NCBI RefSeq assembly: GCF_003591035.1
Contig: NZ_QYUO01000001.1
Span: 1,426,001-1,490,000 of the forward strand
DNA length: 64,000 nt
Direction of reading: 5' to 3'
Origin: Noviherbaspirillum saxi
GTDB taxonomy: Bacteria > Pseudomonadota > Gammaproteobacteria > Burkholderiales > Burkholderiaceae_D
The notes beneath the pieces are model-generated. The model had not been told where the DNA came from and did not search any database. It was given only the letters and a program-made list of their open reading frames with translations. Positions 1 to 64,000 of the stretch are shown here, one piece after another. Every line of letters begins with the position of its first letter. The first letter of the stretch is position 1. A program made the translations under genes and the position numbers.

Positions 1-594
1 GATACCTTCGTCCGTCAGTCGGCGCAGCGCGGCCTGATCCGCAACTCCCTGTTTGTCCTGCCGCTGGCGGAAAGCTCGCTGGAGCGTCTTGGCAACTCCC
101 TGCCGGAAGGCGTCATTGTCGGTGCGCGCGGCGATCACTACTTCCTGCATCCGGAACTCAAGGACGATCCCAAGCTGAAGAACTTCGTGCAAAAGTTCAA
201 GGAAAAGACAGGCGCTTATCCGATCTATTCGGTCTACCACATGGTGCAGGCGCTGGATGGCCTGGTCGCGGGATATGACAAGGCGGCAAAGAGCAACAAG
301 GGGCAGTGGCCGTCCACCGAGCAGCTTGCCGATGCGATGCATGGGGTCGAATTTCGCGGCCTCACACGTAGCGTGAAGATTCGTGAAGACGGACAAGGCC
401 TGGAAGACCAGTTGCTTGGCGTAACCAGGAAGGCACCGGGCTATGCATTCCCGATCCTGGACAAGATGGCGATCTACCCGGCCGAGCTGGTGACTGCGCC
501 GGTCGGGCAGAAATCGCCCGAGTGGGTCAAGACGCTCAAGCCGGAGATCATCAACAGTCCGCGCATCAAGACCTTTGCATCGGCCGACAAGTAA
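1..594 (+). CDS. Branched-chain amino acid-type ABC transporter, periplasmic binding protein (3' part)
   Basis: The reading frame is open from base 1, so the gene is cut by the window edge; 197 C-terminal residues remain. The text shows the second lobe of a type I periplasmic binding protein of the LivJ/LivK class, including the segment around YSVYHMVQALDGL that typically packs near the hinge. It is followed 9 bases later by livH and then livM, livG and livF, so it is almost certainly the substrate-binding component of that importer. The true ligand cannot be read from the sequence; in this family it can be an amino acid, an amide, urea or an aromatic or short-chain acid. Confidence 0.88.
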   Translation, partial: DTFVRQSAQRGLIRNSLFVLPLAESSLERLGNSLPEGVIVGARGDHYFLHPELKDDPKLKNFVQKFKEKTGAYPIYSVYHMVQALDGLVAGYDKAAKSNKGQWPSTEQLADAMHGVEFRGLTRSVKIREDGQGLEDQLLGVTRKAPGYAFPILDKMAIYPAELVTAPVGQKSPEWVKTLKPEIINSPRIKTFASADK

Positions 595-603
595 ATCGCC
601 ATC

Positions 604-1509
604 ATGAATCAGGAACTGTTCTTTCTGGCCATTCTTGATGGATTGTCGTACGCAGCGCTGCTGTTTCTGGTGGCGCTGGGTATCACCCTGGTGTTCGGGG
701 TGATGAACATCATCAACATGGCCCATGGCGGCTTCTTTGCCATCGGGGGCTACGCGGCAGCCAGCGTCGGCATCTGGGCGGCGGCCGCTCAGGTCTCTCC
801 GCTCTGGTCATTCATCATGCTGCCGCTGGTGGCGATTGCGGTCGGCGCGCTGTTTGGCGGCTTGATGGAAACCTGCCTGATGCGGCGCATCTACGACAAG
901 GATCCGGTCTTGCAATTGCTGATCACGTTCGCCGCTTTCATGATCTTTGAAGACCTGCAGCGGATGATCTGGGGTACCCAGCCATATTCCGTTTCGGAAA
1001 TCGTCAATTACCTGGGCGTGGCCGAAGTGATGGGCATTACCTATACCTATTACCAGTTGCTGGTGCTGCCCGGCGTCGCGCTCGTGGTGTTCTTTGCCCT
1101 GCGCTATTTCTTGCGCCGCAGCCTGATCGGCCGCCAGGTGGTGGCGGTGGCGCATCATCGTGAAGTCGCCACGGCGATGGGCATCAACGTGAAGCGGATT
1201 TGCCTGCTGACCTTCATTGCCGGCTCGGCCCTGGGTGCGCTTGGCGGTGCGCTGGCAGTGCAGACGACATCCTGGGTTGCGGGCATAGGCGCGGAAATGA
1301 TCGTGCTGTCCTTCGCCGTCGTCGCAACGGCGGGGCTGGGACAAATCGAAGGTGCGCTGATTGCCGCGATCATGATCGGGCTGGCACGCGCGTTTTCCGT
1401 GTATCTGCTGCCGGAGCTGGAAGTGCTGGTGCCTTACCTGATCATGACCCTGGTGCTGCTGTTCCGTCCGCAGGGACTGTTCTCCGTCGCAAAAGCAAGG
1501 AGAGTGTGA
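604..1509 (+). CDS. livH: ABC transporter permease, LivH family
   Basis: This 301-residue, highly hydrophobic protein has the LivH-type N-terminus (LFFLAILDGLSYAALLFLVALG, then GVMNIINMAHGG), a signature of the inner-membrane permease that pairs with LivM. Eight or so membrane segments are apparent. Its stop codon TGA (1507-1509) shares one base with the livM start, which indicates translational coupling. The family is certain; the substrate is not, because the adjacent dehydrogenases suggest a catabolic substrate rather than leucine itself. Confidence 0.93.
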   Translation: MNQELFFLAILDGLSYAALLFLVALGITLVFGVMNIINMAHGGFFAIGGYAAASVGIWAAAAQVSPLWSFIMLPLVAIAVGALFGGLMETCLMRRIYDKDPVLQLLITFAAFMIFEDLQRMIWGTQPYSVSEIVNYLGVAEVMGITYTYYQLLVLPGVALVVFFALRYFLRRSLIGRQVVAVAHHREVATAMGINVKRICLLTFIAGSALGALGGALAVQTTSWVAGIGAEMIVLSFAVVATAGLGQIEGALIAAIMIGLARAFSVYLLPELEVLVPYLIMTLVLLFRPQGLFSVAKARRV

Positions 1510-2534
1510 TGTCGAAACCAGAAACTTCAATCAGCCTGGCCGCGCCTGACATCAAGGTTCCCCGGATCGAACGCAAGACCGGCGTCCCGTATACGAAGAT
1601 CGCTGCCGCCTTGCTGGTGGTGTCGGCTTTGCTGATGCCGGTCGTATTGCCCTGGCTGAAGACACCTGTCATTTTTGCAGCCTGCTTCGGCATCGCCGCG
1701 CTTGGCGTGTCGATTCTGATCCGTGCCGGACAAGTGTCCTTCGGCCATGCGATGTTTGCCTGCGCCGCCGGTTATGCGGTGGCGTTCGCGGCGCGCTGGT
1801 GGAGCCAGCTCGATAGCGTGGTCCTGCTTGTCATCGGCACCGCATTCGGCGCCTTTTTCGGCCTCGTCGTCGGCTTGTTCGTGGTGCGTTACCGCGCCAT
1901 CTTTTTCGGCATGCTCAATCTTGCCTTGTCGATGGTGCTGTTTGCCGTCCTCGGGAAATTTTTTCATCTCACCGGCGGGACCGACGGCTTGCGGCTTGCG
2001 CGTTCGAGTTTTCTCGGGATGCAGCTCGAGCGTGACGATTTCGAAACGGCGTTACTGATCAGCGCCGTCGTGCTGGCAGTGACGGTAGGCGTCCTGGTGC
2101 AGCGTTATCTGAGTTCGGTTGCAGGGCAGGCGTTGACCGCGATCAAGACCAACGAAACACGGCTGGAATATGTGGGCTTGTCCACTTATCGCATCCTTCT
2201 CGTCGGTTACGTTCTGTCGGCCGCTCTGTGCGGACTGTCGGGAGCAATGTTTGTCATTGCCCAGGGACTGGTGACGCCTGAAATGGGATATTGGATACGA
2301 TCCGGCGAATTCATCTTTATCGCCATTCTCGGCGGCATCGCTCATCCGGTAGGAGCATTTCTCGGCGCGGCCATCTTCGAGTTTGTCAAACTGTTCGCCG
2401 CTGCCTATCTGACCGGTGCATGGCAAATGGTCCTGGGCATCGTGCTGATCGCCATGGTGTTCTTCGCGCCGATGGGCATCTCGGGCCTGATGGTCCGGCT
2501 GCAGGCCAAGCAATCCAAAGGAGAGAACCGATGA
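1509..2534 (+). CDS. livM: ABC transporter permease, LivM family
   Basis: The start chosen is ATG 1509, overlapping the livH stop by one base, giving 341 residues; a longer in-frame extension to 1200 lies inside livH and was rejected. The protein has a polar N-terminal tail of about 35 residues, then many membrane segments, with LivM landmarks such as GQVSFGHAMFACAAGYA and a cytoplasmic loop (ALTAIKTNETRLEYVGLSTY) that contacts the ATPases. It forms the heterodimeric pore with LivH. It overlaps livG by four bases (ATGA). Confidence 0.93.
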   Translation: MSKPETSISLAAPDIKVPRIERKTGVPYTKIAAALLVVSALLMPVVLPWLKTPVIFAACFGIAALGVSILIRAGQVSFGHAMFACAAGYAVAFAARWWSQLDSVVLLVIGTAFGAFFGLVVGLFVVRYRAIFFGMLNLALSMVLFAVLGKFFHLTGGTDGLRLARSSFLGMQLERDDFETALLISAVVLAVTVGVLVQRYLSSVAGQALTAIKTNETRLEYVGLSTYRILLVGYVLSAALCGLSGAMFVIAQGLVTPEMGYWIRSGEFIFIAILGGIAHPVGAFLGAAIFEFVKLFAAAYLTGAWQMVLGIVLIAMVFFAPMGISGLMVRLQAKQSKGENR

Positions 2535-3274
2535 GCCAGGCCTTGTTGCAAACGGTTGATCTCAAGCTGTCCTTCGGCGCCATCGTCGTTGCAGACAATA
2601 TCAACTTTCAATTGCATGAAGGAGAGCGCCTTGCCGTCATCGGCCAGAACGGCGCGGGCAAGACTACCTTCATCAATATCTGTACCGGTCTTATCCGGCC
2701 GCATAGCGGCAAGGTCAGCTTTGCCGGACAGGACATCACCCGGCTGGAGCCGCGCGTCATTGCCCGGCGCGGCATGGCACGTTCCTTCCAGTTGCCGCAA
2801 TTGTTTCTCGAACATTCGGTGCGCGATTGCGTAAGGATTGCAGCCGCCGGCAAGATTGGCCGCCTGGGCTTATGGAAGCCGCTTGCTTCTTCGGTTCCGG
2901 AAAAGGATGTGGAGCATGTGCTCGAACTGGTCGGGCTGCGCGAGCGCGGGAATGAAGCATGCGAATCGCTGCCGGAAGGGCAGCGCAAGCTGCTCGACAT
3001 TGCGATGGCGCTCGTGCTGCATCCCCGGCTGCTGATTCTGGACGAGCCGACCAGCGGCGTGTCGACCGATGAAAAGCATGGGCTGATGGCAACCATCATG
3101 GCCGCACTCGACGAACGCCGTATCACTGCCATCTTTGTCGAGCATGACGTGGATATCGTGACCCGGTATGCGACCCGTGTGGCGGCATGGATATCCGGGC
3201 GGATCGCGGCGGATGGCGTTCCGGACAAGGTGCTGAACGATCCTGAAATCCGCAAGAACGTGCTGGGAGAATGA
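2531..3274 (+). CDS. livG: ABC transporter ATP-binding protein, LivG family
   Basis: The 247-residue ATPase starts at ATG 2531 within an ATGA overlap with livM. It carries a Walker A motif (GQNGAGKTT, about residue 38), a variant signature (LPEGQRKLLDIAMAL) and Walker B (LLILDEPTSGV), followed by an H-loop (FVEHDVDIV). The LPEG form of the signature in place of LSGG is a small departure. It powers uptake through LivHM together with LivF, on the cytoplasmic face of the inner membrane. Confidence 0.93.
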   Translation: MSQALLQTVDLKLSFGAIVVADNINFQLHEGERLAVIGQNGAGKTTFINICTGLIRPHSGKVSFAGQDITRLEPRVIARRGMARSFQLPQLFLEHSVRDCVRIAAAGKIGRLGLWKPLASSVPEKDVEHVLELVGLRERGNEACESLPEGQRKLLDIAMALVLHPRLLILDEPTSGVSTDEKHGLMATIMAALDERRITAIFVEHDVDIVTRYATRVAAWISGRIAADGVPDKVLNDPEIRKNVLGE

Positions 3275-3275
3275 G

Positions 3276-3974
3276 ATGCTGAAGCTACACAGGATCAGTG
3301 CGAAGATCGCCGGGATCACGGTCTTGCGCAAGATCGAGACGGAGTTCCGTGCGGGCAGCCTGGTCGCCGTGGTCGGCCGCAATGGCGCCGGCAAGACGAC
3401 GCTGTTGCGGTCCATCATGGGTCTGATTCAACTCGATGAAGGACGGATCGAATTCGGTGGCCGGGATCTGGCCCGAATACCGGACTACCGCCGCGCCTCG
3501 CTCGGTATCGGCTACGCGCCGGAAGAACGCATCATGTTTCCCACCTTTACCGTCGAGGAAAACCTGCGCCTGCCATGCGATGTGTTGGGCATGCCCGGGC
3601 GCGAAATCGACGCGCGCCTGGAACGCACGCTGGCGGTGGTGCCTCAGCTCAAGGACATGCTGCAGCGTTCTGGCGCGGCGTTGTCGGGCGGCCAGGGAAA
3701 AATGGCCGCGCTCGGCAGGGCGCTCATGGCGGGAAACAAGCTCGTCCTGCTGGACGAGCCTTTCCAGGGACTGGCTCCTGTTCTGGCAAACCAGTACGCC
3801 GAATCCCTGCGCCGGCTGCGCGACCTCAATCCCGAGCTGTGCGTGGTAGTCACCGAATCCAACGGCAGCCTGCTGCGCGACTTGCCGGATACGACGCTGA
3901 CGCTGGAGCGCGGCGAACTCATTTCTTCTGCCGGCGTGGCAGGCCAACATTTACATGAGGAGCAATACAGATGA
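3276..3974 (+). CDS. livF: ABC transporter ATP-binding protein, LivF family
   Basis: The 232-residue second ATPase begins one base after the livG stop. Walker A (GRNGAGKTT, about residue 35), signature (LSGGQGKMAALGRAL) and Walker B (LVLLDEPFQGL) are all visible. The usual H-loop histidine (EQN or EHD in most LivF proteins) reads VVTESNGS here, so the switch histidine appears replaced by Asn or Ser, as happens in asymmetric ABC pairs. The stop overlaps the next start (ATGA 3971-3974), which ties the transporter to the downstream dehydrogenases. Confidence 0.92.
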   Translation: MLKLHRISAKIAGITVLRKIETEFRAGSLVAVVGRNGAGKTTLLRSIMGLIQLDEGRIEFGGRDLARIPDYRRASLGIGYAPEERIMFPTFTVEENLRLPCDVLGMPGREIDARLERTLAVVPQLKDMLQRSGAALSGGQGKMAALGRALMAGNKLVLLDEPFQGLAPVLANQYAESLRRLRDLNPELCVVVTESNGSLLRDLPDTTLTLERGELISSAGVAGQHLHEEQYR

Positions 3975-5404
3975 CTACGTTGTTAATCGACGGCAAATGG
4001 ATATCGGCGCAGGATGGTCAGACCATCGACGTTATCAATCCGTGTAACGGTGAGGCCTTTGCGCGGATTGACAGAGGGGGAGCCGCAGATATCGATCTCG
4101 CCGTGTCGGCGGCGCAGCGTGCGCTGGATGGCGCATGGGGCCGGCTGACGGCGACCGAGCGCGGCCGCATCCTGCTGCGTTTTGCCGGCCTGATTCTCGG
4201 TCATACCGAAGAACTGGCGCAGATCGAGGCGCGCGATACGGGCAAGCCGATCACGGTGGCACGAAACGATGTGGCCGCAGTGGCGCGCTACTTCGAGTTC
4301 TATGGCGCGGCCGCCGACAAGGTCCACGGCCAAACGATTCCCTACCTGAACGCCTACAACGTGAGTGTGGTGCGTGTGCCGCATGGCGTCACCGCGCACA
4401 TCATCCCCTGGAATTATCCGGCACAGATGTTCGGACGCACGCTGGCGCCCGCTCTGGCGATGGGCAATGCCGCCGTGCTCAAGCCTTCGGAAGACGCTTG
4501 CCTGAGCGCCCTGAAACTCGGCGAACTGGCGATCGAAGCCGGGTTTCCGCCCGGGGCGCTGAATATCGTCACCGGCTATGGCCATGAAGCGGGCGCCGCC
4601 CTGACGGCCCATCCGGGCATCCATTTCGCGACGTTCACGGGGTCGCCTGAAGTCGGCGTCATGGTGCAGGAGGCCACCGCCCGTAACCATGTGCCATGCG
4701 TGCTGGAACTGGGCGGCAAATCGCCACAAGTCGTGTTCAGTGATGCAGACCTCGACAAGGCGGTGCCGGTCATCGTCAAGGCAATCGTGCAGAACGCCGG
4801 CCAGACTTGCTCGGCGGGCAGCAGGCTGCTGGTGCAGCAGGACATCTACGACAAGTTCGTCGGCATGGTCGCCGCTGCCTTCAGGCAAGTCCGGGTCGGA
4901 ACGCCTGAGATGGATCTGGACTGCGGCCCGATCGTCAACAGCAAGCAGTACCAAAGAGTAAGCAGTTTTATCGAGGAAGCGAAAGCGTCCGGCGTGTCCC
5001 TGCTGGCGGAGGGCAGTCTTGCTCCAGGTCTTTCGTCCGCCGGCTATTTCATCAAGCCCGCCCTGTTCGGGAGTGTGCCGCGCGATCACAAGCTGGCTTG
5101 CAGGGAAGTGTTCGGGCCGGTGCTGTCGGCCATGTCCTTCGTCGATGAAGAAGACGCGGTCCGTCTGGCCAATGCCACTGAATACGGCCTGGCGGCCGGC
5201 GTATGGACCGAGAACGGAGGCCGCCAGGCGCGCATGGCCAAGCGGCTATTGAGCGGGCAGGTGTTCATCAATTGCTACGGCGCGGGCGGCGGAGTCGAGT
5301 TGCCTTTCGGCGGCGTCAAGAAAAGCGGCCACGGCCGTGAAAAGGGCTTCCTGGCCCTGGAAGAAATGAGTACGACAAAAACCATCGTCCAATATCATAA
5401 CTAA
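3971..5404 (+). CDS. NAD(P)-dependent aldehyde dehydrogenase
   Basis: This 477-residue protein is a full-length member of the aldehyde dehydrogenase superfamily, which oxidises an aldehyde to a carboxylate in the cytoplasm. Visible landmarks are IIPWNYPAQM in the coenzyme region, FTGSPEVG, the general base Glu246 in LELGGKSP and the catalytic nucleophile Cys280 in NAGQTCSAGS. The closest textbook group by motif is betaine/gamma-aminobutyraldehyde-type dehydrogenase, but the substrate cannot be assigned. Its ATG overlaps the livF stop, so the enzyme is co-translated with the importer. Confidence 0.92.
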   Translation: MTTLLIDGKWISAQDGQTIDVINPCNGEAFARIDRGGAADIDLAVSAAQRALDGAWGRLTATERGRILLRFAGLILGHTEELAQIEARDTGKPITVARNDVAAVARYFEFYGAAADKVHGQTIPYLNAYNVSVVRVPHGVTAHIIPWNYPAQMFGRTLAPALAMGNAAVLKPSEDACLSALKLGELAIEAGFPPGALNIVTGYGHEAGAALTAHPGIHFATFTGSPEVGVMVQEATARNHVPCVLELGGKSPQVVFSDADLDKAVPVIVKAIVQNAGQTCSAGSRLLVQQDIYDKFVGMVAAAFRQVRVGTPEMDLDCGPIVNSKQYQRVSSFIEEAKASGVSLLAEGSLAPGLSSAGYFIKPALFGSVPRDHKLACREVFGPVLSAMSFVDEEDAVRLANATEYGLAAGVWTENGGRQARMAKRLLSGQVFINCYGAGGGVELPFGGVKKSGHGREKGFLALEEMSTTKTIVQYHN

Positions 5405-5414
5405 GGAGCAACCC

Positions 5415-6167
5415 ATGTCCCGGCTCAGCAACAAGGTAACGATCGTCACAGGCGCCGCAGGCGGATTCGGCGCGGGAATCGCACGCGCGTTTATCGAAGA
5501 AGGCGCCAAGCTTGTCATCGCCGATATCAATCTGGAAATGGCGCAGGCACTGGCAAAGGAACTGGGGCCAAACGCGAGCGCGGTCGCCTGCGATGTGACC
5601 AGCGGCGAGCAGGTAAAAGCGGCGGTGCGCCATTGCGTCGAAAAATTCGGCGCGCCGGATATCGTCGTCAACAATGCAGGCACCACCCACCGTAACCAGC
5701 CCATGCTGGAAGTGGACGAGAAGACCTTCGATCGCGTCTATGCAGTCAACGTCAAATCCATTTACCACATGGCACATGCAGTCGTCCCGCTGATGCGTGA
5801 ACGCAAGTATGGCGTGATCCTTAACATCGGTTCGGTGGCTGGCATCCGTCCCCGTCCCGGACTATCCTGGTACAACGGTTCGAAAGGCGCGGTGAATACC
5901 TTGTCCAAGGCCATGGCGGTCGAGCTTGCGCCGGATGGCATTCGCGTCAATGCCATTTGCCCGGTCATGGGTGCGACGGCATTGCTGAGCGACTTCATGG
6001 GTGTGCCCGACACGCCGGAAAACCGGGCGCGCTTCATTTCCACCATTCCGCTTGGCCGCATGTGCGAGCCGTCCGATGTCGCCAGCGCTGCGGTATTTCT
6101 CGCCAGCGATGCCGCCGAGTTCCTGACGGGGGTGGAACTGCCGGTGGACGGCGGCCGCACGATCTGA
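5415..6167 (+). CDS. Short-chain dehydrogenase/reductase (classical SDR)
   Basis: The 250-residue protein begins 10 bases after the aldehyde dehydrogenase, behind an AAGGAG ribosome site. It has the classical SDR layout: the NAD(P)-binding TGAAGGFGAGIA near the N-terminus, NNAG at about residue 89, the active-site Ser in NIGSVAG, and YNGSKGA giving the catalytic Tyr and Lys. Family members oxidise or reduce a secondary alcohol or keto group. In this operon it most likely handles an intermediate of the imported substrate; which one is not readable. Confidence 0.92.
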   Translation: MSRLSNKVTIVTGAAGGFGAGIARAFIEEGAKLVIADINLEMAQALAKELGPNASAVACDVTSGEQVKAAVRHCVEKFGAPDIVVNNAGTTHRNQPMLEVDEKTFDRVYAVNVKSIYHMAHAVVPLMRERKYGVILNIGSVAGIRPRPGLSWYNGSKGAVNTLSKAMAVELAPDGIRVNAICPVMGATALLSDFMGVPDTPENRARFISTIPLGRMCEPSDVASAAVFLASDAAEFLTGVELPVDGGRTI

Positions 6168-6207
6168 TGGCTTGCACCGATAAGTCTTTGCGCGAAAGGA
6201 GTTCACC

Positions 6208-7332
6208 ATGAAAATCAGCGCCGCAGTCTTGCATCGTTCGGGCGCGAGCCTGCCTTTTACCGAAAGCCGGCCGCTGCAGATCGAAGAGCTCAGCCTTGAC
6301 CGTCCCGGACCCGGCGAGGTCTTGATCAAGATGCGCGCCGCCGGACTGTGCCATTCGGATCTGTCGGTGATCAATGGCGACCGGCCACGGCCAGTGCCGA
6401 TGGCGCTGGGGCATGAAGCGTCGGGCGAGGTGGTTGAAACGGGGGCAGGTGTCGACGACTTGAAACCGGGAGAGCTGGTCGTACTGGTGTTCGTGCCCAG
6501 CTGCGGACATTGCCTGCCTTGCATGGAAGGCCGTCCGGCATTGTGCGAGCCAGGGGCGGCGGCCAATACGAGCGGCGTCCTCTTGTCAGGCGAACGCCGC
6601 CTTCATCAGGGTGCCGTCGACATACACCATCACGTCGGCGTTTCCGCCTTCGCCACCCATGCGGTTGTCTCGCGCCGCTCCTGCGTGAAGATCGATGCCG
6701 CGATCGATCCCGTCGAGGCGGCGCTGTTCGGCTGTGCGGTGCTTACCGGCGTCGGAGCGGTCATCAATACCGCCCGTGTGCAGGCTGGCTCCACCACCGC
6801 CGTGCTCGGACTGGGCGGCGTCGGACTGTGTGCAATGCTGGGTGCAATCGCTTCCGGCGCGCGCGAAGTCATTGCCGTCGATCTGAATGAGCGCAAGCTC
6901 GACACGGCGAAAGCGCTCGGTGCGACAGCGACCATCAATGCGCGCGACCCCGACGCGGTGGAAAAGGTAAAGGCGCTCACCAAGGGAGGCGTCGACTATG
7001 CCTTCGAGATGGCGGGGTCGGTGCAGGCCATGGAGACTGCTTACCGCATGACACGGCGCGGCGGAACGACGGTGACCGCCGGCTTGCCGAATCCCGCTAA
7101 TACATGGGCACTGCAGCAGGTGAGCCTGGTGGCGGAGGAACGGACTGTCAAAGGCAGCTACATTGGTTCCTGTGTGCCGGGGCGCGACATCCCGCGCTAT
7201 ATAGGCCTGTATCTCTCGGGAAAACTGCCTATCAACAAGCTGATGGGAGAGCGTTTGCAACTGAGCGATATCAATCGCGGTTTCGATCGTCTTGCCAGCG
7301 GCGAGAGCCTGCGCGACGTTATCGTTTTTTGA
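6208..7332 (+). CDS. Zinc-dependent alcohol dehydrogenase (MDR family)
   Basis: The 374-residue protein is a medium-chain dehydrogenase. The catalytic zinc ligands are visible as Cys in GLCHSDLS, His in ALGHEASGE and Cys in FGCAVLTG. The structural zinc lobe is present as the four-cysteine run CGHCLPCMEGRPALC. The nucleotide-binding motif is GLGGVGLCAM. The overall pattern resembles class III or formaldehyde-type alcohol dehydrogenases, oxidising a primary alcohol with NAD. A ribosome site (AAAGGAG) lies just upstream, 40 bases after the SDR. With the aldehyde dehydrogenase it could take an alcohol to an acid in two steps. Confidence 0.92.
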   Translation: MKISAAVLHRSGASLPFTESRPLQIEELSLDRPGPGEVLIKMRAAGLCHSDLSVINGDRPRPVPMALGHEASGEVVETGAGVDDLKPGELVVLVFVPSCGHCLPCMEGRPALCEPGAAANTSGVLLSGERRLHQGAVDIHHHVGVSAFATHAVVSRRSCVKIDAAIDPVEAALFGCAVLTGVGAVINTARVQAGSTTAVLGLGGVGLCAMLGAIASGAREVIAVDLNERKLDTAKALGATATINARDPDAVEKVKALTKGGVDYAFEMAGSVQAMETAYRMTRRGGTTVTAGLPNPANTWALQQVSLVAEERTVKGSYIGSCVPGRDIPRYIGLYLSGKLPINKLMGERLQLSDINRGFDRLASGESLRDVIVF

Positions 7333-7385
7333 GTGAAGCACGGCAGCGCAATCCGCGCGCCTACGATCGTGAAGCGAGGCATCTG

Positions 7386-8915
7386 ATGGACAAAGGCCGA
7401 TTGCCGGCTCGGCTGGACGGCTACGGTTTGATCAAGCCTTTCGGCGGCGGGATTTCCGATCTGATCAAAAGAAAAGCCGGATTCTCATTGCCGTCCGGCG
7501 ACGGGCGACCCGGGACCAAGTTGTTGCCGACGCTACGGGCAGCGATTGAGGCTTCAGGCTTGAAGGATGGCGGCGTCATTTCATTCCATCATCATCTGCG
7601 CAACGGGGATTTCGTCATCAATCTGGTGCTGGCCGAGATTGCAAGGATGGGACTGCGGGACATCACGGTGGCAGCAAGTTCGCTGTTCCCAGTGCATGCG
7701 CCCTTGGTGGACTACGTTCGGGAAGGGATCGTGACCGGCATCCGGGCAGCATATATCACCGGCCCGGTGGCCGAAGCCGTTTCAGGCGGCTTGCTTGGGC
7801 GTCCCGCCATCATGCAGACGCATGGCGGACGTGCGCGGTCGATCGAGTGCGGCGAACTGACAATAGACCTTGCCTTCATCGCCGCACCGGCGGCCGACAA
7901 GTGCGGAAACCTCAACGGCGTCGATGGCCGGTCCGCGTGCGGCACGCTCGGTTACGCCATGGTGGATGCAGCATACGCGCGGTATGTGGTGGCCATCACG
8001 GACAATCTCGTCCCATATCCTGCGTCGCCGATCGACATCAGCCAGGAGTGCGTTGATTTTATCGTGCAAGTCGATGCCATCGGCGACCCCAAGGGCATTG
8101 TGTCAGGCACGACACGCGCAACGACAGACCCGGTCGGTCTCAGGATAGCGCATGCGGCTGCGCAGGTTATCGCGGCATCGGGACTGCTGGTCGATGGCTT
8201 TTCCTTCCAGACCGGTGCGGGCGGCATATCGCTGGCGGTTGCCGCTGAAGTAAGAAAGCTGATGCAGGAGCGGCACATTCAGGGCAGCTTTGCCTCGGGT
8301 GGCATCACCGGATATATGGTGGATATGCTGGAAGAAGGCTTGTTCCGTGGATTGCTGGATGTGCAGTGTTTCGATCTCAAGGCAGTCGAGTCGTACCGGC
8401 GCAACCCGTCGCATCAATGCATGTCCGCGTCCATGTATGCCAGCCCCCGGACGCGAGGAGCCGTGGTCGATCAGCTGGATGTCATGATACTCGGCGCCAC
8501 GGAAGTCGATCTCGGCTTTAACGTGAATGTCATCACCGGCTCGGACGGCGTCATCATGGGCGGATCGGGCGGCCATGCCGATGCTGCGGCGGGCGCAAAG
8601 CTCGCGCTGGTCACGTCGAAGCTCAACGCCGGCGGCTATGCAAAGATCGTCGACAAGGTAACGACTGTTACCACCCCGGGGGAAACCGTCGATGTCGTGG
8701 TGACCGAGGAGGGTATGGCGGTCAACCCGGCAAGGGCGGAATTGCGCGAGCGGCTCCAGTCTCAGGGGATTCGGCTGGTACCGATTGAACAGCTGGAAGA
8801 AATCGCCAGAAATCGTGCAAGCCTGGCGAAGGAAGAGCGGCAGGATGAAGGCCGCATTGTTGCGGTCGTGGAATACCGCGATGGCTCGGTCATCGATGTC
8901 GTGCGGCGCGTGTGA
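7386..8915 (+). CDS. Citrate lyase alpha subunit-like CoA-transferase
   Basis: From ATG 7386 (GAGG six bases upstream) the protein is 509 residues, the normal length of CitF. It shows the CitF pattern throughout: an N-terminal KPFGGG segment, the FHHHLRNGD block, and the glycine-rich GGSGGHADAAAGAKLAL near the C-terminus, a hallmark of the CoA-transferase fold. In true citrate lyase CitF transfers the acyl carrier protein from acetate to citrate and needs CitE and CitD. Neither they nor the CitC/CitG/CitX maturation genes appear in the window. It may instead act as a free-standing CoA-transferase on the acid made by the upstream dehydrogenases; that is inference. Confidence 0.82.
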   Translation: MDKGRLPARLDGYGLIKPFGGGISDLIKRKAGFSLPSGDGRPGTKLLPTLRAAIEASGLKDGGVISFHHHLRNGDFVINLVLAEIARMGLRDITVAASSLFPVHAPLVDYVREGIVTGIRAAYITGPVAEAVSGGLLGRPAIMQTHGGRARSIECGELTIDLAFIAAPAADKCGNLNGVDGRSACGTLGYAMVDAAYARYVVAITDNLVPYPASPIDISQECVDFIVQVDAIGDPKGIVSGTTRATTDPVGLRIAHAAAQVIAASGLLVDGFSFQTGAGGISLAVAAEVRKLMQERHIQGSFASGGITGYMVDMLEEGLFRGLLDVQCFDLKAVESYRRNPSHQCMSASMYASPRTRGAVVDQLDVMILGATEVDLGFNVNVITGSDGVIMGGSGGHADAAAGAKLALVTSKLNAGGYAKIVDKVTTVTTPGETVDVVVTEEGMAVNPARAELRERLQSQGIRLVPIEQLEEIARNRASLAKEERQDEGRIVAVVEYRDGSVIDVVRRV

Positions 8916-9065
8916 GCGATCGCCCGTATTGTGTTCGCAATCAAATCAACTATCCAAGGCGAAGTGCGCTTCATCGTTTCTTTTGCATTGCAATAACTGT
9001 TGCAGAATGCCTTCGTGAACGAGCGCAGTAAAAACCTGACTAAGTAGCAGGAGGGACGGGCACTC

Positions 9066-9443
9066 ATGAACGGTGACGATCAAACACGCGTCAAGCGGCT
9101 GCTTTTTTTTCTTCAATACATCTGGCGGCTGGCCATTCCGTTCTGGTTGTTCCGTGATGCCGGGTGCGGTACGGTCGAACAGCGGATTGCGAATTATCGG
9201 TATAACCGATCGCAGCGCAAGGTCCTGCCTTTCTTCATGTGGAAATGGGTTGGTATCGCGGTCTGTCTCATGCAACTGACGCGCGTGCTATCGGACGTCA
9301 TGTCGACGGTAAGTGCGCACAGTACCAACTACCTATGCGCCGCCTTCTTCTGCATGAGTGCAGGGATCGGGTTTGCATTCGCTTGCATTGTGATCACCGT
9401 GTTAACAGTAAGTTATCTTTACCTGACCTACGTCAAGCGTTGA
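9066..9443 (+). CDS. Small hypothetical membrane protein
   Basis: The 125-residue product is not one I recognise. It has a GGAGGG ribosome site 10 bases before the ATG. The first 50 residues are basic and aromatic (FFLQYIWRLAIPFWLFRDAG), followed by two hydrophobic stretches (about 58-80 and 88-122) that should each cross the membrane, ending in a positively charged YVKR. It stands alone between the catabolic operon and the acyltransferase gene. A real gene is supported by the ribosome site and composition, but no function can be given. Confidence 0.6.
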   Translation: MNGDDQTRVKRLLFFLQYIWRLAIPFWLFRDAGCGTVEQRIANYRYNRSQRKVLPFFMWKWVGIAVCLMQLTRVLSDVMSTVSAHSTNYLCAAFFCMSAGIGFAFACIVITVLTVSYLYLTYVKR

Positions 9444-9639
9444 CTGCGCACCAATAGTTCAGCACTTTTTGCAGTTAAATGTTGCGTGTCCATTTATTTG
9501 GCTGTCAATGTGGCAATCAACAAACTGCGTCAATCGACTTTATTTCCTGGAATCAATTATTTGAATTGATATTTAGCAAGGTCCGGCCCATTTTTTTAGC
9601 GGAATATGGCGGCTGTATCAAGAATGGCCACAGGGCGAT

Positions 9640-11055
9640 ATGGTATTCAGTTCCGCAACTTTCCTTTTTTATTTCTTCCCCGTATTCCTGATTCTCTACT
9701 ATGTCCTGCCATGGAAGAATCCGGTGTTGTTGGTCGCCAGCCTCGTCTTCTATGCATGGGGTGAGCCGCGCTTCGTTCCATTGTTGATGTTTTCTGCAGT
9801 GCTGAATTATGGCGTCGGTTATGCCATGTCCCGCTTTGCCGCACAAAAGAAAGCGCTGCTATGGTTCGGCATCGCGGCCAATCTGATCTTCCTGATGTAC
9901 TACAAGTACATCGGTTTCTTTGTGTCGGTGCTGAATGAAGCAGTCTCGTTGTTCTCTTCGCCGATCAAGCTGCCGGAAGTCATTCTGCCTTTGGGGATTT
10001 CCTTCTTCACCTTTCAAGGCGTTTCCTACCTGATCGATGTCTATCGCGGCGATGTCGGTGCGCAAAAAAGCTTCTGGAATTTCGCAATGTACAAGGCGAT
10101 GTTCCCGCAGCTGATTGCCGGCCCTATCGTCCGTTACAAGCAGATTGCCCACGAGGTGGACCATCGCGACATCACGAATGCGCGCGTGCTGGCCGGACTG
10201 CAGCAGTTCATCATCGGTCTCGCGCAAAAGGTATTGATTGCAAACACCGTTGCGCTGCCGGCGGACAGCATCTTCGCCGTTCCGCCCGATCAACTGTCGA
10301 CGACCAGCGCCTGGATAGGCATTGCCTGTTACTCGATACAGATCCTGTACGACTTTGCCGGCTATTCCAACATGGCCATCGGTATCGGTCACATGATCGG
10401 TTTCAGTTATCCGCCCAACTTCAATCGTCCGTATTCATCGACATCGGTCACGGAATTCTGGCGTCGCTGGCATATCAGTCTGTCGTCCTGGTTTCGCGAC
10501 TATCTTTACATCCCGCTGGGCGGAAACAGGATCTCGGCGGCAAGAACCTATGTCAATCTCGCGATGGTATTCCTGCTGTGCGGCTTGTGGCATGGCGCGG
10601 CATGGACATTCATCATCTGGGGCGCATGGCATGGCGTGCTGCTGGTGATCGAGCGCATGGGGCTGGGGCGACTGCTGGAAAGAATGCCTCAGACAATAGC
10701 GCAGATCTACACACTGCTGGTGGTAATGATCGGATGGGTATTCTTCCGCGCGAACGATGTGCCGTATGCATTGCGCTTCCTGGAGGTGATGTTTGGCAAA
10801 GCCTCCGCGGATGCGACACACCCGTGGCAAATGGATTTTGGTCCTGCCGCTGCGGTGGCATTGCTGGCAGGCGTATTGATTGCGACCTGGCGCTTCCCCG
10901 AAGAAAAGGTGAAAGGCCGGGACGTGCGGCCGCGCATGCGCACCGTTATGTCATCCATGCCGTTGCGCGTGGCCGGTGCAGTGTCGGCATTCGTCCTGTG
11001 TGTGGCGAGCCTTGCCGCCGGTACCTATAACCCATTTATTTATTTCCGCTTCTGA
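9640..11055 (+). CDS. MBOAT family O-acyltransferase (AlgI-like)
   Basis: The 471-residue integral membrane protein starts with the characteristic MVFSSATFLFYFFPVF and contains the family landmarks PQLIAGPIVRY, FWRRWHISLSSWFRDYLYIPLGG and the catalytic histidine in GLWHGAAWTF. Members move acetyl groups across the inner membrane to decorate an exopolysaccharide or cell-wall glycan, as AlgI does for alginate. The start two bases below the next gene's partner fits: the downstream gene begins one base after this stop and encodes the AlgJ-like periplasmic half. No polysaccharide biosynthesis genes are adjacent, so the acceptor is unknown. Confidence 0.93.
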   Translation: MVFSSATFLFYFFPVFLILYYVLPWKNPVLLVASLVFYAWGEPRFVPLLMFSAVLNYGVGYAMSRFAAQKKALLWFGIAANLIFLMYYKYIGFFVSVLNEAVSLFSSPIKLPEVILPLGISFFTFQGVSYLIDVYRGDVGAQKSFWNFAMYKAMFPQLIAGPIVRYKQIAHEVDHRDITNARVLAGLQQFIIGLAQKVLIANTVALPADSIFAVPPDQLSTTSAWIGIACYSIQILYDFAGYSNMAIGIGHMIGFSYPPNFNRPYSSTSVTEFWRRWHISLSSWFRDYLYIPLGGNRISAARTYVNLAMVFLLCGLWHGAAWTFIIWGAWHGVLLVIERMGLGRLLERMPQTIAQIYTLLVVMIGWVFFRANDVPYALRFLEVMFGKASADATHPWQMDFGPAAAVALLAGVLIATWRFPEEKVKGRDVRPRMRTVMSSMPLRVAGAVSAFVLCVASLAAGTYNPFIYFRF

Positions 11056-11056
11056 C

Positions 11057-12250
11057 ATGTCGGCATTCGCAAACAGGTTTGCCGGTAATGCGGCAAAGAT
11101 CATCATAGTGGCACTGCTGTCGATCCCTGCAGTGCTGGCGTTGTGGCAGCCGGCGCAAGGCGTTGGCGAGAATCGTTATCTCGCTGCTTTTCCTGCAAAG
11201 CCGCATGATTGGGAGACTGTCGTCCGGTTTCCGGCGCGGCTGGATTTATGGATTAACGACCATTTCGGTTTTCGCGACGTATTGGTCCAGCTGAATAACC
11301 GGCTGCGTTATACGCTGTTCAAGCAGTTTCCGACGTTGCAGGTGATCGAAGGGCAGGGCGGTCGGATTTTTCTGGCGACGCATTCCACTGCCCACGCGCC
11401 TTATGCGGCCATCACACAGGCATGCGGCTATCGGTACGAGCATGCCGATGGCATCGCAAAGCAGGTGAGCGCCTTTGATGCAGGATTCAGGAAACTTGGT
11501 GTCGATGCCAGGTTGCTGGTGGCGCCCAGTTCTCCTGTGATGTATGAAAGCGAGTTGCCGGTCTGGCTGCGCCAGCGCTGCGATCCGGCGATGGCGCCCG
11601 TGCCGCGTGTGATGATGTCGCCGTTTCTCGCGCCGGAGGCGCGTCAGCGTATCTACTATCCGATTGCTGAAGCAAAACAGATTGGCCAGACCACGCCCGT
11701 TATTCCGAAAACATGGTTTCACTGGAGCGGCACTGGGCCGAGGCTGATCGCAGCCGCAAGCGTGCGTCATTTCTGGGATACAAACGCCAGTTCGGCAACT
11801 GACCTGAAAACTTCCGAGCAGTTGAAACCTTCGGATATTTCACACCTTTTCCCCGGTGTCGAACTGGAAAGCAAGGTAGAAGTCGCCGACTTCAAGGTTT
11901 CCGGCATTGAGCAGTGTGCAGGACCAGCCTGCCATCATCCCGCCTTGCAGAGCGTCATGGCCAAGCTTGGCGATATTTCGCTTTATCGGAATGCCTCCGC
12001 GCCGGACCGGAGGCTTGTCATGTTGTCCGACTCGTTCGGGCAACATATCGCCGGCTGGTATTCGCCGTTTTATCGCGAGGTAGTACATCTGTCGACCAAT
12101 AATCTGGCCATGCTTGACGATGTCGAGATCAAAGCCATACATGCGCACTTTCTGCAGCCCGCGGAAAGCCAGCACCTGTTGTTTCTATATCACGACGGTT
12201 CGTTACTTAGCGGCCGGCTTGAGGTCGATTTGAAAAAGCTCGGCGTTTGA
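11057..12250 (+). CDS. AlgJ/AlgX-like SGNH hydrolase-fold acetyltransferase
   Basis: From ATG 11057 the protein is 397 residues, with one N-terminal membrane anchor (about residues 10-30) and a periplasmic domain. The region NDHFGFRD is typical of the family N-terminal domain, and MLSDSFGQHI provides the nucleophile serine of the SGNH block. The usual Asp-x-His pair (DTHW in AlgX) reads WFHW (codons TGG TTT CAC TGG near 11712), so the His is kept and the Asp is replaced. It begins one base after the MBOAT gene and almost certainly receives its acetyl groups. Confidence 0.8.
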   Translation: MSAFANRFAGNAAKIIIVALLSIPAVLALWQPAQGVGENRYLAAFPAKPHDWETVVRFPARLDLWINDHFGFRDVLVQLNNRLRYTLFKQFPTLQVIEGQGGRIFLATHSTAHAPYAAITQACGYRYEHADGIAKQVSAFDAGFRKLGVDARLLVAPSSPVMYESELPVWLRQRCDPAMAPVPRVMMSPFLAPEARQRIYYPIAEAKQIGQTTPVIPKTWFHWSGTGPRLIAAASVRHFWDTNASSATDLKTSEQLKPSDISHLFPGVELESKVEVADFKVSGIEQCAGPACHHPALQSVMAKLGDISLYRNASAPDRRLVMLSDSFGQHIAGWYSPFYREVVHLSTNNLAMLDDVEIKAIHAHFLQPAESQHLLFLYHDGSLLSGRLEVDLKKLGV

Positions 12251-12421
12251 CAAGACAGGATGCGAAATGCACGGTATTAGCGTCGCGCGAATGACAGCCG
12301 CCATCGACAAAGTCAATGGATGGAAATTGTCGAGGGGCAGAGTGAAAAATTAAAGTCCCACTTGTGGTCGAAACACTTGCCGGCATGTCGGCGTAGTCGG
12401 CGTGTGCGACGCCATAGTATT

Positions 12422-12565
12422 TCAACCGAACCAGCGTAGCGCCAGATAGGTCATCCCGATCATGACGGCCGACGAACAGGTGATGCAGAGGACAGCCTGC
12501 AATTTGTTGTAGTTGAAACCGGAGTCAGTATTGCAGACCAATGCATCCTGTCGTGTGTTTCTCAT
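12422..12565 (-). CDS. Possible small membrane protein, 47 residues
   Basis: Reading the minus strand from the ATG at 12565 gives 47 residues that begin MRNTRQDALVCNTDSG and continue into a hydrophobic segment (about residues 25-45, LCITCSSAVMIGMTYLALRW) before a TGA stop. A GAGG ribosome site lies five bases upstream of the ATG. One transmembrane helix with a short polar N-terminus is a common layout for bacterial small proteins. I do not recognise a family, and the frame may still be chance, so confidence is moderate. Confidence 0.42.
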   Translation of the reverse strand: MRNTRQDALVCNTDSGFNYNKLQAVLCITCSSAVMIGMTYLALRWFG

Positions 12566-12773
12566 ATTGTCCTCGATTGATGAATGGCAATCGCTTGCTT
12601 GAAGTCATTGTATCGAAGGTGTGCCTTGAATCAATAGTCTGACAGGCAACTTTCACAGGTTTCTTTTGCGAATCCGCAAACGGCGTTGCGTAAAGTCAAT
12701 TGATCGCTGCATTCCGATAAAAGCCGGATTAATGGGCAACTGCAGAAAACCGAATTGCAGAAACCAATAAAAA

Positions 12774-12800
12774 AGCCCGCAGACCTTGCGGTTGCGGGCT
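12774..12800 (-). terminator. Rho-independent terminator
   Basis: The arms AGCCCGCA and TGCGGGCT enclose an 11-base loop, and on the minus strand the hairpin is followed by a run of six T (12768-12773). It lies about 140 bases downstream of the YgiQ-like gene and would end its transcript. Confidence 0.75.
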
Positions 12801-12941
12801 AAATCCAATTCAAGAAGAGTTGGAGGAGACACAATCACTATAGACGAGACTGGGATAATCCTCCGCTTTATTCTGGCAATACCTGATATATGAAATTTTT
12901 ATATCACTGCGTGAAGGCGGGTGAAGGCGGTAGCGGCCAGC

Positions 12942-15149
12942 TTATTTTGCCTTCCGGGCCGCTTTCACGGCTGAAGTTTTATACGATGGCCGTGCTCCGA
13001 ATTTTCCCGCTTTGGCATCAAAAGCTTTCCTTGAAGGCGTGCCGGAGCCGATCTGCTTGCGGGCTTGTCCCGGTTGGGTGGATGCGCCGAACGCAGGCGG
13101 GGTATAACGCGGCACCAGATGCCGGTCGCTATTGCCGATCAGATCCGACCTGCCCATGCGTTGCAATGCCTCGCGCAGGATGGGCCAGTTGTCCGGATCG
13201 TGGTAGCGGAGGAAAGCCTTGTGCAGACGGCGGATTTTTCCGGCGCGTACTGTCTCAACCGCCTCGGAATCGGCGGACACCTTGTGCAGCGGATTCTTGC
13301 GGCCGTGGTACATCGCCGTCGCCATTGCCATCGGGGTTGGCAGGAAAGTCTGTACCTGATCGAGCTGGAAATTGTTTTTCTTCAGCCAGATTGCAAGATT
13401 CAGCATGTCTTCATCGGTCGTGCCCGGATGGGCAGCGATGAAGTAGGGGATCAGATATTGTTCCTTGCCAGCTTCGCGCGAGAAGCGTTCGAACATTTCC
13501 TTGAAGGCATAGTACGAACCCATGCCCGGCTTCATCATCTTTGAAAGCGGCCCGTCTTCGGAATGTTCGGGGGCAATCTTCAGCAAACCGCCAACATGGT
13601 GGGTTACCAGTTCCTTCACATATTCCGGCGATTTGACCGCCAGGTCGTAGCGCAAGCCCGAGCTGACGAGGATCTTCTTGATGCCAGGAATGGCGCGCGC
13701 CTTGCGGTACAGCTGGATCAGCTTGCTGTGATCGGTATTCAGGTTCACGCAGATGCTTGGATAGACGCAGGACAGCCGGCGGCAGGATTCTTCGATCTTC
13801 TTGTCCTTGCAGGCAAGACGGTACATGTTCGCGGTCGGTCCGCCCAGATCGGAAATGGTTCCGGTAAAGCCCTTGGTCTTGTCGCGGATGAGTTCGATTT
13901 CGCGCAGGATCGACGGTTCCGAGCGGCTCTGGATGATGCGTCCCTCATGCTCGGTGATCGAGCAAAAGGTGCATCCGCCGAAACAGCCGCGCATGATGTT
14001 GACCGAGAAGCGAATCATTTCCCACGCGGGTATGTGTGCCTTGCCATACGCCGGATGCGGCGACCGTGCATAGGGCATGTCATAGACGCCATCCATCTCA
14101 TCCATGGCAAGCGGCAGCGGCGGCGGATTCAGCCAGACATCGCGCTCCCCATGAGCCTGCACCAGTGCGCGGGCATTGCCGGGATTCGATTCCAGGTGCA
14201 GTACGCGCGAAGCGTGCGCATAAAGAATCGGATCGTCCTTGACCGCGTCGTAGGAAGGCAGGCGTACTACCGTCTTGCTGCGCTGTTCCCTCAGTGCCGC
14301 CTGCCGCTCTTCGCGACTCAGGATCACGACCGGGCGTTCGACAACCGCAGTCTCGGCCGTGCCGCAGCTTGCCGGCTCCTTCTGCTTCATTTCATAGGGA
14401 TCGGGATGCGCTTCGACGCGGCCCGGCGTGTCGTAGCGGGTCGAATTCGCTTCGGTCCAGCCGTCTGCCGGCTTCCAGCCGCTCGGCGCCATGAAAGCGG
14501 TGCCGCGCAGATCGCGAATCGACTTGATCGGTTCGCCAGCGGCGATGCGGTGCGTTAGTTCGACCAGTGCGCGCTCGGCATTACCGTACAAAAGGATATC
14601 GGCCTTCGAGTCGGGCAGCACGGAACGCCGGACCTTGTCCGACCAGTAATCGTAATGGGCGATACGGCGCAGGCTTGCCTCGATGCTGCCGACGACGACA
14701 TTGGCATCCGGATACGCTTCACGAGCGCGCTGGGCGTAGACCACGAGGGCGCGATCCGGACGCTTGTTGGGATCGCCGTCGGCGGTATAGGCGTCTTCGG
14801 AACGAATTTTCCTGTCGGATGTATATCGATTGATCATCGAATCCATATTGCCGGCAGTGACCCCGAAATACAGATTCGGACGGCCCAATGCACGGAATGC
14901 TTCCGCCGAATGCCAGTCCGGCTGGCTGATGATGCCGACCCGGAAACCCTGCTTTTCCAGCAAGCGTCCCACCAGCGCCATCCCGAAGCTGGGATGGTCG
15001 ATATAGGCGTCGCCGGTCACGAGAATGACGTCGCAGGAATCCCATCCCAGCGCCTCCATTTCCGCACGCGACATGGGGAGGAAGGGGGCCGGCGTCGTGT
15101 AATCGGCGCGGTGGCGCGGATAGGAAAACAGGTTTTTAGGTGCGTTCAT
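12942..15149 (-). CDS. ygiQ: YgiQ family radical SAM protein
   Basis: From the ATG at 15149 the protein is 735 residues, the usual size for this family; an open extension of 43 residues upstream looks like non-coding sequence and was dropped. The N-terminal third matches the UPF0313/YgiQ N-domain ([32 protein letters not shown]). The radical SAM motif CX3CX2C is seen as CFGGCTFCS at about residue 370, implying a 4Fe-4S cluster and S-adenosylmethionine cleavage. The C-terminus is basic and low in complexity. The reaction catalysed by this family is not established. Confidence 0.93.
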
Positions 15150-15294
15150 GTTGGGGCGGATTGTACCGGAATTGCACTGGGCACGGCTCTCTGACCGGCC
15201 TGGCTTGCTGACTCGGAGAGCCAAGGACCTATGACCGGTTGGGTGGCAAAGAGTTGCCTCGTAGCGCGCGAGATTCAAGCGAGTCTACAAATTG

Positions 15295-15819
15295 CTAACG
15301 CACAATGCGGCCCGGAGGCGGTGGGGAGGGATACGCAGTTGTCCGTTCGGGGAAATCACGGAAAAAATACCCCATGAGGCCTCCGCGGCCGGAAGGAATC
15401 CGGTGTCCTTTTGCATACATGCATTGCTGGTAACCGATGTCATACCGCTGCTGTAGGCTGCCCGCGCTGTAGGCGGCATGACCGGTACCCGCCAGGCCGC
15501 CCAATGCAAGACCGCCGCCGGCACCGGCCGCGGCGCCTCTTCCTCCATCGATGGCGGCGCCTGCCACGGCACCGAGCAGGGTGCCGACGATCGCCGAGCG
15601 AGCGCCGCTGTCGAGACCCGCGCTGTCCGGGTTGCCGCCACCGCTCTGCTCATAAGCGAATTGCCGGCAAACATCATTATCTGCCCGGAACTGCTCAAAG
15701 CTTTTGTCTGTTCCCGGCAATACCATCACACTGGGCTGGTTCGGAGGCATGACAGTACAGGCCGTTACGCCGAGTACTGTGCAAAGACACGCCAAGCACC
15801 GCACTGCACGCGAAGACAT
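15295..15819 (-). CDS. Putative lipoprotein with glycine-zipper segment
   Basis: The start at 15819 gives 174 residues with a lipoprotein signal peptide ending in GVTAC, the cysteine being the predicted lipid site. A GAGGTGAG ribosome site sits upstream. The middle holds an alternating glycine and alanine stretch (IVGTLLGAVAGAAIDGGRG, then AAAGAGGGLALGGLAGTGHAAY), a glycine-zipper typical of small outer-membrane-associated proteins, and the C-terminus has the QRYDIGYQQCMYAKGH motif common in this group. It lies five bases below the next envelope gene, so the pair is probably co-transcribed. Confidence 0.8.
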   Translation of the reverse strand: MSSRAVRCLACLCTVLGVTACTVMPPNQPSVMVLPGTDKSFEQFRADNDVCRQFAYEQSGGGNPDSAGLDSGARSAIVGTLLGAVAGAAIDGGRGAAAGAGGGLALGGLAGTGHAAYSAGSLQQRYDIGYQQCMYAKGHRIPSGRGGLMGYFFRDFPERTTAYPSPPPPGRIVR

Positions 15820-15824
15820 GATGC

Positions 15825-16190
15825 TCACCTCAGGTCGGGCGGTTGGGGCGTAACCAACTCCCAGCCGGTCGGGCATTCCCGGACATAGGGGTAATACGCT
15901 TCGGCGCTACGGCAGTAATACCACCATGAGCTCGCCTGCTGTTCGCGCGCATTCTTCTCCATATAGGCTTGCGGCACCGATGGGACCGTGATTACAGGTG
16001 GATAAGTGTAGATGCCGGGATAGCGATATTGCCATGCTCCGGTGACAGGAACGCCGAGCACGATGTCGACACTTGCCCGATGATGGCCATGCCAGTGACC
16101 ATATGCATGTCGCCCATGCGCCCAGGCGAGTTCGGTAAACAGCAAGCCGACAAGCAAAACAATCAGGAACCGCGGTTTGAGCACCTTCAT
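15825..16190 (-). CDS. Small secreted hypothetical protein
   Basis: The ATG at 16190, with AAGGGGG upstream, gives 121 residues. A signal peptide (MKVLKPRFLIVLLVGLLFTELAWA) is followed by a histidine-rich region (HGRHAYGHWHGHHR) and a C-terminal block with WWYYCRSAEAYYPYV and CPTGWELV. I recall this aromatic, two-cysteine block from small exported proteins of Burkholderiales, without a known role. The histidines could bind metal, but that is only a suggestion. The frame can be read 15 bases further to a TTG without a ribosome site, which I did not use. Confidence 0.75.
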   Translation of the reverse strand: MKVLKPRFLIVLLVGLLFTELAWAHGRHAYGHWHGHHRASVDIVLGVPVTGAWQYRYPGIYTYPPVITVPSVPQAYMEKNAREQQASSWWYYCRSAEAYYPYVRECPTGWELVTPQPPDLR

Positions 16191-16434
16191 GGCCGCCCCC
16201 TTCAATCAAATTCCAAGCAGGCGCGCGGTCGCGCCAGAAGTTTGGACATGAATGCGCAGCCTCAGTTCTTGTTTGATACATGTTTGCCATCCCCGCTAGA
16301 GGCAGACTATGGTTATCTATTTGTTATCTCTTTTCTCAATGAGGCAGAGCATGTTCGATCAGGAACTCGTTTGTTAGCCGTTTATCAAATTCTTCCCGTT
16401 GCCATTGGCTTCGACTTTCAAAAGGAGACAGGAA

Positions 16435-16761
16435 ATGATGCAAGCAAACGAATTGCAGCAACGCTTCAGTCACGTGGAAAGCATGGTTCACGAAGCAGCG
16501 CAGCGCTGTGAATCGACCCAAAGCGTGCCGATGGACTTGAAAGATTGCATGCAACAGTTGGATCAGCGTATGGAGCAGGCAAGGGGAATGATGCGTTCGC
16601 AGGACGAACAGCAGATCGTCCAGTGTGTGGATGATCTGGAGCAGCTTGGCGACCGCGCCAAGAATGCATGCGAAAAAGCCCCGTCCGTCGACAGCGAGTT
16701 GAGAAGTGTCGTGATGCAGGCCCATCGCGAGCTGTCGGACTTGAAGCACCAATTGCATTAA
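16435..16761 (+). CDS. Hypothetical soluble helical protein
   Basis: The ATG at 16435 has AAAGGAGA seven bases upstream and gives 108 residues. The sequence is almost wholly polar and helical, rich in Gln, Glu and Met, with four evenly spread cysteines (at CEST, DCMQQ, QCVDD, ACEKA), suggestive of a small coiled-coil bundle. No signal peptide or membrane segment is seen. I do not recognise the family. It is bounded downstream by a hairpin at 16816-16849. Confidence 0.65.
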   Translation: MMQANELQQRFSHVESMVHEAAQRCESTQSVPMDLKDCMQQLDQRMEQARGMMRSQDEQQIVQCVDDLEQLGDRAKNACEKAPSVDSELRSVVMQAHRELSDLKHQLH

Positions 16762-16815
16762 ACGCATCGAACATGGGCCATCCGGCGGCAGGCCCTTGTC
16801 TTTCCGGCAATGCAA

Positions 16816-16849
16816 AACGACGCGTGTGGCAGTAGCTACGCGCGTCGTT
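16816..16849 (+). terminator. Hairpin, likely terminator of the preceding gene
   Basis: The arms AACGACGCG and CGCGTCGTT are perfectly complementary around a 16-base loop and are followed by a pyrimidine-rich CCTTTC. It lies between convergent genes and could serve both strands. Confidence 0.5.
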
Positions 16850-16895
16850 CCTTTCAGTCGTCCACCCCGCATAGAGGCGAAATCGAGGGTGCTGC

Positions 16896-17159
16896 TTATT
16901 TACCCGGGACCGCGTCGGGCAGCACCACATTGACATCCAGGACTTCCAGGTTGCCCTGACGGTCAAGCGAAATCTTGATGTCGTCGGCGTTCACCTTCGC
17001 ATACTTTGAAATCACTTCAATCAGTTCCTTGTGCAAGGCTGGCAAGAAGTCCGGACCATCGCGACCATTACGTTCGCGGGCGATGATCACCTGCAGGCGC
17101 TCCTTGGCTGCGCTGGCGGTTTTGGGTTTGGTGTTGAACAGGAATGAGAGTAGTGCCAT
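16896..17159 (-). CDS. minE: Cell division topological specificity factor MinE
   Basis: The ATG at 17159 gives 87 residues, the family size. The N-terminus MALLSFLFNTKPKTASAAKERLQVIIARER holds the membrane-binding and MinD-stimulating helix, and the rest is the dimerising topological domain (LHKELIEVISKY, NLEVLDVNVVLP). MinE triggers MinD ATPase and drives the pole-to-pole oscillation that keeps MinC away from mid-cell. It follows minD by one base in the order minC-minD-minE. Confidence 0.96.
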   Translation of the reverse strand: MALLSFLFNTKPKTASAAKERLQVIIARERNGRDGPDFLPALHKELIEVISKYAKVNADDIKISLDRQGNLEVLDVNVVLPDAVPGK

Positions 17160-17160
17160 A

Positions 17161-17976
17161 TCACTTACCCTTGAACAGTCTCTGGAACAGGCCAGGTTTT
17201 TCGTAGGCGGTAAAGCGCATCGGCACTTCATGGCCGAGGAATCGCGCAACGACGTCCTGATAGGCTTCCGATACGTCGCTACCTGTCATGTGAATAGCGG
17301 GATTGCCTTGGTTCGACGCGTGCAGCACCGATTCGGATTCGGGAATGATGCCGATCAGCGGAATGCGCAGGATTTCCTGCACATCGGTGTAGGACAGCAT
17401 TTCGCCGGCTTCGACGCGCTTGGGCACGTAGCGGGTGATCAGCAGATGCTCCTTTACCGGTTCGCCGCCGTTGAGAGCGCGTCTGGACTTGGCCTGGATG
17501 ATGCCCAGGATGCGGTCCGAGTCGCGGACCGACGATACTTCCGGATTGGTGACGATGACTGCTTCGTCGGCGAAGGTCAGCGCCATTACCGCACCGTGCT
17601 CGATACCCGCCGGAGAGTCGCAGACGATGTATTCGAAATCCATCTTGGCCAGATTATTAAGCACACGCTCGACGCCGGCTTCGCTCAGGGCGTCCTTGTC
17701 GCGGGTTTGCGATGCAGGTAGCACGAACAGGTTGTCGCAATGCTTGTCCTTGATCAGGGCCTGGTTCAGCGTGGCTTCATTGTTGATAACGTTGATCAGG
17801 TCATATACCACGCGGCGTTCGCAACCCATGATCAGGTCAAGATTGCGCAGGCCGACGTCAAAGTCGATTACGGCAGTCTTGTGCCCGCGCAAGGCAAGTC
17901 CCGACGCGAAGCTGGCGCTGGAGGTGGTCTTGCCGACGCCTCCTTTACCGGACGTTACAACGATGATTTTGGCCAC
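17161..17976 (-). CDS. minD: Septum site-determining ATPase MinD
   Basis: I place the start at GTG 17976, because AAGGAG lies about six bases upstream and the product then begins with the standard MAKIIVVTSGKGGVGKTT; an upstream ATG at 17997 has no such support. The 271-residue protein has the deviant Walker A motif (KGGVGKTT, Lys11 and Lys16) and the C-terminal amphipathic membrane-targeting helix (YEKPGLFQRLFKGK). It recruits MinC to the membrane and is released by MinE. Confidence 0.96.
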   Translation of the reverse strand: MAKIIVVTSGKGGVGKTTSSASFASGLALRGHKTAVIDFDVGLRNLDLIMGCERRVVYDLINVINNEATLNQALIKDKHCDNLFVLPASQTRDKDALSEAGVERVLNNLAKMDFEYIVCDSPAGIEHGAVMALTFADEAVIVTNPEVSSVRDSDRILGIIQAKSRRALNGGEPVKEHLLITRYVPKRVEAGEMLSYTDVQEILRIPLIGIIPESESVLHASNQGNPAIHMTGSDVSEAYQDVVARFLGHEVPMRFTAYEKPGLFQRLFKGK

Positions 17977-18001
17977 AAAAAACTCCTTAAAAGACAAATA
18001 A

Positions 18002-18769
18002 CTAGGCGCGAATGGACAGGATATCTATCCGGTCGCCCTGAAGACGGACCTGCGCCGGTTGCTTCGCCAGATCCTTCGGTAACCCGCCATCGAATGTGCG
18101 GTAAATGCCGGCGATGGAAACCAGTTCGGCTTCCATGCTCAGCGTGAAAATTCGTGCTTCCGCATTGCCGCTTGCGCCTGCCAGCGCGCGTCCGCGCAAC
18201 GGAGCATAGACATGGATGCTGCCGTCGGCGATCAATTCGGCGCCATTGTTGACGATGGCGTTGACGATCAGGTCACAGCCGCGGGCATAAATGCGCTGGC
18301 CGGCCCGGACCGGGGTATCGATGATCATGGCGGAGGTGATCGCCTGCGCTGCAGCGGGCGGTACGACTGCCGGAGCCGCAGGTGCGGGTAAAGGGGCTGG
18401 TGCTGGTGCGGCAGCCGCTTCTTCTGGCAGCGCGTCCTGACGCGACGGCGCGAGGGTGTCGATCGTCATGCCATGCGCCACGATTTGCGCTTCCTGTTCA
18501 GGCGGTGCGCCGCGAACCGCCACCGGGTTCAGGCTGTAGCCGCTAAAGAGGGCAGTCAGTGCCGACCAGTCGATCACGGTGTCGGTGAAATCGATCGACG
18601 ACACATCGATGACCATCAGGTCGTTGTCGAAATAATCCGAAGCGCCACCGGTCGCCTGCTTCAATGCCGCATCCAGCGTAGCAAGGTCGGCCGTGCGCAG
18701 GATGGCGGATACCGCCACGACGGTTGAAATCTTGATCTCTATCGGCTTGTTGTTCTGTTTCGTTGACAT
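18002..18769 (-). CDS. minC: Septum site-determining protein MinC
   Basis: The ATG at 18769 gives 255 residues. The N-terminal domain (IEIKISTVVAVSAILRTADL) inhibits FtsZ; an Ala-Pro-rich linker at about 120-150 leads to the C-terminal beta-helix domain (VRAGQRIYARGCDLIVNAIVNNGAELIADGSIHVYAPLRGRALAG), which binds MinD and is strongly conserved. It is the first gene of minCDE. Confidence 0.95.
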   Translation of the reverse strand: MSTKQNNKPIEIKISTVVAVSAILRTADLATLDAALKQATGGASDYFDNDLMVIDVSSIDFTDTVIDWSALTALFSGYSLNPVAVRGAPPEQEAQIVAHGMTIDTLAPSRQDALPEEAAAAPAPAPLPAPAAPAVVPPAAAQAITSAMIIDTPVRAGQRIYARGCDLIVNAIVNNGAELIADGSIHVYAPLRGRALAGASGNAEARIFTLSMEAELVSIAGIYRTFDGGLPKDLAKQPAQVRLQGDRIDILSIRA

Positions 18770-19119
18770 AAACGCTAATCGGTTTGTCGAAGATGCGAAG
18801 CTGCGTGAGCAAAATGGTATGCGCGGTCCGCCAAATCCGCCAAATGAAACGGGCCGCATTGAAAGCGGCCCGAACGTCCTGAATCGGTTTTTGGCAATGT
18901 GTGTTCAACAGTCCGGATTCCGCAGGACCCGGCGTACGATCCGTACCGCCCTACCATGCAACCCGCCCGGCTTTACACACATTCCTGAAACCCGCTCAGG
19001 GGAAGCGGAATTCCTTGCAGCGCATTGAACAATTGCTCACCACTCGCTCCGTGCTTTGCGGCGTATTATACCTGTTGCCGCCGCGCTATCCTGCTGATTC
19101 TGCATACTTTTTCTTTTCG
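18770..19119. other. Intergenic stretch, 350 bases
   Basis: This gap lies between minC and the end of kynA, both on the minus strand, so it should hold the minC promoter and the end of the kyn transcript. A GC-rich hairpin at 18850-18872 is listed separately. No open frame with a ribosome site was seen. Confidence 0.6.
18850..18872 (-). terminator. GC-rich hairpin downstream of kynA
   Basis: CGGGCCGC and GCGGCCCG pair perfectly around seven bases. On the minus strand it is followed by GTTTCATTT, which is T-rich but interrupted, so it may be a weak terminator for the kyn operon. Confidence 0.4.
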
Positions 19120-19959
19120 TTACAGGGCAGTGCGCAAGGCAAATAGTTCCGGAAAAAGCACGATTTCGAGCATTTTTTTCAGATAGCTTGCACCGGCCGT
19201 GCCGCCGGTCCCGGTCTTGAAACCGATGATGCGCTCGACCGTGGTGACATGGCGGAAGCGCCAGAACCGGAATGCCGTCTCCAGGTCGACCAGTTTCTCT
19301 GCCAGCTCATAGAGGGCCCAGTGCTTCGACGGTTCGCGATAGACCTCGAGCCATGCCTGCTTGACCGATTCATTGGCGACCGTCGGCAGCGTGCGGTCGA
19401 CGGCAAGCCGATCTGCGTCGATGTGCAAGCCCTGCCGTGACAGCAGCATGACGGCTTCGTCGTAGATTGACGGAGCATGCAGTGTCGCCATGAGCCGCTG
19501 ATGATTTTCAGGCGCGGCAGTATGGACGGACAGCAGTGCCGCATTCTTGTTGCCAAGGACGAATTCAATCTCGCGGTACTGATAGGACTGGAACCCGGAT
19601 GACTGTCCAAGATAGGGACGTATGGCGGAATACTCCGGTGGCGTCATCGTTGCCAGCACATCCCATGCATGCACCAGCTGGTCCATGATCCGGGCAACGC
19701 GTGCAAGCATCTTGAAGGCCGGCGGCAGATCATCCTGTTGCATGCGCAATAGTGCGGCATGCAATTCATGCAGCATCAGTTTCATCCAGAGTTCACTGGT
19801 CTGGTGCTGGATGATGAACAGCATTTCATTGTGGTCGGGCGAGCGCGGATGCTGTGCTGACAGCACCTCGTCCAGCGCAAGATAGTCGCCGTAACTCATC
19901 GACTTGGTAAAGTCCATCTGGGCGCCGTGCCAGGAAGCCGGTTTGTCGTTTTCGTTCAT
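19120..19959 (-). CDS. kynA: Tryptophan 2,3-dioxygenase
   Basis: The ATG at 19959 gives 279 residues, the family size. The haem enzyme opens the indole ring of L-tryptophan to N-formylkynurenine. Landmarks are [13 protein letters not shown], the block [19 protein letters not shown] with the active-site His, and the C-terminal [17 protein letters not shown] that binds the substrate carboxylate. It is the last gene of kynB-kynU-kynA, 10 bases after kynU. Confidence 0.97.
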
Positions 19960-19969
19960 GATTGCCGCC

Positions 19970-21220
19970 TTAGGTGACCGCGTCGCGTAATGCGTCCGCG
20001 TCGTATTTTTCATGGTCGAGAATGTCGACGAGGGCATCGACCGCATCCCAGACATCGACGAAGCTTGTGTAGAGCGGCGTGAAACCGAAGCGCATCACGT
20101 GGGGTTCGCGGTAGTCTCCGATCACGCCGCGGGCGATCAATGCCTGCATCACCGAATAGCCTTGAGGGTGTGCGTAGCTCACCTGACTGCCGCGCCGGGC
20201 ATGTTCGCGCGGCGTCACCAGTTCGAGCGGGTGATGCCCGCAGCGGGCTTCCACCAGCGCGATGAACAGGTCGGTCAGCGCCAGCGACTTGGCGCGCAGG
20301 GTTTGCATCGAGGTCTGCGCAAAGACTTCAAGCCCGCATTCGACCATGGCCAGCGAGGCAATCGGCTGGGTGCCGCACAATGCGCGACGAATTCCTCCTG
20401 TCGGTTCAAACAGCGGCTGCATCGCAAACGGCGTTGCGTGCGACCACCAGCCCGACAGGGGTTGACGGAATTCCACCTGATGCCGCTCGGGCACCCAGAT
20501 GAAGGCCGGTGCGCCCGGACCGCCATTGAGGTACTTGTAGGTGCAGCCCACGGCGTAGTCGGCCCCATCCGCATTCAGGTCCACCGGAACGGCGCCGGCA
20601 GAATGCGCAAGGTCCCACAACATCAATGCTCCGCGCGCATGAGCGAGCGCGCTGATGCGGCGCATGTCATGCATGTAGCCGGTGCGATAGTTGACGTGCG
20701 TGAGCATCACTACCGCCGTGGATTCGTCCACTGCGGTATCAAGCTGTTCCGGCGAATCGATCAGGCGGACTTCATAGCCGCGCTCCAGCCATGACGCAAT
20801 TCCCTGTGCAATATAGACGTCGGTGGGGAAGTTGGCGCGCTCAGTGACGATGACACGCCGTCCCGCATTTTTTTCACTATGCGCCTGACGGTGCAAGGCG
20901 GCGGCCAGAGCCTTGAAAAGATTGATCGAGGTTGAGTCGGTCACCACGACTTCGTTGTTCAGTGCGCCGATTAGCGGCGCCAGTCTATCGCCCAGACGTG
21001 AGGGCAGGTCAAACCAGCCGGCCTTGTTCCAACTCCGGATCAGGTCGTTTCCCCATTCATCGGCGATGACTTGCTGGGCTCGCGCGAGCGCGGCTTTGGG
21101 CCGTGCGCCGAGCGAGTTGCCGTCAAGGTAAATGACGCCTTCCGGCAGGGCGAACTGCGTGCGCAGCGGCGCGAGTGCATCGGCGGTATCCCGTTCCTGG
21201 CAATGGCTACGCGTGATCAT
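19970..21220 (-). CDS. kynU: Kynureninase
   Basis: The 416-residue PLP enzyme cleaves L-kynurenine to anthranilate and L-alanine. The N-terminus has the family pattern [11 protein letters not shown]; the cofactor lysine is in [33 protein letters not shown] supplies the Asp and His that hold PLP. Its start overlaps the kynB stop by four bases, so translation is coupled. It sits between kynB and kynA in a three-gene operon. Confidence 0.97.
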
Positions 21221-21864
21221 TGCGCACCTCCCTGCAGGCTGCGCAAAACAGCGCGTACCGGGCTTGCATCCATGCCCGCCAGCTTCAGCGGCAAGGCAAT
21301 GAGCTCATAGTCACCGGCCGGCACGCCGTCGAGAACAATGCCTTCCAGGATGGCCATTCCATGCGCGCGTACGGCGTGATGCGCATCCAAGGTTTTTGAT
21401 TCCTGCGGATCGAGCGAAGGGGTATCGATACCGACCAGTGCCACCCCTGCTCGCGCAAGAAGTGCGATGGTGGCGGGCGCGACGCATGCGAAAGCGTCGT
21501 CCCAACGGTCTTTCGGCGCATTGGCATAGGTGCGGAAAAGCACGCGAGGCGGTACTCCGGCAAGTGCGGATTCGATGTGATGTGGTTCGACGCATGCGAC
21601 ACCGGTGCAATCGATCACGCGGCAGACACCAAGGTAGGGGTGCAGCGGAACTGCATCAATCGATGCCCCGGCTGCGTCGTAGTGGGACGGGGCGTCGCAA
21701 TGCGCACCGGTGTGGGTCGACATCGTCAACCGGCTGACATGCACTGGGCAGCCGCCTTCGATTTTCCAGGTCGGTTCGGCAGAAAAAGGCGTATCGCCAG
21801 GCCACACAGGAATGGCGGGCGAAAGAAGGGGACTGATGTCCCAAATGAGCGTGGTGTCTCGCAT
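21217..21864 (-). CDS. kynB: Kynurenine formamidase (cyclase family)
   Basis: The start ATG 21864 gives 215 residues. The enzyme hydrolyses N-formylkynurenine to kynurenine and formate. The metal-binding motif is visible as [12 protein letters not shown], together with the N-terminal [15 protein letters not shown] typical of this cyclase-like group. It is first in kynBUA and is transcribed away from the Lrp-type regulator at 21995, with an AT-rich divergent control region between. Confidence 0.96.
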
Positions 21865-21994
21865 GAAATATCCTTTGATCGAATATTCGAATTTTATAGC
21901 GGGATGAGAACAATATTTCAGCAATGTGAATGGGTATATTCATTAAATATGCAATAAAATTGCAATTTTAAAGAACTATTTCACGAAAAATTCT
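21865..21994. promoter_or_regulatory. Divergent kynB/kynR control region
   Basis: This 130-base gap is markedly AT-rich compared with its surroundings. It contains the perfect inverted repeat TGCAA-TAAAA-TTGCA at 21950-21964, close to the regulator start, and several ATATT/AATAT runs. AT-rich palindromes of this kind are typical operators of Lrp/AsnC proteins, so binding by the adjacent regulator is a good inference, though not shown here. Confidence 0.6.
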
Positions 21995-22468
21995 ATGGCT
22001 CTCGATGCGACCGATTTCAAGCTCCTAAACTTGCTGCAGCAGGACGGCCGCATGAGCAATCTTGAACTTGCTGAAAAAGTGTTTCTGTCGCCGTCATCCT
22101 GCCTGCGCAGGGTTCGCATGCTTGAAGAAAGCGGAATGATCAGCCACTACAGCGCGGTACTCAATCCCGCCGCTTTAGGCCTCGAAGTAGATGCTTTTGT
22201 GCAGGTAACGATGCGGCGCGATGTCGAGCATTGGCATGAGCACTTCACTGCCTCGATCGCCGCGTGGCCGGAAGTGATCGGTTCTTACATCATTACCGGC
22301 GAGGCCAATTATCTGCTGCGCGTAAGGGCGCGCAGCCTCAAGCATTTTTCCATGTTCGTACTGGAGAAGCTTTACAAGACCGCAGGCGTGCTTGACATCA
22401 AATCGAATATTGTCCTGCAAACGCTGAAGGATACGCAGGCAATCGCGCCTGAACTTCTTCACGATTAG
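21995..22468 (+). CDS. kynR: Lrp/AsnC family regulator, probable KynR
   Basis: The 157-residue protein has an N-terminal helix-turn-helix (DFKLLNLLQQDGRMSNLELAEKVFLSPSSCLRRVRMLEESGMI) and a C-terminal ligand-binding RAM domain. It is divergent from kynBUA, the position of KynR in Pseudomonas and Burkholderia, where kynurenine is the inducer. Assignment to this role rests on family plus position. Confidence 0.88.
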   Translation: MALDATDFKLLNLLQQDGRMSNLELAEKVFLSPSSCLRRVRMLEESGMISHYSAVLNPAALGLEVDAFVQVTMRRDVEHWHEHFTASIAAWPEVIGSYIITGEANYLLRVRARSLKHFSMFVLEKLYKTAGVLDIKSNIVLQTLKDTQAIAPELLHD

Positions 22469-22689
22469 CATTCTGGATTTATCTCGCATCCTGCGCCTGT
22501 TTGATATCGGTTTTTTCTACCGAACTAAATTTGCTGCGGCTACTCGAATTTTTCTCGGCAACGTACGCTCGAACGGATTGATGGCAGGAGGCTCCCTGTT
22601 GTGCATCGGCTTTCCCTGTCATCGCTCTCTGTCTTAAGGCGTCTGGTCCGAGGCCATGAAACCATGTTTATACGATAGGAGGAGACGCC

Positions 22690-23436
22690 ATGGATTCAAG
22701 AAGAGTAGCCATTGTTACAGGTGGTATGGGTGGACTTGGGGAAGCGATCTGCAAGAAACTGCATCATGCAGGTTTTCGTGTCGTAGCGACGCACTCACCC
22801 AGCAATACGGAAGCGGCCGGGTGGATGGCCGCGCACAAGGCGGAGGGATTTGACTTTAGCACCGCACGTATTGATGTCGCGGAGTTTTCTTCCTGTGAAG
22901 CCGGCATTATGCAGATACTGAGGGATCTGGGCCGCATCGACGTCCTCGTCAATAATGCAGGAATTACCCGTGACATGACGTTGAGAAAGATGACCCCGGA
23001 TGATTGGATGGCCGTACGCAAGACCAATCTCGACAGTGTATTCAATATGACCAAGCTTGCGATCCACGGAATGCTGGAAAACCAGTGGGGCCGGATCGTG
23101 AATATCTCTTCCGTAAACGGACAGAAAGGCGCCTTCGGTCAAACCAATTATGCGGCTGCAAAGGCTGCCATGCATGGGTTCACCAAGGCGCTTGCACTTG
23201 AAGTGGCGAGCAAGGGAATCACGGTCAATACCGTGTCGCCCGGCTATCTGAAAACCAAAATGGTCACGCAGATTCCGGAAGACGTTCTAAAAGAAAAGAT
23301 ACTGCCGCAAATCCCCATGGGCCGTCTTGGTGAACCGGATGAAGTGGCAGGACTGGTCGCCTATCTTTGCTCGGAAGACGCTGCTTTCCTGACCGGAGCC
23401 AACATCTCGATTAATGGTGGTCAACATATGCAATGA
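22690..23436 (+). CDS. phaB: Acetoacetyl-CoA reductase
   Basis: The 248-residue SDR has TGGMGGLGEAI for NADPH binding, NNAGITRD, the catalytic Ser in NISSVNGQKGAFGQ and YAAAKAA. The Q-x-N-Y-A-A-A-K and VSPGYLKTKMV segments are typical of PhaB rather than FabG. It reduces acetoacetyl-CoA to (R)-3-hydroxybutyryl-CoA for polyhydroxybutyrate. An AGGAGGAG ribosome site precedes the ATG. The polymerase gene phaC and thiolase phaA are not in the window. Confidence 0.93.
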   Translation: MDSRRVAIVTGGMGGLGEAICKKLHHAGFRVVATHSPSNTEAAGWMAAHKAEGFDFSTARIDVAEFSSCEAGIMQILRDLGRIDVLVNNAGITRDMTLRKMTPDDWMAVRKTNLDSVFNMTKLAIHGMLENQWGRIVNISSVNGQKGAFGQTNYAAAKAAMHGFTKALALEVASKGITVNTVSPGYLKTKMVTQIPEDVLKEKILPQIPMGRLGEPDEVAGLVAYLCSEDAAFLTGANISINGGQHMQ

Positions 23437-23578
23437 ACTCAAGCTCGCAAGCGCTTGATGCGTCTCAAGCGTGGTGCGATGGTAGTGCAGGCCTCTGATG
23501 AAACAGCCGAAAATAATAGCCTTCGATGCTGTTCTCTACTATTACAGATTTCAAAACCCACCTTACGAGGGGAAAGCC

Positions 23579-24292
23579 ATGCAAAACGTATTCAGCCCGC
23601 TCGCGAGCGTTTGTCAGACGCAACTAGAGGCGTCACGACAACTCGCCGATACGATTTTCGCGGGAACACAGAAGATCGATCACATCATGCTTGAAGCCAC
23701 GCATCAAGCCTTTACCGACCAGCTCGAATTTGTCCAGGAACTGACCACCGCGCGCGATCCAGGTTCGCTTGGGACCGCTTTTCAGTCGCGATTGATGGCT
23801 CGCAATTCCGGTAAGGCGACCGAATATCAGCGCCAGTTGTTAGGTATTGTCGTCGAGATGCAAAGCGAAATTGGCAGGAACATGCAGAATTACGTCGAGC
23901 AAATTCGTAATCGTGCCGTCGATGGCATGAAAACACCGACAGAAATTAACGAGGCAGCCAGGGATCAACCCACCACGGATGGCTCACCTATTAATCCGCT
24001 CGCAGGCATGTTTTCGGTTTGGGAAAATGCGTTCAAGGACGCAGCCACACTCGCGCGCCGTAATATGAGCATGGCCGGCTCCATGGCACAAGACGCTGCA
24101 AAAGCAGCGAGCGACGCCGCAGCGAGCAATGCCAATGTGATCGCCGGCGTGAGCGAGACGTCTGCTGCGGCCGCAGCCAATTCAACCGACGCGACAGCGG
24201 ATGTCATTTCGTCCGCAACAGACGATGCAGGCGGCAGCGTATCATCCGACAAGAAAGGCTACCCGTCAGGAAGCTCCGGCAAGAAAAAATAA
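23579..24292 (+). CDS. Phasin family protein
   Basis: The ATG at 23579 follows GAGGGG and gives 237 residues; an in-frame extension to 23498 lacks a ribosome site. The N-terminal 120 residues match the phasin helical domain (QLEASRQLADTIFAGTQKIDHIMLEATHQAF, EYQRQLLGIVVEMQSEIGRNMQNYVEQ), which coats polyhydroxyalkanoate granules. The C-terminal part is an Ala/Ser-rich low-complexity tail with a basic end (SGKKK). Its position after phaB supports granule association. Confidence 0.9.
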   Translation: MQNVFSPLASVCQTQLEASRQLADTIFAGTQKIDHIMLEATHQAFTDQLEFVQELTTARDPGSLGTAFQSRLMARNSGKATEYQRQLLGIVVEMQSEIGRNMQNYVEQIRNRAVDGMKTPTEINEAARDQPTTDGSPINPLAGMFSVWENAFKDAATLARRNMSMAGSMAQDAAKAASDAAASNANVIAGVSETSAAAAANSTDATADVISSATDDAGGSVSSDKKGYPSGSSGKKK

Positions 24293-24298
24293 GCTGCT

Positions 24299-24458
24299 AG
24301 TGTAGTGTTTCACGTAGATTGAGACTGATAAAAGTGATGGATTTCGCGGCGAATCGAGGCGCACACCGCAGCAATAGCGAGCTATTGCGAGGATGTGCAA
24401 CGAAGAGTCGGCGTGAAAGACGCACTTTTATGTCTCAAGAAGAGTGAAACACTACACT
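24299..24458. repeat. Palindromic dispersed repeat, copy 1 (MITE-like)
   Basis: The ends are perfect 15-base inverted repeats (24299-24313 and 24444-24458). Inside, TGAGACTGATAAAAGTG on the left pairs with CACTTTTATGTCTCA on the right with a two-base bulge, and a central perfect stem CAATAGC-GA-GCTATTG (24372-24387) sits between GCACA and TGTGC. A related element lies at 62754-62917 and shares the core AGGCGC...GCRAGGAKGYGYAACG. There is no coding capacity. Starting six bases after the phasin stop, it may also end that transcript. Confidence 0.8.
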
Positions 24459-24549
24459 AAACTTTGCCACTGGACCGGTCTGCATGACGGTCTTGGCGGA
24501 TGTCTTGGGTAGATCGCACCTCTACGTTGCACCACTGAATGAACGTGAT

Positions 24550-24572
24550 AAAGCCCGCGCAAAGCGGGCTTT
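24550..24572 (-). terminator. Bidirectional terminator of the FNR-like gene
   Basis: AAAGCCCGC and GCGGGCTTT pair around five bases; the A/T ends make it usable on both strands. It lies 51 bases beyond the end of the minus-strand FNR-like gene. Confidence 0.75.
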
Positions 24573-24622
24573 ATTGCTCTATGAATGCATTTAAAGGCGC
24601 CAATGGCGCCTTCCGTGCCATA

Positions 24623-25501
24623 TCACGCTGAAGCGAGTTCACCCCAATCCGTGTCGGGCTGGTCATTTTGTTGAGTGGCTTGCTTGGACTTCTTCGCTGC
24701 AATCTGCTTTGCACGCGAACTGGAAGGCGGCAAGCGACGCAGGGTACGCAACGCTTCCGGATCCTTGATGCCAATCGAACGCTGATCAACGGTGATTAAT
24801 CCGATTTCGTTGAAGGCCGACAAGGTGCGACTGACGGTTTCCAGGGTCAGGCCGAGATAACTGCCGATTTCATGACGGGTCATCCGCAGGTTGAACAATT
24901 TGCTCGAATAGCCCATGTCTGCGTAACGCTCGGACAGGTTGACGAGGAAGCGCGCCACGCGGGCTTCCGCACTCAATGCGCCCAGCATGCTGACCATCGC
25001 CTGCTCGCGTACCAGTTCGCGGCTCATCACGCTGTACATCGCATGCTCGAATTCGACATGAGCACGCCCCAGAGCAGTGAGCTTCTTGAACGGCAGCAGG
25101 ATGAGATCGCAATTGGACAAGGCCACCGCCTCGGACGCATACCGTTTGGTGTGGATGCCGTCAACACCGAAGAGGTCGCCCTTCATTGGAAAGCTCAACA
25201 CCTGCTCATTGCCGAACTCATCGATCAGAACGGTTTTCAGAAAGCCCGAGTGTACGATATAGAGCGTATCGAAAGGCTGGCCAATGGTATGAATGCGTTG
25301 GCCTGTTTTGAATTGAACATGCTGGAACAGCAGTTCTTCGTCTGTATGAATGGCGGCGGAAGGAATGCGGAGTACTTCGCATAATTCCTTCAGATTGGAC
25401 CACAGCTTGCCCTGTCGCTGCCAACCGGCTTCCATCGACGGAGAGTGAAGTGTCGATAGGGAAGAGTCGGTACGATTCTCAGACGCTTGCGTTGACAACA
25501 T
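24623..25501 (-). CDS. Crp/FNR family transcription regulator, FNR-like, atypical cysteines
   Basis: I chose ATG 25501, because AGGAG ends six bases before it and abuts the alternative ATG at 25507. The 292-residue protein has a cyclic-nucleotide-type sensor domain (about 55-170), the long dimer helix, and a helix-turn-helix with FNR-type recognition residues (TRHEIGSYLGLTLETVSRTL). FNR holds its oxygen-sensing 4Fe-4S cluster with four Cys; here only Cys41 and Cys131, matching Cys29 and Cys122 of E. coli FNR, are present. A basic tail of about 40 residues follows the DNA-binding domain. Oxygen sensing of the classic type is therefore doubtful. Confidence 0.85.
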   Translation of the reverse strand: MLSTQASENRTDSSLSTLHSPSMEAGWQRQGKLWSNLKELCEVLRIPSAAIHTDEELLFQHVQFKTGQRIHTIGQPFDTLYIVHSGFLKTVLIDEFGNEQVLSFPMKGDLFGVDGIHTKRYASEAVALSNCDLILLPFKKLTALGRAHVEFEHAMYSVMSRELVREQAMVSMLGALSAEARVARFLVNLSERYADMGYSSKLFNLRMTRHEIGSYLGLTLETVSRTLSAFNEIGLITVDQRSIGIKDPEALRTLRRLPPSSSRAKQIAAKKSKQATQQNDQPDTDWGELASA

Positions 25502-25534
25502 GGTCATCTCCTAATTCAGATCATTCAGTAAGGT

Positions 25535-25561
25535 TCATGCGGAGGCGTAGACCCCGCATGA
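25535..25561 (-). promoter_or_regulatory. Inverted repeat in the leader of the FNR-like gene
   Basis: TCATGCGG and CCGCATGA are perfectly complementary with 11 bases between them, 34 bases upstream of the chosen start. It could be an operator or an RNA hairpin; the sequence does not decide. Confidence 0.45.
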
Positions 25562-26061
25562 CTGTCAAAGCTTCCCCGGTTTGATTATTGGAAATTTTCC
25601 TGTGCGCACCAGGTTGTCCAGAATCATTAGCGGCTTATCAGCCTGTCATGCTTCGTATGATTGCCCAGTATCGCAATCGCAACAGGCAATTACTATCGGT
25701 GGGGGCTGAATTGAAATGTAGGAGAGTCGCGCTTTGCGTAGGAATATCCCTACAGAAGATCGGGAGGTTTGCCGATGGTTGAGCGTGACTTATTGCGAAA
25801 TATGTTGAGAAGCCGCAAAAAAATCCTGCATTCGCATGGTGTGGAAGCAAATGCAGCAGCCGTTTGATGGGAATCTATAGGAGAAGTATTACACGTGCGC
25901 GGGGCTATCCGGATCTCTCACGGAAGATAAAGCAAAGCAACAAGAATCAGATAGAGAAGATTATGTCGACGACCGGCGTAGAAAAACTGACATGCTTATT
26001 ATGATCCGTCCTGAGTATCTCGTGACGCTTACTCTTACTGCTTGTTGTCGCTCGTGCCTGG

Positions 26062-26099
26062 CTTATTCCAATCCTGTTATGGGTTGGGATTGGAATAAG
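26062..26099 (-). terminator. Inverted repeat downstream of the response regulator
   Basis: CTTATTCCAATCC and GGATTGGAATAAG are perfectly complementary over 13 bases with a 12-base loop, starting 8 bases past the stop codon. There is no T run, so it may protect or end the transcript rather than be a standard terminator. Confidence 0.45.
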
Positions 26100-26106
26100 G
26101 CATTTT

Positions 26107-26751
26107 CTAGTTGCGAAGAGGGCCCAGCAGACGATGTTGCACGGCATACTGCACCATTTCCGCGAGCGAGTTCATGCTCATCTTGGTCAGGATACGCGTT
26201 TTATGCGTGCTGACGGTTTTTGCACTCAGATGCAAAAAATCTGCAATTTCAGTGATCGACTTTCCACTGACGAGGAGTGTGAATACTTCAAATTCCCGGT
26301 TCGACAGTTGCTTGTGTGGCAGATCTTCGTTTGCCGGCATGACATCCATCGCCAATTGCTCCGCGACTTCCAGGCTGATATACGGGCGTCCAGAAGCCAC
26401 TTTTCGAATGGCACTGACAAGCTGGGTGCCGGCACTCTCTTTGGTCAGGTAGCCGCGTGCACCGGCGCGGATCGCGCGTACGGCATACTGTTCTTCTTCA
26501 TGCATGGTCAGGATAAGGATAGGAAGCTTCGGAACTTCATCCTTGATCTGGCGAATCAATTCGACACCGCTGCGGCCTGGCATCGACAGATCAAGCATCA
26601 GCAGGTCGAAGCCGCCCTTGCGAACATGCGCGAGAGCCTCGAAACCATCGACTGCCTCGCCAACAACTTCGATATCATCCGCTCCATCTAATATGCGCTT
26701 AAGTCCTTCGCGCATGATGGTATGGTCGTCGGCAATAACAATGCGAATCAT
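26107..26751 (-). CDS. NarL/FixJ-type response regulator
   Basis: The 214-residue protein has an intact receiver domain: acidic pair in VIADDH, phosphoacceptor Asp in LLMLDLSMPG, Thr in LILTMH and Lys in YLTKES. A LuxR-type helix-turn-helix follows (LSNREFEVFTLLVSGKSITEIADFLHLSAKTVSTHKTRI). Its start overlaps the stop of the kinase homologue by four bases, so the two form one operon. The Asp is in place even though the partner lacks its His, leaving open which kinase phosphorylates it. Confidence 0.93.
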   Translation of the reverse strand: MIRIVIADDHTIMREGLKRILDGADDIEVVGEAVDGFEALAHVRKGGFDLLMLDLSMPGRSGVELIRQIKDEVPKLPILILTMHEEEQYAVRAIRAGARGYLTKESAGTQLVSAIRKVASGRPYISLEVAEQLAMDVMPANEDLPHKQLSNREFEVFTLLVSGKSITEIADFLHLSAKTVSTHKTRILTKMSMNSLAEMVQYAVQHRLLGPLRN

Positions 26752-27914
26752 AGGCGGCTTGTGGGCGTTGAAGAGGTCTGGTCTTTCGGAAATATCGGCT
26801 CAACAGGGATTGAAGCATAGATTGCCACACCATGCGGTTCGGCGCTTCGAATGGTGATTGTACCCCCCAAGACGAAGATTCGTTCCTGCATCGCAATCAG
26901 ACCATAACAACCCGCTTTGTTTTCAACCCCGGGTTCCATGCCGATACCATCGTCCTCAATCATAACATCGAGTTGATTCCTCGTATGCGTAAAGGAAATT
27001 CGTGCATGCGATGCATGCGAGTGCCGCTCGATATTCGACAGTCCTTCTTGGATCACCCGGAAAATGACGGACGCGATCGGATCCTCCAGTTTCTTGTTGA
27101 GACCTTTATTTTCAATACTGCAGAGGATGCCGCTTCGCTTCTGAAAGTTTTCCGCCATCCATTCGACTGCGGGCAGCAGGCCAAAATCGTCCAATAAGGG
27201 AGGGCGGAGGGCTGATGCCATGCTCTTTGTCATTGTAATAACGTTGTCCAGCAATCCCTGCATCTGGGCAACGCGAGCGGGCAAGCTAGCGTTGGTTTGC
27301 GCAAGGCTGTTTTCCAGCCAGTCGAGATCCAGCTTCAAAACGCTCAAGCGTTGACCGATATCATCGTACAATTTTTTCGAAAATCGACGTTTCTCGACCT
27401 CGGTCGCTTGCTGGGTCGACGCTGCCCATTTGCGCAATTCGGATGGTCTGCTGGGCCGTTGTTTCGGCTCGCCCGCCGAATGCTGGGCAGAGGGATCTTG
27501 AACAATGAGAGCCAGGAACAATTCTCCGTGCACAGTGACTCTTGATATGCTGGCATGAAGCGTCATCGAATTGCCGCCGGCATGCAATCCCTTCAGCTCC
27601 ACCTTGGCACGCCGCCCGGTAATGCGGGCTGTCGCCAGACGGTCCATGCGGCGGCGTTGCTCGTTGACAAGGCGCGCCGGCATCAATATGTCGAGAGAGC
27701 GGTCAAGGAGGCTTTCTGCGGAATGGCCAAAGATGCGCTCCACCTTCTGGTTCACCAACACAATCTGCCGCATCGAGTCGACAATGATGACCCCATCCAG
27801 TGCAGACTGGATCACGGACCGCAGCGAAGAGCCCACTTTATTCGTAGGAAACCGAGCAAGTGTCGTGATGATGTTCGTTAGCTTTCCCGTACTTGGTTCC
27901 AAATAAGTTGTCAT
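26748..27914 (-). CDS. PAS domain sensor kinase homologue with Tyr at the phosphoacceptor site
   Basis: From ATG 27914 the protein is 388 residues; the frame is open to 28085 but that part reads as non-coding. A PAS domain (about 30-135, GVIIVDSMRQIVLVNQKVERIFGHS) precedes a HisKA_3-type dimer helix and an ATPase domain with N box (VIQEGLSNIERHSHASH), G1 (DDGIGM) and G2 (GCYGLIAMQERI). In HisKA_3 kinases the phosphorylated residue is the His of LHD; here the segment reads KKLYDDIGQ, so Tyr183 (codon TAC, 27366-27368) replaces it. No signal peptide or membrane helix is seen, so it is cytoplasmic. Confidence 0.88.
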   Translation of the reverse strand: MTTYLEPSTGKLTNIITTLARFPTNKVGSSLRSVIQSALDGVIIVDSMRQIVLVNQKVERIFGHSAESLLDRSLDILMPARLVNEQRRRMDRLATARITGRRAKVELKGLHAGGNSMTLHASISRVTVHGELFLALIVQDPSAQHSAGEPKQRPSRPSELRKWAASTQQATEVEKRRFSKKLYDDIGQRLSVLKLDLDWLENSLAQTNASLPARVAQMQGLLDNVITMTKSMASALRPPLLDDFGLLPAVEWMAENFQKRSGILCSIENKGLNKKLEDPIASVIFRVIQEGLSNIERHSHASHARISFTHTRNQLDVMIEDDGIGMEPGVENKAGCYGLIAMQERIFVLGGTITIRSAEPHGVAIYASIPVEPIFPKDQTSSTPTSRL

Positions 27915-28393
27915 CACAATTTCTCTAGTGCCTGATGGCTGATTGTCAGGTTTTGAGGTTCGTGCACGAAAGTCCGCCACACGCCGTATAGCAGGAAGCC
28001 GGGAAGGGTGGTACGACCGAACCTGCGCATCATGGAGATCTGCGCCCGGACCCTTGCCAATGACTCGTGTCGCTCTGGAAGACATACTGCTTGATCATAT
28101 CGGCGAGATGTGCCGGTAATGTTGATAAAACCAATATCATTGCGTCGAGACTTCAGACATATCTCAGATCAGACAATGGTCAGCTACAAGTAGCAGCGTG
28201 AAATTAATCACCGTTGAGAAATCACAATCGCGCGGTTGCTGTATGGAAAGCGGCGCAACCCATTGGTTCCACCTCGTACGACGCCATTTGCGCTTGCTCA
28301 ATCAGCGTTGGCGCCGGCAAATACCGAACTGGTAGACTACGGCAAGTAAGCATCGCATTCCTTGAATTCAAGCAGGTTTCCCACAAGACGAAC
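27915..28393. other. Divergent intergenic stretch, 479 bases
   Basis: This region separates the minus-strand kinase homologue from the plus-strand DUF2721 gene and should hold both promoters. Reading frames run into it from both sides without stops, so the starts of both neighbours are less certain than usual. No repeat, RNA gene or clear operator was seen. Confidence 0.55.
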
Positions 28394-28861
28394 ATGATGA
28401 TCGATATTCAGTTAAGCGAGATCAGCCATATCATCCAGCTGGCTATTGCACCTGTATTTCTACTGACCGGCGTGGGCACCAAGCTTTCAGTGTTGACCAA
28501 CCGTCTTGCGCGCATTATTGATCGCTCGCGTGTACTGGAAGACCGAATCAATGCCACCTCTGGCGCCAACCATTCGGATGCCTATGCCGAACTGGATACC
28601 TTGTACCGGCGTTCGTATCTCATCAATCGTGCGATTACCTTGAGCACTTCATGCGGCCTGCTTGTATGTATCGTGGTCGCGACGCTTTTTATAGGTGATG
28701 CATTGAATCTCGGGCTTGCTGGATTCATTGCTTTTTGTTTCGTTTTGGGGATGTTTTGCCTGATCGGAAGTTTTGTTTATCTGCTGCGGGAAATTTTTGT
28801 GGCGACCAGTACAGTTGCAATGCGTAACTCGCGTGCGCTTCACAAGCCTCCAGGACGTTGA
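28394..28861 (+). CDS. DUF2721 family membrane protein
   Basis: The start at the double ATG 28394/28397 gives 155 residues; an upstream extension has no ribosome site. The family signature is visible as IQLAIAPVFLLTGVGTKLSVLTNRLARIIDRSR, followed by a charged linker with LDTLYRRSYLINRAI and two closely spaced membrane helices (about 85-130). DUF2721 proteins have no established role. It has no operon partner here. Confidence 0.8.
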   Translation: MMIDIQLSEISHIIQLAIAPVFLLTGVGTKLSVLTNRLARIIDRSRVLEDRINATSGANHSDAYAELDTLYRRSYLINRAITLSTSCGLLVCIVVATLFIGDALNLGLAGFIAFCFVLGMFCLIGSFVYLLREIFVATSTVAMRNSRALHKPPGR

Positions 28862-29220
28862 CCGCTACCTATATGAGCCAAGAATGCTGCAGCGACCCCC
28901 TGGCTTCAGCTATCAATGGATTTGCCTGTCGTATCACTCAATGCTCAGCGGATTTTCAATTGGCGCGAATCTCATCAGAGTATTGGTCCAGCAGGTTGGA
29001 CCGCATATGCGTCACTTTTGCATACTCGATAAGCGCGCAGCCGCAGCTGCTTGCCTTGCCCGAATCCGTTTCTATGCGAACACACTGACCAAAGCAGGAT
29101 TGGTTTAACGCAAATCATTGCGTTATGGAATTGATTATAGAATGTCTCTGTTGATGAATGAAGACAACCGTCGGCTAAGCGACTTCAACAACCCGATGTC
29201 AGCGCTGAGTTTCGGCGGAC
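28862..29220. other. Intergenic stretch, 359 bases
   Basis: This gap lies between convergent genes. It has a small hairpin AACGCAA-ATCA-TTGCGTT at 29107-29124. Short open frames are present but lack ribosome sites and protein-like composition. Nothing else was recognised. Confidence 0.55.
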
Positions 29221-29826
29221 TCACACGGCAACTGCTGCCTTTCTCCAGATAAGAAGGCGATTATTTGCCGGCATTGCATGATCCGCCGTCGCGATCAGTC
29301 CATTTGCCAGTGCAAGGTCGTTTATCTTTTCGATATCCCGGATGCCGCGATGTGCGGCTTGGCTCCGTAACTGTGCATCAAACTGTGCATTGCTGCTGCT
29401 GGTAAAGCGACCGTCGTAATTGAAAGGTCCATAGATGCACAGCAGTCCTGCTTCAGGCAATAGCCGTCCAATACGCGAGAACATGCTCTGAACCTCGTCC
29501 CAGGACATGATATGGCAGGTATTGGCGGTGAACACCACATCAAATCCCGAAACCGGCCATTCGTCGCCGGCAGCATCGACCAACAGTGGCGGAAGTACGT
29601 TGGAAAGTCCGGATTCGCTGATCCAGGCGCGAATGCTCGGATGATTTTCGCTCAGGTCGCTAGTCTGCCAGATCAGATGCGGCAAGGCGGCTCCGAAGTA
29701 CACTGCGTGCTGGCCAGTGCCGCTGCCGATTTCAAGCACTTGGCTTACATCGGTCAGGACATTGCGAAGTACTGCAAGAATAGGATCGCGGTTGCGTTCG
29801 CAAGCGGCTGAGTATAGTTTGGTCAT
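29221..29826 (-). CDS. DUF938 family SAM-dependent methyltransferase-like protein
   Basis: The 201-residue protein has a class I methyltransferase fold: glycine-rich motif I in VLEIGSGTGQHAVYFG, an acidic residue in WQTSDLSEN, and the family-specific FDVVFTANTCHIMSW and LCIYGPFNYDGRFTS. DUF938 proteins are widespread in proteobacteria, but their substrate is unknown. It lies just beyond the tRNA-Asn terminator, on the same strand, but is probably transcribed from its own promoter. Confidence 0.88.
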   Translation of the reverse strand: MTKLYSAACERNRDPILAVLRNVLTDVSQVLEIGSGTGQHAVYFGAALPHLIWQTSDLSENHPSIRAWISESGLSNVLPPLLVDAAGDEWPVSGFDVVFTANTCHIMSWDEVQSMFSRIGRLLPEAGLLCIYGPFNYDGRFTSSSNAQFDAQLRSQAAHRGIRDIEKINDLALANGLIATADHAMPANNRLLIWRKAAVAV

Positions 29827-29917
29827 CGCGGGCAGGTTGGATTCAAGGAGGGTTCTTGAAGCAATATAAAGTTAGACTAATCTTTGTGCCTTGCGCGCTT
29901 TCGGAATTTGAAAAGAA

Positions 29918-29945
29918 AAAGGCCCACGTGATCACGTGGGCCTTT
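29918..29945 (-). terminator. Terminator of tRNA-Asn
   Basis: AAAGGCCCACGTG and CACGTGGGCCTTT are perfectly paired around AT and, on the minus strand, continue into TTTTTCTTTTC. It lies about 10 bases beyond the tRNA 3' end. Confidence 0.85.
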
Positions 29946-29954
29946 CGAATTTTT

Positions 29955-30030
29955 TGGCTCCCCGACCTGGACTCGAACCAGGGACCTGCGGATTAACAGT
30001 CCGTCGCTCTACCGACTGAGCTATCAGGGA
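29955..30030 (-). tRNA. tRNA-Asn (anticodon GTT), CCA encoded
   Basis: On the minus strand the 76 bases from 30030 to 29955 fold into a standard cloverleaf: acceptor TCCCTGA pairing with TCGGGGA (one G-T pair), D arm with AGCTCAGTCGGTAGAGC, anticodon loop CTGTTAA with GTT at 29995-29997, T arm GGTTCGAGTCC, and an encoded CCA. Anticodon GTT decodes Asn. A strong terminator follows. Confidence 0.96.
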
Positions 30031-30097
30031 ACAGAGCCGCTATTATAGGCCGATCTTTCCGTAAATGTCAAAACTTTGCGGCATGGCTATGGAGTCA

Positions 30098-30130
30098 AAC
30101 GAAGGAGGCAGTGTTTGGCCGGCCTTCGTT
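30098..30130 (-). terminator. Possible terminator of the aminotransferase gene
   Basis: AACGAAGG and CCTTCGTT pair around 17 bases, 17 bases past the stop codon on the minus strand. The T run is short (GTTTG), so efficiency is uncertain. Confidence 0.4.
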
Positions 30131-30146
30131 CTACCGACGGATTCGA

Positions 30147-31361
30147 TTAGAGAACTTTTGCAATCGCGTCAACGACTGCGTCGATATTGCGCGAATTCAG
30201 CGCTGCAACACAGATACGGCCAGTGTCGACTGCATAAATCGAAAACTCGTCGCGCAAGCGGCCAACCTGTTCCTTTGTCAGGCCTGAATACGAAAACATG
30301 CCCCGTTGCTTGATAACGAAATCGAAGTCCTTGCCGGGAGCTTTTTCCTTTAGTTTCTTTACAAGCTCTTGACGCATTTCGCGAATGCGCACGCGCATGC
30401 CGGCCAATTCGTCTTCCCACAGCTTGCGCAATTCGGGATTTGCAAGCGAAGTTGCAACGACCTGGCCGCCATGAATCGGCGGGTTGGAATAGTTTGTCCG
30501 AACGACGCGCTTGAGTTGCGACAGAACGCGCGCGGCTTCCTCTGCACTGACAGCGGCGATGCTCAAGGCGCCGACACGCTCGCCATACAACGAGAACGAC
30601 TTGGAAAAAGAGTTGGAGACGAACAAGGGGCCGCCGGCCTCTGCAAAACGGCGCACGACCTTGCCGTCTTCCTCGATGCCATCGCCAAAGCCTTGGTAAG
30701 CCATGTCGAGGAAAGGAATCAGGCCGCGTTGCGAAACGACATTGATGACATCGGTCCACTGTTCTTCGGTCAGATCCGCGCCGGTCGGATTGTGGCAGCA
30801 TGCATGCAGCAGCACGATGGAGCCTGCGGGCATTTCCTTCAGCGCATTGAGCATGCCGGTAAAGTTCACGCCACGTGTAGCTGCATCGTAGTACGGATAG
30901 TTGTTGACGACAAAACCGGCCGACTCGAACAGCGCACGGTGATTTTCCCAGCTCGGATCACTGATCCAGACTTGCGAGTCGGGCGAAAAGCGCTTGAGGA
31001 AATCAGCGCCAATCTTGAGTGCGCCAGTGCCGCCCAAGGCTTGTACGGTAACCGCGCGTTTCTCTTGAACTACCGCACTGTCAGCACCAAATACGAGTTC
31101 TTGCACCGCTTTGTCATACGCCGCCAGACCGTCGATCGGCAGGTAGCTGCGGGGAGTCGGCTTTTCCATCAGTTGTGCTTCTGCCTTGCGTACGCAATCG
31201 AGCAGAGGCACCTTGCCGTTATCATCGTAATAGACGCCGACGCCAAGGTTGACCTTGTTCGGATTCTTGTCGGCGTTAAAGGCTTCTGTAATGCCCAGGA
31301 TAGGATCGCGCGGCGCCATTTCGATGGCGGTGAAGAGAGAGGCGGGATGGGATTGGCTCAT
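30147..31361 (-). CDS. Aspartate/aromatic amino acid aminotransferase (class I)
   Basis: The start at 31361 gives 404 residues, MSQSHPASLFTAIEMAPRDPILGITEAF, the standard N-terminus; a longer form from 31394 is possible. PLP contacts are visible: ACCHNPTGADLT, DMAYQGFGDG, and the cofactor lysine in SNSFSKSFSLYGERVG. This AspC/TyrB group transfers amino groups between aspartate or aromatic amino acids and 2-oxoglutarate. Which substrate dominates cannot be decided from sequence alone. It is divergent from uvrB. Confidence 0.92.
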   Translation of the reverse strand: MSQSHPASLFTAIEMAPRDPILGITEAFNADKNPNKVNLGVGVYYDDNGKVPLLDCVRKAEAQLMEKPTPRSYLPIDGLAAYDKAVQELVFGADSAVVQEKRAVTVQALGGTGALKIGADFLKRFSPDSQVWISDPSWENHRALFESAGFVVNNYPYYDAATRGVNFTGMLNALKEMPAGSIVLLHACCHNPTGADLTEEQWTDVINVVSQRGLIPFLDMAYQGFGDGIEEDGKVVRRFAEAGGPLFVSNSFSKSFSLYGERVGALSIAAVSAEEAARVLSQLKRVVRTNYSNPPIHGGQVVATSLANPELRKLWEDELAGMRVRIREMRQELVKKLKEKAPGKDFDFVIKQRGMFSYSGLTKEQVGRLRDEFSIYAVDTGRICVAALNSRNIDAVVDAIAKVL

Positions 31362-31480
31362 CGTGATAACATGAAAAGTTGGCTGCGGATACAAGCAGAT
31401 GCAGCAGGGTTATAGTCAGTTTCGGGCTCGTGGCCTCAAACCAAGGTGTAACTTATTATTCTACCAAAGGTCGAATACAG

Positions 31481-33574
31481 ATGGCAGATTTATCCCAGGT
31501 TTCCAGCCCCATAGACGAGTCGAAAATCGTCACTTTCCCGAATTCGCCCTATCGTTTGTACCAGCCTTTTTCACCGGCTGGCGACCAGCCGGCTGCTATA
31601 GACAAGCTGGTGGAAGGCGTCGACGACGGGTTGTCTTTTCAGACACTGCTTGGCGTTACCGGTTCTGGCAAGACCTATACGATGGCAAATGTGATTGCCC
31701 GCCTCGGGCGTCCCGCCATCGTCTTTGCGCCGAACAAGACATTGGCAGCGCAACTCTATAGCGAGTTCCGCGAGTTCTTTCCTCAGAATGCCGTGGAATA
31801 CTTCGTCAGCTACTACGATTACTACCAGCCTGAAGCCTACGTGCCGCAGCGCGACCTGTTCATCGAGAAAGACTCCTCGATCAACGAGCATATCGAACAG
31901 ATGCGCCTGTCGTGCACCAAGTCGCTCATGGAGCGGCGCGACGTTGTCATCGTTGCTACAGTGTCCGCGATTTACGGTATCGGTAATCCGAACGAGTATC
32001 ACAAGATGATCCTTACCTTGCGTGCCAAGGACAAGGTAAGTCAGCGCGATGTGATTGCCCGCTTGATTCAAATGCAATATACGCGCAACGAAGTCGATTT
32101 CGGCCGCGGAACGTTCCGGGTTCGGGGCGACACCATCGACGTGTTTCCGGCCGAGCATGCGGAGTTGGCAGTGCGCATCGAGACCTTCGACGATGAGATC
32201 GACAGTCTGCAGCTGTTCGATCCGCTGACCGGGCGCGTGCGGCAAAAAATTCCGCGTTTCACCGTATATCCGGGATCGCATTACGTGACGCCGCGTTCCA
32301 CGGTGTTGCGGGCGATAGAAAGCATCAAGGAAGAACTGCGCGAGCGACTTGAATTCTTTAGAAAGGAAAACAAGCTGATCGAAGAGCAGCGCATCGAGCA
32401 GCGTACCCGTTTCGATCTTGAAATGATGCAGGAAATCGGCTTCACCAAGGGCATCGAAAATTATTCCCGCCATCTGAGCGGTGCCATGCCGGGGGAGCCG
32501 CCGCCGACGCTGGTCGACTACCTGCCGCAGGATGCCTTGATGTTCCTGGACGAGTCGCACGTTCTTCTTGGGCAGTTGAACGGGATGTACAACGGCGACC
32601 GCGCGCGCAAGGTCAATCTTGTCGATTATGGATTCCGGTTGCCTTCTGCACTCGACAACCGTCCGCTGAAGTTTGCCGAGTTCGAAAGCAAGATGCGGCA
32701 AACGGTGTTCGTCTCTGCCACGCCGGCCGAATACGAGGGCACGCACTCTGATCAGGTAGTGGAACAGGTTGTCCGTCCCACCGGGCTGGTCGATCCGCAG
32801 ATAGTTGTGCGGCCCGCCAGCACTCAGGTCGATGACCTGATGTCGGAAATTGCGGATCGGGTGAAGAAGAATGAGCGTGTCTTGGTCACCACGCTGACCA
32901 AGCGTATGGCCGAACAGTTAACTGAATTCCTGGGAGACAACGGCATAAAGGTACGATATCTGCACAGCGACATCGATACCGTTGAGCGCGTCGAGATTAT
33001 TCGTGATCTGCGTTTGGGGACGTTTGATGTTCTGGTCGGTATCAACCTGTTGCGGGAAGGGCTGGACATACCCGAAGTGTCGCTAGTCGCCATTCTCGAT
33101 GCCGATAAGGAAGGCTTCCTTCGTTCCGAGCGAAGCCTGATCCAGACTATTGGCCGTGCGGCCCGTAACCTGAACGGTACTGCAATTCTCTACGGCGACA
33201 AGGTGACCGATTCGATGCGTCGTGCAATCGACGAAACAGAACGGCGCCGTAACAAGCAAGTGGCTTTCAACAAGGCCAACAACATCACTCCGGCTGGCGT
33301 GAAGAAAGAAATTCGCGACCTGATCGACGGCGTCTACAGTCCGCAGGAAGCGCGAAGCGAGCTGCTGGTTGCGCAGGAGCAGGCGAAATACGAGTCCATG
33401 AGCGAGAAGCAGGTCAGCAAGGAAATCAAGCGGCTTGAGAAGCTGATGGTGGACCACGCAAAGAACCTTGAATTCGAAAAAGCCGCACAGGTTCGCGACC
33501 AATTGCATTTGCTGAAGGAACAGCTGTTCGGCGCACCCGGCATGGATAACGTTATTCCGCTTGCTGGCAAGTAA
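31481..33574 (+). CDS. uvrB: UvrABC system protein B
   Basis: ATG 31481 gives 697 residues. UvrB is the damage-verifying helicase-like core of nucleotide excision repair. Seen in order: helicase motif I ([13 protein letters not shown]), the DNA-gripping beta-hairpin ([25 protein letters not shown]), motif II DESH, motif V/VI ([23 protein letters not shown]), and the C-terminal UVR domain ([27 protein letters not shown]) that contacts UvrC. I found no clear CTGT-N8-ACAG LexA site in the short upstream region. Confidence 0.98.
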
Positions 33575-33700
33575 AAGACTGGCATTGGCGCCATGCTCGC
33601 CATCGCGATCATGGCGACCTGCTGAAATCGTTATTGCATTATCGTCTTTGATTGCCATTGTGACGGTTACAATCCGGGCTTTAACTTCTTTTACAAGCCG

Positions 33701-34492
33701 ATGCCGAATTCGCTCTCACCGTCCATCGTCGATGCCCTTTCACTGGCACACCAATCCTGGCATGAAATTATTCTCAGAGGCTTGAATGCAGTCGCGGCAG
33801 CTGATCCCGGGTACTTGCCGGCATTAGCCAACACCAATTTCCTGCCGACGGAAGGACGGATCTTTGCCGCGTTCACCAAACCGCTCGATGAAGTGCGCTA
33901 CGTCCTGGTCGGAGAAGGGCCCTATCCGCGTGAAGAGAGCGCAACGGGCGTGTGCTTCATGGATGGTGCGGTGGAATCTCTCTGGTCGGAAAAGGGTTTG
34001 TCCAAGCAGGTCAACCGTGCCACCTCGCTACGGAATTTCATGAAAATGCTGCTCGTCGCCGACGGTTTGTTAAAGCCCGACAATACCTCCGGCGATGCCC
34101 TGGCTCATATTTCGTTGAAGGCGCGCGCCATCGGCTCTACGTTCATTCAGACACTGACCGAATTGCAGGGAAATCTGACGCGCCACGGTTTCCTGTTGCT
34201 GAATGCTAGCCTAGTGTTCCGTCCGGACGTGCCACCGGTAAAAGATGCCAGGGCATGGAAACCGTTTCTGGAAACCGTGATGGAAGCGCTGGCGGATCAT
34301 GCCGAAAGTAAGGGCAAGGCAGCGCCAATGCTTGTGTTGTGGGGAAAAATCGCCGAGCAGCTAAGTGGGCTGAAAGCCACCTCGCGGTTTCCGAGCGCTG
34401 CGTCGGAACACCCATACAACCTGTCGTTTATCGGCAATCAGACTATGCAACAACTGTTCGCTCCGATGCGGCTTCTGCAGCAGCAGAAATAA
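33701..34492 (+). CDS. Uracil-DNA glycosylase-like protein without the catalytic Asp
   Basis: This 263-residue protein keeps the outline of family 1 uracil-DNA glycosylase (UNG). VRYVLVGEGPYPREESATGVCF aligns with the UNG water-activating loop (GQDPYH), and the C-terminal SEHPYNLSF with the HPSPLS loop, with LLLNASLVFRP between. In UNG the Asp of GQDPYH activates water; here the motif is GEGPYP (residues 71-76), so Gly73 replaces that Asp and Pro76 the His. Ordinary uracil excision is therefore unlikely. It follows uvrB by 126 bases on the same strand and might be a DNA-binding protein or an enzyme with changed chemistry. Confidence 0.75.
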   Translation: MPNSLSPSIVDALSLAHQSWHEIILRGLNAVAAADPGYLPALANTNFLPTEGRIFAAFTKPLDEVRYVLVGEGPYPREESATGVCFMDGAVESLWSEKGLSKQVNRATSLRNFMKMLLVADGLLKPDNTSGDALAHISLKARAIGSTFIQTLTELQGNLTRHGFLLLNASLVFRPDVPPVKDARAWKPFLETVMEALADHAESKGKAAPMLVLWGKIAEQLSGLKATSRFPSAASEHPYNLSFIGNQTMQQLFAPMRLLQQQK

Positions 34493-34711
34493 CGGCACTC
34501 GTTCAGCTTCGGTGTCAGCGGCGCGCCTTATGCTCAGCCTTATGCTCAAGGTCGGTTTATTCAGCCTGTATCTTTGATCAATAGGCGTGGCGCGGCGATT
34601 TGTCGAAAATCATGATGTCCTGCCGCCGATTTGCGAATATAGGCTCGTGCCGGGCACGCCCAAGTCAACTTCGATCTGCTCAGGGTGGCTCGCTGATACC
34701 ACGGAGTCTCT

Positions 34712-35224
34712 ATGGAAACCACCCGGATCCTTTTCGTTTGCATGGGTAATATTTGCCGCTCGCCAACAGCAGAAGGCGTAATGCGAAGGATGGTCACGGA
34801 TTCCAATCTCCATCAATACATTTTGATCGATTCTGCCGGTACGCACGGCTATCACGTCGGCGAGGCGCCGGATCCACGTGCACAGGCGGCCGCGCGCAAG
34901 CGTGGCTATGACCTGAGTGCATTACGAGCCCGCAAAATTGAAATGGCGGATTTCACGCGTTTCGACATGATTCTTGGCATGGACTTCAATAACCTTGAAG
35001 TGCTGCAGGCCCTTTGCCCGCCGGAAAATCAGCACAAGCCTGGCTTGCTCATGGTCCATGCCGAAAACAGAGCAGCGTCAATCGTTCATGATCCTTATTA
35101 TCGCAGTGCGAAGGACTTCGATCTGGTGCTCGACTATATCGAAGACGCTTGTCGCGGCCTTCTCAATCGCCTTGTGGGCGGCAGCTCTATGCGAGCGCGT
35201 GAAGATCTCGCATCCGGACGCTAA
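34712..35224 (+). CDS. Low-molecular-weight protein-tyrosine phosphatase
   Basis: The 170-residue cytoplasmic phosphatase has the P-loop near its N-terminus (VCMGNICRSPTAE, Cys10 nucleophile and Arg16) and the general acid Asp in VHDPYYRS. Family members in bacteria act on arsenate or on tyrosine-phosphorylated proteins including polysaccharide co-polymerases; no kinase or capsule genes lie nearby, so its target is unknown. It ends with a basic tail longer than in the minimal family members. Confidence 0.93.
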   Translation: METTRILFVCMGNICRSPTAEGVMRRMVTDSNLHQYILIDSAGTHGYHVGEAPDPRAQAAARKRGYDLSALRARKIEMADFTRFDMILGMDFNNLEVLQALCPPENQHKPGLLMVHAENRAASIVHDPYYRSAKDFDLVLDYIEDACRGLLNRLVGGSSMRAREDLASGR

Positions 35225-35271
35225 CGGTTAAATTTTCAAATGCTTGAGTCCTGGCCGTCAGTTGGCATTTC

Positions 35272-35292
35272 AAGCCGGCTGACAGCCGGCTT
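35272..35292 (+). terminator. Perfect hairpin after the phosphatase gene
   Basis: AAGCCGGCT-GAC-AGCCGGCTT, nine perfect base pairs with a three-base loop, 47 bases past the stop. It lacks a following T run, so it may mark a transcript end or a repeat unit. Confidence 0.45.
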
Positions 35293-35504
35293 GTGCCGGT
35301 ATTAGTCGTAAATGTTCAGACGTGTAAAACAGGCATGACAAGATTTGTAAAACATACGGAAAAAGAGCAAACCACCTCGCCTATATGACAAAAATCGTCA
35401 TAAATTGGGTGAATTTCAGCGTCTTTTCAGATTTATTTCCATTAGGGGTTTTGGTATAAAAATTGCGGGGGCATGTTCGGTACTTGACGTGGCAGAGTGA
35501 AACT

Positions 35505-36503
35505 ATGAACACCTTGACGAATGCGCTTGTAACGGTAGCCGGAATGACGATATGTCCGCTATTAGTCCATGCTATGGAAATGCAGGAGACATCCCAGGCG
35601 GCAGCGATGGAAGTCGCCATGGTCCAAGACGTGGACATTGCACCTTTGCTGGCGAGCGATGATGCGGATTTGCAGCGCGATGTCTTGACCTCTCTGTTTT
35701 CCTATCCGTATCCGGGTGCTTTTCGAGGGACCACCTACGCTGCGGCCTCGCGTGGACCTGGGCTTGCATTCGTATCCGTGACGTCGCTACCGTCCTCGAC
35801 CATGCTGATGTATGAATATCCCGCGCTCGAATCGAATAACGCTATGCAGAGCGAAAACTGGCTGGATGCCGGCCGCAATCCTGTGAACCAGGTAACGGTG
35901 GGTTATGCCTGGCGCGGCGTGACTATAGAAAGTTCTACTCTGGCACAGCATGCTCGGGACGGCAATCGACCGGGCCGGCCGGATTCGCCGCGCTTCGATA
36001 TGCGGTCGGCACGCCTTTCGTATAGTCCGGCGCCGAACTGGGTATTTCGGTTCAGTCGGGGTTCGGTAAGCACACTGGACCAGTTTGTTCCTAACGATGA
36101 AGTACGGCGTACCGCTCTGGCCGCAACATACACGCTGCCGTTCCGGGAAGGCGACTGGCAGACTACTCTGGCATGGGGACGTAATGCGCGCAAGCATAGG
36201 GAAAGCACAATGGGCTACCTGTTGGAATCAACATTGAGATTCAGCGGTACGCATGCACTGTTTGGCCGTATCGAACAGGTAGGCAGTGATGGATTGACAC
36301 GTGAAGATGAATCGCTCCAGCGGCAACTGTTCAAGATGAATCGCGTTTCGCTTGGCTATTTCTATGACTTACGAACTACCGGGACAATGCACCTTGATGT
36401 GGGCGCCTTGATAAGCCGGCACATGGTTCCCTCCGCCATGGAAGCATCCTATGGAAAAGATCCCACCGCTTACATGATGTTCGTTCGGGTCCGTACCCGT
36501 TGA
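35505..36503 (+). CDS. Exported, probable beta-barrel protein of unknown function
   Basis: The 332-residue product has a predicted signal peptide (MNTLTNALVTVAGMTICPLLVHAME). The mature part reads like an outer-membrane beta-barrel: alternating aromatic and polar strands (NQVTVGYAWRGVTIESS, WVFRFSRGS, WQTTLAWGRN, HALFGRIEQVG, RVSLGYFYDLR) and a strand-like C-terminus ending in Arg. I associate this pattern with proteins found near metal-responsive genes in some proteobacteria, but the neighbours do not confirm it. The upstream region (35341-35460) is AT-rich and probably carries its promoter. Confidence 0.65.
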   Translation: MNTLTNALVTVAGMTICPLLVHAMEMQETSQAAAMEVAMVQDVDIAPLLASDDADLQRDVLTSLFSYPYPGAFRGTTYAAASRGPGLAFVSVTSLPSSTMLMYEYPALESNNAMQSENWLDAGRNPVNQVTVGYAWRGVTIESSTLAQHARDGNRPGRPDSPRFDMRSARLSYSPAPNWVFRFSRGSVSTLDQFVPNDEVRRTALAATYTLPFREGDWQTTLAWGRNARKHRESTMGYLLESTLRFSGTHALFGRIEQVGSDGLTREDESLQRQLFKMNRVSLGYFYDLRTTGTMHLDVGALISRHMVPSAMEASYGKDPTAYMMFVRVRTR

Positions 36504-36619
36504 CTGTGACAGCCAGTCAACACGGCAACATGCCGATAGGAAATATGAAATAATGCCAGCCGTACATGCTGCGCAACGGCATTTGTGGGCCCAGCTCGGC
36601 TGAAAGTCCTCCCTGGGTA

Positions 36620-36672
36620 ATACCTGACAAAAATACTCAACTTTGGTATACTTGACTAAATTCTTCGGGATT
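36620..36672 (+). promoter_or_regulatory. Two tandem IscR type 1-like sites upstream of iscR
   Basis: Compared with the E. coli type 1 IscR consensus (ATASYYGACTRWWWYAGTCRRSTAT), 36620-36644 departs at three positions and 36648-36672 at four or five, all in the right half for the second. Both start with ATACYTGAC and lie 3 bases apart, 92 to 144 bases before the iscR ATG. In E. coli holo-IscR represses its own operon from such sites, so the same control is likely here. Confidence 0.65.
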
Positions 36673-36693
36673 CAAGAGTATTGATTCCCGAAG
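36663..36693 (+). promoter_or_regulatory. Hairpin in the iscR leader
   Basis: CTTCGGGATTCAA and TTGATTCCCGAAG form 12 of 13 base pairs around a five-base loop. It overlaps the second IscR site and precedes the ATG by 70 bases. It could be part of the operator or a leader RNA structure. Confidence 0.5.
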
Positions 36694-36763
36694 AGCAAGA
36701 GCGTCGAACCTGTTGTTAATGTGCGGGTAAGACGATCAAAGCCTTGTACTGGAGCTGAAGTAT

Positions 36764-37237
36764 ATGCGTCTGACAACCAAAGGCCGCTTTGCGGTCACTG
36801 CCATGATTGACCTTGCGTTGCGCGAGGAAAATGGGCCTGTCACGCTGTCGGCTATCAGCCAACGGCAGGAAATTTCCCTTTCGTATCTTGAGCAGTTGTT
36901 CGGCAAGTTGCGGCGTCACGCAATCGTGGAGTCGGTACGCGGCCCTGGTGGTGGCTATACCCTCGCGCGCAAGGCAGAAGACGTTACGGTGGCCGACATC
37001 ATTATCGCGGTGGACGAGCCCATCGATGCAACGCAGTGCGGCGGCAAGGAAAATTGCCATAGCCCGGGGCATGAACACGGCAGCCGCTGCATGACACATG
37101 ACCTGTGGGCGACGCTGAACGCCAAAATGGTCGAATACCTGGATTCGGTGTCGCTGAAAGATCTGGTCGATCAGCAGCGACAGAAGAGTGCTGAACATAA
37201 CGTGGTGCAAATGCCCCGCCCACACGTAGCCGCTTGA
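36764..37237 (+). CDS. iscR: Fe-S cluster assembly regulator IscR
   Basis: The 157-residue Rrf2-family regulator has a winged helix ([51 protein letters not shown]) and three cysteines for a 2Fe-2S cluster ([18 protein letters not shown]). Loaded with cluster it represses the operon; apo-IscR acts at other genes. It leads the isc operon, with two type 1-like sites upstream. Confidence 0.97.
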
Positions 37238-37254
37238 TTTGGAGTTATTCCCGT

Positions 37255-38508
37255 ATGAACGCCCCTTTGGAAAAAAGCCTGGTCGATACCATCAAGGCCC
37301 CGCATTTCCCGATTTACATGGACTATTCGGCCACGACGCCGATTGATCCGCGTGTCGCCGACAAGATGATTCCCTATCTGCGCGAGCAGTTCGGCAATCC
37401 GGCGTCACGTAGCCATATGTACGGCTGGACAGCGGAAAAGGCTGTGGAAGATGCTCGTGCTGATGTCGCGGCCTTGGTCAATGCCGATCCACGCGAAATC
37501 GTCTGGACATCGGGTGCCACTGAAGGCAACAACCTTGCTCTGAAGGGGGCGGCGCAGTTTTACAGGACTAAGGGCAAGCACATCATTACCGTAAAGACAG
37601 AGCATAAGGCTGTTCTCGATACGGTACGCGAACTCGAACGTCAGGGCTTCGACGCGACCTACCTGCAGCCGCAGGACAACGGCCTGATCACCCTGGAGCA
37701 ATTGCAGGAAGCGATCCGCCCTGACACGATTCTGATCTCGGTGATGCTGGTCAACAATGAAATCGGCGTGATTCAGCCGATTCAGGAAATCGGTGAACTG
37801 TGCCGCTCCAAGGGCATCATCTTCCATTGCGATGCAGCACAGGCAACAGGCAAAATGGCAATCGATCTGGAAAAATGGAAGGTCGACCTGATGACCTTTA
37901 CCGCGCACAAGACCTATGGCCCCAAGGGCATCGGCGCTCTCTATGTCCGTCGCAAGCCGCGGATCCGGCTCGAGGCCCAGATGCATGGCGGCGGTCACGA
38001 GCGTGGCCTGCGGTCCGGCACATTGCCGACCCACCAGATCGTGGGCATGGGCGAGGCATTTCGTATCGCCAAGGAAGAGATGGACGCCGAAATCGCGCGC
38101 GTACAAGCATTGCGCGACCGCTTGGCAAAGGGACTTACCGAGATGGAAGAGGTTTATATCAACGGCGACATGGAACACCGTGTTCCCCATAACCTCAATG
38201 TCAGCTTCAATTATGTCGAGGGCGAATCGCTGATCATGGCGATCAAGGATATCGCTGTTTCTTCCGGTTCCGCTTGTACTTCGGCCAGTCTGGAACCATC
38301 TTATGTCTTGAGGGCGCTTGGCCGCAGCGATGAGTTGGCGCACAGCTCGATCCGCTTCACCATCGGTCGATTCACGACCGAGGAAGACATCGACTTCACG
38401 ATCAACCTGATCAAGACCAAGGTGGCCAAGCTGCGTGAACTCTCGCCGCTGTGGGATATGTACAAGGACGGGATTGACCTGAGCACGATCCAGTGGGCTG
38501 CACACTGA
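37255..38508 (+). CDS. iscS: Cysteine desulfurase IscS
   Basis: From ATG 37255 (TTGGAG upstream) the protein is 417 residues. This PLP enzyme takes sulfur from L-cysteine for Fe-S assembly and tRNA thiolation. The cofactor lysine is in [11 protein letters not shown], the persulfide cysteine in [15 protein letters not shown], and the C-terminus ends with the partner-binding [21 protein letters not shown] segment. It follows iscR by 17 bases. Confidence 0.98.
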
Positions 38509-38535
38509 CTTCCACAAGATACAAGGAGCATTAAT

Positions 38536-38937
38536 ATGTCTTATTCTGCAAAAGTTCTCGACCATTACGAAAACCCGCGCAACGTCGGCGCCTTTGAAAA
38601 GGGCGACGATACCGTCGGTACCGGCATGGTGGGTGCCCCGGCTTGCGGCGACGTAATGAAATTGCAAATCAAGGTTGGCGCCGGCGGCGTCATCGAAGAT
38701 GCCAAATTCAAGACCTATGGCTGTGGTTCGGCAATCGCGTCTTCTTCGTTGGTGACCGAATGGGTCAAAGGCAAGACACTGGACGAGGCGATGTCCATCA
38801 AGAATACCCAGATCGCCGAGGAACTCGCTTTGCCGCCCGTGAAGATCCACTGCTCGATTCTCGCTGAAGATGCGATCAAGGCAGCCGTACATGATTACAA
38901 GGCCAAGCACGGCGCCGAAGCCAAGGAAGCTGCCTGA
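38536..38937 (+). CDS. iscU: Fe-S scaffold protein IscU
   Basis: The 133-residue scaffold has the three cluster cysteines in GAPACGDVMKLQI, YGCGSAIASSS and VKIHCSILAEDA, and the Asp next to the first. It also carries the chaperone recognition motif LPPVK, which HscA binds. A short, charged tail (AKHGAEAKEAA) follows. It lies 27 bases after iscS. Confidence 0.98.
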   Translation: MSYSAKVLDHYENPRNVGAFEKGDDTVGTGMVGAPACGDVMKLQIKVGAGGVIEDAKFKTYGCGSAIASSSLVTEWVKGKTLDEAMSIKNTQIAEELALPPVKIHCSILAEDAIKAAVHDYKAKHGAEAKEAA

Positions 38938-38986
38938 TTTGATATCCGGTACTGCCGGGGAACAACTGGAAAGAAACTGATTTGCT

Positions 38987-39310
38987 ATGGCAATCACATT
39001 GACCGAAAAAGCTGCAAAGCACATCAACCGTTATATCGAACGCCGGGGCAAGGGCATCGGCTTGCGCTTCGGCGTGCGTACGACCGGCTGCTCCGGGCTG
39101 GCGTACAAGCTTGAATATGTTGATGAGACCACGCCTGAAGACAATGTGTTTGAATCTCATGGCGTCAAGGTATTTGTTGATCCCAAGAGCTTGCCGTATA
39201 TCGATGGAACCGAACTGGATTTCGCCCGGGAAGGATTGAACGAAGGCTTCAAGTTTCATAATCCGAACGTGAAGGACGAATGCGGTTGCGGCGAAAGCTT
39301 CCGTATTTGA
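38987..39310 (+). CDS. iscA: A-type Fe-S carrier IscA
   Basis: The 107-residue protein has the three A-type cysteines in [13 protein letters not shown] and DECGCGESF. IscA proteins bind iron or clusters and deliver clusters to targets. It lies 49 bases after iscU in the isc operon. Confidence 0.97.
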
Positions 39311-39387
39311 GTTGATCGAGTACTGCGCCGTAACGGGCGGGTAATCGCACGTCAAGCCTGTTGATGTCTGAACAGGCTTTTCTTTGA

Positions 39388-39909
39388 ATGACCATGAAAA
39401 ATCACTTCGAGCTGTTCCATCTGCCGCAAAAGTTCGCCATCGACATGGCGGCATTGGATTCGGCTTTTCACGAAGTGCAGAACCGCGTGCACCCGGACAA
39501 GTTCATCAACGCAGGCGACACTGAAAAGCGCGTTGCGATGCAATGGGCAACGCGTGCCAACGAGGCGTATCGGACGCTGAGAAATCCATTCAAGCGCGCG
39601 GCCTATCTGTGTGAACTGAACGGGGTCGACCTCCAAATCCAATCGAATACCGCAATGCCACGCGACTTCCTGATGCAGCAGATGGAATGGCGTGACGAGC
39701 TCGAAGAGGCAAAGGCAGACAGGGACCTTGCGGCGCTGGAAGGGCTCGAATCAGACCTGCGAGCCGCTCGTAAGAAAAAATTATCCGACATCGCAGCTCT
39801 GCTCGATGCAGACGATTTCGTGGCAGCCGCACAAGGAGTGCGTCAGCTGATGTTTCTTGAAAAGTTCGGCGAAGAAGTGGAAGCCGTCTTTGAAAAAATC
39901 GAGGGCTGA
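39388..39909 (+). CDS. hscB: Fe-S assembly co-chaperone HscB
   Basis: The 173-residue J-protein has an N-terminal J domain with the HPD triad ([12 protein letters not shown]) and a C-terminal three-helix domain ([14 protein letters not shown]) that binds IscU. It stimulates HscA ATPase. The start could be ATG 39388 or ATG 39394; the longer is given. Confidence 0.96.
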
Positions 39910-39947
39910 AGTTTCGTTCACGCAGCCGACAATACAGATCACATTCT

Positions 39948-41813
39948 ATGGCTCTCCTACAGATATCCGAACCCGGCATGTCGACCGCGCCACATCAGCA
40001 CAGGCTGGCGGTAGGCATCGACCTTGGTACCACCAATTCGCTGGTGGCGACCGTGCGAAGCAGCATTCCCGAGGTGCTCACCGACGAGGATGGGCATCCT
40101 CTGTTGCCGTCCATCGTGCGTTATCTGCCGACCGGCAATGCGCATATCGGCTATAAAGCCCAGGCCGCGCAGACCACCGATCCCAAGAACACCATCGTTT
40201 CTGTCAAGCGCTTCATGGGCCGCGGCCTGAAGGACATTGCCTACGTCGAGAACCAGCCTTACGATTTTGTCGACGCACCGGGTATGGTCCAACTGAAGAC
40301 GGTCGCCGGCGTCAAAAGCCCGGTCGAAGTATCGGCCGAAATTCTCGCCTCGCTGCGCCAGCGCGCCGAGGACGCATTGGGCGACGAACTGGTCGGAGCA
40401 GTGATTACCGTGCCGGCCTATTTCGATGATGCGCAGCGCCAGGCTACCAAGGATGCAGCCAAACTGGCTGGGCTGAACGTGTTGCGCCTGCTGAATGAGC
40501 CGACCGCGGCAGCCATCGCGTATGGCCTGGATAACGCTTCGGAAGGCATTTATGCGGTATACGATCTCGGCGGCGGAACCTTCGATATTTCGATTCTGAA
40601 GCTGACGAAGGGCGTGTTTGAAGTCCTGGCAACCGGCGGCGATTCGGCGCTGGGCGGCGATGATTTCGATCACCGGATCCTATGCTGGATCACCGAACAG
40701 GAAAACCTTGCGCCGCTGTCCGACAAGGATACGCGTATCCTGATGGTCAAGGCCAGGGAAGCCAAAGAGTTGCTGTCCACGCAGTCGGAAACCCATATCG
40801 ATGCAGTGCTCAATTCCGACGAAGAAGTGCGCCTTACCATCAATGCGGCCACGTTCGCGCAGATCACGCAGCACCTCGTCGGCAAGACCATTACGCCGTG
40901 CAGGAAGGCGCTGCGGGATGCGGGACTGAGCGCGGACGATGTGGATGGTGTTGTCCTCGTCGGCGGTGCTACCCGCATGCCGCATGTGCGCAAGGCGGTC
41001 GGAGATTTCTTCCAGACCATGCCACTGGCAAATCTGGATCCGGACAAGGTGGTTGCATTGGGTGCAGCCATTCAAGCCAATCTGCTTGCGGGTAATCGTG
41101 CGCCGGGTGATGACTGGCTGCTTTTGGACGTGATTCCGCTGTCGCTCGGTATCGAAACGATGGGCGGTCTGGTCGAAAAAGTCATTCCGCGAAATTCCAC
41201 TATCCCTTGCGCGCGCGCGCAGGAGTTCACCACGTTCAAGGATGGTCAGACAGCGATGGCTATTCATGTCGTGCAAGGTGAGCGCGAACTAGTCAGCGAT
41301 TGCCGATCTCTGGCACGCTTCGAGCTGCGTGGCATACCGCCGATGGCGGCTGGAGCAGCCCGCATCCTGGTAACTTATCAAGTCGATGCGGACGGCCTGC
41401 TTTCCGTTTCGGCGCGTGAACAGCGTTCCGGTGTCGAGGCATCAATCGAAGTCAAGCCATCGTATGGGCTGGGGGACGACGATGTCGCGAGGATGCTGCA
41501 AGAGTCGTACAACTCGGCCGATGCGGATATGAAATTACGTGCCCTGCGCGAAGAACAGGTCGAAGCCGAACGTATACTCCTGGCCACGCAATCGGCACTT
41601 GATGCCGACGCCAGCCTGTTGTCCGAAGAGGAGCGCGAGCAAATTGCCGGCCTGATGGAAGAGGTCCGCAAGATGTCCCACAGCGACGACCATGCAGCGA
41701 TAAAGGCCTCCGTCGATGCGCTTGCCCAAGGCACCGAGGAGTTTGCGGCGCGCCGGATGGACCGCAGCGTACGCGTTGCACTTTCCGGCAAGAAGCTGGA
41801 CCAGATTGCCTGA
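39948..41813 (+). CDS. hscA: Fe-S assembly chaperone HscA (Hsp70 class)
   Basis: The 621-residue ATPase has the Hsp70 phosphate-binding loop ([13 protein letters not shown]), [14 protein letters not shown] and [13 protein letters not shown], followed by the substrate domain. Compared with DnaK it lacks a long acidic tail, as expected for HscA. It recognises the LPPVK motif of IscU and promotes cluster transfer. It starts 39 bases after hscB. Confidence 0.97.
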
Positions 41814-41868
41814 ATGGCGGACCACAGTCCGTCGCCCGGCTTGACACTAACATCACGAGGTAAGCGAA

Positions 41869-42207
41869 GTGCCCCAAATTGTTGTTCTTCCCCATGCCAC
41901 ACATTGCCCGGAAGGGGCTGTCATTGAGGCGCCCGCCGGCACATCGATCTGCGATGCCCTGCTTGAGCATGACATCGAAATAGAACATGCATGCGAAAAA
42001 TCCTGCGCCTGCACGACCTGCCACGTTGTAGTGCGCGAAGGATTTGCGTCGCTCAACGAACTCGAAGAAAAGGAAGAAGATTTGCTGGATCGCGCCTGGG
42101 GCCTGGAGGCAACTTCGCGGTTGTCGTGTCAGGCGGTCCTTGCCGACAAGGACGTCGTTGTTGAAATACCTAAGTACACGATCAATCACGCAAGCGAGAA
42201 TCATTAA
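41869..42207 (+). CDS. fdx: 2Fe-2S ferredoxin of the isc operon
   Basis: The protein starts at GTG 41869, with GAGG eight bases upstream, and has 112 residues. The adrenodoxin-type ligands are in CEKSCACTTC and LSCQ. It supplies electrons for cluster assembly on IscU. The 55-base gap from hscA and the rare start are consistent with reduced expression relative to neighbours, which is inference. Confidence 0.96.
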   Translation: MPQIVVLPHATHCPEGAVIEAPAGTSICDALLEHDIEIEHACEKSCACTTCHVVVREGFASLNELEEKEEDLLDRAWGLEATSRLSCQAVLADKDVVVEIPKYTINHASENH

Positions 42208-42283
42208 AGCGGTTTGCGGAAGGTGATACGGCGCTGAAGCAAGCGCCTCGCCAATCCGGAAATTGTCCCAAGAGGAGGCCGAT

Positions 42284-42478
42284 ATGAAATGGATAGATAC
42301 CGTTCGCATTGCTGAAGAATTGCATGACAAGTATCCGGACATCGATCCGACGACTATACGTTTTACCGACTTGCATCAGTGGGTGTGTGCCCTGGATGGA
42401 TTCGAAGATGATCCCAAGCGGTCGGGCGAGAAAATTCTTGAAGCAATACAAATGGCATGGATCGCCGAAGCGCAATAG
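42284..42478 (+). CDS. iscX: IscX family protein
   Basis: ATG 42284 follows AGAGGAGG and gives 64 residues, the family size. The motif set WIDTVRIAEELHDKYPDIDPTTIRFTDLHQWV and DDPKRSGEKILEAIQMAW is that of IscX (YfhJ), a small acidic protein that binds IscS and tunes its activity. It closes the isc operon. Confidence 0.95.
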   Translation: MKWIDTVRIAEELHDKYPDIDPTTIRFTDLHQWVCALDGFEDDPKRSGEKILEAIQMAWIAEAQ

Positions 42479-42558
42479 GGCTTCAGCGTTTGGGGCTTCA
42501 GCGTTTCGTCGGTCATTGTAGTCAAGTATTTTTGCGGGCGACCGGCGTGGCGGATCTT

Positions 42559-44136
42559 TCAGCACTGCTCCTGTAGCGGCAGGGAAATCGTCAGCACGGT
42601 TCCCTTGTCGGGTTGGCTATCGATGGTCAATTCGCCGCCAAGCGCGTTAATCCGTTCTTCTATGCCTACGAGCCCGAATGAGTTGGCTTTTCTACGGCAG
42701 TCCGGATAGATGCCGATACCGTTGTCGGCAATCTTCATGCACAGCTTGTATTCCTGTCGATACAGCGCGATTTTCACGTAGGAAGCCTGCGCATGGCGGA
42801 TCACGTTGTTGAGCGATTCCTGCAGAATGCGGAAGAGCGCAGTAGCCCGGTCGTCTTCAAGCGTGACTTCGTCTTCCATTGTCAATTCGCATGCTATGCC
42901 GCTGCGCCGTTGAAAATCCTGTACCTGCCACTCGATGGCGGCGGTCAGCCCCAAGTCCAGAACGGTGGGGCGCAGATTGTTGATCGCAGCGCGCACTGCT
43001 TTCATCGTTGCATCGATATGACTAAGGGCAATACTTACCCGCTCATTGAGCTTGGGATGAGCACGCCCTGTGCGGGTATGCAGCATCGAAACATCAATCC
43101 GCAATGCAAGCAGATTTTGACCAAGATCATCGTGGATTTCCCGCGCGATACGCTTGCGTTCGTCTTCCCGCACACGCTCTTGATAAGACACAAGATGGCG
43201 TAGCATCTGGCGGGAGTGGCGTAGCTGCTCTTCGGCGTTCTTGCGTTCGGAAATGTCGGTGCAACTGCCGATATAACCAAGAAAGCGGCCTGACGGCGAC
43301 GTGCGCGGCACACCATGTGCCAGCATGTAGTGATAGTGCCCGATGCTGCTGCGCAAGCGGTATTCGACAGAAAAGGGGCTACGTTCGGCAAACGCTGCCG
43401 ACTGACTAGCGAGATAGTGCGCAACGTCTTCGTCGTGGATACCTTCGATCCAGCCCTGGTTCAGTTCCTGCTCAAGGGTCCGCCCCGTGAAATCGAGCCA
43501 CATCTTGTTGAACCAGAGGTATTGCTGGTCCGGTCCGGTGGTCCAGATGAGGACCGGCGCGGAGTCAGCCATCAGGTGAAAACGTTCCTCGCTTTCGATC
43601 AGGATACGTTCGGCCTGCTTGCGTGCGCTGATGTCGCATACGACCATCCGGCATGTTTGCGTTGCTGAGTCGACATTTGCCTCAATATGCGCATGAAATG
43701 GCTGTTTCATGGCATTCAGCAGGCTTAGTTCGCAAATCTTCTTTTCCTCGCTGCTGAAGACATCCTCCAGAAACGAGGAAAAATCGGCCTGCAGATGAGG
43801 CTCAATGTAGTCGCTGAGATTGCTGCCGACTAAGCTTGCACGTGGAATGACCAGCAAGCCAGCTCCGGTAAGATTGACGTCGCGAATGAGTCCCTGGCGA
43901 TCGATGCAAAAATAGCCGACCGGAGCAAAGTCATAAAGGTCGGCATAACGGTTTGTCAGGCGATTGGTGTCCAGCACTGAATTGACAGGCAAGTAGGAAA
44001 GCTCTTGCTGTTGCACAGTTGGATCATGCGTAAACATGAATGTCGTGCGCGATACTGTATTCTCGGACGGCTGCTCATCTGCGCGTCGACGGAGTTGCTT
44101 TGGCCGAATCATCGATTTTTCGTTACCGTGTCCCAC
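42559..44136 (-). CDS. Orphan PAS-PAS sensor histidine kinase (HisKA_3 type)
   Basis: The longest form starts at GTG 44136 (525 residues); ATG 44112 or ATG 44037 are alternatives, none with a strong ribosome site. Two PAS domains (about 60-175 and 185-310, the second with its PAC tail GYIGSCTDISERK) precede a HisKA_3 domain with an intact phosphoacceptor (RIAREIHDDLGQ), and an ATPase domain with the N box (ILQESLNNVIRHAQASY) and DNGIG. No membrane helix or adjacent response regulator is present. It resembles the atypical kinase at 26748 in class and might share its partner; that is a guess. Confidence 0.87.
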   Translation of the reverse strand: MGHGNEKSMIRPKQLRRRADEQPSENTVSRTTFMFTHDPTVQQQELSYLPVNSVLDTNRLTNRYADLYDFAPVGYFCIDRQGLIRDVNLTGAGLLVIPRASLVGSNLSDYIEPHLQADFSSFLEDVFSSEEKKICELSLLNAMKQPFHAHIEANVDSATQTCRMVVCDISARKQAERILIESEERFHLMADSAPVLIWTTGPDQQYLWFNKMWLDFTGRTLEQELNQGWIEGIHDEDVAHYLASQSAAFAERSPFSVEYRLRSSIGHYHYMLAHGVPRTSPSGRFLGYIGSCTDISERKNAEEQLRHSRQMLRHLVSYQERVREDERKRIAREIHDDLGQNLLALRIDVSMLHTRTGRAHPKLNERVSIALSHIDATMKAVRAAINNLRPTVLDLGLTAAIEWQVQDFQRRSGIACELTMEDEVTLEDDRATALFRILQESLNNVIRHAQASYVKIALYRQEYKLCMKIADNGIGIYPDCRRKANSFGLVGIEERINALGGELTIDSQPDKGTVLTISLPLQEQC

Positions 44137-44346
44137 AAGCGATATTCCCTGAAAATGCAGAGAGTTTGTAGTGCTAAAAGAACAAGTATGGTGCTGGGGG
44201 CAATCTATGGCAAGGATTGTTACAGCGTCGTATTTCCTTACAAACTCTTCTAATGTTAGAAAGAAAGATTTGTCATGTTACGTACGAGTCAGGACTGGTA
44301 TAAGACATGAAATTTCATCAAACACAGGGCAAGGAATCTGCAAAAA

Positions 44347-44373
44347 AGAAAAGGCGGCATACGCCACCTTTTT
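44347..44373 (-). terminator. Rho-independent terminator of the glycine-zipper gene
   Basis: On the minus strand AAGGTGGC-GTAT-GCCGCCTT, with one T-C mismatch on reading the arms, is followed by TTCTTTTTTG. It lies 40 bases beyond the stop of the 44413-45117 gene. Confidence 0.7.
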
Positions 44374-44412
44374 AATCACATGCCGTGAAATGGCTTGCGT
44401 GAGCTGCGTGAG

Positions 44413-45117
44413 TTACGCACGAGCGGTAAGCTGACCGTCGACCACACGTACGCGATCACCCGTGTTCCAACCCGGCTGCTGGGCAAACGGAAATGTGCGG
44501 GTCTGCCCGTCTTCCATGCGTACGCGCACCTGATAGCTTGTCGTGGAACGTGTCCGTTTTTCCACTTCGTTGCCTGCATACCCGCCTCCGACCGCGCCTG
44601 CGACAGTCGCCAGCTTGCGGCCGTTGCCGCCGCCGACCTGATTGCCTAATACGCCTCCCAATACTGCGCCGGCGACCATGCCGACACCGCTAGGCTGGGC
44701 CGCTTGCTGAATCGCTTGTACGGACTCTACACGTCCACAGCTGTAGCAGACTGCCGGTGCTTGAGCCACTGCAGGCAAGTTACTGTTGTAAGTTGGACGG
44801 GGCTGCGCAGGTGCATGTGCAACGCGGGGTGTGGATGCGCGCTTTTCAGCCGGCGCAGGTTTCGCGTTCGCCGACTTGGATTCGGCCTGCTCATCCTTCG
44901 TTTCCACCAGAGCGGCGGGAGAGGATGCAACGGCTGCCGAGCCAACCGAAGTGGCGACCGGAGAGGCTTCCGCCGCAGCGGCTGGTGTCGAGCTGCTATG
45001 CGATGTTGGAATCAGCCCTGTCATCGCGGCAACGCCGGTAAGGCTGACCAGCATGACGGAAATCGCCGCGCCAGCGACCAGTGGGTGAACTCGGCTCGAT
45101 GTATTGTTGTTTTCCAT
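44413..45117 (-). CDS. Glycine-zipper 2TM domain envelope protein
   Basis: The ATG at 45117 follows AGGAGGT and gives 234 residues. One N-terminal membrane segment (LVAGAAISVMLVSLTGVAAMTGL) is followed by an Ala/Pro/Ser-rich linker (45-125), a CYSCG pair, and the glycine-zipper block GVGMVAGAVLGGVLGNQVGGGNG...VAGAVGGGYAGNEVEKR. The C-terminal beta-rich part (YQVRVRMEDGQTRTFPF) is usual for this family, related to SlyB and Rickettsia 17-kDa antigens. It is probably anchored in the inner membrane; the role is unknown. Confidence 0.85.
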   Translation of the reverse strand: MENNNTSSRVHPLVAGAAISVMLVSLTGVAAMTGLIPTSHSSSTPAAAAEASPVATSVGSAAVASSPAALVETKDEQAESKSANAKPAPAEKRASTPRVAHAPAQPRPTYNSNLPAVAQAPAVCYSCGRVESVQAIQQAAQPSGVGMVAGAVLGGVLGNQVGGGNGRKLATVAGAVGGGYAGNEVEKRTRSTTSYQVRVRMEDGQTRTFPFAQQPGWNTGDRVRVVDGQLTARA

Positions 45118-45299
45118 ATGACCTCCTGTGTCGGACAACGTCAATGCAAGTGCATGAACCGATTATCGGAGGTAAGAACTTTGGCGACTAGGTCATTATT
45201 GTGTCAGCTGTAAGGCTTTGTAACCCGGTTTGCTGAGTGTCAAACCGCTGCGGCGCAGGTCATCAGTAGGCAGGGCCGCACATCAATACGAAAAACAAA

Positions 45300-45320
45300 A
45301 CAGGGCCGCTCGGGCCCTGT
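45300..45320 (-). terminator. Rho-independent terminator of lysS
   Basis: ACAGGGCC and GGCCCTGT pair around five bases, and on the minus strand are followed by TTTGTTTTTCG. It lies 30 bases past the lysS stop. Confidence 0.85.
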
Positions 45321-45349
45321 TCTTCATGCTATTCAAGCACTACGCATCG

Positions 45350-46876
45350 TCAATCTTCGCGGCGCAGGTGAGGGAAGAGAATCACGTCACGAATGTTGGG
45401 CGAGTCGGTAATGAGCATCATCAGGCGATCGATGCCGATGCCGCAACCGCCGGCCGGAGGCATTCCGTATTCCAGTGCACGGATATAGTCGGCGTCGTAA
45501 AACATCGCTTCCTCATCGCCGGCATCCTTCGCTGCGACCTGGGCCTGGAAACGCGCAGCCTGGTCTTCCGGATCGTTCAGTTCCGAGAAGCCGTTTGCAA
45601 TCTCGCGGCCGGTAATGAACAGTTCGAAGCGTTCGGTAATGCCTGCAACTGTATCGGATGCGCGCGCCAGCGGCGACACCTCGACCGGATAGTCGATGAT
45701 ATAGGTCGGCTCCCACAACTGCGCTTCCGCAGTCTCTTCGAACAGCGCCAGTTGCAGTGCGCCCAGTCCAGCAGTGGCAAACGGTGCCACACCGAATTTT
45801 TTCAGTTCGGCTTTCAGGAAAGCTGCATCGTTTAACTGTTCATTGGTGTACTGCGGTGCGAACTTGTTGATCGCTCCGACGATGGTCAGGCGGTGGAAGG
45901 GCTTGCTCAGATCCAGTTCGCGGCCCTGATAGGTCAGCTGTGCGGTACCGTGCGCATCGATCGCGGCTTGGCGAATCACCGCTTCGGTAAAGTCCATCAG
46001 CCATTTGTAGTCGACATACGCCGCATAGAATTCCATCATCGTGAATTCGGGATTATGACGCGGCGACACACCCTCGTTGCGAAAGTTGCGATTGACTTCG
46101 AACACCCGATCGAAGCCGCCCACCACCAGACGCTTCAGATACAGCTCGGGCGCGATACGCAGGAACATCTGCATGTCGAGCGCATTGTGGTGCGTGGTGA
46201 AGGGTTTGGCCGCAGCCCCGCCGGGAATCGGATGCAGCATCGGCGTTTCGACTTCCATGAATTCATGTTCGGACATGAAGCGACGGATCGACGACATGGC
46301 GGCCGTGCGCGCCTTGAAGGTGCGGCGGGTTTCCTCACTGGTAATCAGGTCGACGTAACGCTGCCGGTATTTGGTTTCCTGGTCCGACAGGCCATGGAAC
46401 TTGTCCGGCAGCGGACGCAGCGATTTTGTCAGCAGACGCAAGCCGGTAACCTTGATCGAGAGCTCCCCGGTCTTGGTCTTGAACAGCGTGCCCTCGGCGC
46501 CAAGGATGTCGCCCATATCCCAATGCTTGAAAGTGGCGTGCAATGCTTCGCCGGCGTTGTCATTGGTGATGTAAAGCTGGATACGGCCGTCGGCATTGCG
46601 GCCGGATCCGTCCTGCAGCGTGGCGAACGAAGCCTTGCCCATCACGCGCTTGAGCATCATGCGGCCGGCAACCGTCACCTTGACCGGGTCGGCTTCAAGC
46701 TGTTCGTTATCGAGTTCGCCATAGCGGGCATGCAGATCCCACGCCTTGTGTTCGGGGCGAAAATCGTTGGGGAAGGCGATGCCTTGTTCGCGCAGCGCGG
46801 CCAGCTTGGAGCGGCGTTCCGCAATGATCGAATTTTCGTCTTGCGCCGGAGCGGCGTTTTCTATTTGCTTGTTCAT
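45350..46876 (-). CDS. lysS: Lysyl-tRNA synthetase, class II
   Basis: The ATG at 46876 gives 508 residues. An N-terminal anticodon-binding OB fold ([26 protein letters not shown]) leads to the class II catalytic core: motif 1 ([21 protein letters not shown]), motif 2 ([20 protein letters not shown]) and motif 3 ([12 protein letters not shown]). It charges tRNA-Lys. It lies downstream of prfB on the same strand, the order also seen in E. coli, with a GC-rich hairpin between. Confidence 0.97.
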
Positions 46877-46954
46877 TTCAGTAATGCGTGAGTGACTGCG
46901 AGATATAGGGAAGCGGCATAGGGGACGGCAGGCTTTTCGGAGCATCAGGCCACT

Positions 46955-46977
46955 GCGCGGCCGGTTTCCGGCCGCGC
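46955..46977 (-). other. GC-rich hairpin between prfB and lysS
   Basis: GCGCGGCCGG-TTT-CCGGCCGCGC, ten perfect pairs. There is no T run on either strand, so it does not look like a standard terminator. It may attenuate or stabilise the prfB-lysS transcript. Confidence 0.6.
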
Positions 46978-46999
46978 GCCAAATGCGTCGTATCAGCCT

Positions 47000-48104
47000 T
47001 TACACACCCTGTTTCAGCGAGGCGGCAATGAAGTCGTCGAGGTCGCCGTCAAGCACGGCTTTCGTATTGCCAACTTCGTGGTTGGTACGCAAATCCTTGA
47101 TGCGCGACTGGTCGAGCACATAGGAACGGATCTGATGGCCCCAGCCGATATCGGTTTTGGAGTCTTCCATTTTCTGCTGCTCGCTCATGCGCTTGCGCAA
47201 TTCCAGTTCATACAGCCGCGACTTCAGCATGGCCCAGGCTTCGGCACGGTTGCGGTGCTGGCTGCGGTCGTTCTGGCACTGCACGACGATGCCGGAAGGT
47301 CCGTGCGTCAGACGCACCGCCGAGTCGGTCTTGTTGATGTGCTGTCCGCCGGCACCAGATGCGCGGAAGGTATCCACGCGCACGTCGGCCGGATTGACGT
47401 CGATTTCGATGGATTCGTCGACTTCGGGGTAGACGAATACGCTGGAAAAGGAAGTGTGTCGGCCATTGGCGGAGTCGAACGGCGACTTGCGAACCAGGCG
47501 GTGCACGCCGCTTTCGGAACGCAGGAAACCATAGGCATACTCGCCTTCGACCTTGATGGTCGCGGTCTTGATGCCGGCGACTTCACCTTCGGATTCTTCC
47601 AGAATTTCAGTCTTGAAACCCTTGCGTTCGCAGTAACGCAAATACTGGCGCAACAGCATCGACGCCCAGTCCTGCGCTTCGGTGCCGCCTGCGCCGGCCT
47701 GGATATCGATAAAGCAGTTGTTGGGGTCCATCGGATTGGAAAACATCCGGCGGAATTCCATGCCTTCAACCAGTTTCCTGAGTTCATCGGCATCGTGTTC
47801 GATCGCCATCAGCGTATCTTCGTCCTGCTCTTCGCGTGCCATATCGAACAGGTCGCGCGCATCGGCCAGGTCGGCATCGATCTTGGTGAGTGTGAGGACG
47901 ATCGCTTCCAGCGATTTCTTTTCCTTGCCGAGATCCTGGGCACGCTTGGGGTCGTTCCAGACGTTCGGGTCTTCCAGTTCGGCGTTGACTTGTTCGAGTT
48001 TCTCTGACTTTACATCGACGTCAAAGATACCTCCGAAGTTCGGCTGCGCGGTTTGTCAGGTCCGCAAGCAGCGAGGAGAGGGAATTGAGGCGTTCGGCTT
48101 CCAT
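47000..48104 (-). CDS. prfB: Peptide chain release factor 2, with programmed +1 frameshift
   Basis: Translation starts at ATG 48104 ([27 protein letters not shown]), meets an in-frame TGA at 48021-48023 after 27 codons, and continues in the +1 frame from 48022 to 47000. The combined product is 367 residues, the normal length. The main part has the stop-codon-reading tripeptide SPF ([15 protein letters not shown]) and the catalytic GGQ ([19 protein letters not shown]). RF2 reads UGA and UAA, so shifting at its own UGA is autoregulation. It should not be read as a broken gene. Confidence 0.97.
48020..48034 (-). promoter_or_regulatory. Programmed +1 frameshift site of prfB
   Basis: On the minus strand the signal reads GGAGG-TAT-CTT-TGA-C: a Shine-Dalgarno-like GGAGG three bases before the slippery CTT, then the stop TGA. 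This is the arrangement known from E. coli prfB. Confidence 0.95.
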
Positions 48105-48259
48105 GATATTTTCTTTGCAATCAAACCTTAGATTATACCCGAGCAGCCTGTCGCTCAGGCGCATTGGTGGCCTGAGATCGCAGCGAAAACAGGAGCATAA
48201 GGAGTAGCTCGAATGGCCTGCCGTCGGCTGTTGCCGAAAAGGCAAGCGATCAAGCGGTG

Positions 48260-49954
48260 TCAGGCCGGCTGCGCATGTTCAACCAGCAATTGCACCCGCA
48301 CCGCGCCGTTGAATTCGTTGGCATCGAGCCGATAGGCCACCACGGCGCGTTCCGGCAATTCCTCGATGTGGCCGAACCAGATGGCGTCGTAGCGGCGCCC
48401 CGACTTTTCCAGGCTCAGTTTCAAATGCTTTTCCTTCAGGACGCGTTGGTTGAGTACACGGAATTCGTCGCAGAACACCGGCGGCGCGAATCCCTGGCCC
48501 CATACCTGGCCGGCGAGCAGTTCAATGAAATTCGGCGTGAAATACGCTTCTTCCAGCGGTCCGTCGGTTTCGACGATGCGTTCCAGCTGGCTGTCTGTCA
48601 GCCACTCGCGGCCGACCGCTTCAAAGGCGTCGGCAAAGGCGTCGAACGCCTCGGCCCGAATCGTCAATCCCGCCGCCATTGCATGCCCGCCAAACTTCTG
48701 TATCACCGACGGTGCATGCTTGGAAACAAGATCAAGCGCGTCGCGCAGATGGAAGCCGGCAATCGAGCGGCCCGACCCCTTGATCAAGCCTTCTCCACCA
48801 GGGGCGAAGGTGATGGTCGGCCGATAGAACTTGTCCTTGAGCCGGGACGCGACAATCCCGATGACGCCCTGATGCCAGGAGTCGTCGAATACGCTGATGG
48901 TCGTGCGTGTGCGCGGTTCGAACGAATCGAGCAAGGTCAAGGCGGTATCCTGCATATCCGATTCGATTTCTCGCCGCTCCCGATTGATCGCGTCGAGCTG
49001 TTGGGCAATCGCCCAGGCACGGCCCTCATCGTCCGTGGTCAGGCATTCGATACCGAGCGACATGTCTGCGAGACGTCCTGCGGCATTCAGGCGCGGACCG
49101 AGCGCAAAGCCGAGATCGAACGGCGTTGCACTCCGCGCTTCGCGTCCCGCAGCCCGGAACAGCGCAGCCACGCCGGCTTGCATGCGACCCGAGCGCATGC
49201 GCTTGAGTCCCTGTGCCACCAGGATGCGGTTGTTGCCGTCGAGTTTGACCACATCGGCCACCGTGCCCAGCGCAACCAGGTCGAGCAGTGCATCGAGCTT
49301 GGGCTGATTCTGCGCATCGAATCTGCCGCGCTTGCGCATTTCCGCGCGCAAGGCGAGCAGGACGTAAAACATGACTCCCACCCCGGCCAGGTTCTTGCTC
49401 GGAAATCCGCAGGCGGGCTGGTTGGGATTCACGATCACGCGTGCGTCGGGCAGGGTGTCGCCGGGCAAGTGGTGATCGGTGACGACAACGTCGATGCCGC
49501 GGCGCTTGGCCTCCGCCACGCCATCGATACTGGCAATGCCGTTGTCCACCGTGACGATGATATCCGGCGCTTTTTCCCTTACCGTCAGTTCGACAATTTC
49601 CGGTGTCAGGCCGTAGCCGTATTCGAAGCGGTTCGGCACGATGAAATCGACCTGCGCGCCGAGCGAACGCAGGCCACGCAGGCCGACCGCGCATGCGGTT
49701 GCGCCGTCGCAGTCGTAGTCGGCGACGATAACGAGTTTTTTTCCATCGGCAATCGCGTCGGCGAGGTAACTTGCGGCAGCGTCCACATGAAGCAGGCCGG
49801 ACGGATTGATCAGCGAGGTCAGGTCGCTTGACAGTTCCCGGACGTCAGCCAGGCCACGGGCAGCGTACAAGCGTGCAAGCACGGGGTGGACGCCTTGCTG
49901 GCGCAGCATTTCGGCGGTGCGGAACGAATAGCTCCGCGTGGCGATGCGGGTCAT
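48260..49954 (-). CDS. recJ: Single-stranded-DNA-specific exonuclease RecJ
   Basis: The start ATG 49954 overlaps the upstream stop as ATGA (49951-49954), which I prefer over ATG 49960; 564 residues result. DHH-superfamily motifs are visible: VIVADYDCDGATA, VTVDNG, VVTDHHLPG and, in DHHA1, KGSGRSIAGFHLRDAL and QKFGGHAMAAGLTI. RecJ degrades single strands 5' to 3' in recombination and mismatch repair. Position downstream of the unknown gene at 49951-51015 is a Burkholderiales pattern as far as I recall. Confidence 0.96.
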   Translation of the reverse strand: MTRIATRSYSFRTAEMLRQQGVHPVLARLYAARGLADVRELSSDLTSLINPSGLLHVDAAASYLADAIADGKKLVIVADYDCDGATACAVGLRGLRSLGAQVDFIVPNRFEYGYGLTPEIVELTVREKAPDIIVTVDNGIASIDGVAEAKRRGIDVVVTDHHLPGDTLPDARVIVNPNQPACGFPSKNLAGVGVMFYVLLALRAEMRKRGRFDAQNQPKLDALLDLVALGTVADVVKLDGNNRILVAQGLKRMRSGRMQAGVAALFRAAGREARSATPFDLGFALGPRLNAAGRLADMSLGIECLTTDDEGRAWAIAQQLDAINRERREIESDMQDTALTLLDSFEPRTRTTISVFDDSWHQGVIGIVASRLKDKFYRPTITFAPGGEGLIKGSGRSIAGFHLRDALDLVSKHAPSVIQKFGGHAMAAGLTIRAEAFDAFADAFEAVGREWLTDSQLERIVETDGPLEEAYFTPNFIELLAGQVWGQGFAPPVFCDEFRVLNQRVLKEKHLKLSLEKSGRRYDAIWFGHIEELPERAVVAYRLDANEFNGAVRVQLLVEHAQPA

Positions 49955-51015
49955 TGACATAGTGTTGCGAGTGAAGGCTTGACCCAGAATTTCCGCAAGG
50001 ATGTTCGGGTAGTGGTGAATCGGGAAAGGCGGATGTCGTTGGTAATCACCAGGCTCAGTGACGCCAGCGACCCCGATTTGAGAGCGGCCAACAATGGCGC
50101 GCACCAGTCGGTTTCGATGCGACGCACGCCGTTGATCCAGCCGGCCCAATCGCTTGAAAGGGCAGCCTCCTGCAAGTCGTCGAGGAGTATCAGTCCGCGC
50201 TCGGGCAGCCTGTCCAGCAGTGCGCCGGCAGAGGCGGCCGTCCTCGTTCCGGCGTTGTCGGGCATAAGTGCCGGCATCCAGTCGTTCAGGTTACAGGCAA
50301 AGTCATACGGCGGCGCACTTCGTTTCATGTCTGCTGCGGCAGCACCCCAGAGCCAGAGAGAATTGACCGGCTTGAGCCGTCGCTCCTCTCTTTGCGCATT
50401 CAGAGGATGATCGTGCCAATGCATCTGCACCTCATTCTGCACCTTGCGCCAGTCGCGTTCGCCGGCGCCCTTTGGCATCCAGATATCGATGTTGTGACCG
50501 CTTACGGCATCCGGCGACGAAGTTTGCAGGCCATCCCAGGCGTCGGCGCGCAGGAACCAGTAGCGAGCATTGCCAAAACGCAAATCATGGCCGGCATCGC
50601 TAAATAGAGGTTTTGCGATTTCAAACAGTACGCGCGCCTCCGGTTCCGTTAGCATAAGCTGGCGCGGATTGGTCAATACGAGATGGTCGCGCGCAAAATG
50701 AATATGTACCGGCTCCACGATGAACCACAGGCCTTCGTCGACTGACTGACCAAGCGCCCGCATGAGTTCGGTGCTGACCGGCGGGCTGCCGCTGTCCTGC
50801 AGTCGACCGTCAAGGCCAAAGCGGCGCGCCAGCCAGGTTTCGTGGGGCAGGGTACGGTAAAAGTCGGCGAAGTTTTCGCGCCGGGCGGCCACGTCTTCGG
50901 ATTTTGCACGTGCGGTGAGCGTGGCAAGGGCCGGGGCATTCAACTCGCGGAACAGGTCCGGAGCAAGCTCTTCCGGCGGCAGACCGAAAGGGATCAGGAT
51001 ATCAAGATGACTCAT
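49951..51015 (-). CDS. Conserved protein of unknown function coupled to recJ
   Basis: The ATG at 51015 gives 354 residues. I do not recognise a catalytic domain. Relatives are, to my memory, sometimes named as cofactor-independent phosphoglycerate mutase-like, but no phosphatase-fold metal motif is obvious here. Visible features are an acidic, Leu-rich N-terminus (ILIPFGLPPEELAPDLFREL), a Trp-rich middle (ARYWFLRADAWDGL, NSLWLWGAAAA) and a basic C-terminus. It is soluble. Its four-base overlap with recJ suggests joint expression and perhaps a function related to DNA repair; this is inference. Confidence 0.75.
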   Translation of the reverse strand: MSHLDILIPFGLPPEELAPDLFRELNAPALATLTARAKSEDVAARRENFADFYRTLPHETWLARRFGLDGRLQDSGSPPVSTELMRALGQSVDEGLWFIVEPVHIHFARDHLVLTNPRQLMLTEPEARVLFEIAKPLFSDAGHDLRFGNARYWFLRADAWDGLQTSSPDAVSGHNIDIWMPKGAGERDWRKVQNEVQMHWHDHPLNAQREERRLKPVNSLWLWGAAAADMKRSAPPYDFACNLNDWMPALMPDNAGTRTAASAGALLDRLPERGLILLDDLQEAALSSDWAGWINGVRRIETDWCAPLLAALKSGSLASLSLVITNDIRLSRFTTTRTSLRKFWVKPSLATLCQ

Positions 51016-51154
51016 CGTGTGATTGTAGGGCAAATATATGGCAAACTTCGGCTTCGCCGGATGTTGCCAAACTTCTATGCAAGGTTAAGCAGAACAAATT
51101 GGCGCTTCATCCGTCGCTCAGACGATCCGGCGACTTATTCCATGGAGTTTTCTT

Positions 51155-52420
51155 TTGAGTATTGTTAACAAACTACCGTTCGAATGGTTGGTCGGCATGC
51201 GATATACGCGCGCCGGTCGGCGCAGCGGCCGTAACAGTTTTATTTCATTCATATCATTGATTTCGATGGCGGGGATTGCCCTCGGTGTCGCCGCCCTGAT
51301 CGTCGTGCTGTCCGTGATGAACGGATTCCAGAAGGAAGTGCGCGACCGGATGCTGTCGGTGCTGTCCCATATCGAAGTGTACGATGCCTCCGGTAGTTTG
51401 CCGGACTGGCACGTCACCGCGAAAGAGGCGATGCAGGTCAAGGAAGTCAAGGGCGCCGCGCCTTATGTGGCGGCGCAGGCCATGATGACGCGGGACGATA
51501 CCGTGCGCGGGGTGATCATTCGCGGTGTCCTTCCGGAGGAAGAACCCAAGGTATCCGATGTGGCCTCGCAGGTGCGCGATGGCAGTTTCAATAATCTGAA
51601 ATCCGGAGAGTTCAATATCGTTCTCGGACGCGAACTCGCACGTGGACTGCATGTCGAGGTCGGCGACAAGGTCACGATGATCGCCCCGCAGGGCCAGATC
51701 ACGCCGGCCGGCGTCCTGCCTCGCCTCAAGCAGTTTACGGTCGGCGGCATCTTCGAAGCCGGACACCATGAATACGATTCCGGCCTCGCCTTTATCCATA
51801 TCGACGACGCAATGCGCATGTTCAAGCTGGAGGCGCCTTCCGGCTTGCGCCTGCGCGTGGAAGACATGCAGCGTGCGCCTGAGGTGGCGCTGACGCTGTC
51901 CCGCATCCTGAACGGCAACCTGCTGATACTGGACTGGTCGAAACAAAACCGCACATGGTTCGCCGCCGTGCAGACCGAAAAGCGGATGATGTTCATCATC
52001 CTTACCCTGATCATCGCGGTGGCAGCTTTCAATCTCGTATCGACGCTGGTCATGACGGTCACCGACAAGCAAGCCGATATCGCCATCCTGCGCACGCTTG
52101 GCGCATCGCCGGCTTCGATTCTGAAGATCTTCATGATCCAGGGAGCGCTGGTTGGATTGCTCGGTACCGCGATTGGAGTCGGCCTAGGCGTGCTGGTGTC
52201 GATGAATATCGATGTCATCGTCCCCTTTATCGAGCGCATGCTCGGCGTGCAATTCCTGTCCAAGGAAATCTACCTGATTACATCTCTGCCTTCCGATCTG
52301 CGCTGGCCGGATGTCTGGAGGATAGGCGGTGTTGCGGTAATTCTCGCCTTCCTGGCGACGCTGTACCCGAGCTGGCGCGCCGCCAATGTGCGACCCGCCG
52401 AAGCGCTGCGCTATGAATAA
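51155..52420 (+). CDS. lolC: Lipoprotein-releasing system permease, LolC/LolE family
   Basis: The start is TTG 51155, with a GGAG site seven bases upstream; 421 residues. LolC/E proteins have one N-terminal membrane helix (ISLISMAGIALGVAALIVVLSVMNGFQKEV), a large periplasmic domain (about 50-270), and three C-terminal helices (ILTLIIAVAAFNLVSTLVMTV and following). Together with LolD they extract outer-membrane lipoproteins from the inner membrane and pass them to LolA. Only one permease gene is present here, so it may act as a homodimer (LolF type). Confidence 0.94.
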   Translation: MSIVNKLPFEWLVGMRYTRAGRRSGRNSFISFISLISMAGIALGVAALIVVLSVMNGFQKEVRDRMLSVLSHIEVYDASGSLPDWHVTAKEAMQVKEVKGAAPYVAAQAMMTRDDTVRGVIIRGVLPEEEPKVSDVASQVRDGSFNNLKSGEFNIVLGRELARGLHVEVGDKVTMIAPQGQITPAGVLPRLKQFTVGGIFEAGHHEYDSGLAFIHIDDAMRMFKLEAPSGLRLRVEDMQRAPEVALTLSRILNGNLLILDWSKQNRTWFAAVQTEKRMMFIILTLIIAVAAFNLVSTLVMTVTDKQADIAILRTLGASPASILKIFMIQGALVGLLGTAIGVGLGVLVSMNIDVIVPFIERMLGVQFLSKEIYLITSLPSDLRWPDVWRIGGVAVILAFLATLYPSWRAANVRPAEALRYE

Positions 52421-52501
52421 GCACAAGCCCATGTATGCAGGCAACACGCTTTGCATGCCGGAAAGCCGCGTTGCAGCGGTATTTGCCAACACGTCGCTGG
52501 A

Positions 52502-53194
52502 ATGAGGATGGATCAAACAGTCTTGTCTTGTCGCGGTCTCGCGAAAACTTTTACCCAGGGAAAATACTCCGTCAGCGTCTTGAACGGCATTGACTTCAGC
52601 GTCTCGCGCGGTGAACGGGTGGCCATCGTCGGTGCATCGGGTTCCGGCAAATCGACGCTGCTGCATTTGCTCGGCGGGCTGGACACGCCATCGGCTGGAA
52701 GCGTCAGCCTGCTTGGCAAGGACTTTGCCGGCCTGAACGAAAAAACGCGCGGCGACCTGCGCAACAATTCCCTCGGTTTCGTTTATCAGTTCCATCATCT
52801 GCTGCCGGAATTTTCTGCGCTCGACAATGTCGGCATGCCGCTGATGATCCGTCGCAAGAGCAGGGCCGAAGCGCGCGACGCGGCGCTGCAGGTATTGACG
52901 CGCGTTGGCCTGGAAAAGCGCGTGTCCCATGTGCCCGGTGAACTGTCCGGCGGCGAGCGTCAGCGCGTGGCACTCGCCCGCGCGCTGGTAACCCAACCTT
53001 CCTGCGTGCTGGCCGATGAGCCGACCGGCAATCTTGACCGTGTCACCGCGCACAAGACTTTCGATCTGATGCTGGAACTCTCGCGTACGCTCGGCACCGC
53101 CTTCGTCATCGTGACGCACGATATCGAACTGGCGCGTCATTGCGATCGTGTGCTGCGTTTGTCGGAAGACGGTTTGCATCCCTATGTGGATTGA
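52502..53194 (+). CDS. lolD: Lipoprotein-releasing system ATPase LolD
   Basis: The start is ATG 52502 or 52508; the longer gives 230 residues. Walker A ([18 protein letters not shown]), the LolD-specific segment ([20 protein letters not shown]), signature ([16 protein letters not shown]), Walker B ([12 protein letters not shown]) and the H-loop ([11 protein letters not shown]) are all visible. It pairs with the permease 81 bases upstream, and its end overlaps tatD by 11 bases. Confidence 0.96.
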
Positions 53195-53981
53195 TACGCA
53201 CTGCCATCTGGATGCAAGCGAATTCGCCGGCGAGCATGTCGACGTCGCGGTGCGGGCGGGACAGCAGGGCGTATCGATGATTGTGATCCCGGCGGTAGCA
53301 ACAAGCAATTTTGCGACGGTAAAAACGCTCGCCCATGGGGCCGGCAACTGCTGCTATGCACTCGGCATCCATCCGATCTTCGTGCCCGCCGCGGAAGAGA
53401 ACGACTTGGACCTGTTGCGCACAACAGTGAGCGAAGCAATGACCGATCCGCGGTTTGTGGCGATTGGTGAAATAGGACTGGACTTTTTTATTCCAGGTCT
53501 CGGCACCGGTGAATTGCGCGAGAAGCAGGAACGGTTCTACAGCGGACAGTTAAAGATAGCGCGGGATTTCGGCCTGCCGGTGCTGCTGCATGTACGACGC
53601 TCACAGGACATGATCCTGAAATACCTGCGCCGGATCGATGTTGCGGGTGGCATTGCCCATGCCTATAACGGAAGCTTCCAGCAGGCGGAAGAATTCATCA
53701 GGCGCGGCTTCATGCTCGGCTTCGGCGGAGCGATGACTTTTACCAGAGCATTGCAAATCCGCAGGCTCGCTACCGAATTGCCCGAAACTGCGCTGGTGCT
53801 GGAAACCGATGCGCCGGATATCTCGCCCGCATGGGTGCACCCGGGACGCAATAGTCCGGAGCAGTTGCCACAAATCGGACAGGTGCTGGCGGAACTGCGC
53901 GGCATGTCCGAATCCGATATTGCGTATCAGACGTCGGCCAATGCACGGTCGGTTCTGCCACGTCTGACAGTACTCGTTTGA
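53184..53981 (+). CDS. tatD: TatD family metal-dependent hydrolase
   Basis: The ATG at 53184 lies inside the end of lolD and gives 265 residues. The TIM-barrel metal ligands are visible in [29 protein letters not shown] and LETDAPD. TatD proteins have 3'-5' DNase activity in E. coli; the group (YcfH/TatD) is broad, so the exact subfamily is uncertain. The glutamate of GEIGLDFF is present. Confidence 0.93.
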
Positions 53982-53985
53982 CCGC

Positions 53986-56418
53986 ATGCGCAGTGTAATC
54001 CTCGGCCTGGTGGCCGGTGCCGCGCTCTTGCAGGTTCAGGCAACACTCCTGTCCAACCCTGTGCTATTGGTGTTGCTGCTTGTGTCTGCGATAGCCTTGT
54101 CGGCTGCGCGCCGGCTCGCCATATCTACCGCACGTATAACCACATTCGCCGCATGCGGCGCGGTAATCGGCTTTGCCTGGGCCGGCTTGTATGCTCAGTA
54201 TTATCTGATGCACGAACTGCCAGGCGCATGGGAAGGTCGCGACCTTACCGTGGTTGGCACCGTTGACAGCCTTCCGTACAGCTTCGAACAGGGTGTGCGT
54301 TTCAATTTTTCCGTTGAACGGGTCGTTGAGCCTGTTGAAGCGCGCGACGTGATTCCGCCGCGACTTGCCTTGTCGTGGTACTCGGCATTTCGGATGGACG
54401 AGTTGCAGAAAGTCGGGAGCGTACGCCCCGGCGAGCGCTGGCAATTGACGGTGCGTTTGCGTCGGCCGCACGGAAACGCAAACCCGCATGGATTCGATTA
54501 TGAGGTGTGGTTGCTGGAGCAGAACTTGCGTGCCACCGGGTATGTGCGTCCGGACCAGAACGCCTCCTTGAAAAACATGCGTATCGATACATTCGTCGCG
54601 ACACCCGGAAACGCTGTCGAGCGTTGCCGCGCCTGGCTGCGTGAGCGCATTCATGACGCCTTGCCGGATAAGGAATATGCCGGAGTCATTGTTGCGCTGG
54701 TGATCGGGGATCAGCGCGCAGTTAGCCAGTCGGACTGGCAGGTGTTCAACCGCAGCGGCATCGGACACCTGATTTCCATATCCGGTCTTCATATCACCAT
54801 GATCGCCGGATTGTTTTCCGCCATGGTATTCGGGCTTTGGCGACGTTCGTTTTTTACCAATGCGCAGTTACCGCTGCTTCTGCCTGCGCATAAAGCCGCC
54901 GCACTCGCCGGTGCCGGGATCGCCTTGCTGTATGTGTTGCTTGCCGGGTTCGGTATTCCTGCTCAGCGTACGCTGTACATGCTGTCGGTGGTGGCGCTCG
55001 CGCTTTGGTTTGGTCGAGCTACCAGCGTGTCGCATGTGCTTTGTTTGGCCCTGGGTGTCGTCGTCATGATCGATCCCTGGGCGGTGCTGTGGCCTGGATT
55101 CTGGCTGTCGTTCGGCGCGGTCGGGATTCTGCTTTTTGCAACGACAGGCCGAGCACAAGGCCATGCCCGTGCTGCCGAGTCATATGGCACGCGCGGCTTT
55201 CTTTCATTGAAAGCTGCGGTTCATACCCAGTACGCGATCACAATTGGACTGGTGCCGTTGACCCTGCTTCTGTTCGGTCAGGTTTCACTGATCAGCCCGA
55301 TCGCTAACGCAATCGCCATTCCATTGATCAGCTTTGTCGTCACGCCACTGTCGCTGATCGGTAGCATGCTGCCTTCGCCCTTGTCGGCTTGGGTGCTCGG
55401 ACTGGCGCATTTTCTTGTGGAGTCGCTGGCGCATCTGCTGAGCTGGCTCAGCGCATCCAGGATCGCCGTGTGGACTAGTCCGTTGCCGTCATGGTGGGCG
55501 TTTTTGGCGGCATTGCTCGGTACGCTATGGATGCTCGCACCGCCTGGCTGGCCGGTGCGCTGGCTCGGCGTCCTTGGTTTGGTGCCGGTGCTGCTTTTGG
55601 TTCCGACCCGCCCGGAAGAAGGTGAGGCCTGGGTCACGGCCTTTGACGTGGGGCAGGGCATGGCACTGCTCATCGAGACTCCGCAACGTCGCCTGCTTTA
55701 CGATACGGGGCCATCTTTTTCTCCCGAGTCCGACGGCGGCAACCGCGTCATCCTTCCCTATCTGAAAGCCCGAGGCATCGACCGTCTGGATGCACTGGTC
55801 GTTTCGCACAGTGACAACGACCACTCCGGCGGAGCCTTGTCCGTGCTGCGCGATGTCAAGGTGGAAAAGTTGCTGTCGTCGCTGCCGTTGGATCATCCGA
55901 TTGCACTGCAGGCGGTCACGCACGAGCGATGCGCAGCAGGGCAAGGATGGCAATGGGACGGTGTCAGATTCGATATGCTGCATCCGTCTTCGGAAAGCTA
56001 TGAGAGCACCAAATGGAAGCCTAACGCCAGGAGCTGTACCTTGAGATTGGCAATCGGATCGCAGTCGATGCTTTTGCCCGGCGATATCGAAGCCGCACAG
56101 GAAGCAGCATTGGCTGCCGAGCGAGGCGATGCCCTTCGTTCCACCGTGTTGCTCGCGCCGCATCACGGCAGCGGCACATCCTCGACGCGGCAGTTTCTCG
56201 ATGCGGTTCAGCCCAAGATCGCCTTGTTTCAGGTTGGTTATCGCAACCGCTACCGGCATCCGAAAAAAGAAGTGTATGAGCGCTATGGAGAGCTGAACAT
56301 CCAGCGTGTTCGTACAGACGAAGCCGGCGCGCTTACCCTGAAATTCAATGGTCGCGATGAACCCCCTGTATTGCACGAGTATCGCAGTGAACATGCGCGT
56401 TACTGGTATGGGCGCTAA
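53986..56418 (+). CDS. comEC: DNA uptake channel ComEC/Rec2
   Basis: The 810-residue membrane protein follows tatD by four bases. N-terminal hydrophobic segments and a DUF4131-like domain (about 1-200) precede the competence domain (GHLISISGLHITMIAGLFSAMVFGLW and many helices, to about 520). The C-terminal metallo-beta-lactamase-like domain has VVSHSDNDHSGG and LLAPHHGSGTSS. ComEC carries single-stranded DNA across the inner membrane in natural transformation. This supports a potential for DNA uptake, though other competence genes are not in view. Confidence 0.95.
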   Translation: MRSVILGLVAGAALLQVQATLLSNPVLLVLLLVSAIALSAARRLAISTARITTFAACGAVIGFAWAGLYAQYYLMHELPGAWEGRDLTVVGTVDSLPYSFEQGVRFNFSVERVVEPVEARDVIPPRLALSWYSAFRMDELQKVGSVRPGERWQLTVRLRRPHGNANPHGFDYEVWLLEQNLRATGYVRPDQNASLKNMRIDTFVATPGNAVERCRAWLRERIHDALPDKEYAGVIVALVIGDQRAVSQSDWQVFNRSGIGHLISISGLHITMIAGLFSAMVFGLWRRSFFTNAQLPLLLPAHKAAALAGAGIALLYVLLAGFGIPAQRTLYMLSVVALALWFGRATSVSHVLCLALGVVVMIDPWAVLWPGFWLSFGAVGILLFATTGRAQGHARAAESYGTRGFLSLKAAVHTQYAITIGLVPLTLLLFGQVSLISPIANAIAIPLISFVVTPLSLIGSMLPSPLSAWVLGLAHFLVESLAHLLSWLSASRIAVWTSPLPSWWAFLAALLGTLWMLAPPGWPVRWLGVLGLVPVLLLVPTRPEEGEAWVTAFDVGQGMALLIETPQRRLLYDTGPSFSPESDGGNRVILPYLKARGIDRLDALVVSHSDNDHSGGALSVLRDVKVEKLLSSLPLDHPIALQAVTHERCAAGQGWQWDGVRFDMLHPSSESYESTKWKPNARSCTLRLAIGSQSMLLPGDIEAAQEAALAAERGDALRSTVLLAPHHGSGTSSTRQFLDAVQPKIALFQVGYRNRYRHPKKEVYERYGELNIQRVRTDEAGALTLKFNGRDEPPVLHEYRSEHARYWYGR

Positions 56419-56533
56419 CCGTAGACTCGAACCGGCGGCAATGTGGTACTGCACTCGTCCGTAATAATCACATTACAATCCCGGTGAGCCTGATAACTGA
56501 TCAGAGCGTTGCCCCGATTTCCTGATTCTTCAC

Positions 56534-57358
56534 ATGACCCGACCTATTCTTCATTTCGCGCACGCCAATAGCTTTCCGACCGGGACTTACCGCGTCTTTT
56601 TCGAACACCTGAAGAAGCACTACCAGGTGGACGCACTGGATATGCATGCACATAATCCAGCCTATCCGGTCACGAATGGCTGGAGCGCATTGACGCGGGA
56701 ATTGCTGGACGATTTGCAGGCGCGGCACCGCGAGCCGGTCGTGCTGGTCGGGCATTCGATGGGCGGCATGCTTAGCCTGTTGGCCGCAAAGGCGCGCCCT
56801 GACCTGGTGCGGTGCGTCGTCCTGCTGGATTCTCCCGTGGTTGCCGGCTGGCGCGCCTTCCTTCTACGTTGGGCAAAGCAGGTCGGTGCCGACAAGAAGT
56901 TTTCGCCGGCAAAATTTTCCGAGAAGCGGCGCAATCACTGGCCGGATGCCGAAGCGGCATATACGCATTACGCGGCAAAGCCCATGTTCGCGATTTGGCC
57001 CGAACAAGTCTTGCGCGACTACCTGCAACACGGCCTGAAACCCGCTTCCGATCAGGAAGGCGTGACACTTCGCTTCACACGAGAAACCGAGACAGCGGTC
57101 TATCGCAGTTTGCCGCATCATATCGGTTCGCTGGTGGGGCGCAACTTTCCTGTGCCTGTCGGCTTTGTCGGCGGAATCGATTCGATCGAATGCCGCCAGG
57201 CTGGCCTGGTCGCGACGAAAAGACTGGTCGGCAAGCACTATACGCAAATTCCGGGTGGTCACCTGTTCCCGATGGAGTCGCCGGATAGAGCGGCGGCGGC
57301 AACCCATGAAATGATCAAGTCCCTTCTTTCGAATCGAGCCGCGCATGCGCACAAATAA
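56534..57358 (+). CDS. Alpha/beta hydrolase
   Basis: The 274-residue protein has the fold's nucleophile elbow VLVGHSMGGMLSLLA (Ser at about 78) and an oxyanion region near the start (LHFAHANSFPTGTYR). The catalytic His is probably in IPGGHLFPMESPD. The HANSFP and YPVTNGW segments are seen in a group of proteobacterial hydrolases of unknown substrate. Its end overlaps the next gene by 14 bases. Confidence 0.88.
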   Translation: MTRPILHFAHANSFPTGTYRVFFEHLKKHYQVDALDMHAHNPAYPVTNGWSALTRELLDDLQARHREPVVLVGHSMGGMLSLLAAKARPDLVRCVVLLDSPVVAGWRAFLLRWAKQVGADKKFSPAKFSEKRRNHWPDAEAAYTHYAAKPMFAIWPEQVLRDYLQHGLKPASDQEGVTLRFTRETETAVYRSLPHHIGSLVGRNFPVPVGFVGGIDSIECRQAGLVATKRLVGKHYTQIPGGHLFPMESPDRAAAATHEMIKSLLSNRAAHAHK

Positions 57359-58298
57359 TCCCGCGCCATTCCTGGGCAAGCTGATTATCGCTGCCGGCTT
57401 GTCGATATGCGCTGTCGTTGCGCGCGCCAATCCGGTTTCGGATTTTTTTTCGGGCTTTGCTCAGGCGCGTGAAAGCGGAAAAATCTCGCATATTGTAGGC
57501 ATTGATAACGATACGCTGCTGCTGAACCGAAACGACGGTTTCTATACCAGCGGCAAGAATTACGCGCAAATTCATACTGTCCGCCAGGTCGGGCAAACAA
57601 CGGTATTCGGCTGGCGCATCGCGCAGGATCTGTACACCGCATCGGATATCAAGCTTCCACCCGCCCAGGTTGGAGCACCCGACCATCCCTATGCAGGGTG
57701 GCTGCACGGCGGGGTATTCAAGGAAGTGCATCGCGAGGACGGTACGTATTCCAAGACCGGAATGGATATCGGCTGCCTGGGCCCCTGTGCCGGCGGCCGA
57801 TGGACGCAGACTAATTTTCACCGTGTCATCGATCAGCCGCTGCCGCAAGGCTGGTCGCGCCAGGTTAGAAATGAAATCGGCGTGGTGTTCCACGGCGAAC
57901 TGGCGCCGGTCAGCTGGCGTGCCGAGGCGTTCGATCTGACACCTGCGCTGCACGGCCGCTTCGGCAATATCTTTACGGATATCGGTGCGGGATTCACCGC
58001 CCGGGCCGGTCGGCTGAATCTTTTACCCCGGCAGCCTGCACTGTACGGATATTTGCACGCCGACCTCAAGATAGTGGGATACAACGCTACGCTGCAGGGT
58101 GGCTATTTTTCCAGAAACAATCCACATACCGTCGATCCGAAACGCCTGGTCGGAGAAGCGGAAATCGGCTTTGCCTGGAACGACGGAACATATGGCGCCC
58201 GCGTCGGACTGGTCCGCAAAGGCAATGAAATCCGCGGATTATCGAATTCTGCCGGGGCGCAGAACTATTTGCACATGCAATTTTCCTACACGCCTTGA
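57345..58298 (+). CDS. LpxR family outer-membrane lipid A deacylase-like protein
   Basis: The 317-residue protein has a signal peptide (MRTNNPAPFLGKLIIAAGLSICAVVARA). The mature part matches LpxR: GIDNDTLLLNRNDGFYTSGKNY carries the Asn-Asp pair and Thr region near the calcium and lipid site, PYAGWLHGG is a family signature, and NFHRVIDQPLPQGW carries the candidate catalytic His. LpxR in Salmonella removes the 3'-acyloxyacyl group of lipid A. The barrel runs to a C-terminal aromatic strand (QFSYTP). Its start overlaps the hydrolase end by 14 bases. Confidence 0.85.
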   Translation: MRTNNPAPFLGKLIIAAGLSICAVVARANPVSDFFSGFAQARESGKISHIVGIDNDTLLLNRNDGFYTSGKNYAQIHTVRQVGQTTVFGWRIAQDLYTASDIKLPPAQVGAPDHPYAGWLHGGVFKEVHREDGTYSKTGMDIGCLGPCAGGRWTQTNFHRVIDQPLPQGWSRQVRNEIGVVFHGELAPVSWRAEAFDLTPALHGRFGNIFTDIGAGFTARAGRLNLLPRQPALYGYLHADLKIVGYNATLQGGYFSRNNPHTVDPKRLVGEAEIGFAWNDGTYGARVGLVRKGNEIRGLSNSAGAQNYLHMQFSYTP

Positions 58299-58339
58299 AC
58301 ATACCCTGATCTTGGAATCCCTGGACAGATATCCAGTAG

Positions 58340-60945
<2,606 letters not shown>

Positions 60946-61065
60946 GCGGATTTGCGTTTTTCCGGGGCGCGTTGCGCCCATCCATGAATAATACCGCTGT
61001 GATTGCAGTGATCAGGTGCGCCGGGCGCGCCTTATGAAAATTTTCTTTGAAATTGGGAGAACTGA

Positions 61066-62349
<1,284 letters not shown>

Positions 62350-62407
62350 TCTTCGCTTTTGGTATAAGTGGAAAACGAAGTCTGACGCGCGAGTGTAGCG
62401 TGGAAGC

Positions 62408-62437
62408 AAAAAATGGGAGCCGCGGCTCCCATTTTTT
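62408..62437 (+). terminator. Terminator of eno
   Basis: Six A, TGGGAGCCG, CGGCTCCCA and six T make a perfect 30-base palindrome with a T run, 59 bases beyond the eno stop. It works on either strand and separates eno from ftsB. Confidence 0.92.
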
Positions 62438-62462
62438 ATAACGACCCCACTACAATGTCGGC

Positions 62463-62774
62463 ATGCGTTTAATCACCGTCAGTCTTGCGGCATTACTTAT
62501 CCTGATCCAGATCCCTTTGTGGATGGGTAAGGGAGGGTGGTTGCGTGTATGGGATCTGGACAAGCAGGTTTCCGCGGCTCAGAAGAAGAACGAAGAACTC
62601 AAGGCCCGTAACGCGAAGCTTAATTCCGAAGTCAAGGATCTGCGGGATGGCACCGGCGCCGTTGAAGAACGCGCCCGTTATGAGCTGGGCATGATCAAGG
62701 ATGGCGAGATTTTTATCCAGATTCTGCAGCCGAATGGTGCTCAGCCTGCCCCGGCTAGAGCAGTTTCACCCTGA
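62463..62774 (+). CDS. ftsB: Cell division protein FtsB
   Basis: The 103-residue protein has one N-terminal membrane helix ([19 protein letters not shown]), a coiled coil ([46 protein letters not shown]) and the FtsB sequence [11 protein letters not shown]. It bridges FtsL and FtsQ in the divisome. The last residues (ARAVSP) and the stop codon are encoded within the left end of the repeat at 62754-62917, so the C-terminus may have been altered by its arrival. Confidence 0.94.
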
Positions 62775-62917
62775 CTTGCCAGGCGAGGCCGAGGCGATTT
62801 GGCTGTGGAACAAGGCGCGGCGACGCGACATGGCTAGCCATGGCAAGGAGGCGTAACGCCGTGCCGCAGGCAAATCGTCCGGCATCGACGGCACAGTCAG
62901 GGTGAAATTGCTCTAGC
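62754..62917. repeat. Palindromic dispersed repeat, copy 2 (MITE-like)
   Basis: The ends are 23-base inverted repeats (62754-62776 and 62895-62917) with one G-T-type mismatch. Further pairs follow: GATTTGGCTG with CAGGCAAATC, GGCG with CGCC, ACGC with GCGT, and a central perfect CATGGC-TA-GCCATG (62829-62842). It shares the core layout and the segment AGGAKGYGYAACG with the copy at 24299-24458, yet the outer and central arms differ in sequence. The left end contains the ftsB stop codon. No coding capacity is seen. Confidence 0.8.
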
Positions 62918-62985
62918 GTCGCCCCGGCCCCTCAAGCTGACTGAAATCAACTACTGCGTACGCTCACTAAGACCTCAGCCCGTCA

Positions 62986-63921
62986 TTAATGTTTTACATT
63001 GCCTGCCGGTTGAATTGCATCGCTGGTATGTTCCGTGGCGAACAACTGCGCACAATCCACCTTATCGAAGTCATAATGCTGGCCGCAAAAATCGCAGTCG
63101 ATTGCCAGTTTGCCCAAGTCCTCCAGAGCGGAATCGACCTCCGGCTTGCCCAGCATCTTGAGCATGTTGCCGACTTTCTCCCGATTGCAGCTGCAATAGA
63201 ATGAGGGATGGCGCGGCTCGAATACGCGTATCGTCTCTTCCCAGAACAGTCGATGCATCAAGGTGTTGATATCGGTCGCCAGCATTTCATCCCTGCGTAG
63301 CGTCGATGCAAGCATCACGGTGTGATGCCAGGCTTCCGCATCCTCGCTGCCCGGTGCGCCGATTCCGCCTTCCTTCGGCAGTTTCTGTAGCAGCAGGCCA
63401 CGCGAGACCGTCGCGTCCGCTGCCAGCCAAAGCTTGGTATCAAGCTGTTCGGAGCGCAGCATGTAGTTTTCGATCACGACCGCGACCGTATCGCCGTCCA
63501 GCGGTACGATGCCCTGGTAAGGCTGCTGGCCAGGCAGTTTTTCCTTCGGGTCCAGCGTGATGACGAAACGACCGTGGCCGTGAAGATTCACCAGTTCCGT
63601 CAGCGTAGCGTCATCGGCGATCACGACGTCGTCAGCCAGTTTTGCCGTCGCACGCAACTGCAGGTCCGAATCGCATTCCACGACCAGCAGACGTACCGGC
63701 CCATCACCATGCATCTGCATGATCAACATGCCGTTGAACTTGAGATTGGCCGACAGCAAAGCTGCCGCCGCTATCATCTCGCCCAGCAAGGTGCGGACAG
63801 CGGTGGGATAAGCTTTCCGCGCCTGCACTTGTTTCCAGGTTTCCGAGATTTCGACAAATTCACCGCGTACGGCGGCATTCTCGAAAATAAATCGTTGCAG
63901 CGTATCCATTGTTTCCATCAT
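62986..63921 (-). CDS. hslO: Redox-regulated chaperone Hsp33
   Basis: The 311-residue protein starts at ATG 63921, overlapping the previous stop as TAATG; ATG 63918 and ATG 63909 are in-frame alternatives. The N-terminal substrate domain (LLSANLKFNGMLIMQMHGDGPVRLLVVECDSDLQLRATA) is followed by the zinc-binding redox switch with cysteines in YCSCNREKV and CDFCGQHYDF. Under oxidation the zinc is lost, disulfides form and the chaperone is turned on. Confidence 0.96.
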   Translation of the reverse strand: MMETMDTLQRFIFENAAVRGEFVEISETWKQVQARKAYPTAVRTLLGEMIAAAALLSANLKFNGMLIMQMHGDGPVRLLVVECDSDLQLRATAKLADDVVIADDATLTELVNLHGHGRFVITLDPKEKLPGQQPYQGIVPLDGDTVAVVIENYMLRSEQLDTKLWLAADATVSRGLLLQKLPKEGGIGAPGSEDAEAWHHTVMLASTLRRDEMLATDINTLMHRLFWEETIRVFEPRHPSFYCSCNREKVGNMLKMLGKPEVDSALEDLGKLAIDCDFCGQHYDFDKVDCAQLFATEHTSDAIQPAGNVKH

Positions 63922-64000
63922 TACCCGATTCGTTTTAACTCTTGCTTGAACAGTTGGCCGCGCTTGACGTAATTGCCCGTGTTGCGATGCATGCGCGCTA
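63921..64000 (-). CDS. 3' end of a gene upstream of hslO, possibly a gamma-carbonic anhydrase family protein
   Basis: Reading the minus strand, the frame is open from the window edge to TAA (63921-63923), ending ARMHRNTGNYVKRGQLFKQELKRIG. The stop overlaps the hslO start by one base. A gamma-class carbonic anhydrase-like gene often precedes hslO in related betaproteobacteria and has this kind of C-terminus, but 25 residues are not enough to be sure. Confidence 0.45.
   Translation of the reverse strand, partial: ARMHRNTGNYVKRGQLFKQELKRIG

Follow-up and report, generated by a model that had tools for sequence, protein, structure and literature searches.

The Correia elements of Neisseria, also known as NEMIS or CREE, are, like the family described here, palindromic elements of about 105-157 bp with TA ends. 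They are marked by AACAAAAA ends, core ends CCGGTACGG and TCAGGACAA, the IHF sequence CTTCAGCACCTTA and a 105 bp short form, and RNase III, promoter and IHF functions have been reported for them in the part of the source drawn on here (PMC2649163). The same part states that the repeat is found only in Neisseria, can bind IHF and is bound or cleaved by RNase III, and a second account, also drawn on in part, describes Correia elements as unique to Neisseria (PMC5039591). RUP of Streptococcus pneumoniae is a MITE whose ends are of the IS630 type and whose targets are TA, with IS630-Spn1 as its presumed mobiliser according to the consulted section of its description (PMC2229807). RUP is likened to the present family by this description, and no shared module is claimed. 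An excerpted source counts Bor-1 of Bordetella among the stem-loop families (PMC2267715). Bor-1 and a MITE of Polaromonas JS666 are likened to the family by host alone, their Burkholderiales hosts overlapping those of the family, and both are possible members of it. A conserved imperfect hairpin that occurs alone or in inverted pairs is common to REP/REPIN and the present family, but the family has a longer core, and IS630-type repeats at TA delimit its elements.

The window, the whole stretch of 64,000 nucleotides analysed here from a home genome of 6.5 Mb in three contigs, contains two elements of this kind, A and B, together with the following features.

24298 to 24459, plus strand: element A, including both flanking TA (24298-24299 and 24458-24459).
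24344 to 24413, plus strand: hairpin module (core) of element A, located by covariance model R1 (76.1 bits, E 6e-20).
24298 to 24313, plus strand: outer terminal repeat of element A, TAGTGTAGTGTTTCAC, resembling IS630-family insertion sequence ends in L233-L237 (CTAGTGTAGTGCTTTCG / CTAGTGTAGTGCTTCG).
23498 to 24292, plus strand: gene upstream of element A, which we take to be phasin-like, with its stop codon at 24290-24292, five bases before the TA of A.
62754 to 62917, plus strand: element B, with flanking TA at 62756-62757 and 62914-62915.
62800 to 62869, plus strand: hairpin module (core) of element B, located by model R1 (64.7 bits, E 1.5e-16).
62756 to 62778, plus strand: outer terminal repeat of element B, TAGAGCAGTTTCACCCTGACTTG, resembling IS630-family insertion sequence ends in two genomes of the same genus, G002 and G009.
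62463 to 62774, plus strand: gene overlapping element B, presumably ftsB-like, with element B supplying its last codons (ARAVSP) and its stop.

Both elements are near-perfect hairpins. The predicted fold of A has an energy of -83.2 kcal/mol, against -40.3 for shuffles (sd 3.3, z -12.8), and that of B -109.4 kcal/mol against -60.1 (sd 3.6, z -13.6), with none of 200 shuffles as low in either case. The original prediction of two related palindromic elements with a shared core thus holds, as does its description of a central stem exchanged between CAATAGC/GCTATTG in A and CATGGC/GCCATG in B, and R1, the covariance model of the core, recovers both. The window contains no third member, the next best R1 match having an E value of 0.16. 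None of the 4227 Rfam models matched A or B at E up to 1, and six related loci gave no Rfam match at the gathering threshold. Elsewhere in the window, positions 12767-12831 of the minus strand match RF02278, the Rfam model of a Betaproteobacteria toxic small RNA (57.6 bits, gathering 50).

At the tip of the hairpin lies an asymmetric module, conserved and about 50 nt long, with the approximate layout AAGGCGC-AAACC-GCA-GCNATAGC-loop-GCTATNGC-GA-GG-A-TTTGC-AACG and conserved internal loops. The type B core is a variant of this general layout. Subfamily arms differ in sequence and remain self-complementary, and the asymmetric internal-loop pattern is common to subfamilies with unrelated arms. In a class of longer elements, 19 of the 21 loci tested have the left end again, inverted, some 180-210 nt rightward of the core. 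A second, inverted core lies about 110 nt away in 13 of 24 loci chosen mostly from this class, and in none of 24 other loci.

Further copies are abundant, as the original prediction required of a repeat family. Type B is present in more than 30 copies in the home genome (40 of 72 candidates scored) and type A in eight full-length copies with two partial relatives; element A itself has a 100% identical copy at three further genomic places. Several type B copies (L016, L018-L026, L029 and L030) are lengthened in the right half of their core by roughly 15 bp of additional sequence (GGCCTCGGCGGCCCC-like), itself a small palindrome. Twenty-eight family members, with the window types included as L001 and L031, went into model R1, which matches the home genome at least 50 times. 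Among 100 genomes, made up of the home genome and 99 relatives, 52 contain a match, and these cover 41 of 84 genera. The original prediction suspected similar sequences in betaproteobacteria, which was right but too narrow: in a draw of 200 genomes from the phylum, R1 matches 27 at E <= 1e-5, counting the home genome, and 13 of these 27 belong to other classes. A pattern scan of genomes of named species found at least 120 stretches, with Burkholderiales forming the majority among the 80 matches listed. Because copies L106-L225 were found through a fixed right-half pattern, conservation of their right half is there by construction, whereas the left half and the arms are unaffected. In a plasmid collection of 72,556 records, A has one match, the related element L163 has four core-only matches, and B has none; the neighbourhoods of these matches offered no further clue.

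On the Martelella plasmid pMM593 (L227; an alphaproteobacterium), the core lies inside quite different arms. Members from other classes and orders (L374-L387) retain AAGGCG- and CAACG-like marks, and three of them (L379, L384 and L386) lie in A+T-rich sequence. In a relative (L310, in G008), sequence with an inverted arm of the AATACCAATCTCAACC type directly follows ftsB, and L073 has a core-like sequence within arms similar to this type.

The same module can be recognised in Correia elements. Copies on viral contigs were located with a 21-base motif, 84 kb being searched, and may be called Neisseria Correia elements by the marks given in the consulted part of their description (PMC2649163). 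Although R1 was built without any Correia sequence, its best match in the 84 kb is the Correia short form, at full length (E 0.0049); the next eight matches are the long form, at 13.7 bits and E 0.24, and are individually non-significant. In local alignment, a short copy scores 52, against 26.6 for shuffles (sd 3.6, maximum 44), a score reached by none of 1000, and a long copy scores 38, which three of 1000 shuffles reached. The short form shares with the family the module AAGGCG..CCGCAG..GGCAAGG..GCAACG. The long form departs from the family core: about 50 bp are inserted in its loop, and the right half of the module is incomplete. Correia terminal repeats are of the TATAGTGGATTAA type, whereas A and B have other ends. 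Judged by these sequence likenesses, the module of the family and that of Correia probably share a common ancestor, and we hold this with good confidence; the apparent relation is one of superfamily kinship, not of membership of A and B in Correia/NEMIS. Searches of an open-licence library of papers showed no account of the module outside Neisseria.

The ends of the elements point to IS630-family transposases as their putative mover. The home genome carries IS630-family (PF13358) elements, five copies of which (L233-L237) end in CTAGTGTAGTGCTT, like the TAGTGTAGTGTTTCAC of type A. Three further loci (L239, L241 and L243) have the ends TGTCCTGAGTTAGAAGTTCG / TGTCCTGAGTTAGAAATTCG, like both ends of a Simplicispira copy (L147). 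For type B, the partners are IS630 elements of just over 1 kb in G002 and G009, with TAGAGC..TTT..TGAC ends (L367/L368). The G002 transposase belonging to these ends matches the NCBIfam IS630 model (E 5.5e-35) and Pfam DDE_3 (PF13358; E 6.8e-32). A related open frame exists in the home genome (L231; 125 of 153 aligned columns identical), beside which no TAGAGC end was found, and the search for an autonomous partner of the longer elements (with ends such as TAGAGCCTGTT) likewise found none. At L367 in G009, the IS630 element abuts an internally deleted small element, with CTCTAGAGC common at the junction. No fewer than three IS630 lineages are represented by the ends that accompany the module.

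Copies are 160-180 bp long, without a transposase gene, and are found in a YTAR context. In 103 elements with TA ends located by script (25 in the home genome and 78 elsewhere), the base before the left TA is C in 22 of 25 home copies and in 55 of 78 others, 16 of the latter having T, and the base after the right TA is A or G in 20 of 25 and 71 of 78, respectively. Loci without the element exist in relatives. Fourteen genomes of the same genus were compared at ftsB; three gave no ftsB match, and all 11 orthologues obtained have other coding tails, with the element absent within 90 nt after the stop. At a second locus (L024), the element lies exactly in the stop codon, and four orthologues (L324, L325, L326 and L328) have TAG, TAG, TGA and TAA at the same residue; L327 ends one residue later, and the alignment of L329 is not in frame. 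A search with the joined flanks of the 103 elements against the loci collected here gave one weak match only (L210 against L126), which was set aside. Because IS630-type ends, TA targets and loci without the element in relatives all coincide, mobility in trans is well supported, and so is the classification of A and B as non-autonomous mobile elements (MITEs) on TA targets. The original prediction that a transposase moves the hairpin in trans therefore stands as to mobility; it does not stand as to what is recognised, which is most likely the terminal repeats and not the hairpin.

The alternative offered by the original prediction was a structured RNA at gene 3' ends, that is, a host-domesticated RNA such as a terminator or mRNA stabiliser. 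Of 38 home copies, 16 lie between convergent genes, and the boundary TAG serves as a gene stop at 12 (simple ORF calls), both of which would suit such an RNA; moreover, Correia hairpins are RNase III substrates in the available part of their description (PMC2649163). The stop codons, however, can be accounted for by the manner of insertion. The first base of the element is G, and insertion into TAA or TAG rebuilds a TAG stop. Compared with all YTAR sites in the window, of which 13 of 128 are stops, the 12 of 38 is high (p = 2.6e-4), but compared with YTAR sites that are non-coding or stops (13 of 52, 25%), it is not (p = 0.22), and a separate stop-codon preference beyond target choice is accordingly rejected. 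In the absence of an excess over these sites, target choice plus purifying selection suffices for the stop location, and the 3'-end position is largely explained by the YTAR target and selection against coding hits. Six of the 38 copies lie between divergent genes, and the two loci compared, ftsB and L024, differ between species. Orientation relative to tandem genes is unbiased (seven same, nine opposite), and for this reason a host-selected 3'-end RNA is not supported; we regard it as very improbable.

Pairing has been maintained throughout the hairpin while its sequence changed. Arm complementarity was compared in 26 cluster representatives of the 145 full-arm elements among 154 distinct ones, the nine short-arm elements being dropped. 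Left arms pair better with their own right arm than, on average, with a foreign one in the core (7.5 vs 4.65), mid-arm (9.0 vs 3.0) and outer segments (8.65 vs 2.66), none of 2000 permutations reaching the observed value in any of the three, and the own partner is the best partner in 15, 18 and 16 of the 26, respectively. The outer arms thus differ yet stay paired, as noted at the outset from A and B. In the core alignment, 91.1% of cells are paired, and the compensating changes expected by the original prediction are found as double changes at 17 of 24 pairs, with 106 double-change cells against 32.7 in shuffled alignments and 16-33 with the partner slid.

Covariation of the outer arms does not by itself prove a folded molecule, as part of their self-complementarity comes from the need of both ends to suit the same transposase. 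Template-switch repair of quasi-palindromes would likewise keep arms complementary while their sequence drifts. The elements could then be ordinary MITEs, internally deleted IS630 elements in which only the ends are constrained and the palindrome is kept by repair with no selection on a fold, as the IS630 ends and TA targets would fit and as the preserved arm complementarity would allow. Such repair treats both strands alike and would give no excess of G-U over A-C; a palindrome kept only as double-stranded DNA is expected to show equal G-U and A-C from one-sided changes on either strand.

Changes were counted by parsimony on trees, with strand-symmetric pairing, in three classes of 57, 60 and 27 distinct sequences, unclassed elements being omitted. 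Strand-symmetric arm alignment replaced pairs chosen by RNAalifold because the latter favour G-U. Read on the AAGGCG..GCAACG strand, one-sided changes gave 215 G-U against 98 A-C, parsimony events that are not independent of one another (per class 90:33, 92:53 and 33:12, or 82:33, 91:57 and 31:18 with the other tie-break). Double changes led to standard pairs 210 times and to others 44 times. When only pairs predicted on both strands are taken, the bias shrinks to 47 G-U against 21 A-C, and with pairs chosen on the other strand the ratios are down to 17:11, 15:9 and 19:8. The bias is weak in recent type B copies (36 vs 27 sites and 44 vs 38, counted with flanking bases). Inside the core of the 26 representatives, A-C (33) exceeds G-U (5), an excess put down to a conserved C-A mismatch.

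Mutation may contribute to this bias. Per 1000 opportunities, paired columns show C>T at 22.4 vs G>A at 16.1 and A>G at 23.9 vs T>C at 16.9, and unpaired columns show C>T at 35.3 vs G>A at 27.5, with A>G (26.7) and T>C (35.1) reversed. The unpaired C>T excess is strong in class B (37.0 vs 13.6) and also seen in class II (42.4 vs 30.9). Since C>T is in excess at unpaired columns too, part of the G-U excess is possibly mutational, which favours the ordinary-MITE account to that extent. A mutational strand bias as the sole cause of G-U is unsupported for A>G, given the reversal at unpaired columns, and possible for part of C>T. Because the ordinary-MITE account also runs against the asymmetric internal loops common to subfamilies with unrelated arms, which recur as inverted pairs, we consider it unlikely. 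Covariation of the mid-arm and core and the bias of G-U over A-C support a folded single strand, and the strand bias suggests selection on the fold of one strand, RNA or single-stranded DNA. The original prediction of selection on a folded nucleic acid is supported by these observations, although the outer arms that had formed part of its basis do not prove it by themselves.

The strand under selection might be single-stranded DNA, forming a strand-specific hairpin read by a protein at replication or transposition, as in REP/REPIN with Y1 (RAYT) transposases or in integron attC sites. Strand-biased pairing, conserved unpaired bases and inverted module pairs in a REPIN-like layout would all suit such a hairpin, and G-T is also better tolerated than A-C in DNA. 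TA targets and IS630 ends, however, fit a DDE transposase. REP tags are reported as GTAG and CGTC in the part of the source consulted (PMC3733652), and no such tag is general in the core, the 28-row alignment having GTAG in 4 rows, GGAG in 8 and CGTC in 3, anywhere in the row. We judge a single-stranded DNA role unlikely, and RNA is the more natural reading of the folded strand. Since orientation relative to tandem genes is even, it is probably the element that profits.

The best explanation, in our view a probable one, is a superfamily of MITEs that are moved by IS630 transposases and share a hairpin module, with one folded strand under selection and Correia as a diverged branch. IS630-family (Tc1/mariner-type) transposases would act in trans on ends of about 25-30 bp and insert the element into the TA of YTAR, where its initial G would restore TAG in TAA or TAG stops. 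Between the ends lies the asymmetric hairpin module with its conserved internal loops. It occurs singly or in inverted pairs, is joined to ends from three or more IS630 lineages and is probably present, diverged, in the Correia/NEMIS elements of Neisseria. The family, its ends and target, the loci lacking the element, the covariation and the strand bias are observed here, whereas movement by an IS630 transposase and the nature and action of the folded strand are proposals. That strand would be RNA and would work on the element's behalf, allowing insertions into transcripts to be tolerated, and would not be a standing regulator of adjacent genes; its double-stranded hairpin may be processed or shielded, by analogy with the action of RNase III on NEMIS. 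The fullest form of this explanation, an ancient portable RNA module that is selected as a single strand, rides on many IS630 lineages across Pseudomonadota with Correia as one branch, and serves the element, is offered tentatively, at less than an even chance. Were it true, an inverted pair would let either strand yield a functional hairpin, and the module RNA might shield a disrupted transcript or engage the transposition machinery.

Four points are new: how widely the family is spread, its use of one module with several IS630 lineages, its apparent connection with Correia, and pairing that is biased by strand. Work on Correia elements goes back to the 1980s, and an account drawn on here in part describes them as unique to Neisseria (PMC5039591); they would now be placed in a superfamily that extends across Burkholderiales and, by the core model, reaches further orders and one or more additional classes of Pseudomonadota. 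The comparison separates what transposition needs, namely the ends, from what elements with unrelated ends have in common, namely the hairpin module. Finally, the strand bias opens a long-standing question to testing, namely whether selection acts on MITE hairpins as RNA or whether they only follow from palindromic ends.
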